Origin: Bacilli bacterium
GTDB taxonomy: Bacteria > Bacillota_I > Bacilli_A > RFN20 > CAG-826
Assembly (NCBI GenBank): GCA_024408105.1
Contig: JAKSVG010000008.1
Span: 1-33,773, forward strand
DNA length: 33,773 nt
Direction of reading: 5' to 3'
This document shows positions 1 through 33,773 of this stretch, in pieces. The notes below the pieces were generated by a model that did not search any database, was not told where the DNA came from, and saw only the letters and a program-made list of their open reading frames with translations. Every line of letters begins with the position of its first letter. Position 1 is the first letter of the stretch. The position numbers and the translations under genes were made by a program.

Positions 1-1134
1 GTTGAAACATCTAATGCTGCTTCTATCATGATTATGAGTTTTATTGTTTATCAAATTGCTCTGATTGGCATTGGTATTGTTAGTTTATTCTTCTCTGCTG
101 GTGAACTTATTGCATCAATTGGTACATTTAATATTTCGTTTGGAAATACAACTATTCATATTCCTGCTATTCCATTAACAATTGCAGGCTTCTTGTTAAA
201 TTTGTTTGTTATTCTTGGTTTGTTTATGATGTCATATTCTCATAAATTCCATAATTTTATTATGAATCACGGAATTAACATTGGTGCAAAACTTCGATTA
301 ATTAAAAATCCTGATGAAAAAAGAGAGAGTCTACGTATTCAGGTTGAAAACTTTAAAATCGAATTAAGACGTTTATTATCAAATATTCCAGTTTTACTTT
401 TGGTTTTAATTTGCTACACATTAATTCTTATCATTCGTTTCTCCATTCCGTTTTTTGCCGGGCTCGCTCTTGATGGATTTGGTTTAAGAACAAATATGGA
501 TGGAACATTAATTACTCAAACAGTTTTGATTAACGGAGTAAATGTTCAACAACCAGTTATGAGTGTGGGCGGAAATAATATTGAATCATTCTGGAGAGCT
601 GTCTTTTTAAGTTCGTATCATCAAATGACAACAGGATTATTACCTCTTCCAGGAAGTGCTGGTGTTAGTGAATATTTCTTTAACATTATGTTTGGAAATT
701 ATTATTCATCACCTCAAATTGTATCTGCTGCTCAAATTATATGGAGATTCTCAACATTCCACGTTGTTCTTCTTGTTGCAGGTATTGTCTCCGCTACATA
801 TAGAAGTTCACCTAAAAATGAAATTCATCATGCTAATAGAAAAACATTTGTTACGATGCAATTTGAAACATATGAGAATCGTAAAGCTAGTGCCGATACA
901 ATGTTTGAAACAGCATCTTTATCAAGAAAAGAAGTTCAGGCTCGTTTAAAATCGTTTGGAAAGAAAAAAGGCGAACGAAAATCTGACTACATTGATGAAA
1001 ATGAAAAGCCTCGCAAGAGTGAAAAAATTAAAACTAAGAAACCTATTACTGAGAAAAAACCTGTAAAGAAACAGCAACCTAAATTTGATGATGAGTGGGG
1101 CTCAATTAATGTTGGAGAGGATGATTATAAGTAA
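1..1134 (+). CDS. UPF0104 / lysylphosphatidylglycerol-synthase-type flippase-like membrane protein (5' truncated)
   Basis: The frame is open from base 1, so the start lies outside the window; the ATG at 28 is probably internal. About 377 residues are visible. Long hydrophobic stretches near residues 13-37, 55-80, 130-155 and 250-275 indicate a polytopic membrane protein. The motif LLPLPGSAGVSE near residue 213 is the hallmark of the UPF0104 family, which shares its fold with the flippase domain of MprF. After the last membrane segment comes a cytoplasmic tail of about 90 residues, rich in Lys/Glu and ending in an acidic patch, so this is not the MprF synthase domain. The stop overlaps the next start by one base (TAATG), coupling it to a glycosyltransferase. 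Inferred role: moving or sensing a membrane glycolipid or polyprenol-linked product. The family call is firm; the substrate is unknown. Confidence 0.8.
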   Translation, partial: VETSNAASIMIMSFIVYQIALIGIGIVSLFFSAGELIASIGTFNISFGNTTIHIPAIPLTIAGFLLNLFVILGLFMMSYSHKFHNFIMNHGINIGAKLRLIKNPDEKRESLRIQVENFKIELRRLLSNIPVLLLVLICYTLILIIRFSIPFFAGLALDGFGLRTNMDGTLITQTVLINGVNVQQPVMSVGGNNIESFWRAVFLSSYHQMTTGLLPLPGSAGVSEYFFNIMFGNYYSSPQIVSAAQIIWRFSTFHVVLLVAGIVSATYRSSPKNEIHHANRKTFVTMQFETYENRKASADTMFETASLSRKEVQARLKSFGKKKGERKSDYIDENEKPRKSEKIKTKKPITEKKPVKKQQPKFDDEWGSINVGEDDYK

Positions 1135-2309
1135 TGAGAATCGCATTATTTGTTGATACCTATCCACCAGAAATTAACGGAGTTGCCACATCAGTTAAAT
1201 CATTACGCGATATTCTTGTTAAACACGGCAATGATGTTATTGTTGTGACAACAAACCCGTTTACTAATAAGGTCACAAATGAAGATGGAGTTGTTCGTCT
1301 TCCTGGACCCGAGATGAAGAAAATGTATGGCTATCGTGCTGCAGGTTTTTATAATGCTGAAGCAATGAAAATCCTTCGAAAATTTAATCCTGAAATAATT
1401 CATATTCAATCTGAGTGGGGAATTGGCATATTTGGTCGCGTCGTAATAAAAAAATTAAAATGCCCATCAATTTATACATATCATACTATGTATGAAGATT
1501 ATACCTATTACATTACCAAAGGGTATTTCGATCGTATTGGTAAACACATTATGCGTAACTATGCGAAGAATATCATTAACCATGTTGATGGAGTTATTAC
1601 TCCTAGTGAAAAAACAAAAGATTATATGAGACGTATTGGAATGGATATATATACCCATGTAATTCCTACAGGAGTTGATTTTTCTAGATTTGAGCCTTCA
1701 AAATTAGATCAAGAAAAGGTTAAAGAATTAAAGAAAAAATTTAATATTGATGATAATGTATTCACATTATTATCATTAGGTAGAATCGCTGCTGAAAAAA
1801 GCGTAGATTTTTCAATTAAATGTTATAAGCGATTTATAGAAAAATACCCTGAAATAAATTCGAAAATGGTTATTGTTGGTAAAGGTCCTGCCGAGGAAGA
1901 ATTAAAAGAATTAGTTAAAACACTTGGAATAGATAATAAGGTTATTTTTACTGGTCCATGTCTACCTAGCGAAGTCCAATATTATTACACTTTAGGAAAC
2001 GCTTTTGTTTCATCATCTCTTAGTGAAACTCAAGGTTTGACATATATGGAAGCTATGGCGGGTAGATTATTTGTTCTTGGGCGTTATGATCATAACTTGC
2101 TTGATGTTATTCAAGAAGGAACCACAGGATATTTCTTTGAAAACGAAGACGAATTTGCTGATAAGTTATACAAAGCTTATCAACTGCACAAAAACAAAGA
2201 TCAAACCATGCTTGATGAAGCTATTAAAGCAATTGATCATTACTCAATAGAAACTTTCTATAAGAGTGTTATGGAGGCTTATGAGCATGTCATCAAGCAA
2301 AAGTGGTAA
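1134..2309 (+). CDS. GT4 glycosyltransferase, probable diacylglycerol glucosyltransferase type
   Basis: This is a 391-residue GT-B glycosyltransferase. The N-terminus MRIALFVDTYPPEINGVA is the donor-independent nucleotide-fold start shared with 1,2-diacylglycerol 3-glucosyltransferases such as the Acholeplasma monoglucosyldiacylglycerol synthase. The C-terminal half has LLSLGRIAAEKS, VGKGP and an EX7E pair near residues 297 and 305 (SETQGLTYMEAMA), typical of retaining GT4 enzymes. There is no signal peptide or membrane segment, so it is likely a peripheral inner-leaflet enzyme. It overlaps the flippase-like gene by one base and the coding start of recX lies inside its 3' end. The pair suggests glycolipid synthesis, possibly the lipoteichoic acid anchor. 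The sugar and acceptor cannot be read from the sequence; another GT4 acceptor is possible. Confidence 0.82.
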   Translation: MRIALFVDTYPPEINGVATSVKSLRDILVKHGNDVIVVTTNPFTNKVTNEDGVVRLPGPEMKKMYGYRAAGFYNAEAMKILRKFNPEIIHIQSEWGIGIFGRVVIKKLKCPSIYTYHTMYEDYTYYITKGYFDRIGKHIMRNYAKNIINHVDGVITPSEKTKDYMRRIGMDIYTHVIPTGVDFSRFEPSKLDQEKVKELKKKFNIDDNVFTLLSLGRIAAEKSVDFSIKCYKRFIEKYPEINSKMVIVGKGPAEEELKELVKTLGIDNKVIFTGPCLPSEVQYYYTLGNAFVSSSLSETQGLTYMEAMAGRLFVLGRYDHNLLDVIQEGTTGYFFENEDEFADKLYKAYQLHKNKDQTMLDEAIKAIDHYSIETFYKSVMEAYEHVIKQKW

Positions 2310-3075
2310 AAAGATTACAGGAATATATTTAGGCAAAGAAAAAGTTATCATTAAGTTTTCTGATGAAAAAATAAATATTTCTAAAAGCGCATATTTAGAG
2401 ATGATGCTTTATGAAGGAAAAGAATTAAGCGATAAAGAAATTAAAAAAATTAAAGATATTGATGAATTAGATAATTATCTAACATCTGCAAAAAAGTATG
2501 TTTTAGCCTCTTTAAGAAGCGAAAAGGAAGTTAAAGATAAATTGCTCAATATTGGAGCAAAACCTCGTCAAATAAATTACATTGTGAATGAATTAAAAAA
2601 ATATTCATTAATCGATGATGCTTCATTAATGAAGGATTTGATAGATAATGCATCGCATAAGAATTACGGCGAGGCAAGAATTAAAGAAATTCTATATAAA
2701 AAAGGAATATCAAAAGAATTAATTGATTCTTATTCATTTGAAGATAGAAGTGAATTAAGCAAAGCAAAAAGATTGTTACCTTCTTTAGAAAAGAAATTCT
2801 CTAAATATAATTATCGCTTAAAGAAAGAACATATTTATCAAGCATTGCTTCGATATGGATATAGTTATGAGGTTGCTAATAAAATTATCGAAAATGTTAA
2901 ATCAAATGATACTAAGCATGAATTAGAAATTTTAAAGAAAGATTATTTAAAAGTTAAAAATCGTTACATAAAGAAATATAATAAAGATGAAGTTGATTTT
3001 AAAATCAATCAATACTTATTATCAAAAGGTTATAGACAAACTGATATAAATAAAATTAAAGGAGAAAAACGATGA
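2287..3075 (+). CDS. recX: regulatory protein RecX
   Basis: RecX binds RecA filaments and limits recombinase activity. The middle of the protein carries the three-helix RecX repeats: KYVLASLRSEKEVKDKL, then EARIKEILYKKGIS and the later YQALLRYGYSYEVANKII. Length is about 262 residues, usual for Bacillota RecX. In-frame ATGs lie at 2266, 2281 and 2287. I chose 2287 because GGAGG at 2273-2277 sits 9 nt upstream; 2281 is only 3 nt away and 2266 precedes the ribosome site. The start lies within the last 23 bases of the glycosyltransferase gene, implying coupling. The C-terminal part is unusually Lys-rich. recA itself is about 25 kb downstream, so the two are not cotranscribed. Confidence 0.88.
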   Translation: MSSSKSGKKITGIYLGKEKVIIKFSDEKINISKSAYLEMMLYEGKELSDKEIKKIKDIDELDNYLTSAKKYVLASLRSEKEVKDKLLNIGAKPRQINYIVNELKKYSLIDDASLMKDLIDNASHKNYGEARIKEILYKKGISKELIDSYSFEDRSELSKAKRLLPSLEKKFSKYNYRLKKEHIYQALLRYGYSYEVANKIIENVKSNDTKHELEILKKDYLKVKNRYIKKYNKDEVDFKINQYLLSKGYRQTDINKIKGEKR

Positions 3076-4016
3076 AAGTAGAATGGGTTAAAGATTTAAA
3101 AGATGGACAACATGTCCATGATGAATTTATCATTGCAAATGTTGCAAAATGCGCATCTGATAAAGGTAAATCATATCTAAATATCACTCTTCAAGATAAG
3201 ACTGGATCCATCAGTGCAAAGAAATGGGAAGTTAATGAAAGAGATTTATCTCTTATCCAACCAGGTAATGTCTTAGAGGTTGAAGGAGAGGTTACATTAT
3301 ATAAAGGTGCACTTCAATTTAAAGTTTTAAGTGTTATGGAAACAGTGCCTGAATTAGTTGATATATCAAACTTTAAGAAGGTTTCACCTATTCCTTTAGC
3401 AGTTATGGAAGCAAAACTTGATCAATATTTAAAATCATTTAAAGACCCTGATGTTAGCTTAATTGCTAATACTGTTATTAAACGTTTCTATAAGAAATAT
3501 ATCACTTATCCTGCTGCAGTTAAGATTCACCACGAATTTGGTAGCGGAATTATTCATCATTCTCTTGCGATGGCTGATTTAGCAGATGCAGTAGCTAAAT
3601 TATACCCTCAAGTTGATAGAGATATTCTTGTTGCAGGAGCATTGATGCACGATATTGGTAAAACAGTTGAATATAAAGATCTTCCTGTTCCAGAACAAAC
3701 AGTTGAAGGTAAACTTATAGGCCATATTTCGCTTATGTATGCAGAGTTTAAGATGGTTGTCAGTGAACTTAATATAAAATCTGAAGTCCCTCTTCTTCTT
3801 GAACATATGATTTTAGCACATCATGGTCAGCTTGAATTTGGCTCGCCTGTACTTCCATCTACTAGAGAAGCATTACTTCTTTCTATGATTGATTTACTTG
3901 ATTCAAGGATGATGGTCCTTGATAAAGCACTTGAAGGAGTTAATCCTGGAGAATTTACTGAAAGAGTTTGGTCAATGGACAATGTTTCATTTTATAAACC
4001 AAAGGAAAGAAAATAA
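3072..4016 (+). CDS. yhaM: 3'-5' exoribonuclease YhaM family
   Basis: At 314 residues it matches the length of Bacillus YhaM. An N-terminal OB-fold nucleic-acid-binding domain (about residues 1-95, with GSISAKKWEV) is followed by an HD phosphohydrolase domain: a first His in SGIIHHSLAM, then the HD pair in GALMHDIGK near residue 194 and a later AHHGQ. YhaM degrades RNA, and less well single-stranded DNA, from the 3' end. AGGAG at 3060-3064 with a 7-nt spacer supports the start; the ATG overlaps the recX stop by 4 nt. The gpsA start overlaps its stop by one base. With rny and ymdB near the other end of the window, this adds to the RNA turnover genes present. Confidence 0.92.
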   Translation: MKVEWVKDLKDGQHVHDEFIIANVAKCASDKGKSYLNITLQDKTGSISAKKWEVNERDLSLIQPGNVLEVEGEVTLYKGALQFKVLSVMETVPELVDISNFKKVSPIPLAVMEAKLDQYLKSFKDPDVSLIANTVIKRFYKKYITYPAAVKIHHEFGSGIIHHSLAMADLADAVAKLYPQVDRDILVAGALMHDIGKTVEYKDLPVPEQTVEGKLIGHISLMYAEFKMVVSELNIKSEVPLLLEHMILAHHGQLEFGSPVLPSTREALLLSMIDLLDSRMMVLDKALEGVNPGEFTERVWSMDNVSFYKPKERK

Positions 4017-4999
4017 TGAAAATTGGCATTTTAGGTGCAGGAACATGGGGCGTTGCTTTGGCAAATGCTTTTGTAAAAAAGCATGATGTCACAGTTTGGT
4101 CTAGGTTTGAAAAAGAAGTTATTTCATTAACAAGCAGTAGAACACATAAGAATCTTCCCGGAGTTAAGCTTTTAGATAATTTAAAATTTACATCATCTTT
4201 AGAAGCCGCTATTAAAACAATGGATATGGTTGTTTTTGCTGTTCCTTCACCTTATGTTAGAGAAACTGCACGAATCGCTAAACCATATCTAAACAACAAG
4301 CAAATTATTGTTGATGTTGCAAAAGGCATAGAGGAAGGATCCTTAATGACATTAAGCGAAGTCATTAAAGATGAAATAGGAAAAGATTACAATGTTGTTG
4401 CCTTATCTGGCCCAACACACGCAGAAGAAGTTTCTATTGGATTGCCTAGTCTAATTGTTGCTGCTTGTGAAGATGTTAGCATCGCTAAAATTGTTCAGCA
4501 TGAATTATTACTTCCTTATTTTAGGGTTTATGTTAACTATGATATTAAGGGTGTTGAACTTTCAGGTGCACTTAAAAATATTATTGCTTTAGCAGGTGGC
4601 ATTAGTGATGGCATGGGTTATGGTGATAATGCGAAAGCTGCTATTATCACAAGAGGCCTTGCTGAAATTACGAGATTAGGAAAAACAATGGGCTGTTCTG
4701 ACTTGGCTTTCTTCGGCCTAACAGGAATTGGCGACATAGTTGTTACCGCAACAAGTCTTCATTCAAGAAACCACAATGCAGGTGTATTTCTTGGACAAGG
4801 TTTAAATCTTGAGCAAACTCTTGAAAGAGTTGGCATGGTTGTTGAGGGTATAAATTGCTTGAAAGCTGCAAAGCAATTAGCAGATAAATATAACGTCGAA
4901 ATGCCTATTGTTAATGCGGTGTACTCAATAATTTTTGAAGGTGTCAAGCCTCTTGATGCAGTCAATTTATTATTTGCAAGAGATTTAACTATTGAATAA
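4016..4999 (+). CDS. gpsA: NAD(P)-dependent glycerol-3-phosphate dehydrogenase
   Basis: GpsA reduces dihydroxyacetone phosphate to sn-glycerol-3-phosphate, the backbone of phospholipids and glycolipids. The Rossmann motif GAGTWGVALANAF lies at residues 7-19. VDVAKGIEEG and ALSGPTHAEEV carry family signatures, and ALKNIIALAGGISDG near residue 186 contains a conserved catalytic-region Lys, followed by AKAAIITRGLAE. Length 327 is normal. The start overlaps the yhaM stop by one base; AAAGGAAAG just upstream is a modest ribosome site. In many Bacillota gpsA follows der; here der is 16 kb away. It could supply pgsA at 26.5 kb and the glycolipid glycosyltransferase at the left end. Confidence 0.95.
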   Translation: MKIGILGAGTWGVALANAFVKKHDVTVWSRFEKEVISLTSSRTHKNLPGVKLLDNLKFTSSLEAAIKTMDMVVFAVPSPYVRETARIAKPYLNNKQIIVDVAKGIEEGSLMTLSEVIKDEIGKDYNVVALSGPTHAEEVSIGLPSLIVAACEDVSIAKIVQHELLLPYFRVYVNYDIKGVELSGALKNIIALAGGISDGMGYGDNAKAAIITRGLAEITRLGKTMGCSDLAFFGLTGIGDIVVTATSLHSRNHNAGVFLGQGLNLEQTLERVGMVVEGINCLKAAKQLADKYNVEMPIVNAVYSIIFEGVKPLDAVNLLFARDLTIE

Positions 5000-5020
5000 A
5001 TAAAAATATATCTATAAGAT
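4992..5020 (+). promoter_or_regulatory. possible thyA-folA promoter with inverted repeat
   Basis: TTGAAT at 4992-4997 and TAAGAT at 5015-5020 are 17 nt apart, a fair vegetative promoter match. An 8-bp inverted repeat, ATATATCT / AGATATAT (5006-5013 and 5017-5024, loop ATA), overlaps the -10 and could be an operator or just AT-rich sequence. No T-run follows, so it is not a terminator. Confidence 0.35.
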
Positions 5021-5046
5021 ATATAGCATTGTAAGGAGAAATTATT

Positions 5047-5877
5047 ATGTCTAGAGCAGATGAAATATTTATAGCAAATATGAAAGATATTCTTGAAAAT
5101 GGTTTTTCAGATAAAGATTTACCTGTTCGTCCTCATTGGGAAGACGGAACACCTGCGCATACAATTAAGAAATTTGCGATAGTTAATCGATATAATCTTC
5201 AAGAGGAATTACCTATTCTGACAATAAGAAGAACTGCCTTTAAGTCTTGCTTAGACGAACTCCTTTGGATATGGCAAAAGAAATCAAATAATATTCATGA
5301 TTTAAAATCTCATATTTGGGATAGTTGGGCTGATGAGAACGGCTCGATTGGAAAAGCATATGGGTATCAATTGGCTAAAAAATCTATTTATAAAGAAGGT
5401 GAATTCGATCAAGTCGATCGCGTTTTATATGATTTAAAACATAATCCTCAATCAAGGAGAATTATGACTAATATTTATAATTTTGATGATTTGCATGAAA
5501 TGAATTTGTACCCTTGTGCATATTCAATGACATTCAATGTCACTGGTGATACATTGAATGGAATTTTGAATCAACGTAGTAATGATATGTTAACTGCAAA
5601 CAATTGGAATGTTCTTCAATATTCATTGCTTCTTATAATGTTTGCACAAGTTTCTGGTTTAAAACCTGGAACATTGGTTCATGTTATTGCTGACGCTCAT
5701 ATTTATGATAGACATGTTGATTTAGTGAAAGAAGTTATATCTAAGCCTCAACATAAAGCTCCTAAGTTGATTGTCAATCCTAATGTTAAAAATTTCTACG
5801 ATTTCAAAGTTGAAGACTTTGAGTTAGTTGATTATGAATACGAAAAATTAGATAAAAAGATTCCGGTGGCAATATAA
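5047..5877 (+). CDS. thyA: thymidylate synthase
   Basis: ThyA methylates dUMP to dTMP using methylene-tetrahydrofolate. The nucleophilic Cys is residue 157 in NLYPCAYSMTF, the phosphate-binding Arg pair is in QSRRIMTN, and QRSNDM plus HVIADAHIYDRH complete the dUMP/folate site. Length is 276. After the catalytic Cys the enzyme has Ala where E. coli-type enzymes have His (PCH); from memory some Bacillota ThyA proteins share PCA. AAGGAG at 5033-5038 lies 8 nt from the ATG. It overlaps folA by one base, the classic thyA-folA pair, because ThyA turns the cofactor into dihydrofolate that DHFR must reduce. Confidence 0.95.
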   Translation: MSRADEIFIANMKDILENGFSDKDLPVRPHWEDGTPAHTIKKFAIVNRYNLQEELPILTIRRTAFKSCLDELLWIWQKKSNNIHDLKSHIWDSWADENGSIGKAYGYQLAKKSIYKEGEFDQVDRVLYDLKHNPQSRRIMTNIYNFDDLHEMNLYPCAYSMTFNVTGDTLNGILNQRSNDMLTANNWNVLQYSLLLIMFAQVSGLKPGTLVHVIADAHIYDRHVDLVKEVISKPQHKAPKLIVNPNVKNFYDFKVEDFELVDYEYEKLDKKIPVAI

Positions 5878-6386
5878 TGATTATTTCAATTCTTAACTGT
5901 GATAAAGAATATGGTATTGGAAAAAGAAACGGTCTTTTGTTTTCTTTGCCTTTAGATATGAAATTTTTTAAAGAAACAACAAATGGCCATGTTGTTGCAA
6001 TGGGAGAAAACACATTATTATCATTTCCTGGTAGTAAACCATTGAAAAATAGAATTAATATAGTTCTATCTCAAGATAAAACCCATAATTATGAAGGTGT
6101 TATTAATGTCCACTCATTTGATGAATTTTTAAAGAAGATAAAAGAACTCTCATTAAGTGATGATGTTTATATCATTGGTGGAGCGTCGATATATCGCCAA
6201 ACACTTCCTTATGTTGATAAAGTATTATTAACCAAAGTTAATGCTGTTGGTGGCGCAGAGGTCTTCTTTGTAAACATTGATGCTGATCCATCTTTTGAAT
6301 GTGTTGATGAGGGTCAGCCTCTAAAAGATGGCGAATTTGAAATTCGCTTCACAACATATATAAATAAAAATAAGAAAATAATATAG
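5877..6386 (+). CDS. folA: dihydrofolate reductase
   Basis: DHFR reduces dihydrofolate to tetrahydrofolate with NADPH. Numbering runs in register with E. coli DHFR: the catalytic acid D27 is present in SLPLDM, GENT covers positions 43-46, and IIGGASIYRQ is the conserved C-terminal cofactor segment. Length 169 is normal. Three otherwise conserved residues differ: the PW of the Met20 loop (21-22) is LF, and R44, which contacts the NADPH 2'-phosphate, is Glu. The enzyme is still expected to work, since D27 and T46 are kept, but cofactor preference may be altered. It overlaps thyA by one base and ends the operon before a strong terminator. Confidence 0.9.
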   Translation: MIISILNCDKEYGIGKRNGLLFSLPLDMKFFKETTNGHVVAMGENTLLSFPGSKPLKNRINIVLSQDKTHNYEGVINVHSFDEFLKKIKELSLSDDVYIIGGASIYRQTLPYVDKVLLTKVNAVGGAEVFFVNIDADPSFECVDEGQPLKDGEFEIRFTTYINKNKKII

Positions 6387-6391
6387 TTTAT

Positions 6392-6418
6392 AAAAGGTTG
6401 CACCATGCAACCTTTTTT
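6392..6418. terminator. bidirectional rho-independent terminator between folA and manA
   Basis: AAAAGGTTGCA (6392-6402) pairs perfectly with TGCAACCTTTT (6406-6416) around a CCA loop. T-runs occur on both strands, so the element serves folA from the left and manA from the right. The manA stop codon lies at its right edge (6418-6420). Confidence 0.9.
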
Positions 6419-7302
6419 CATATTGAAGTTGTAATTGCGGTGTAATCACCCGATATATCTACAGTTTGATTTGCTTTAATAAAGAATGTATTTCCTTTTG
6501 TAAACGGTTGATTGTCTATGATTCCACTTCCTTCGATAAAACTTATTACAAATCCTGCATCTTTTTTAGCAGATAATGATTTAATATTTGATATTTTATT
6601 TGCAACAAAATAATTTGTTTTCATTAACTCCTCAGATTTTATATTTACTACTTCTAGTTTTTTGAAGTTAATTACATCAAGTGCTTTATCAATATGCAGT
6701 TCACGTAGTTTACCGTTTTTATCTTTTCTTGCAAAGTCATATACTCGATATGTTAAAGTACTGTTTTGTTGAACTTCAAGTAGCACGATACCTTCGCCTA
6801 TTGAATGAATAGTTCCGCTATCAACAAAATAACAATCGCCTTTTTTAACGTAAACTTTGTTTAACAAATTACAAATCGTATTGTTTCTTATAGCTTCTTT
6901 CACTTGATTTGGGGTGTAATTATCGTTTAAGCCTAAATATATGAAAGCTCCTTCTTTTGCTTCCAAAATATACCACAATTCACATTTGCCTAAACTATGT
7001 TCGTTTTTCTTTGCGTATTCATCATTTGGATGAACTTGAATTGAAAGCATTTTATCAGCGTCAATCAATTTGATTAAATATGGGAATGTTTCAAATTGTG
7101 AATATTTTTCTCCTAAGTCTTCCGCTAAAAGTACATTAGGGAGCGCATTTCCATTAGCATCGGTTGATAATCCATTTGGATTAAATGAAAATATCCAAGC
7201 TTCAGCAATGTTTGAATCATTAGATTTTATAGAATATTGTTTTAGTTTGTTTCCGCCCCAAATACATTCTTTATTTGATGATAAAATTTTAACAGCTTTC
7301 AT
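6418..7302 (-). CDS. manA: mannose-6-phosphate isomerase, class I
   Basis: ManA interconverts mannose-6-phosphate and fructose-6-phosphate in the cytoplasm. This is the short Bacillota form (294 residues) with two cupin halves. Zinc ligands are visible: Gln and His in SIQVHPNDEY, Glu in GKCELWYIL and His in DSGTIHSIGEG; QQNSTLTYRVYDF is also family-typical. No Shine-Dalgarno precedes the ATG. A TATAAT at 7319-7324 on this strand implies a leader of only about 10 nt. It is convergent with folA and follows hit in the same direction. Known roles are mannose use or GDP-mannose supply; no sugar gene nearby says which. Confidence 0.93.
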   Translation of the reverse strand: MKAVKILSSNKECIWGGNKLKQYSIKSNDSNIAEAWIFSFNPNGLSTDANGNALPNVLLAEDLGEKYSQFETFPYLIKLIDADKMLSIQVHPNDEYAKKNEHSLGKCELWYILEAKEGAFIYLGLNDNYTPNQVKEAIRNNTICNLLNKVYVKKGDCYFVDSGTIHSIGEGIVLLEVQQNSTLTYRVYDFARKDKNGKLRELHIDKALDVINFKKLEVVNIKSEELMKTNYFVANKISNIKSLSAKKDAGFVISFIEGSGIIDNQPFTKGNTFFIKANQTVDISGDYTAITTSI

Positions 7303-7318
7303 ATCATTAATTTAAACC

Positions 7319-7324
7319 ATTATA
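7319..7324 (-). promoter_or_regulatory. putative manA -10 box
   Basis: TATAAT on the minus strand with the manA ATG starting at 7302, 16 nt downstream. The -35 at the best spacing (TTATAA, 7342-7347) is weak and overlaps the hit stop codon. The leader has no AGGAG-like sequence. Confidence 0.5.
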
Positions 7325-7341
7325 AATGATTTTATAATTTA

Positions 7342-7764
7342 TTATAATGCTTTTTTAATTTCACTTGCTAATTGAGGGAGTGATAATTCACTTGCCTTAG
7401 GATTTTCTTTCATTGTTATTTGTATTCCTTCGTTTGCTATATATCTAGGAATTACATGAACATGGAAGTGAATAATTGTTTGTCCAGCCTCTTTATTTAC
7501 ATTCGACAGGATATTGACTCCTTTAGCACCTAAAACCATCATTTGGGCTTGCCCAATTCTTTGAGCGACATCCATAACTTTGTGCATGATATCTTTTGGG
7601 GTATCTAAGAAATTATCGTAATGTTCCTTTGGAACAACTAATGTGTGCCCAATTGTTGTTTGCGATATATCTAAAAATGCGAGAACATCGTCATCCTCAT
7701 AAACTTTGTTTGAAGGTATTTCACCTTTAACAATTTTACAAAATAAGCAATCCTTCTTTTCCAT
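7342..7764 (-). CDS. hit: HIT family nucleotide hydrolase
   Basis: This is a 140-residue histidine-triad protein of the Hint type, which hydrolyses AMP-lysine or similar nucleoside phosphoramidates. The triad is IIHFHVHVIPRY near the C-terminus. An N-terminal KKDCLFCKIV carries the CxxC that often binds zinc. I place the start at ATG 7764, preceded by GGAG (7774-7771) with a 6-nt spacer; a TTG at 7776 would overlap that ribosome site. It lies downstream of the two lipoprotein genes behind a terminator whose U-tract touches the ribosome site, so its expression may depend on read-through. Confidence 0.93.
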   Translation of the reverse strand: MEKKDCLFCKIVKGEIPSNKVYEDDDVLAFLDISQTTIGHTLVVPKEHYDNFLDTPKDIMHKVMDVAQRIGQAQMMVLGAKGVNILSNVNKEAGQTIIHFHVHVIPRYIANEGIQITMKENPKASELSLPQLASEIKKAL

Positions 7765-7774
7765 ATATTTCTCC

Positions 7775-7802
7775 AAAAAAAGAGGGTAGCAAAGCCACCC
7801 TC
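7775..7802 (-). terminator. terminator after the lipoprotein operon, abutting the hit ribosome site
   Basis: On the minus strand GAGGGTGGC pairs with GCTACCCTC across a TTT loop. The one imperfect position is a G-U wobble on this strand but an A-C mismatch on the other, so the hairpin is built for minus-strand RNA. Seven Ts (7781-7775) follow, then directly the GGAG of hit. Confidence 0.88.
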
Positions 7803-7809
7803 ATTTTAA

Positions 7810-9528
7810 TTATTTGTTTTCTTCGAATAATTCTGGGAATTTTTCCTTGAAGTAATCGTAGATTGCGCTGTCGTGATATTCAACTGAATATTTCTTGATG
7901 AAGAATGCATAAGCGTTATTAATGTATGAATCCTTCGTTCCGAGTGTTGCTGCAATTTCTCTTGCAACTGTTTCAGTGAATAAATATCCTTCTTCTGGTC
8001 TATTAGCTACATAACCTTCGCTTCCATCAATATCGAGTTTTGATGTTGCAACAGCTTCAACAACTTCAACGATGTAATAACTACCTTCATTATACATAAT
8101 GTAGTTCAAATCATCGCCTGATTCGCTGACAGCTGGTGTTAAGTAATAATGACCATTAACGTATCTAACGTAATCAGATTGTTTGTATTCATATGTGGCT
8201 GGATCAATTGAATCAACTTCACGAGAAACAGAAATGTTGAATAAACGATTTCTAATTTCTTCTGGCAAATCAGTTAAGCCACCATTTTTAACGAACCAAC
8301 CATCTGTTGTGTAGTCAGATAATGCAAGTTCAGCAAGTTTTACTTTCAATCCTTCTTCGATTGTATGAGTGAAACTGCCTGTAAATTCTGAAATAGCTGT
8401 TTGTGCCTCTTCACTTGCATAACGTTTGTCAAGATTCTCTTGTGCGAGGGTGTATTTTTTCATCATTTGGCCGTATTGAGTTGCCTCGTACCAACCGCCT
8501 GTTGATTTTACTAAACCTGCACTTTCAAGAAGAGTCTCTTCTTCAGCTGTTAATGGAATGACTGTTCCGTCCGCATTAAGACCATGGAAACCTCTCCAAG
8601 CATTTGCGGCGATTTCGAAATCTGGAGTATTTGCTTCAATGTAGTTCTCAGCAAATGCTTTTAAGAGAGAACCTGGTAAATCTTTGAATTTTTCATCACG
8701 TGTTAATTTAATTACATTAACTTTACGTCCATATGCACGTCCGATAGTAGAATAGTTATTTCTTAAGAGATATTCTTCGACTAATTTATCTTTATAAATT
8801 GTTGGAATAAGTTTTCTCTCAATGTAATCATCATATCGACCGTCACTCAAGTGGATAAATGATGAAACATCTTCCTTTTTAAGTGATGGTGTTAGATAAC
8901 CACTGAACCATTCTTCCTTTGTTAAATCAATATCATACATTTCAGCAAAGTGAGCATATGCGAGTCTTTCTTCATGGAACATTCCAGTATCATCGTTGTA
9001 TGATTTTGAAACAATTTCATTATAGAAAGCTTCGTGAATCTTTTTATTTACAGCATTATAGAAGTCTTCAACTCTTTGTGCTTGAACCATTTCAGGTGTA
9101 ACTTGATGATCTGTTGTTGAGAATTTACTTGCAAGATATTCATCTTCAGTAATTTCTCCGCCATCAATTTGGATCTTGTTTTCGTGCACAAATATACCTT
9201 TATGTTTTTGAACATATTCAGCAAATTTGGTTTTATCACCTGATTCATGTACAGCTTTTAATTCTTTATATGTTCCAATTTGATCGTTAGCAACAATTTT
9301 GATGAAGTTATTTAACACATCATCTTTCTTACCTGTTGATATGCCATCATAGATGACACCCATGATATTGTCATAGACATCAACTTTTGTGTTGTCAGAG
9401 TCATTGACGACGATTGGTGATTCATAGTTTGCTGGAAGTGCTTCAACAGAATCACAACCTGCAAGAATAATCCCTGCGGATAACGCTAATAAGATAGCGG
9501 CTGTTTTCTTACCTGTTCTTGTTGTCAT
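7810..9528 (-). CDS. large lipoprotein of unknown function, partner of PrsA
   Basis: The mature protein is an extracytoplasmic lipoprotein: MTTRTGKKTAAILLALS gives a basic n-region and hydrophobic core, and LAGC is the lipobox with Cys near residue 25. Length is 572. ATG 9528 is chosen because GGAGG lies 8 nt upstream; an upstream in-frame ATG at 9585 would add 19 residues lacking a signal sequence. I see no parvulin motif and recognise no enzyme domain. The body is acidic and helical with aromatic-rich segments, and a late stretch GSYYIVEVVEAVATSKL loosely resembles the closing strand of a PrsA-type domain. It overlaps prsA by 20 bp and shares its terminator. Best guess: a diverged SurA/PrsA-like chaperone or substrate-binding partner; low certainty. 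Confidence 0.7.
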   Translation of the reverse strand: MTTRTGKKTAAILLALSAGIILAGCDSVEALPANYESPIVVNDSDNTKVDVYDNIMGVIYDGISTGKKDDVLNNFIKIVANDQIGTYKELKAVHESGDKTKFAEYVQKHKGIFVHENKIQIDGGEITEDEYLASKFSTTDHQVTPEMVQAQRVEDFYNAVNKKIHEAFYNEIVSKSYNDDTGMFHEERLAYAHFAEMYDIDLTKEEWFSGYLTPSLKKEDVSSFIHLSDGRYDDYIERKLIPTIYKDKLVEEYLLRNNYSTIGRAYGRKVNVIKLTRDEKFKDLPGSLLKAFAENYIEANTPDFEIAANAWRGFHGLNADGTVIPLTAEEETLLESAGLVKSTGGWYEATQYGQMMKKYTLAQENLDKRYASEEAQTAISEFTGSFTHTIEEGLKVKLAELALSDYTTDGWFVKNGGLTDLPEEIRNRLFNISVSREVDSIDPATYEYKQSDYVRYVNGHYYLTPAVSESGDDLNYIMYNEGSYYIVEVVEAVATSKLDIDGSEGYVANRPEEGYLFTETVAREIAATLGTKDSYINNAYAFFIKKYSVEYHDSAIYDYFKEKFPELFEENK

Positions 9529-11251
9529 AGCATTGTCCTCCATCTTCCCAATCAGCGCCTGTGTGAGTTTTAAATCCAATTGCACAAGCTTCTGGAATTA
9601 ATTTTTCTCTTTCAATTTTTTGGACACTTAAACTTTGTATATAGGTATTCCATGTCTTTTCCCATGCAATATCATCATCATAAAGTTTTTTGATTTTTGA
9701 GTTTAAAATCCATGTTTCAATTGCTGTTTTAAGTTTCTCGTCTTTGAATGAGATTTTCTCTTCTTCAAGATATTTAGAGAAGATTAATTTGTTTAAATCC
9801 TTATCAAAGTCTTTAATTTTTGATTGAACTGATTCAGCACGTGTTTTGTAATCTTTTGTTTCTTGATTAAAGAAGTTAACGTATGTTTGTTTTAATGAAC
9901 CATCATCATAATGTGGGAATTCCTTACCGGATTGTCCTGGATAGAATGTTGTGTAGTATTCAGATAATTTAACATCAGCAACTTCATCCACTAATGGTGT
10001 TCTTTCAACTACAATGAAGTGGATGCCTTGATAATCACTTGTTCCTGCACGTGAAACAAGTACTGGTAAGCCATCGCTTGTTCTTAAGATGTTTCCTAGG
10101 CCATCACTATGAGAATCCGAGAAATTAAATCCTGGAAGACTTGGGAATGATGTTGCATCTTGTCCTTTAACACCTTCAGGTGTAACAACTGCGACAGCAT
10201 GTTTATTTAAATATTTATTAAAGTAGACATTACGTGGGAAAAAGTTTGCATTACCATCGTTAACATCACGGTTTTTCTCGTCTTTTGTTAAGTCATTAAC
10301 TTCGTTAAGTTTGAGAAATACGCCATAAGGGATTTTTGCGATTTCATCAACGTTTGTTTCTGTTGCATTTTGGTAAAGATGCTTTATTTCACCAGACATA
10401 GCGATGTTTGATGATTCTGCAGATGCCTTTGTTGCATTGTTATAGATATTTTCGAATGCATAAACACCTAATTTGAATTCGTTAACAAAGCTTGTGTCTT
10501 TATCCATGATACCTAAATCACCAAAACTTGATGCGGAACCATCATCTGAATATTCCTGAGCGATTTTACCAAAAGATTTTGCTCCAGCTGCAAGTGAACT
10601 TGCAACGTCGTAAAGTTGGATTGCATCACTAGAATCGATTGTCCCGTTCCAAAAGTTTGTTGATCCTGTATCAGAAATTTTTACCAAGATATGGCGAACG
10701 TGATATGGAAGTTTATTATATAAATATCCTTCATATGTATTTCCTACAGTTGGTTTTGAATCACGAAGCAATTCTATATTGTTATCATAAAATTGATCGT
10801 TAAATTCTTTTAATTCCCTTTCATAGATGAAGTGTTCTAATAGTTCAGCTTCATCTTTGCAGCTATAACTTGAAAGTAATGCATTCCATTCATCATCATA
10901 GCTTGTTGAGTTTGTGTTGGCGTTTTCTTGTGCTTTAGATTTAACACCTTCCACATCATTTTTTGAGTTTTTCAATATTTCTGAGTATTTACTGTAACCG
11001 GCATTTTCTTTTGTAAAGTAGTTACGAACTATTGTTTTGTAAACACTATCAAACATTGTTGATACTTTGCTAGAGTCTTCATAATAACTTCCGAATAAAT
11101 CCTCGGCAGTGTAATTGAATACTTCTCCGGCAGAGTTCTTATAGGTTAAGATTGAACCATCTGGTGAATACTTGACTTCGTTACAACCTGCTAAGAGTGT
11201 GCAAGCCATAGCGGAGAAAGCAATCCCGAGAGTTAATTTTGATTTTTTCAT
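9509..11251 (-). CDS. prsA: PrsA-type foldase lipoprotein with parvulin PPIase domain
   Basis: MKKSKLTLGIAFSAMACTL followed by LAGC is a lipoprotein signal (lipid Cys near residue 23). An N-terminal helical chaperone-like region precedes a PpiC/parvulin domain from about residue 180: YHVRHILVKI, then FGKIAQEYSDDGSASSFGDL, and a separated closing segment YQGIHFIVVERTPL near 395. The domain is interrupted by an insertion of roughly 100 residues. At 580 residues it is about twice the size of Bacillus PrsA. The extreme C-terminus has two Cys (PEACAIG and GGQCYD). AAGG with a 7-nt spacer precedes the ATG; AGGAGG lies further up. PrsA folds secreted proteins at the membrane-wall interface. It heads a two-gene operon with the 572-residue lipoprotein. 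Confidence 0.85.
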   Translation of the reverse strand: MKKSKLTLGIAFSAMACTLLAGCNEVKYSPDGSILTYKNSAGEVFNYTAEDLFGSYYEDSSKVSTMFDSVYKTIVRNYFTKENAGYSKYSEILKNSKNDVEGVKSKAQENANTNSTSYDDEWNALLSSYSCKDEAELLEHFIYERELKEFNDQFYDNNIELLRDSKPTVGNTYEGYLYNKLPYHVRHILVKISDTGSTNFWNGTIDSSDAIQLYDVASSLAAGAKSFGKIAQEYSDDGSASSFGDLGIMDKDTSFVNEFKLGVYAFENIYNNATKASAESSNIAMSGEIKHLYQNATETNVDEIAKIPYGVFLKLNEVNDLTKDEKNRDVNDGNANFFPRNVYFNKYLNKHAVAVVTPEGVKGQDATSFPSLPGFNFSDSHSDGLGNILRTSDGLPVLVSRAGTSDYQGIHFIVVERTPLVDEVADVKLSEYYTTFYPGQSGKEFPHYDDGSLKQTYVNFFNQETKDYKTRAESVQSKIKDFDKDLNKLIFSKYLEEEKISFKDEKLKTAIETWILNSKIKKLYDDDIAWEKTWNTYIQSLSVQKIEREKLIPEACAIGFKTHTGADWEDGGQCYDNKNR

Positions 11252-11292
11252 ATTTAACCTTCTTTGCCTCCTTTTTCAAACATAGCGAGAGT

Positions 11293-11321
11293 ATTTTACA
11301 ACTTCTCTTGTATTAATACAA
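11293..11321 (-). promoter_or_regulatory. promoter of the prsA operon
   Basis: Reading the minus strand, TTGTAT (11321-11316), 17 nt, then TAAAAT (11298-11293). The predicted start is near 11286, leaving a leader of about 35 nt that holds AGGAGG and AAGG before the ATG at 11251. Confidence 0.65.
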
Positions 11322-11341
11322 TATGGATTTTAGAGTTTCGC

Positions 11342-11409
11342 AATAGATATATCTATTATTAGAAGAGCTTTTGTCTATTATATTAAATATTTCAAAGACT
11401 TTGTCTTTG
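11342..11409. promoter_or_regulatory. palindrome and inverted repeat between the divergent prsA and suf promoters
   Basis: AATAGATATATCTATT at 11342-11357 is a perfect 16-bp palindrome. CAAAGAC / GTCTTTG (11393-11399 and 11403-11409) is a 7-bp inverted repeat with a TTT loop. Both lie upstream of, not inside, the two predicted promoters. They could be operators; no regulator is recognised from the sequence. Confidence 0.4.
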
Positions 11410-11430
11410 CATTAAAATTTATCGTTTTAT

Positions 11431-11459
11431 TTGAAGTAGTTTTTTCTTTTCGTTAGAAT
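11431..11459 (+). promoter_or_regulatory. promoter of the suf operon
   Basis: TTGAAG at 11431-11436, a 17-nt spacer, TAGAAT at 11454-11459. The start would be near 11466, giving a leader of about 18 nt with AAGGAG (11471-11476) before the sufC ATG at 11484. Confidence 0.7.
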
Positions 11460-11483
11460 AGTGTAGATTTAAGGAGAAAATGT

Positions 11484-12302
11484 ATGCCAACACTTGAAAT
11501 CAAAGATCTCCACGTTAGTGTAAAAGATAAGGAAATACTTAAAGGATTATCCCTAAAAATAGATTCGTTACAAACGATTGCCTTATTAGGTCCGAATGGA
11601 AACGGAAAGTCCACATTACTTCAAACAATTATGGGAAACCCAAATTATGTTGTTACAAAAGGACAAATTTTGTTTGATGGACACGACATAACGAATTTAG
11701 AAGTTAATGAAAGATCAAAACTTGGAATCTTTTTAGGCATGCAATATCCAAGTGAGGTTCCAGGAGTTAATAATTCAGATTTTTTGAAAGCAAGTTTAAA
11801 CGCTCATAGGGAAAAACCTGTATCACTTTTTGAATTTTATAAAGTTTTAAACAATGCATACGAAAGAACCAATATACCTTTTGAATTAAGTAATAGAAAT
11901 CTTAATGAAGGATTTTCGGGCGGAGAAAAAAAGAAAAATGAAATTCTTCAAATGCTAGTTTTAAATCCATCTCTCGTTATGCTTGATGAAATTGATTCAG
12001 GTCTTGATGTCGATGCAGTTCAAGTTGTTGCTAAAATTCTATCCGAAGAGCAAAGCAAAAGAGGTTTTTTAATTGTTTCTCACTATGCTCGTCTTTATGA
12101 AATGATTAATGTTGATAGAGTGATTATTTTAGTTAATGGAAAAATTGTCATGGATGGAGGCAAAGAATTAATTAACAAAATTGATTCAGAAGGCTATGAA
12201 TGGTTAAAGAAATCTGCTGGTATTGAATTCGATAAAAATGAGAAGATGAATCAGGTGTCAATTGGGACCTGTGCCACAAAGGAAATTTTGAAGGGAAAAT
12301 AA
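11484..12302 (+). CDS. sufC: Fe-S assembly ATPase SufC
   Basis: SufC is the ABC-type ATPase that drives the SufBCD scaffold. Walker A is LLGPNGNGKSTLL near residue 35, the signature is GFSGGEKKKNEILQ, Walker B is LVMLDEIDSG, and the switch His is in IVSHYARL. GLDVDAVQVVA is typical of SufC rather than transporter ATPases, and the protein is cytoplasmic with no membrane domain beside it. Length is 272, with about 20 residues beyond the usual C-terminus. AAGGAG lies 7 nt before the ATG. It opens the operon and overlaps sufD by one base. Confidence 0.96.
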   Translation: MPTLEIKDLHVSVKDKEILKGLSLKIDSLQTIALLGPNGNGKSTLLQTIMGNPNYVVTKGQILFDGHDITNLEVNERSKLGIFLGMQYPSEVPGVNNSDFLKASLNAHREKPVSLFEFYKVLNNAYERTNIPFELSNRNLNEGFSGGEKKKNEILQMLVLNPSLVMLDEIDSGLDVDAVQVVAKILSEEQSKRGFLIVSHYARLYEMINVDRVIILVNGKIVMDGGKELINKIDSEGYEWLKKSAGIEFDKNEKMNQVSIGTCATKEILKGK

Positions 12303-13003
12303 TGGAAAAAATCATCAAAATTGTAGGCGAAAATAAAGAGATTGAAATGAGTGAATTAACCGATCTTAATCTCTCTCTTTTTGATGGTGCTACTTTAACT
12401 TTAAAATTGCTAAAATTAGATGATTCAAAAGATATAAAAATCTCTGCAAAAGTTGGACAAAATTCACATTTGGTCGTATTTTTTGCGGATTTTTCTAAAC
12501 GTGATATTTTATTAAAATCAGATATTCATTTAATAGAAGAAAACGCATCATGCGAGTGGCATTTAGCAAGTCTTTCTTCAGCTACATCTATTAAGCATTT
12601 TGACGTGTCTTTTTATCATAATGTTGGAAGTACTAAGGCGCTGATGGATAATTACGGTGTTGCTCGTGACAAATCTAAGATTGTTTTTTCTGGTGTAAAT
12701 CATATAAAAAATGGTTCAAAAAAATCAATTACGAATCAGGTTGCAAAAATCATTGTATTTGATAAGGATTCTATTGGTGTTGCTTCACCTATTTTACGCA
12801 TTGATGAGAATGATGTCTCAGCAAGTCACTCAGCAAGTGTTGGACAATTAAATTCTGATCATATGTTTTATCTAATGTCACGTGGATTAAATAAAAATGA
12901 AGCGCGCGAATTAATCACGCGCGGTTATTTACAACCTATTAGTGAAAAGTTTTCTATTGAAAACAAAAGCAAAATCGAAATCGCAATTAAGGAGGCTTTA
13001 TAA
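12302..13003 (+). CDS. sufD: SufD-type Fe-S scaffold subunit, short form
   Basis: SufD pairs with SufB and SufC to build Fe-S clusters. The C-terminal half carries the SufBD core signatures: NHIKNGSKKSITNQVAK and, near residue 175, DVSASHSASVGQLNSDHM with MFYLMSRGLNKNEARELI. At 233 residues it is little more than half of a typical SufD (about 430): the N-terminal helical domain is missing and only the beta-helix core and C-terminal helices remain. Both reading-frame ends overlap neighbours by one base, so it is an intact short gene and not a fragment. Position between sufC and sufS is canonical for Bacillota. Confidence 0.9.
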   Translation: MEKIIKIVGENKEIEMSELTDLNLSLFDGATLTLKLLKLDDSKDIKISAKVGQNSHLVVFFADFSKRDILLKSDIHLIEENASCEWHLASLSSATSIKHFDVSFYHNVGSTKALMDNYGVARDKSKIVFSGVNHIKNGSKKSITNQVAKIIVFDKDSIGVASPILRIDENDVSASHSASVGQLNSDHMFYLMSRGLNKNEARELITRGYLQPISEKFSIENKSKIEIAIKEAL

Positions 13004-14235
13004 TGTTAGACCCTTATAAACTTAGAAAAGATTTTCAAATGTTTCGAAATAAAACTCAAATGCAAGAGCATGACCTTGTGTTTTTAGATAATGCATCTAC
13101 TACATTTAAGCCTGATTGCGTTGTTGAAGCGGTTGACCAATATTTATTAAATGAAACATCTAATACTCATAGAGGTGATTATGATCTTTGCTATAACGCT
13201 GATGTAAAAGTTGAAAATGCTAGAAAAAGCATATCAAAATTTATTGGTGCGAATGAAAATGAGATTGTTTTTACAAGTGGTACATCAATGTCAATTAACT
13301 TGATAGCCTATGGCTATGCAGGAAAATACTTAACTAGCGAAGATGAAATATTAATTACTCAAGCAGAACATGCATCTAATGTTTTACCTTGGTTTAAAGT
13401 TCATGAAATTACTGGTTGCAAAATAGATTATATTCCTCTTGATAAGGATGGGAGATTAAGTCCAGTTAGTGTTGAAAAGGCTATTACAAAAAATACAAAA
13501 ATAATTGCTGTTGCTCAAGTCACTAATGTTCTTGGGTTTGTTATTGATGTTAAAGAGATTTGCAAAATCGCACACAAACATGGAGTTTTGGTTGTTTGCG
13601 ATGGCGCTCAATCGGTTCCACATATGAATGTTAATGTGAAAGATTTGGATGTTGATTTCCTTAGTTTTTCCGGTCATAAAGTTTGCGGTCCTACAGGCAT
13701 TGGGGTTTTGTATGGTAAATATGAACTTCTTGAAAAGATGGACCCATTAATGAGTGGTGGGGGAATGAATGCTAAATTCGATATGTGCGGTGATGTTAAA
13801 TACTTAAATCCACCTTCTAAGTTTGAAGCAGGAACAATGAACATTGAAGGAATTTATGGTTTAAAAGCTGCAGTTGAATATGTTGATAAAATCGGCAGAA
13901 ATAACATTGCAGAATATGAAACGCATTTAAGAAAGTATATGATTAAAAAAATGCGCGAAGTTCCAAATATCATTATATATAATGAAAATGCGGATGCAGG
14001 TATCATTACATTTAATGTCAAAGGTGTCTTTGCTCAAGATTTAGCGACATACTTAAATAGTAAAGGAATAGCTATTAGAAGCGGACAACATTGCGCGAAA
14101 ATTTTGATTACGTTTTTACATGAGGTTGCTACATGTAGAGCCTCAATATATTTTTACACTACAAAAGAAGATATTGATGCATTTGTCGATGCATTAAAGA
14201 AAGGTGGTGACTATCTCGATGCCTATTTCGCTTAG
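13003..14235 (+). CDS. sufS: cysteine desulfurase SufS
   Basis: SufS removes sulfur from cysteine as an enzyme persulfide. VFLDNASTTFKPD is the class V aminotransferase start, NTHRGDYDL and ITQAEHASNVLPW are family signatures, the PLP Lys is about residue 226 in SFSGHKVCGP, and the catalytic Cys is about 364 in RSGQHCAK, the short-loop group II form that hands sulfur to SufU. Length is 410. GGAGG lies upstream of the ATG. The last 17 bases contain the sufU start. A Cys-rich stretch outside the active site (MCGDVK) is unremarkable. Confidence 0.95.
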   Translation: MLDPYKLRKDFQMFRNKTQMQEHDLVFLDNASTTFKPDCVVEAVDQYLLNETSNTHRGDYDLCYNADVKVENARKSISKFIGANENEIVFTSGTSMSINLIAYGYAGKYLTSEDEILITQAEHASNVLPWFKVHEITGCKIDYIPLDKDGRLSPVSVEKAITKNTKIIAVAQVTNVLGFVIDVKEICKIAHKHGVLVVCDGAQSVPHMNVNVKDLDVDFLSFSGHKVCGPTGIGVLYGKYELLEKMDPLMSGGGMNAKFDMCGDVKYLNPPSKFEAGTMNIEGIYGLKAAVEYVDKIGRNNIAEYETHLRKYMIKKMREVPNIIIYNENADAGIITFNVKGVFAQDLATYLNSKGIAIRSGQHCAKILITFLHEVATCRASIYFYTTKEDIDAFVDALKKGGDYLDAYFA

Positions 14236-14662
14236 TCCTCAAATGATGAGACAAATTATTATGGATCATTATGAAAATCCACAATTTAAAAAAACTCCAG
14301 AAGATATCAGTAAATATAAAACCATCAATATGAATTCAACCAATTGTATTGATGATATTAATATTTATGTATTGGTAGAAAATGAGATAGTTAAAGAATG
14401 CTACTTTGATGGTGTTGCATGCACAATTTCAACTGCATCTACTGATATTATGTGTTCTCTTGTTATAGGAAAATCCTATAAAGAGTCATTGTATATTATC
14501 GAACAATTCAAACATATGATTCATGAAGAAGAATATGATGATTCTGTATTAGATGAAGCAATTGTGTTTATGAACACATCGAAACAAGCAGCAAGAATTA
14601 AATGCGCAACGATAGGATGGGATGGTCTTGAAGATATCATTTGTCATGATCACAAACATTAA
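14219..14662 (+). CDS. sufU: zinc-dependent sulfurtransferase SufU
   Basis: SufU accepts persulfide sulfur from SufS and passes it on. The zinc ligands are all present: C43 and D45 (NCIDD), C68 (GVACTIS) and C129 (RIKCATIGW). Length is 147 residues. I chose ATG 14219 over the upstream GTGs at 14204/14207 because AAGGTGGTGA (14201-14210) is a one-mismatch match to a full ribosome site and ends 8 nt before this ATG. The gene begins inside the end of sufS. A His-rich tail (CHDHKH) follows the core and might add metal affinity. Confidence 0.92.
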
Positions 14663-14664
14663 TT

Positions 14665-16059
14665 ATGAAAAAAGATTTTGTTAATGAAGAATATAAATAT
14701 GGATTCAAGGACAAAGATGTCTCTGTTTTAAATACAGGCAAGGGTCTTTCTGAAGATGTAGTTCGCGAAATTTCTAAATTGAAAAATGAACCGAATTGGA
14801 TGCTTGAATTCAGGCTTAAAGCTTATAAAGCTTTTCTTGAATTACCAATGCCTTCATTTGGCCCAGATTTATCATTCTTAGATTTTGGTTCATATACATA
14901 TTTTATTAGACCTAGCCAAAAGGTTGAAAAAGATTGGGATAATGTTCCAGAAACAATTAAGAACACATTTCAAAAACTCGGAATTCCTGAAGCTGAGCAA
15001 AAATATTTATCTGGTGTTACAACTCAATATGAAAGCGAAGCTGTTTATCATAACATGCTTAAAGAAGTTGAAGATAAAGGCGTAATCTTTTTATCAACTG
15101 ACCAAGCTTTAAAGGTTTGCCCTGAAATTGTAAAAAAATATTTCAATACTGTTGTGCCATATAAAGATAACAAATTTGCAGCATTAAATGGTGCTGTTTG
15201 GTCTGGTGGATCATTTATATACGTTCCTAAAGGTGTTGTTTTAGATAAACCACTTCAAAGTTATTTTAGGATCAATAATGAAAAAAGTGGGCAGTTTGAA
15301 AGAACATTAATTATTGTTGATGAAGGTGCATCTGTTCATTATGTTGAAGGCTGCACTGCACCTATATATAGCAAAGATTCTTTACATGCAGCTGTTGTAG
15401 AAATTGTAGTTTTAAAGGACGCAAAATGTCGTTATTCAACTGTGCAAAATTGGTCTACTAACATAGTTAATCTTGTCACAAAGCGAGCATTAGTTAAAGA
15501 AAATGGACAAATGGATTGGATCGATGGAAATATCGGCAGTCAAACTAATATGAAATATCCAGCTTGTATACTTGCTGGAGAAGGTGCAAGAGGTAATTGC
15601 ATTTCAATTGCTGTTGCCGGGAAAGGCCAATATCAAGATGCTGGTGCAAGAATGATACATCTTGCTAGCAATACTTCCTCAACAATTATTTCAAAATCAA
15701 TTGTAAAGAATGGCGGAGTCGCGAATTACCGTGGCACTGTTCGACACGTGAAAAATGCAGTCAATTGTAAAAGCCATGTTGAATGCGATACTTTGATACT
15801 TGATGATATTTCTAAAAGTGATACGATACCAACTAATATGGTAATGAACAATAGTTCATTTATTGAACATGAGGCAACAGTTAGCAAAATTAATGAAGAT
15901 CAACTTTTCTATTTAATGTCTCGTGGCATTTCTAGAAAGGATGCGACTCAAATGATTATAATGGGATTTATTGAACCATTTTCAAAGGAACTTCCAATGG
16001 AATATGCTGTTGAATTAAATCAACTCATTAAAATGGATATGGATGGTAGCATTGGATGA
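14665..16059 (+). CDS. sufB: Fe-S scaffold SufB
   Basis: SufB is the scaffold on which the nascent cluster forms. At 464 residues it is full length, unlike SufD here. [18 protein letters not shown], the conserved Cys in [10 protein letters not shown], and the acidic/His pair in [18 protein letters not shown] match the SufB sulfur path and SufD interface. No ribosome site is obvious in the 2-nt gap after sufU, so translation probably depends on coupling. Its TGA stop overlaps the mnmG start (ATGA), tying tRNA modification to the suf transcript. Confidence 0.96.
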
Positions 16060-17930
16060 TAAAAAAATACGATGTAATAGTAGTTGGTGGTGGTCATGCG
16101 GGTGTCGAAGCTTGTGCTGCGAGCGCTCACATGGGTCTTTCTACATTACTTATTACATTAAACAAGAAAATGATATCAAACATGCCGTGCAATCCTTCTA
16201 TTGGAGGATCCGCGAAAGGCATTGTTGTCCGTGAAGTAGATGCACTTGGCGGAATGATGGGTATTGCAGCAGATTATGATTACCTTCAAATAAAGATGTT
16301 AAATACCGGAAAAGGCCCAGGAGTTCAATGCTTAAGAGCGCAAGAAGACAAATTCAATTATCCAAAACATATGCAGGATTTGCTGGGAAAAATTGATAAT
16401 TTGTCGATAATTGAAGGACATGTTGTCGATTTATTACATGATGAGAACGTTATTAATGGAGTCGTTTTAGAAGGCGGAGAAAAGATATTATCGAAAGCAG
16501 TTATTATTGCTACAGGAACTTATATGGAAGGTGCCATATTAAGAGGCAATAATGTCACTTCCGGTGGACCTGATGGAGAAAAACCATCGATTGGTTTATC
16601 AAAAGCTCTTCAAAAATTAGGCATAGAAATTATTAGATTTAAAACCGGTACGCCTCCTAGAATCAAAAAGTCATCGATTGATTTTTCAAACGCATCAATT
16701 CAACCTGGCATGGAAGGGAAGCTAGCATTTTCATATGAAACTAAATCTTTCATTCCATTAAAAAATCAATTACCTTGCTGGCTTATTTATTCAAATGAAA
16801 TAACTCACGATATAATTCGTTCTAATTTAGATAAAACAGCAACTTATAATGGTCTTCAAACTGGTGTTGGACCTAGATATTGTCCATCTATAGAAAGCAA
16901 GGTCATGACATTTAAAGACAAAACGCGACATCAATTATTCTTAGAACCAGAATTTAAAGATGGTGAGTCTATTTATTTACAAGGCTTCTCGACTGCAATG
17001 AGAGAAGATATTCAAGAACAAATGGTACATTCACTAAAAGGTCTTGAACATGCCGAATTCTTAAAATATGCTTATGCAATTGAATATGATGCTTTAGTTC
17101 CTACACAATTTGATTTAACTCTTCGAGTTAAGAAATTTAAAGGATTATATGGTGCTGGTCAAATTTGTGGAACATCTGGATATGAAGAAGCTGCTGGTCT
17201 AGGCTTAGTTGCTGGTATTAATGCCGCATTATATGTGTTAGGAAAAGAACCATTTATTTTGAAACGAAATGAGTCATATATAGGCGTTATGATTGATGAT
17301 ATTGTGACTAAAGGTACAAATGAGCCATATCGTTTGCTCTCCTCTAGAGCAGAATATCGTCTCTTGCTTAGACATGATAATGCTGACTTAAGACTAACGC
17401 CTTATGGATATAAGTTAGGACTTATTAGCGAAGATCGTTTTCAAAGATTTACTAAGAAAAACGAGAATGTTGCTAAAGCAACTGAGATTCTTAGATCTAT
17501 TCACTTAGGAACAAGTAAAAAGGTCACTGATTATCTTCTTAGTAAGGGCTTGGAACCATTAAACGCAGGAGTCAGCGGTGTTGAATTTCTAAAAAGACCA
17601 AATGTTCATTATGAACATCTTCTCGCATTAGTGCCAGAACTTAATGATATTGAACTAGATTACATTGGTATTAATCAACTTGAAGTTGGTATTAAATATG
17701 AAGGCTATATTAGACGCGAGCAAGAAGAAGCAAATTCATTTGCTAAATTTGAAGATTATAAACTGAGTGATGATATTGATTATTTAAATATGAATGGCCT
17801 AGCTCTTGAAGCTCGTCAAAAACTTGATAAGGTTCGTCCTTTAACAGTTGGACAAGCCGCTCGAATTTCAGGTGTTAATCCTAGTGATATATCGATACTT
17901 ATATTACAGTTAAAGAAAGAACAAAGATGA
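16056..17930 (+). CDS. mnmG: tRNA uridine-5-carboxymethylaminomethyl synthesis enzyme MnmG
   Basis: MnmG, with MnmE, installs the cmnm5 group on U34 of certain tRNAs using FAD, NADH and methylene-tetrahydrofolate. The FAD motif is [19 protein letters not shown] at residues 9-27; [30 protein letters not shown] and [13 protein letters not shown] are GidA signatures, and [16 protein letters not shown] marks the tRNA-binding C-terminal region. Length is 624, as usual. It overlaps sufB by 4 nt and rsmG by 4 nt. mnmE is not in the window, although mnmG often sits next to it near the replication origin. The thiolation that completes cmnm5s2U needs sulfur mobilised by cysteine desulfurases. Confidence 0.96.
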
Positions 17931-18628
17931 AACGAGATTTATTAATTAATTATTTGACTACTGAATTAAATATTTCATCTTATGATGAAATTGTTTCTAA
18001 ATTTTCAATGTTTGAAAAACTTCTTCTCGAGTGGAATGAAAAATTTAATTTAACTGCTATCACTGATGAAGACGGAATACTTGAAAAACATTTTATTGAT
18101 TCAATCGTTTTAAATAAATATTTAAAACTTGATGGAATGAAATTATGCGATATTGGTACAGGAGCAGGTTTCCCAGGAATCCCTTTAGCAATTTTAAATC
18201 GAAATTTATCAGTCACATTGGTTGAAAGTAACGGCAAAAGAATAAAATTTCTTCAAGAAGTTAAAAAGCAATTATCTTTAGAAAATGTTGAAATAATTCA
18301 ATCTAGATCTGAAGAATTAAAACTTAACGAACATTTTGACATTGTTTGCGCTAGAGCGGTTACTGAACTCAATGTTCTCTTAGAAATTACTATGCATTTA
18401 ATTAAAGTTAATGGTCTTTTAGTGGCTTATAAACTCTTTGATGTTGAAGATGAAGTAAAACACGCTGAACATGCTCTGCATGTATTAGATGCAAAGATTT
18501 CTTCTTTAAATAAATATTCATTGCCATTAACAGGTATAAATAGATGTTTAGTTCTTGTTAAAAAATATGGCAAAACAAAGAAAAAATATCCTCGTCAATA
18601 TAGCGAAATATGTAAATCACCTTTATAG
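17927..18628 (+). CDS. rsmG: 16S rRNA (guanine-N7) methyltransferase RsmG
   Basis: RsmG methylates G527 (E. coli numbering) of 16S rRNA with S-adenosylmethionine. The cofactor motif is CDIGTGAGFPGIPLAI near residue 76, preceded by EWNEKFNLTAI and followed by VESNGKRIKFL and CARAVTEL. Length is 233. It overlaps mnmG by 4 nt, the usual gidA-gidB pairing, and closes the suf-mnmG-rsmG operon. There is no hairpin terminator directly behind it; instead the promoter of the ribU riboswitch overlaps its last codons. Confidence 0.95.
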   Translation: MKRDLLINYLTTELNISSYDEIVSKFSMFEKLLLEWNEKFNLTAITDEDGILEKHFIDSIVLNKYLKLDGMKLCDIGTGAGFPGIPLAILNRNLSVTLVESNGKRIKFLQEVKKQLSLENVEIIQSRSEELKLNEHFDIVCARAVTELNVLLEITMHLIKVNGLLVAYKLFDVEDEVKHAEHALHVLDAKISSLNKYSLPLTGINRCLVLVKKYGKTKKKYPRQYSEICKSPL

Positions 18629-18639
18629 TGTGATATAAT
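18611..18639 (+). promoter_or_regulatory. extended -10 promoter of ribU
   Basis: TGATATAAT (18631-18639) is a perfect extended -10 (TGn plus TATAAT). The -35 position (TGTAAA, 18611-18616) is weak, as expected for this promoter type. The predicted transcript begins just before the FMN aptamer. Confidence 0.65.
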
Positions 18640-18644
18640 TAATT

Positions 18645-18750
18645 TGTTTCAGGGCAAGGTGAAATTCCTTACCGGTGGTAAACCCCGCGCGCCGAAAGGC
18701 TGATCTAGTGAAATTCTAGAGGCGACAGTAAAGTCTGGATGAAAGAAACA
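18645..18750 (+). ncRNA. FMN riboswitch (RFN element)
   Basis: All conserved RFN blocks are visible in order: AGGGCAAGGTGAAATTCC, ACCGGTGGTAAACCCCGC, GCCGAAAGGCTGATC, a short variable hairpin (CTAG/CTAG), GGCGACAGTAAAGTCTGGAT and the closing GAAAGAAACA. The P1 stem pairs TGTTTC (18645-18650) with GAAACA (18745-18750). It precedes a riboflavin transporter, the standard target. FMN binding is expected to lower ribU expression through the hairpin that follows. Confidence 0.96.
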
Positions 18751-18767
18751 TTATTATTTTGTTTTAA

Positions 18768-18791
18768 GCCCTGAAGAAAGGGCATTTTTTT
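18768..18791 (+). terminator. riboswitch expression platform: terminator / ribosome-site sequestering hairpin
   Basis: GCCCT (18768-18772) pairs with AGGGC (18779-18783), followed by A and seven Ts reaching the ribU ATG at 18792. The 3' arm contains AAAGGG, the only ribosome-site-like sequence, 9 nt before the ATG. GCCCTG (18768-18773) is also perfectly complementary to CAGGGC (18650-18655) at the base of the aptamer, the expected antiterminator pairing when FMN is absent. Confidence 0.85.
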
Positions 18792-19490
18792 ATGGAAATA
18801 ACACATGCAATTGTTCTTGGAGTAATGATTGTTTTGTGGTTTATTGCATTCTTAAAAGTTTTTTACGACACAAAAAGAAAAGGACAATCTACAAGTTTAA
18901 CTCGTAGGCTTGTTAGAATTGCAGTTTTTGGAGCAATTTCAGCTATATTATATTGTGTTCCAATATTAAAATTCCCTGTCCCTATATTTCCACAATTTCT
19001 TGAGTTTCATTTTGATGAGATTCCTGCTTTTATAGCTGGTTTTGCTTATGGCCCGTTATCAGCAATTGGAGTATTGCTTGTTAAGACTCTTATTAAATTA
19101 CCGTTAACCTCAACACTTTGTGTTGGTGAATTATCGGATCTTCTTTTTTCAGCAGCCTTTATCATTCCTGCTTCATTAATTTATAAATATCATCGTAATA
19201 TTAAAGGCGCATTAGTAGGTTTGGGTACAGGATTAGTTTTTCAATTACTATTTTCTATCATCGGAAATATTTATGTAATGGTTCCGTTTTATATGTTTAT
19301 GTTTAATATGTCTAGTCAACAATTGTTATCGATTTGTCAACTTGCAAATCCTGCAATAAAAGATGTTGGTTGGACATATGGATTATTTGCGGTTCTTCCG
19401 TTTAATTTAATCAAGGATGCAATAGTTATAATCGTTACAATTTTAGTGTATAAATCAACGCATAGATTTATAGACAAATTGCAAGCATAA
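18792..19490 (+). CDS. ribU: riboflavin ECF transporter substrate-binding subunit RibU
   Basis: RibU is the membrane S component that binds riboflavin and docks on the shared energy-coupling (EcfAA'T) module. The protein is 232 residues with about six hydrophobic segments. FPQFLEFHFDEIPAFIAGFA near residue 70 is the RibU signature, and FGAISAILYCVPIL and FNLIKDAIVIIV fit the family. An extra N-terminal hydrophobic segment (residues 5-25) precedes the core. The ATG follows directly on the T-run of the riboswitch hairpin. The FMN aptamer upstream independently supports the substrate. Confidence 0.95.
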   Translation: MEITHAIVLGVMIVLWFIAFLKVFYDTKRKGQSTSLTRRLVRIAVFGAISAILYCVPILKFPVPIFPQFLEFHFDEIPAFIAGFAYGPLSAIGVLLVKTLIKLPLTSTLCVGELSDLLFSAAFIIPASLIYKYHRNIKGALVGLGTGLVFQLLFSIIGNIYVMVPFYMFMFNMSSQQLLSICQLANPAIKDVGWTYGLFAVLPFNLIKDAIVIIVTILVYKSTHRFIDKLQA

Positions 19491-19494
19491 AAAA

Positions 19495-19511
19495 ACCGTC
19501 CAAAGGACGGT
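19495..19511. terminator. bidirectional terminator between ribU and ferredoxin
   Basis: ACCGTCC (19495-19501) pairs with GGACGGT (19505-19511) around AAA. ATTTTA follows on the plus strand and a run of seven Ts on the minus strand, so it is strongest for the ferredoxin transcript and also ends ribU. Confidence 0.88.
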
Positions 19512-19529
19512 ATTTTAATACAATTTTAA

Positions 19530-19700
19530 TTATTCAACTTCGATTGCACCGAATGGACATTCAAAGCCTAATTCTCCTTCAACTTCTTGAACAACTGCTT
19601 TTGCGTGTCCTTCATCATCGAATTCGAATACATCTGGTCTTGAACCGACACAAAGTCCACAAGAACCACATGCTTCTGGGTTAACTTTTACTTTTGGCAT
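19530..19700 (-). CDS. fer: 4Fe-4S ferredoxin
   Basis: This 56-residue protein begins MPKVKVNPEACGSCGLC and has C11, C14 and C17 in CxxCxxC spacing plus C48 in FECPFGA, the ligand set of single-cluster [4Fe-4S] ferredoxins of the Bacillus Fer type. The sequence between is acidic, as expected of a soluble low-potential electron carrier. GGAGGA ends 6 nt before the ATG, and an excellent promoter lies just upstream. It is monocistronic and shares a terminator with ribU. Its likely cluster source is the suf operon 3 kb away. The electron partners are not in the window. Confidence 0.93.
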   Translation of the reverse strand: MPKVKVNPEACGSCGLCVGSRPDVFEFDDEGHAKAVVQEVEGELGFECPFGAIEVE

Positions 19701-19721
19701 GACAAATCCTCCAATGCATTT

Positions 19722-19750
19722 ATTATAATTAACTAGTTAAAACGTTTCAA
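19722..19750 (-). promoter_or_regulatory. ferredoxin promoter
   Basis: On the minus strand TTGAAA (19750-19745), 17 nt, TATAAT (19727-19722): one of the best vegetative promoter matches in the window, consistent with high expression of a small ferredoxin. Confidence 0.8.
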
Positions 19751-19766
19751 TATAGATATTAAATTC

Positions 19767-19808
19767 TTAAAAAATTTCATACTTTGTATTAGAATATAAA
19801 AGTATAAA
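19767..19808 (+). promoter_or_regulatory. candidate promoters of the 111-residue orphan and cmk
   Basis: TTAAAA (19767-19772), 17 nt, TAGAAT (19790-19795) would give a leader of about 13 nt. A second -10-like TATAAA at 19803-19808 would start the transcript at the ATG itself (19815). No ribosome site is present in either case. Confidence 0.45.
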
Positions 19809-19814
19809 ATTCAT

Positions 19815-20150
19815 ATGGCAGAAACAAGAGTAGAAAAATATAAGGCTTATCGTGAAGAAATTCAGAATTTATCTTCAGATTCTGATCTTACTACACAGAA
19901 GAAAACATCTGATCGAGTGAATAAACTTTTAGAAAGCCAAGAAGGTGTTTCATCTAGAAATGAATCGTTATCTTTAGATGAAATGATTAATGCCTATGAA
20001 ATTTATGATAAAGGAATCGATTCTGAAGAATCTCCTTTATTAGTAAAGGCGAAAAGAAAACATACATATGTTTTAGTTTCTCTAATAACTTGCTTTGTTC
20101 TTATTGGATTAACTATTATATTTGCTATCATGGCCTTTGGAGGAAAATAA
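19815..20150 (+). CDS. tail-anchored small protein of unknown function
   Basis: I do not recognise this 111-residue protein. Residues 1-82 are hydrophilic, rich in Ser, Glu and Lys, and probably helical (ETRVEKYKAYREEIQNLSS). Residues 85-107 form one membrane segment (YVLVSLITCFVLIGLTII) with a basic stretch KAKRKH just before it, so the N-terminal part is predicted to be cytoplasmic and the protein tail-anchored. No Shine-Dalgarno precedes the ATG; the promoter is very close. It is followed by cmk after one base, with cmk's ribosome site inside its last codons, so the two are cotranscribed. Coding quality looks good: the frame is closed at both ends and tightly packed. Function unknown. Confidence 0.7.
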   Translation: MAETRVEKYKAYREEIQNLSSDSDLTTQKKTSDRVNKLLESQEGVSSRNESLSLDEMINAYEIYDKGIDSEESPLLVKAKRKHTYVLVSLITCFVLIGLTIIFAIMAFGGK

Positions 20151-20151
20151 A

Positions 20152-20817
20152 ATGAAAAAAGTTGTTGTTGCAATTGACGGACCAGCCGCTGCTGGAAAAT
20201 CAACAGTTTCAAAAGCTGTCGCTAAAATCCTTGGTTATACATATATTGATACCGGTGCAATGTATCGTGCTTTCACAAGTTATATATTGGATAAGGGAGT
20301 TGATCCAAAAAATGAGAGCGAATGTGTAAAACTTATTCCTGAAGTTAGCATTAATCTATATCCTGATGGAAAAGTTATGTGTTCAGGAAAAGATGTCACA
20401 CGTGTTATTCGTGAACCTCTTGTAAGTAGCAATGTTAGCTACATTGCATCATATAAAGATATTCGTTTAGCTTTAGTTGAACTCCAAAGAAAAATGGCTG
20501 GAGAACAATCTGTCGTAATGGATGGAAGAGATATTGGAACTTATGTTCTTCCTAATGCTGATGTAAAGATTTTTATGGTTGCCTCTGTTAAAGAAAGAGC
20601 AGATAGGCGTTATAAAGAAAACATGGAAAAAGGCATTGCATGTACTTATGAAGAAATTGTTGCCGATGTTGAAAAACGTGATCGAATTGATTCTTCAAGA
20701 GCCTTCGCGCCTTTAAAGCCTGCCGAGGATTCAATTAGACTTGATACTTCAAATATTAATATTGATGAATCAATTGCAGCTGTTTTAAAAATTATCAGAG
20801 ATAAAGTTGGAGAATAA
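20152..20817 (+). CDS. cmk: cytidylate kinase
   Basis: Cmk phosphorylates CMP and dCMP. The P-loop is IDGPAAAGKSTVSKAVAK at residues 8-25, YIDTGAMYRA is the nucleotide-monophosphate site, VMDGRDIGTYVLP and RADRRYKE complete the family pattern. Length is 221. The start is ATG 20152 with GGAGG about 8 nt upstream; an earlier in-frame ATG at 20122 lies before the ribosome site. The cmk-der-hup order is known from other Bacillota. The spacer to der is only 2 nt. Confidence 0.96.
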   Translation: MKKVVVAIDGPAAAGKSTVSKAVAKILGYTYIDTGAMYRAFTSYILDKGVDPKNESECVKLIPEVSINLYPDGKVMCSGKDVTRVIREPLVSSNVSYIASYKDIRLALVELQRKMAGEQSVVMDGRDIGTYVLPNADVKIFMVASVKERADRRYKENMEKGIACTYEEIVADVEKRDRIDSSRAFAPLKPAEDSIRLDTSNINIDESIAAVLKIIRDKVGE

Positions 20818-20819
20818 CA

Positions 20820-22127
20820 GTGTCACTTCCAGTTGTTGCATTAATAGGTAGTCCTAACGTTGGTAAGTCCACAATTTTTAATCGTATTATTGGTCAAAGG
20901 CGATCTATTATTGATGATCAACCTGGCGTAACAAGAGATAGATTATACGAGACAACATCTTGGTTAGGAAAAGAATTTCGCTTAATTGACACTGGCGGAA
21001 TTGAAACTGCTAATAGACCGTTTCAGGAGCAAATTAGAATACAAGCGCAATTGGCTATAGATGAAGCAGATGTAATTGTTTTCTTGTGTGATTCTCGTAG
21101 AGGCGTGTCAAACGACGATCGATTAATCGCAAAAATGCTTTATAAGTGTAATAAGCCTATTATTCTTGCTGTAAATAAAATCGATAATAATAATTTAGCT
21201 TTATCCATCAGTGAATTTTATAGCCTTGGTTTGGGTGAGCCAATTCCTGTTAGTGGAGAACACGGAATCGGAATAGGTGATATTCTTGATTTAATTATCA
21301 AAAATATTCCCGAAAAAGAAGATGAGAAATATGATGATTCAATTACTTTTTCATTAATTGGAAGACCTAATGTTGGCAAATCTTCATTAGTGAATGCTTT
21401 GTTAAATAAAGAAAGAGTTATTGTTTCCGATATTGTTGGGACAACAAGAGACTCAGTTGATACTCCTTTTACAAAAGATGGCAAAAATTACGTCGTTATT
21501 GATACGGCTGGATTGAAAAAACGTGGAAAAATTTACGAAAGTATCGATAAATTTTCTGCCTTAAGAGCATTGTCTGCTATCGATAGAAGCGAAATTGTAT
21601 TATTTGTAATCGATGCTTCTGAAGGTATTTTAGAACAAGATAAACACGTTGTGGGCTACGCAGTAGAAAAGAAAAAAGGAATAATTATTGTTGTTAATAA
21701 ATGGGATAAGATTAAAAAAGAGCAAAACACTCAAGTAGAGTTCGAAAAGAAAATTAGAAAAGAATTTCAATTTCTTGAATATGCTCCTATTGTGTTTACG
21801 TCTGCCCTAACAAAATCTAAAGTTGATAAAATTTATGATTTAATTGATCGAGTTCATCAAGCATATGATACGCACATACCAACTAGTGTTTTAAATGATG
21901 TATTGCAAGATGCTCAGACGATGAATGAAGCTCCAGAATTTAATCATGGTAGATTAAAAATCTATTTTGCAAATCAGGCAAACAGTTGCCCGCCTACATT
22001 CGTTTTATTCGTGAATAAACCTAAATATGCTCATTTTTCTTATATGAGATATCTCGAAAATAGGCTTAGAGATGCCTTTGATTTAGATGGAACTCCAATT
22101 GAAATTGTTCTTAGAGAACGTGTATAA
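20820..22127 (+). CDS. der: ribosome-assembly GTPase Der (EngA)
   Basis: Der has two consecutive GTPase domains that act in 50S subunit maturation. Domain 1: GSPNVGKSTIF near residue 9, GVTRDR switch, DTGG, NKID. Domain 2: GRPNVGKSSLV near residue 180, GTTRDS, DTAG, NKWD. A KH-like C-terminal domain follows (about residues 350-435). The start is GTG at 20820, supported by GGAG with a 7-nt spacer. Length 435 is standard. The last codons, including the stop, overlap the hup promoter. Confidence 0.97.
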   Translation: MSLPVVALIGSPNVGKSTIFNRIIGQRRSIIDDQPGVTRDRLYETTSWLGKEFRLIDTGGIETANRPFQEQIRIQAQLAIDEADVIVFLCDSRRGVSNDDRLIAKMLYKCNKPIILAVNKIDNNNLALSISEFYSLGLGEPIPVSGEHGIGIGDILDLIIKNIPEKEDEKYDDSITFSLIGRPNVGKSSLVNALLNKERVIVSDIVGTTRDSVDTPFTKDGKNYVVIDTAGLKKRGKIYESIDKFSALRALSAIDRSEIVLFVIDASEGILEQDKHVVGYAVEKKKGIIIVVNKWDKIKKEQNTQVEFEKKIRKEFQFLEYAPIVFTSALTKSKVDKIYDLIDRVHQAYDTHIPTSVLNDVLQDAQTMNEAPEFNHGRLKIYFANQANSCPPTFVLFVNKPKYAHFSYMRYLENRLRDAFDLDGTPIEIVLRERV

Positions 22128-22128
22128 T
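22099..22128 (+). promoter_or_regulatory. hup promoter inside the der 3' end
   Basis: TTGAAA (22099-22104), 18 nt, TATAAT (22123-22128). The der stop TAA is part of the -10 box. This gives hup its own transcript start near 22135, with GGAG (22141-22144) 8 nt from the ATG. Confidence 0.75.
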
Positions 22129-22152
22129 AAATTTATAAATGGAGACTAGTAT

Positions 22153-22425
22153 ATGAATAAAGCAGAATTAATTCAAATTGTTAGCGAAAGAGTTGATGTT
22201 GCTCATAGCGATACCGAAATGGTTATCGAGGAATTTCTTAGTTTGATTGAAAAATCAATTATTAAAGGAGAAGATGTTAAACTTTCTGGTTTTGGTGTGT
22301 TCGAAAAGAAACAACGAAAAGAAAGAAAAGGAACAAACCCTTCTGATGGAAGGCACATTATTATTCCTGCTAGTTCAACTATTTCATTTAGACCTTCGAA
22401 GAATTTCAAGGCGAAAGTTAACTAA
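22153..22425 (+). CDS. hup: HU-family DNA-binding protein
   Basis: HU is the small nucleoid protein that bends and wraps DNA as a dimer. The 90-residue sequence has the helical dimerisation part at residues 1-45 (MNKAELIQIVSERVDVAHS) and the beta-arm region GFGVFEKKQRKERKGTNPSD, then IIIPASSTISFRPSKNFK, the canonical C-terminus. No extension or special domain is present. It has a dedicated strong promoter and a terminator right behind it, in keeping with abundant monocistronic expression. Confidence 0.95.
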   Translation: MNKAELIQIVSERVDVAHSDTEMVIEEFLSLIEKSIIKGEDVKLSGFGVFEKKQRKERKGTNPSDGRHIIIPASSTISFRPSKNFKAKVN

Positions 22426-22426
22426 T

Positions 22427-22452
22427 AGAGGCTTAAAGCCTCTTTTGTTTTT
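22427..22452 (+). terminator. hup terminator abutting the cca start codon
   Basis: AGAGGC (22427-22432) pairs with GCCTCT (22438-22443) around TTAAA, followed by TTTGTTTTT. The next gene's ATG begins at 22453, the very next base after the T-tract. Confidence 0.85.
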
Positions 22453-23067
22453 ATGAATAAAAACATATTCGATAAAGTTGCGAACCTATTTAATCAAAAT
22501 GGGTATCGTTTATATATGGTTGGTGGGGCAACTAGAGACTATCTTTTAGAACGTCCAATTTTAGACTACGACTTTGTTAGCGATGCCACTCCTGATGAAA
22601 TGAAGAAATTTTTGTTAGATGCAGATTTTACATTTTCTAGATTTGGCACGGTTAGGATAAAAGTTAATGGAGTAAAGGTTGACATCACAACTTTAAGAAT
22701 TGAAAGCGATTATGTTGACTATCGTCATCCAGGAAAAGTTATTTTTACTAAGTCGATAAAAGATGACTATGTTAGAAGAGATTTCACCATAAATGCAATT
22801 TATATGGATGAAGAGTACAACATCATTGATTACTGCAATGGATTAAATGATTTAAATTCTAAAATAATTCGTTTCATTGGCGACCCTGATAAACGCATTA
22901 AAGAAGATCCATTAAGAATTTTGCGAGCAGAAAGATTTGAAAAGAAATTAGGATTTAAAATTGAAGATGAAACATTTAAAGCAATCGAAAGAAATAGACA
23001 TCTTATCGACGAATTGAATCCTCTAAAAATTAAAGCCGAATTAGAAAAAATGAAAAATGAGTTTTAA
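22453..23067 (+). CDS. short CCA-adding enzyme / poly(A) polymerase-type nucleotidyltransferase
   Basis: The protein carries the class II tRNA nucleotidyltransferase head: GGATRDYLL near residue 24, the metal-binding pair D38/D40 in LDYDF, VDITTLRIES, VRRDFTINAIYM near 108, and EDPLRILRAERF near 151, the amino-acid template motif that reads ATP and CTP. It then stops after the first neck helices at 204 residues, where family members usually reach about 400; the body and tail domains that hold the tRNA are absent. The stop is clean and dnaD follows after 32 nt, with no frame that continues the family. No ribosome site precedes the ATG, which sits directly on the hup terminator. It may be a minimal CCA enzyme, a specialised A- or CC-adding enzyme, or a poly(A) polymerase. 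Confidence 0.82.
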   Translation: MNKNIFDKVANLFNQNGYRLYMVGGATRDYLLERPILDYDFVSDATPDEMKKFLLDADFTFSRFGTVRIKVNGVKVDITTLRIESDYVDYRHPGKVIFTKSIKDDYVRRDFTINAIYMDEEYNIIDYCNGLNDLNSKIIRFIGDPDKRIKEDPLRILRAERFEKKLGFKIEDETFKAIERNRHLIDELNPLKIKAELEKMKNEF

Positions 23068-23084
23068 TAAAACTCTAATTAAGA

Positions 23085-23090
23085 TAAAAT
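23085..23090 (+). promoter_or_regulatory. possible -10 box of dnaD, leaderless spacing
   Basis: TAAAAT ends 9 nt before the dnaD ATG, so a transcript would begin about 3 nt upstream of the start codon. The -35 position is poor (TTTTAA). No ribosome site is visible, which fits a leaderless message but does not prove it. Confidence 0.35.
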
Positions 23091-23099
23091 AAATACACT

Positions 23100-23744
23100 A
23101 TGTCAGTTATACAAATGGAAGCATTAGACTTCCGCTACCTACTTCTTGAATATTACAAAAAGCTAAAAATTAGTGAAAGTGAATTAGCGGTTATTTTAAT
23201 GATTGACCATTTGCTAAATCAAAAAAATAATTTGATAACACCAGACATGCTTTCATTGAAAATGAATCTTTCAAGTAAGGAACTTGATAAGATTTTAGTT
23301 TCTTTAATCGAAAGAAATTTTTTGGTTTATGAAGTTGGTAAGAAAATCAAAGTATCATTAAAACCTCTTCAAAAGAAACTATATAATACTTTTCAAGTTG
23401 CTTTAGCAAAAGAACAAGAAAATGTATCTAATGAAAGAAAAGCTGCTGCTTTGAACAATATTTATGAAGTTTTTGAAAAAGAACTAAAAAGAACATTGTC
23501 TCCTCTTGAATTTGCCCTTATTGGAGAATGGGTTAATGATGGTTTTAGTGACGAAGTAATCATTGCCGCATTCAATGAAGCAATATCAAAAGGTAAAAAA
23601 TCTTTAAAAAGCGTTGATAAAATTCTTGTTCAATGGAAAGTCAGAGACGATATTGAAAAAGAAGGAATATCTAATGTCAAAGAAGTTTGGGACGATGATA
23701 TTGAGAAGACAATCGAAATTGCTAAAGCAAAATGGATTGATTAA
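23100..23744 (+). CDS. dnaD: DnaD-family replication initiation protein
   Basis: DnaD helps remodel DNA and load the replicative helicase in low-GC Gram-positives. The N-terminal winged-helix part spans about residues 1-100 (LSSKELDKILVSLIERNFL). The C-terminal DnaD/DnaB2 domain includes LSPLEFALIGEWVNDGFSD and EAISKGKKSLKSVDKIL, followed by a tail with VWDDDIE. Length is 214. It is placed directly before nth with a one-base overlap, the same order as in Bacillus. The start has no ribosome site; a -10-like box lies 9 nt upstream. Confidence 0.92.
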   Translation: MSVIQMEALDFRYLLLEYYKKLKISESELAVILMIDHLLNQKNNLITPDMLSLKMNLSSKELDKILVSLIERNFLVYEVGKKIKVSLKPLQKKLYNTFQVALAKEQENVSNERKAAALNNIYEVFEKELKRTLSPLEFALIGEWVNDGFSDEVIIAAFNEAISKGKKSLKSVDKILVQWKVRDDIEKEGISNVKEVWDDDIEKTIEIAKAKWID

Positions 23745-24373
23745 TGACTATTAAAAAAGAAATTTTATTTAATTATTTAGATGAGTTATATCCAAATGCT
23801 CATTGCGAATTAAATTATTCTAAAGATTATGAACTATTGATAGCGATTATGCTTTCTGCTCAAACAACAGATAAAGCAGTTAACAAGGCAACCGCTATTT
23901 TGTTTAATAAGTATCCAACACTTATCGATTTAAAAAATGCAGATATTAATGATATTGAAAAATGCATTTCTTTTCTTGGAATGTATAAAAATAAGGCTAA
24001 GCATATAATTGGAATTGCCACAATAATTATTGATAAGTTTTCTGGTGTAGTTCCTACAAATGAATCAGATTTAATATCACTTCCAGGCGTTGGAAATAAG
24101 ACCAAGAACTGTTACTTAGCAGAGTGGTGCAACAAGCCTCTTTTGGCAGTTGATACCCACGTTCAAAGAATAAGTAAAAGATTAAAAATCGTTAGCCAAA
24201 AAGACGATCCTAAAGCAATAGAAGAAAAACTGATGAAGTTTATTCCAAACGATAGATTAATAAAAACAAACCACCAATTAATATGGTTTGGTAGATATTT
24301 CTGTAAAGCTATATCCCCAAATTGTAAAAACTGCAAAATATGCGAGTTTTGCAAAGAAAAAAATATTATTTAA
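23744..24373 (+). CDS. nth: endonuclease III
   Basis: Nth removes oxidised pyrimidines and cuts the abasic site. The helix-hairpin-helix is LPGVGNKTKN, with the catalytic Lys in it, and the catalytic Asp is in LAVDTHVQRIS. Four Cys with spacing C-x6-C-x2-C-x5-C near the C-terminus (KAISPNCKNCKICEFC) hold a [4Fe-4S] cluster, a likely product of the suf system in this window. Length is 209. It overlaps dnaD by one base and its last 8 bases overlap the 3' end of the convergent recU. Confidence 0.95.
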   Translation: MTIKKEILFNYLDELYPNAHCELNYSKDYELLIAIMLSAQTTDKAVNKATAILFNKYPTLIDLKNADINDIEKCISFLGMYKNKAKHIIGIATIIIDKFSGVVPTNESDLISLPGVGNKTKNCYLAEWCNKPLLAVDTHVQRISKRLKIVSQKDDPKAIEEKLMKFIPNDRLIKTNHQLIWFGRYFCKAISPNCKNCKICEFCKEKNII

Positions 24374-24947
24374 AGTACTTTTCTTCAATAATTGGTAAAT
24401 AATCGAGGCGTGGATGAAAGCCTCTTTTTATTTCGTAACCATTTGTTTTTATAAAATCGTAAGATAATGATTGTCTTTCTTTTTTATTAATAAAATCTAT
24501 AACGTGTTTTGCATCAATTAGATAAACTTCTTGCAGCATTGTAAATTCAATTATAAAAAACGCAATTCCGCCATGTTCCAACACACGTTCTAGATGCGCT
24601 ACTTGTTGAGGTGGAATATTACTTAAAGGAAGTGATGTTTTTGAATGAGTTGATTTAGCTTCAAAATCAATGTATCTGCCTTTGTATACACCGTTATAGT
24701 CTGTTGTGGATTGTTTTTCAAAATATGCATTAGTAATGATTGCTCCACGAGTGTAGTCGACTTTAACAACATTTATTGGAGTTGGTCTTTTTGTTATTAA
24801 GCAAAGATTTTTTTCTAAATAATATAGATTTGAATCATTAATGTCGCTTTCTAAACCCATCCCTCTATTTCCGGTTTTTACCGGTTTAGAAGTTTTCTTA
24901 CGTTGGGTTTTGGTTTTTGCTGGTGCACCATTAGGATACCTAATCAT
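24366..24947 (-). CDS. recU: Holliday junction resolvase RecU
   Basis: RecU cleaves four-way junctions in Bacillota. The N-terminus is basic and unstructured (NGAPAKTKTQRKKTSKP), then NRGMGLESDIN opens the nuclease domain. The PD-(D/E)XK metal site is visible as TTDYNGVYKGRYIDFEAK, with QVAHLERVLEHGGIAFFI after it. Length is 193. It overlaps the exonuclease gene upstream by 4 nt (ATGA). In Bacillus recU is paired with a penicillin-binding protein gene; here it is paired with a DEDDh exonuclease. Confidence 0.95.
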   Translation of the reverse strand: MIRYPNGAPAKTKTQRKKTSKPVKTGNRGMGLESDINDSNLYYLEKNLCLITKRPTPINVVKVDYTRGAIITNAYFEKQSTTDYNGVYKGRYIDFEAKSTHSKTSLPLSNIPPQQVAHLERVLEHGGIAFFIIEFTMLQEVYLIDAKHVIDFINKKERQSLSYDFIKTNGYEIKRGFHPRLDYLPIIEEKYFK

Positions 24948-25669
24948 TTAAGTGAATCCTCAACTAATTTTTCAAAATCATTTGGAGTAACATTTTCTCC
25001 TTTTGCAAGTTTGGATAAAATGCCTTGAACCGGAGATGGAAGATGCCTCATTTTTATCAAAACCTTTTTATATTCTTCTTTTAATATTTCCCTGTTTTCA
25101 AGCATAGCTTGATATAAATACGCAAGGTTTAAAGCATCAGCTAATGCGTTATGTTGAGTGCCTTTAAAATCAACATTAAAAATTTTGAGCATGTTTGCGA
25201 GAGAATAAGTGTTGTTATTTTCATCCTTCATGTAAGTTGAAATAAAATCACTTAAATCAAAATTGTGTTTGATCATCAAATGCACATCATCTTTAGGCGC
25301 ATCTAAGTTATATGCTAGTGATTGAGCAAGAATTCTTAAGTCATGATTTCCGAATGTTACGAATAATGTCTTGTTAAAGTCTTTACCCATATATTTTTTT
25401 AAAGAAGCAACCGCTACTCTAAAAGGAACACCGTTCTTTTTGACCTCTTCTTCTGTTATACCTGTTAAATCTGTGACGACTTTTCCAATTTTGTTTTTAG
25501 CTTTTACTAAAGTATAAAAACCTTTATGGTATTTTTTAATGGTCATATCCTTATATAGATCGACCTTGACTACGCCAATCGCAATCATTTCATGTGAGAA
25601 TTGAGTTCCTTCTAAATCAAGGAAGCAAAGCGTTCTTCTATGCTGAATGTGTTTTTCTAATTCTTTCAT
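24944..25669 (-). CDS. DEDDh 3'-5' exonuclease (DnaQ/KapD-like)
   Basis: The DEDDh active site is complete: D18/E20 in CFLDLEGT, Asp in TFGNHDLRIL, and His plus Asp in THNALADALNLAYLY. DLTGITEEEV is a family signature. The domain occupies residues 10-185, followed by a roughly 50-residue helical C-terminal extension of unknown role. Length is 241. Relatives include KapD, RNase T and the proofreading subunit, so the substrate could be DNA or RNA. The gene forms a two-gene operon with recU, which argues for a DNA repair or recombination role, but this is inference. A TGCTATAAT promoter lies 12 nt upstream of the ATG and there is no ribosome site. Confidence 0.85.
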   Translation of the reverse strand: MKELEKHIQHRRTLCFLDLEGTQFSHEMIAIGVVKVDLYKDMTIKKYHKGFYTLVKAKNKIGKVVTDLTGITEEEVKKNGVPFRVAVASLKKYMGKDFNKTLFVTFGNHDLRILAQSLAYNLDAPKDDVHLMIKHNFDLSDFISTYMKDENNNTYSLANMLKIFNVDFKGTQHNALADALNLAYLYQAMLENREILKEEYKKVLIKMRHLPSPVQGILSKLAKGENVTPNDFEKLVEDSLK

Positions 25670-25672
25670 AAG

Positions 25673-25694
25673 TCGGTGACTATTATAGCACCGA
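25673..25694 (-). promoter_or_regulatory. exonuclease-recU promoter inside an inverted repeat
   Basis: On the minus strand the extended -10 TGCTATAAT occupies 25690-25682. TCGGTG (25673-25678) and CACCGA (25689-25694) form an inverted repeat that brackets the -10 box and predicted start point, a good place for a repressor or a small 5' hairpin. The leader to the ATG at 25669 would be only about 6 nt. Confidence 0.5.
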
Positions 25695-25730
25695 TTTACG
25701 AAAATTATTTTTTTAAATGATTTTCTAACA

Positions 25731-25736
25731 TATAAT
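25731..25736 (+). promoter_or_regulatory. -10 box of gpsB-rnpB
   Basis: TATAAT with no convincing -35. The gpsB ATG at 25760 follows AAGGGG (25748-25753) with a 6-nt spacer, so this message has a normal ribosome site. Confidence 0.5.
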
Positions 25737-25759
25737 AATAACGGCTTAAGGGGTAAAAA

Positions 25760-26122
25760 ATGGCTGGAAAAATAAATTTCAATTCAATTACATTATGCGA
25801 TTTGAAATTCGCTAAAAATGTTAAAGGCTATGATGCATATCAAGTAGATGTTGCATTAGATAGAGTGATTGATGATTACCATTTCTATGAAAATTTTTAC
25901 AAAGAAGCCAAAGATTACATTGCTAAGTTGGAAAGCGATGTCAAGAAATTAAGAGACGAAACAAGAAAAAAAGATATCGAGATTGCTAGAATTAACAAAA
26001 GAATCGAAGGAATCAAAGATAAAACAAATGTTTCTTCTGAAAATATCGATTTGCTTCAAAGAATTAATGCATTAGAAAAAGCTTTGTATGCAAAGGGTAT
26101 TGATCCAACAAAAATAAGATAA
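25760..26122 (+). CDS. gpsB: DivIVA/GpsB-family cell-division protein
   Basis: GpsB coordinates cell-wall synthesis with division in low-GC Gram-positives. The N-terminal lipid-binding motif is FAKNVKGYDAYQVDVALD, where the usual family core is a conserved GYD plus VD. A long coiled coil follows (residues 40-90), then a short C-terminal helix INALEKALYAKG that resembles the GpsB trimerisation end. The 120-residue length fits GpsB better than the longer DivIVA. The rnpB gene begins about 2 nt after the stop, the same gene order as Bacillus gpsB-rnpB, which strengthens the assignment. Confidence 0.85.
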   Translation: MAGKINFNSITLCDLKFAKNVKGYDAYQVDVALDRVIDDYHFYENFYKEAKDYIAKLESDVKKLRDETRKKDIEIARINKRIEGIKDKTNVSSENIDLLQRINALEKALYAKGIDPTKIR

Positions 26123-26123
26123 A

Positions 26124-26459
26124 TCCGGTCTGGACAATTGCTAGGTTACTAGAGGAAAGTCCATGCTCGCACCATCTGCGATGATGGTAGTGATTGCGCT
26201 AGCGGAAAAAATAACGCTAGGTATGCAGGAGTGCATAACGGCGGAATTAGCCTAAAACGTAAGTCAAGGTGATATTCCTGAAAGTGCCACAGTGACGATG
26301 CTAGTAGAAATGCTAGAGTGGAACGTTGGTAAACCCCACAAGCGAGAAACCCAAATTTGGTAGGGGAGGTCTGATGGAAGAATTGAATTCCTGATGGCAT
26401 GTAACTTTGTTACATAGATAAATTTTTGTCCAAGACAAAACATGGCTTATAGGACCGGA
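26124..26459 (+). ncRNA. rnpB: RNase P RNA, B-type
   Basis: The catalytic RNA that trims tRNA 5' ends. P1 pairs CCGGTC (26125-26130) with GACCGG (26453-26458). Conserved blocks follow in order: GAGGAAAGTCCATGCTCGCA, GAAAGTGCCACAGTGACGA, GGTAAACCCCACAAGCGAGA and AACCCAAATTTGGTAGGGG, and finally GACAAAACATGGCTTATAGG. These match the Bacillus (B-type) RNA closely. Ends are taken from the P1 pairing and may be off by a few bases. It lies about 2 nt after gpsB and about 19 nt before pgsA, with no terminator of its own. Confidence 0.96.
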
Positions 26460-26477
26460 ACTCAAAAGGAGATAAAT

Positions 26478-27128
26478 ATGAATTTGCCAAATAAAATAAC
26501 TATCTCAAGAATTGTTTTGATTGTTGGGATGATAATCGCGATGCTAGTATTAGCGTTTATCCCTGGTTTAAAAGATTGTGATTTAGTAATTCCAAACACA
26601 AATATAAATATTATTTATTTAATTTTCTGTGCAGTTTTTATTATTGCAGCATGCACTGATTTTCTCGATGGATATTTAGCAAGAAAACTTAACTTAGTAA
26701 CCGCATTTGGTAAATTTTTAGATCCAATTGCAGACAAACTTCTTAATGATGCAACAATGATATTTTTACTTGTTCCTCAAGCATATGCTAAGAGCCAAAG
26801 AAGCGATCAAACAATGTTAACTATTTTGATGATTTGTGTTGTTGTTATGATTGCTCGTGATTTGGTTGTTGATGCATTGAGAATGATTGCAGTTGAAAGA
26901 GGAAAGGTAATTGCCGCAAACAAATTTGGAAAATTAAAAACCGTACTTCAAATGATTGCCATTCCAATGCTTTTATTAAATGATTGGCCGTTCCATTATT
27001 TTGACAATTCTTGGCCAGAAGCTTTACAGGTTTCAAATATTTTCTTTTATTTAGCTACATTAATGTCATTAATATCTGGTATAATATATTTAGTTCAAAA
27101 CAAAAATGTTTTGAAAGAGACTAAATAA
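26478..27128 (+). CDS. pgsA: phosphatidylglycerophosphate synthase
   Basis: PgsA joins CDP-diacylglycerol and glycerol-3-phosphate, the step that commits to phosphatidylglycerol. The CDP-alcohol phosphotransferase motif DG-x2-AR-x8-G-x3-D-x3-D is complete in DGYLARKLNLVTAFGKFLDP plus IADK. Membrane segments lie near residues 15-37, 50-72, 115-140, 160-180 and 190-212. The start is ATG 26478, behind AAGGAG with a 6-nt spacer; an upstream in-frame ATG lies inside rnpB. The order pgsA-cinA-recA is conserved in Bacillus. gpsA in this window makes its acceptor substrate. Confidence 0.95.
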   Translation: MNLPNKITISRIVLIVGMIIAMLVLAFIPGLKDCDLVIPNTNINIIYLIFCAVFIIAACTDFLDGYLARKLNLVTAFGKFLDPIADKLLNDATMIFLLVPQAYAKSQRSDQTMLTILMICVVVMIARDLVVDALRMIAVERGKVIAANKFGKLKTVLQMIAIPMLLLNDWPFHYFDNSWPEALQVSNIFFYLATLMSLISGIIYLVQNKNVLKETK

Positions 27129-27131
27129 TAC

Positions 27132-27605
27132 ATGGAAAAACTTCTTGAATTATTAAAAGAAAAATGCCTCACTCTCGGAAGTGTTGAATCACTTACTGGA
27201 GGTCTTTTTGCAAGTGAAGTTACATCCATTTCTGGCGCGAGTAAAGTTTTTAAAGGGGCACTTGTTACATATTCTGCTGAAGAAAAAATAAAATTTGCTC
27301 ATGTACACGTAGATGTTATTAAAGAATATAGCGTTGTAAGCAAAGAAGTTGCCGTTGAAATGGCTGTTGGTGGAAAAGATGCACTCAATGTTGATGTTTG
27401 TGTTTCTGCTACTGGAAATGCTGGACCTACATCTGATATAGGTGGTAAGCCAGTTGGAGAAGTGTATATAGCAGTTGCATATAAAGATACTATTATTCAT
27501 AAACAATTTAGTCTAAAAGGTGATCGAAATCACATACGTTGTATGTGTGTTCAAGAAATGAAAAAATTAGTCTCACAAACAGTGCTGCAAGACTTACAAA
27601 AATAA
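27132..27605 (+). CDS. CinA C-terminal domain protein (nicotinamide-nucleotide amidase type)
   Basis: The 157-residue protein is only the C-terminal domain of CinA, the PncC-type amidase that converts nicotinamide mononucleotide to nicotinic acid mononucleotide. [19 protein letters not shown] matches the family's ESCTGG start with Leu in place of Cys, and [14 protein letters not shown] matches the glycine-rich motif. The N-terminal molybdopterin-like domain of full CinA (about 250 residues) is absent, which is common in stand-alone PncC proteins. It sits 3 nt after pgsA and just before recA, the conserved competence-linked location. The amidase role is inferred from the family. Confidence 0.88.
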
Positions 27606-27645
27606 AAATATCGTATTTAATATATTCGAAAGGTTGGGTCTAATT

Positions 27646-28638
27646 ATGAAAAAAGATGATGCAAAAACAAAACAAGCTGCTCTCGAAGAAGCTCTTAAAG
27701 AAATTGAACATAGTTTTGGCAAAGGCTCAGTTATGAAACTTGGCGAACGTCAAAACATCGATGTTGATGTTATCCCATCAGGCTCATTATTAATTGATGA
27801 AGCATTGGGTGTTGGAGGTTATCCAAAAGGTAGAATCATTGAAATATATGGTCCTGAATCCAGTGGCAAAACAACATTGGCATTACATGCTATTGCTGAA
27901 TCACAAAAGAAAGGTGGACGTGCCGCATTTGTTGATGCTGAGCATTCCATCGACCCGGTTTACGCGAAAAATTTAGGCGTTAATATTGATGAATTAATTT
28001 TATCGCAACCAAATAGTGGAGAAGAAGCATTATCAATTGTTGAGATGCTGGCTAATAGTGGCGCTTTCGATATTATCATCGTTGATAGTGTGGCCGCATT
28101 AGTTCCTCAAGCAGAACTTGATGGCGAAATGGGAGAAAATCAAGTTGGTTTACAAGCTAGACTTATGTCCAAAGCCATGAGAAAACTTGCTGGTATTTTA
28201 AATTCAAATGAATGTACTGTTATTTTCTTAAATCAACTTCGTGAAAAAGTTGGTGTTATTTATGGTAATCCAGAAACAACAACTGGTGGTCGTGCGCTTA
28301 AATTCTTCGCCTCTGTTCGTATTGATATCAGAAGATCAGAAGCTATTAAAGATGGAAGTGTGATTGTTGGAAATACAGTAAATGTTAAGATTGTTAAAAA
28401 CAAAGTCGCACCACCATTTAAGAATTGCTTAGTTGATATAATCTTTGGAAAAGGAATATCAAAAAATTCTGAAATCTTGGAAGTCGGTGTTTCAAAAGGT
28501 ATTCTAAAGAAAACAGGTTCGTGGTTTGAATATAATGGCAATCGATTCGCTAACGGAAAAGAAGCTGGACGAAATTACTTAAGCGAACACCCAGAATTTG
28601 TTGAAGAATTACTCCAAAAAATAAAAGAATCAAAATAA
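27646..28638 (+). CDS. recA: recombinase RecA
   Basis: RecA forms filaments on single-stranded DNA and drives strand exchange and the SOS response. Walker A is [14 protein letters not shown] near residue 60; [59 protein letters not shown] and [11 protein letters not shown] are all canonical. Length is 330 with a short C-terminal tail that is less acidic than usual. The start is ATG 27646; a TTG at 27634 would add four residues and overlaps the likely ribosome site (AAAGG, GGG). I see no GAAC-N4-GTTC LexA box in the 40 nt upstream, so expression may come from the gpsB-rnpB-pgsA transcript. Confidence 0.97.
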
Positions 28639-28658
28639 GGCGCTAAGCGCCTTTTTTT
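28637..28658 (+). terminator. recA terminator
   Basis: AAGGCGC (28637-28643) pairs with GCGCCTT (28647-28653) around TAA, with seven Ts from 28652. The 5' arm begins within the recA stop codon. Confidence 0.9.
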
Positions 28659-28795
28659 GTTTATATTAAATTTCTTTTACAGAGTCTAGTTAATTGCCTT
28701 AATTAATGTGTATGTTTGTAGTAAGCCTACCTCAAGCCAATAAAAAACTTCTAATTAATTGAAACAATATTTCTATCTTTTCATTTTAATTTTAT
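28659..28795. other. AT-rich intergenic stretch between recA and the rny promoter
   Basis: No ORF or recognised RNA. It contains the near-palindrome TTAATTGCCTTAATTAA (28690-28706), a second ATTAATT near 28754 and a short repeat AAGCC-TACCTC-AAGCC near 28724-28739. These could be remnants or a small RNA, but nothing supports a specific call. Confidence 0.3.
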
Positions 28796-28824
28796 TTAAA
28801 AAAATAAATTAGTAGTGTTATAAT
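28796..28824 (+). promoter_or_regulatory. rny promoter with extended -10
   Basis: TTAAAA (28796-28801), 17 nt, TATAAT (28819-28824), preceded by TGT to give TGTTATAAT. The predicted start is near 28831, so the rny leader is about 170 nt. Confidence 0.65.
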
Positions 28825-28830
28825 CTTAAT

Positions 28831-28990
28831 GTATCGCAAGATACTTATTACCAAATATTTGATTCGGAATTATTCCGTTTACATATAAATTTGTGCCCTT
28901 GATTTTGGACATGTATTTAAGGTAATAATCCATTTTTTCGACTCATTATTTATTTTATAAATATGATGTCGTTTCATATATTAAGGAGGT
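28831..28990 (+). ncRNA. structured 5' leader of rny, possible cis-regulatory RNA
   Basis: At the predicted 5' end GTATC-GCAA-GATAC (28831-28844) is a perfect stem closed by a GNRA-type tetraloop. Then ATTACC plus AAATA (28847-28857) pairs with TATTT plus GGTAAT (28914-28926), leaving an AA bulge and enclosing CGGAA-TTA-TTCCG (28865-28877) and a weaker TGT-G-CC/GG-ACA hairpin (28892-28911). Six Ts (28933-28938) follow the outer stem. AAGGAGGT (28983-28990) is free for ribosomes. I do not recognise it as any known riboswitch class. Confidence 0.4.
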
Positions 28991-28999
28991 TAAAAGAAC

Positions 29000-30565
29000 A
29001 TGGTAGATTGGTATATTGTTCTAATCGCTGCCATTGCTGCTTTAGTTTTCGGTTTTTTAATAACACTTGTTATTGTTAAATTTGTACCTGCTTTTCAAGC
29101 AAAAAGCGCAGAAAGAAAAGCTGAAAAAATTATTCGTGACGCCGAAATTAAAGCCGAGCAAATTAGAAAAAATGCTCAACTTGATGGCAAACAAACTATT
29201 GCTGAAATGAAGCAAGAAGCTGAGAAGGATATTCGTGAAAGAAAACAAGAATACGCTCAACTTGAAAACAAACTAAATCAAAGAGAAGCAAATATAGATA
29301 AGCGTGATGCTAATTTGCTCAACAAAGAAAACGCTATTGAAGAGAAAAATGAAACTCTTAGCAGAAGATTAAAAGAATGCGATAAAAAGGAAGCTGTTCT
29401 TCAGTCAAAAATTGATTCAATTATTTCTGAACTTGAAAAAGTTGCTCAACTTTCTGTCAAGGAAGCAAGAGAAGAAATTTTTGCTAGAGTTGAAAGCAAG
29501 ATGTCAATGGAAATTGCTGCTTATATCAAAAATAAAGAAGATGAAGCAAAAGCTGAAGTTGATGAGAAAGCTAAAAATATTCTTGGTCTTGCTATTAGTA
29601 AATTCTCTCAAGAAGCAGTCACCGAAAGAACTGTTTGCACAGTTGCTCTTCCAAGTGACGAAATGAAAGGTCGTATTATCGGACGTGAAGGTCGAAATAT
29701 TCGCTCACTTGAACAACTTCTTGGTGTTGATTTAATTATTGATGATACTCCTGAAGTTATTACTATTAGTTGTTTCAATCCAATAAGAAGAGAAATCGCT
29801 CGTAGAACACTTGATATCCTTATTCGCGATGGAAGAATTCAACCAGGTAGAATTGAGGAAGTTACTGCAAAGGTTCAAGCTGAATTAGATGAGACAATTC
29901 GCAAAGCTGGCGAAGAAGCAGCATTTAAATTGGGCTTACCAAAAATTAATAAAGATTTATTAATGTATGTTGGTAGACTTAAATACCGTACTTCATATGG
30001 CCAAAATGCATTTGATCACTCAATGGAAGTTGCATATCTTGCTGGTATTATGGCTGCCGAACTTGGTTTAGACCAAAACTTAGCTAAACGTGCAGGCTTA
30101 TTGCATGATATCGGAAAAGCAGTTGATTTTGAGCAAGAAGGATCACACGTTGAACTTGGTTCAAGACTTGCGAAAAAATATAATGAACCTGATGTTGTTG
30201 TAAATGCTATTGAATCACACCATGGTGATAAAGAAGCCAAATTTATTATTTCAAATTTAATTCAAGCCGCTGATACATTGTCTGCAGCTCGCCCAGGTGC
30301 ACGTAGTGAGACACTTGAAAATTACATTAAGCGTATCGAACAACTTGAATCAATTTGCAAATCATATGATGGTGTTTATCAATGCTTTGCCATGCAATCA
30401 GGACGTGAAGTTCGCGTTATGGTTGTTCCAGACAAGATTAGTGACTTAGAAGCATTCAAGTTAGCACGTGATATTCGTGAAAGAATTGAAACAGAGATGA
30501 CTTATCCAGGTCAAATCAAAGTTTCAGTCATTCGTGAATACCGCGCTATTGAAACAGCTAAATAA
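29000..30565 (+). CDS. rny: ribonuclease Y
   Basis: RNase Y is the membrane-tethered endonuclease that starts mRNA decay in many Bacillota. Domains in order: one membrane segment (residues 5-27), a long coiled coil (about 35-170, with repeated Lys/Glu/Gln), a KH domain with [15 protein letters not shown] near residue 225, and an HD domain with [22 protein letters not shown] near residue 372 and ESHHGD. Length 521 matches Bacillus. AAGGAGGT with a 9-nt spacer precedes the ATG. It is the first gene of rny-ymdB-miaB-ylbF-miaA and has a long folded leader. Confidence 0.97.
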
Positions 30566-30573
30566 AATTTATT

Positions 30574-31359
30574 ATGCGTATTTTATTCTTTGGCGATATT
30601 GTTGGCAAGGTTGGAAGAAGTGCAATTAAGCACTATCTTTCAAAATTGATTGATAAATATCAAATTGATTTTGTTATTGCTAATGGTGAAAATGTCACCC
30701 ATGGCAAAGGTTTGATTGAAAAACATTATAACGAATTACTTAGCTATGGCGTTGATGCGATTACCTTGGGCAACCATTATTATTCTAAGAATAGAATCGC
30801 TGAATACATTGATGATGCTGATTGTCTAATTAGGCCATTAAATGTTGAAAAAAACATTGGGGGTTTAGGTTCTAGAGTTTTTGAAGTTAATGGTGTTCTT
30901 ATTAGGGTTACAAATTTACTTGGCGTTTCCTTTATGAAAGAAGAAGTTATTCAACCTTATCTTTCCTTAAAGGAACTTTTGGAAGAAACCAAAGATGAAG
31001 ATTCAATTCATATTGTCGATTATCATGGCGAAGCAACAGGCGAAAAGATTTGCTTTGGTTATGTTTTTGACGGACAAGTAAGTGCTATTGTTGGCACTCA
31101 TACACATGTTCAAACAAGTGATGCCCACATTTTAGAAAATGGTACTGGCTATATTTCTGATGTTGGCATGTGTGGTGCATATAATGGCGTGCTTGGTTTT
31201 GAAAGAAATAGTGTTATAAACAAGACCGTTTTTGGTAATGAAGCTAGATTCGAACTAAAAGATCAAGACCAAGAACTTATTAATGCAGTTGTTATCGATG
31301 TTGATGAAGTTAGCAAAAAGTGTAAAGAAATATTCTCAATAAAACTAATAGGAGAATAG
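30574..31359 (+). CDS. ymdB: YmdB-family metallophosphoesterase
   Basis: YmdB is a calcineurin-like phosphodiesterase that cleaves 2',3'-cyclic nucleotides and affects RNase Y-linked gene expression in Bacillus. Metal-site motifs are complete: FFGDIVGKVGR at the start, ANGENVTHGKG near residue 39, LGNHYYSKN, VDYHGEATGEK, VGTHTHVQTSDA and ISDVGMCG. Length is 261. The gene lies 8 nt after rny with no clear ribosome site, so it is probably coupled to it. The adjacency to rny is conserved across Bacillota. In sporeformers spoVS usually follows; here miaB comes next. Confidence 0.95.
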   Translation: MRILFFGDIVGKVGRSAIKHYLSKLIDKYQIDFVIANGENVTHGKGLIEKHYNELLSYGVDAITLGNHYYSKNRIAEYIDDADCLIRPLNVEKNIGGLGSRVFEVNGVLIRVTNLLGVSFMKEEVIQPYLSLKELLEETKDEDSIHIVDYHGEATGEKICFGYVFDGQVSAIVGTHTHVQTSDAHILENGTGYISDVGMCGAYNGVLGFERNSVINKTVFGNEARFELKDQDQELINAVVIDVDEVSKKCKEIFSIKLIGE

Positions 31360-31361
31360 TG

Positions 31362-32804
31362 ATGGCAAATAAGTGTGAATTTTTATCTCTTCCCGATAAT
31401 AATTTAGAGAGAAATAGAATTATTTCTTTCTCTTTTAATTATGACGAAATTATTATTCCTGAAGCGCTAAAAAAATTCGCTAAAGGAAAAAAATATTATA
31501 TTCACACTTATGGCTGCCAAGCCAATTATCGAGACGAGGAAGTTATGTCTGGCATTTTAGAAAAAGCCGGATTTATTAAAGCTGATAGTGAAATAACAAG
31601 CGACGTAATTATTCTTAATACATGCGCTGTTAGAGAAAATGCAGAAGACAAAGTCTTTGGAAAAATTGGCGAATTGAAATCTTATAAACAAGCAAATAAA
31701 AATGTAATTATTGCTGTCTCAGGATGCATGGTTCAACAAAAACATATTATTGAACGCATTTTAGACAAATATAAACATGTTGATTTAATTTTTGGAACAC
31801 ACAATATCACTGATTTAGCGTCTATGCTTAACGAAGTTATCCTAAAGCATGTTAGATTGGTGGATGTGAAGTCTTTGCCTGGAGATATAAAAGAAAATTT
31901 ACCTAGTGTTAGATTGTCTTCTTTTAAGGCGTTTGTAAATATCTCTTATGGATGCGATAAATTCTGCACATATTGTATTGTTCCATATACAAGAGGTAAG
32001 GAACGTAGTCGTAAAATGAATGACATAATTAATGAGTGTAAAGAACTCAAAGATTTAGGATATCAAGAAGTTACGTTACTGGGCCAAAATGTTAATGCTT
32101 ATGGAAAAGATTTAAAAGATGGAAGTTCTTTTGCAAAACTTCTTGATGAGGTTGCAAAACTCGGCATTCCTAGAGTGAGATTTTTAACTTCTCACCCATG
32201 GGATTTTAAAGAAGATATGATTGATGTTATCGCTAAGCACAATAACATAATGAAATATATCCATCTTCCTGTTCAATCAGGGTCAGATGAAATATTACAT
32301 TTGATGGGAAGAAGATATACAGTGGCTCAATATAAGAATTTAGTTGATTTAATTAAGACTAAGATTCCTAATGTCGCTATATCTACAGATATTATTGTTG
32401 GCTTCCCTAATGAATCATATGAACAATTTTTAGAAACTGTTGAAATGGTTAAATATGTTAAATATGATTCAGCATTTACCTTTATATATTCACCAAGAAA
32501 CGGAACTCCTGCAGCGAAAATTAAAGATAATGTTTCCCCTAAAGAGAAATCACTTCGTTTTAGAGAACTTGTAAAAGAACTAGAAAAAACAATTAAGATT
32601 TCTAGTGATTCTATGGTTGGAGAGACGTTTGATGTTTTAGTTGAAGGTCCATCAGAAAAAGATCCATCGATGCTTTCAGGCTACACCGAAAAGAATAAAT
32701 TAGTTCATTTTAAAGGTGATATATCGTTGGTGGGAAAAATTATCAAGGTGAAGATTAATGAATCTCATTTATATTCACTTATTGGAGAAATTGTAAATGA
32801 ATAG
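31362..32804 (+). CDS. miaB: tRNA-2-methylthio-N6-dimethylallyladenosine synthase MiaB
   Basis: MiaB adds the methylthio group to i6A37 of tRNAs reading U-starting codons. It has two Fe-S clusters: the auxiliary-cluster Cys are in HTYGCQANYRDEE, ILNTCAVRENAEDKVFG and VSGCMVQQ, and the radical-SAM CxxxCxxC is in YGCDKFCTYCIVPYTRGKE. A TRAM RNA-binding domain occupies the last 60 residues. Length is 480 with an N-terminal extension of about 45 residues, as in Bacillus YmcB. ATG 31362 is chosen with AGGAG 7 nt upstream; a GTG directly before it overlaps the ymdB stop. Its clusters depend on an Fe-S assembly route such as the suf operon here, and its substrate is made by MiaA two genes on. Confidence 0.96.
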   Translation: MANKCEFLSLPDNNLERNRIISFSFNYDEIIIPEALKKFAKGKKYYIHTYGCQANYRDEEVMSGILEKAGFIKADSEITSDVIILNTCAVRENAEDKVFGKIGELKSYKQANKNVIIAVSGCMVQQKHIIERILDKYKHVDLIFGTHNITDLASMLNEVILKHVRLVDVKSLPGDIKENLPSVRLSSFKAFVNISYGCDKFCTYCIVPYTRGKERSRKMNDIINECKELKDLGYQEVTLLGQNVNAYGKDLKDGSSFAKLLDEVAKLGIPRVRFLTSHPWDFKEDMIDVIAKHNNIMKYIHLPVQSGSDEILHLMGRRYTVAQYKNLVDLIKTKIPNVAISTDIIVGFPNESYEQFLETVEMVKYVKYDSAFTFIYSPRNGTPAAKIKDNVSPKEKSLRFRELVKELEKTIKISSDSMVGETFDVLVEGPSEKDPSMLSGYTEKNKLVHFKGDISLVGKIIKVKINESHLYSLIGEIVNE

Positions 32805-33108
32805 TTTTGATAATGCTTTGGAAAATGTTAAAAATGAACTTTACTCCGAGCCTTTGGTTAAGGAGTATTTTCGAATAAAAAGCATTGTTGAAAGTGATGA
32901 AGAGATTATTAGTCTTGAAAAAAATGTTAAAGAACATCAAAAGAAAATGTGTGAAAACATTAACTCTGATGAAGTTTATCTAAAAGAGAAAAATCTTTAT
33001 GAAAAGGCAGTGAAATCATTAAATTCACATCCTGTTTACTCTAATTATTTAAAACTTAAAGAAGAAATTCTTCTTTTGTTGAATGAAATCAAGGAGGTCC
33101 TTGAATGA
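32797..33108 (+). CDS. YlbF/YmcA-family protein (RicA-like)
   Basis: A 103-residue all-helical protein of the Com_YlbF family, recognised from LVKEYFRIKSIVESDEEI, KNVKEHQKKM and HPVYSNYLKLKEE and from its place directly after miaB, where Bacillus has ymcA (ricA). In Bacillus YmcA, YlbF and YaaT form a complex that modulates RNase Y and can carry Fe-S clusters. Here only one Cys is present (KKMCEN) and the protein is shorter than YmcA, so cluster binding by this protein alone is doubtful. It overlaps miaB by 8 nt and miaA by 4 nt. Location in an operon headed by rny supports an RNase Y-related role, as inference. Confidence 0.8.
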   Translation: MNSFDNALENVKNELYSEPLVKEYFRIKSIVESDEEIISLEKNVKEHQKKMCENINSDEVYLKEKNLYEKAVKSLNSHPVYSNYLKLKEEILLLLNEIKEVLE

Positions 33109-33773
33109 TTATTGTTATTACAGGACCAACATGCTTAGGAAAGAGTGAAACAGCAGTAAAGATCGCTCAGAAGTTTAATGCTGAAATAATTAATGGTGAT
33201 GCGTTTCAAAGTTATAAAGAGTTAAATATTGGTGTTGCAAAGCCGAGCGAGCAGCAACTTAAGTCTGTTCCTCATCATTTATATTCATTTCTTGAACCTA
33301 CACATGAGTATTCAATTATGGAATATCAAAAGATATTGCGTAATAAAATTAACGAAGTTTATGAACGTGGGAAAAATGTAATTATTGTTGGTGGCTCAGG
33401 CTTATATATTAGGGCCGCGTTATATGATTATGAATTCAAAGAAGAGTCCGATAATTATAATGATAATTATAATGAGTTATCCAACGAAGATTTGCATTCT
33501 ATGTTAGAACAAATTGATCCTATTGAAGCTAAAAAAATCCACGTCAACAATAGAAAAAGAATCATTCGTGCTTTAGATATATACGAAAATCAGCATATTA
33601 GAAAAAGTGATTTAATCGCTTCTCAAACGCATAAGCCAATATATAAGAATATTTATTTTTTTGTACGAGATTTAGACAGAAATATTTTGTATAAAAGAAT
33701 TAATGAACGAGTTGATACGATGATAGAAGACGGTTTGCTTAATGAAGTTAAATGTTTGTTCGAAAAATATGGC
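33105..33773 (+). CDS. miaA: tRNA dimethylallyltransferase MiaA (3' truncated by the window)
   Basis: MiaA transfers a dimethylallyl group to A37 of tRNA, making i6A, the substrate of MiaB. The 223 codons present cover most of the enzyme and remain open at the window end; family length is about 300. The P-loop is ITGPTCLGKSETA at residues 5-17, then INGDAFQSYKELNIGVAKPS, where the first part usually reads DSxQ, so Ala replaces Ser here. GGSGLYIRAALYD and NNRKRIIRALDIYE follow in family order. AAGGAGG at 33091-33097 with a 7-nt spacer supports ATG 33105, which overlaps the preceding stop by 4 nt. The gene is not broken, only cut by the edge. Confidence 0.95.
   Translation, partial: MIIVITGPTCLGKSETAVKIAQKFNAEIINGDAFQSYKELNIGVAKPSEQQLKSVPHHLYSFLEPTHEYSIMEYQKILRNKINEVYERGKNVIIVGGSGLYIRAALYDYEFKEESDNYNDNYNELSNEDLHSMLEQIDPIEAKKIHVNNRKRIIRALDIYENQHIRKSDLIASQTHKPIYKNIYFFVRDLDRNILYKRINERVDTMIEDGLLNEVKCLFEKYG

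Follow-up and report, generated by a model that had tools for sequence, protein, structure and literature searches.

The window (the whole stretch of DNA that was analysed, 33,773 nucleotides) contains a short cca gene whose product, judged from its sequence, appears to be a variant of class II tRNA nucleotidyltransferase lacking both body and tail. It is probably a naturally minimal, core-only enzyme, kept to repair the encoded CCA ends of tRNAs, in which the tRNA-gripping clamp was lost where de novo CCA synthesis was not needed. The bacterial order to which the genome belongs may well maintain its tRNA 3' ends with such a free-standing core of about 200 residues and no elbow-gripping domain. 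Catalytic activity, the substrate, and repair rather than full CCA synthesis as the job of the enzyme are predictions. To our knowledge, no other natural class II tRNA nucleotidyltransferase would be as small as this core of about 200 residues, and searches of open-licence PMC papers found no description of a core-only enzyme of this class.

The open reading frame has an ATG start codon and a TAA stop codon and encodes 204 residues. The head motifs GGATRD, D38/D40, RRDFTINA, and EDPLR, described as intact in a preliminary description of this DNA, were all located in the protein. The gene and its elements are as follows:

22453..23067, forward strand: short cca gene for a class II tRNA nucleotidyltransferase of 204 aa that comprises only the head and the beginning of the neck
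22522..22539, forward strand: start of motif A, GGATRD, residues 24-29 (G24, R28, and D29 in 54/54 aligned short proteins)
22564..22572, forward strand: catalytic DxD, D38 and D40 (D38 in 53/54, D40 in 54/54 short proteins)
22681..22683, forward strand: third carboxylate D77 (Glu in 32/32 long enzymes; among 54 short proteins Asp 36, Glu 9, Thr 7, Gln 1, Leu 1)
22723..22725, forward strand: flexible-loop arginine R91 (Arg in 50/54 short proteins)
22774..22797, forward strand: motif B, RRDFTINA, residues 108-115, from the alignment (RRD in 54/54 short proteins)
22903..22917, forward strand: motif D, nucleotide template EDPLR (EDxxR), residues 151-155 (P153 in 54/54 short proteins, Ala in 25/32 long ones)
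23017..23040, forward strand: motif E, N189-E196, the last catalytic-core element (E196 in 53/54 short proteins; K192 in 52/54 short proteins versus Arg in 32/32 long ones)

In the Pfam search the head domain PF01743 matched residues 20-140 over its whole profile (1-126, E 1.3e-34), while the neck model PF12627 was matched at 34 of its 64 positions, with 21.6 bits against a cut-off of 22. The frame thus ends early in the neck at residue 204, as described before. The C-terminus lies 8 residues past E196, the final conserved glutamate of motif E, from where body and tail would be expected. All the class II hallmarks of the core are present (a head with GG..RD and DxD, motif B as RRDFT.NA, motif D as EDxxR, and motif E), and body and tail are absent. 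In class II enzymes the latter two form the tRNA-binding site according to one report (PMC8563995); another describes CTP or ATP being selected in a pocket between head and neck, with body and tail reading the acceptor and T arms and anchoring the elbow (PMC3925840). In the chimeras described in PMC7730189, the final invariant glutamate of motif E was used as the boundary between core and tRNA-binding part.

A phmmer search aligned residues 13-200 to residues 15-202 of the 404-residue CCA-adding enzyme of B. stearothermophilus (1MIV, E 2.9e-40), so about half of the enzyme is absent. The top curated model was PRK13299, CCA tRNA nucleotidyltransferase (216.2 bits, residues 11-200); its whole-protein cut-off of 290 bits was missed because half of the profile has no counterpart in the short protein. 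No frame restoring the body was found 3' of cca, where the next genes are dnaD and then nth. AlphaFold was run on five sequences and the mean pLDDT was 62. Foldseek with this low-confidence model ranked CCA enzymes first at an rmsd of about 10 Å. Because of the low pLDDT and high rmsd, surfaces and finer structural detail were not read from the model.

The short length is not an error of the assembly. A single match, in an open frame of 202-223 codons, was found in each of 22 of the 23 genus-mates; G023 has none. A sequencing error or frameshift was rejected because genus members repeatedly show this length; the preliminary description had named a sequencing error as a possible refutation. In the order, 265 of 279 genomes have a match and 14 lack the gene, for example G023 at 96% completeness. 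Among the 150 order matches listed (weaker matches left out), 123 frames have 201-291 codons and 27 exceed 300; the latter are full-length enzymes, f3 fusions of the head to another domain, and one intermediate. Short frames prevail across the genus and most of the family. Outside the order, frames listed in a class survey of 198 genomes have at least 360 codons, with G325 as the sole exception; its short frame was discarded as one of two frames of a single split full-length gene.

A tree of 93 head regions separated 54 short, 5 f3, and 2 f4 proteins from 32 full-length proteins by a 100/96 branch (with a caveat that the bootstrap was not fully settled and many inner branches are open). The f4 relatives inside the short clade, G044 (378 aa) and G054 (362 aa), retain a C-terminal half, and the short clade was therefore probably derived from a full-length enzyme. 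In the f3 proteins (L008, L084, L123, L137, L138) the short head is fused in-frame to a long C-terminal part. This part is a membrane dipeptidase domain (PF01244) in L008 and L084, the two tested. G036 and G057 have a version of 325-328 aa with no recognisable dipeptidase.

The short cca genes are under purifying selection: among the short pairs, dN/dS is 0.02-0.17 in the seven whose dS lies under 1.1 (in the other five, dS exceeds 2 or is saturated), and it is 0.06-0.10 in three long pairs. A decaying remnant could be suspected from the 14 relatives without the gene and from the loss of a catalytic residue in some others. It is nonetheless extremely improbable, given the purifying selection, the breadth of the clade, the intact motifs, and the lack of a full enzyme alongside in the window's own genome. 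Such a remnant beside a full enzyme was the other refutation foreseen in the preliminary description, and it fails for this genome; some distant relatives do have both a short and a long copy. Of 13 g42 genomes examined, 5 have the long enzyme only and 8 the short one only. That these genomes hold one or the other suggests that the two forms are functionally interchangeable.

The search for a second nucleotidyltransferase, proposed in the preliminary description, yielded a single PF01743 match in the window's genome (assembly 73% complete). Neither there nor in the 22 genus-mates with a match was a second, CC-adding class II enzyme found, as would be expected if the short protein were the A-adding half of a paired system. 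Second matches in seven g49 genomes were dismissed as spurious (under the cut-off at E about 4e-4 to 8e-4, five of them within frames of 1714-2419 codons). A stand-alone body/tail protein was also sought. The body/tail domain PF13735 is absent from the window's genome and from every short-enzyme genome among 59, at a sensitivity of 6/14 control genomes detected. An order-specific body/tail profile was then built from 12 full-length enzymes: it hit 7/7 full-length control genomes and, among the other 43 genomes, only G009. No stand-alone body/tail protein was found with it in the window's genome or in short-enzyme relatives. The G009 match (L244) was rejected as a partner, being an HD-domain protein (PF01966).

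The short protein might depend on homodimerisation, or on an unrelated tRNA-binding protein, to make up for the missing grip. About half of the clamp enzyme is gone and the gene has constant neighbours (der, hup, dnaD, nth), either of which would fit such an arrangement. This is very unlikely, since no body/tail homologue was found, the neighbours are ordinary housekeeping genes, and the linkage to dnaD may be older than the truncation. The conserved neighbours and the region ahead of the start codon are listed below; the names der and hup are putative, assigned from the sequence.

20820..22127, forward strand: der, conserved upstream neighbour (ORF list, neighbour comparison)
22153..22425, forward strand: hup, HU-like DNA-binding protein, conserved neighbour (ORF list, neighbour comparison)
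22427..22443, forward strand: hup hairpin resembling an intrinsic terminator, with a T-run behind it that reaches the cca start codon (sequence)
23100..23744, forward strand: dnaD, conserved neighbour (PF21984, PF07261)
23744..24373, forward strand: nth, endonuclease III-like, conserved neighbour (PF00730)

The short gene sits in this conserved der-hup-cca-dnaD-nth block, with dnaD beginning 32 nt past the cca end, as had been noted. In a comparison of flanks of about 1.5 kb for most loci, hup or dnaD adjoins 45/46 short loci and dnaD adjoins 8/8 f3 loci. Full-length loci of the same order have none of the eight tested neighbour genes (0/17). The long form may have been gained horizontally and the short form lost. 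At L147, outside the order, a full-length cca also adjoins dnaD, so the cca-dnaD linkage may predate the truncation. The T-run of hup abuts the cca ATG (22427-22453) and no ribosome-binding site is visible. TATAAT-like boxes lie about 6-10 nt 5' of the cca ATG in several relatives, which suggests a leaderless cca mRNA. Elsewhere in the window there are an FMN riboswitch (18641-18754) ahead of a membrane-protein-like gene at 18792 and a class B RNase P RNA (26126-26454). An 83-aa minus-strand ORF antisense to the latter (26149-26400) is probably no gene.

Whether the tRNA genes encode CCA was another check that had been proposed; of the 38 distinct ones in the window's genome, 37 do so. The lone CCA-less tRNA-like gene is L071 (G000:C14:11283-11374; 93 nt, 41.5 bits), called as tRNA-Gln(ttg), whose variable arm is long and whose anticodon stem contains a T-T mismatch. 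For the other genomes, the number of RF00005 tRNAs was compared with the number of matches to a T-arm pattern ending in CCA, and the reversed pattern served as a background control. In the 19 counted genomes for which only a short frame was listed, the ratio of CCA-ending T-arms to tRNAs ranged from 0.86 (G041, 25/29) to 1.24 (G254, 41/33). G263 and G269 have similar ratios, their frame lengths not being among those listed. Direct reading of distinct tRNAs found CCA ends in 20/20 for G139, in 16/16 for G123, and in 16/18 for G194, which has two frames, one short and one of 585 codons.

Near-zero pattern counts were found in only four of the 279 genomes: G058 (4 matches, 43 tRNAs), G071 (4, 46), G075 (4, 30), and G069 (6, 29). 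The reversed pattern gave 4, 3, 2, and 0 matches, respectively. Read directly, CCA ends were present in 2/16 distinct tRNAs of G071, 0/2 of G075, and 1/8 of G069. All four genomes hold a full-length enzyme: it is the only match in G058, G071, and G075, and G069 has two frames, one short and one of 430 codons. The four genomes are all members of family f5, and three of the enzymes are closely related, so this represents one or two losses of encoded CCA rather than four. An intermediate case is G045, which has a long enzyme (25 CCA matches, 41 tRNAs). Low CCA counts in G122, G031, G035, G121, and G138 were not accepted as CCA loss, because few tRNA genes are present in these assemblies. By these counts, none of the 279 order genomes combines a lack of encoded CCA with a short frame as the only listed enzyme. 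Full-length enzymes also coexist with encoded CCA (for example in G070, G136, G157, G158, G169, G262); encoded CCA therefore permits the loss of the clamp and does not force it.

Of the possibilities offered in the preliminary description for so short an enzyme (a partner, dimerisation, or a reduced job), a reduced job is favoured because there is no second enzyme and no loose body/tail protein, 37/38 tRNAs encode CCA, and the relatives are short as well. A dedicated body/tail partner found no support. Nor did the more specific proposal that only A or only CC is added, since the loop arginine and EDxxR are kept. Loss of the flexible loop or its arginine is a known feature of CC-adding enzymes. 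R91 is retained in the window's protein and in 50/54 short proteins, which places them outside that group. In the human enzyme the flexible-loop arginine is needed for A-addition (PMC11784652), and R91 is probably its equivalent. R91 is missing in four otherwise intact short enzymes, L079, L080, and L081 from three f8 genomes and L082 from G049, with a possible loss of A-addition control.

The other active-site residues are nearly invariant across the 54 aligned short proteins (D38 53, D40 54, RRD 54, E151 53, D152 54, R155 54, E196 53). The third carboxylate is more variable: it is Asp in 36, as in the window's protein, Glu in 9, and another residue (Thr, Gln, or Leu) in the remaining 9. Family f5 contributes seven of these nine losses, namely L076, L077, L078, L106, L107, L110, and L118, with Thr at the aligned position; a second, long class II enzyme is also present in several of the f5 genomes concerned. 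With the third carboxylate lost in 9/54 and R91 in 4/54, some relatives may be impaired or repurposed.

If the core alone were a complete CCA polymerase, able to add C, C, and A with no elbow clamp, though less efficiently, the association with encoded CCA would reflect lower demand. The specificity elements are indeed kept (the flexible loop with R91, EDxxR, and the glutamate of motif E), and nematode enzymes are reported to offset weak elbow contacts by extra basic residues (PMC7730189, PMC12013499). The short proteins have a slightly higher mean net charge than the long ones (core 0.1 versus -1.8, neck 3.7 versus 1.6), which could aid tRNA binding, but the shift is small against the spread (standard deviations 4.8 and 3.6). 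A full synthesiser would also allow genomes with a short enzyme only and no encoded CCA, yet none was seen. This reading is unlikely.

Four residues mark the short clade: P153 (54/54 short, 1/32 long), Y117 (53/54 short, 2/32 long), F61 (46/54 short, 0/32 long, where the residue is Gly), and the lysine at 192 noted above. P153 and Y117 have equivalents in E. coli poly(A) polymerase I (PAP I) by HMMER alignment. This could point to a poly(A)-polymerase-like RNA 3'-tailing enzyme that evolved from a CCA core, and generic RNA ends would require no gripping domain. However, in all four short proteins tested (the window's included) and one fusion the CCA model scored above pcnB, with 216 versus 136, 208 versus 146, 177 versus 118, and 169 versus 136 bits among the values obtained; the first pair is that of the window's protein, whose better match is to the CCA model and not to pcnB. 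PAP I, at 415 residues, retains a complete C-terminal portion, and a separate tailing job would not predict the replacement of one form by the other in g42. A tailing enzyme is thus quite unlikely.

The preferred reading, repair of encoded CCA ends by a minimal core, would account for the loss of the clamp in the following way. In an ancestor within the order, all tRNAs would have come to encode CCA, leaving the enzyme with the re-addition of the last one or two nucleotides. Organisms with encoded CCA are thought to retain CCA enzymes for end repair and tRNA quality control (PMC11784652). For repair it would be enough to place the 3' end between head and neck, and the clamp on the elbow, which holds the tRNA over three successive additions, would become dispensable. 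The anchor may then have been trimmed away in many lineages, this order of events being a proposal; the genomes that have lost encoded CCA do have a full-length enzyme. The short protein comprises the head and the neck as far as motif E and has no body or tail with which to hold the elbow. It is the only enzyme of its type found in the genome and would most likely restore A76, or C75-A76, to CCA-encoded tRNAs. A half-length enzyme is apparently tolerated because the tRNA genes already encode CCA and only repair remains.

The short enzymes occur in a group of small uncultured bacteria in which the chemistry would be retained and the tRNA-gripping part is gone. The contribution of body and tail in class II enzymes has so far been studied by mutants and chimeras; much of one bacterial order appears to be a natural deletion, cut near the boundary that experimenters chose, the end of motif E. 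If the proposal is true, the clamp is required for making CCA from nothing and not for maintaining it. This division, clamp for synthesis and core for repair, is directly testable because the natural deletion, full-length sisters, and CCA-less genomes that all have a long enzyme are available. For the reading of metagenomes, core-only proteins fall under the cut-off of the curated CCA model and can resemble truncated genes.

Among known systems, the closest are the class II CCA enzymes of Bacillota (B. stearothermophilus 1MIV, Planococcus 6QY6; NCBIfam PRK13299), which have the same head fold, motifs A-E, and flexible loop, and rank first in both the sequence and the Foldseek comparisons; dnaD also adjoins cca in one full-length relative outside the order. 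The short protein differs from them in its length (204 residues versus 404 in 1MIV, without body or tail), in having EDPLR for EDALR, and in Lys for Arg in motif E. The enzymes of Aquifex (1VFG, the 3WFO series) are likewise a class II core with a reduced job. However, as described in PMC3925840, the two Aquifex enzymes keep body and tail and work together, whereas the short type is a single gene without the C-terminal half and with the loop arginine kept. E. coli PAP I (3AQM; PcnB) has the class II head in common with the short proteins, as well as EDP and a tyrosine that follows RRDFTIN, but it is about twice as long, and the short proteins score higher with CCA models. In the nematode mitochondrial CCA enzymes that serve armless tRNAs (Romanomermis, Ascaris), elbow contacts are, according to the reports on them, unusable and offset elsewhere. 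Those enzymes are described as keeping or extending the C-terminal half, whereas the short bacterial enzymes drop it.
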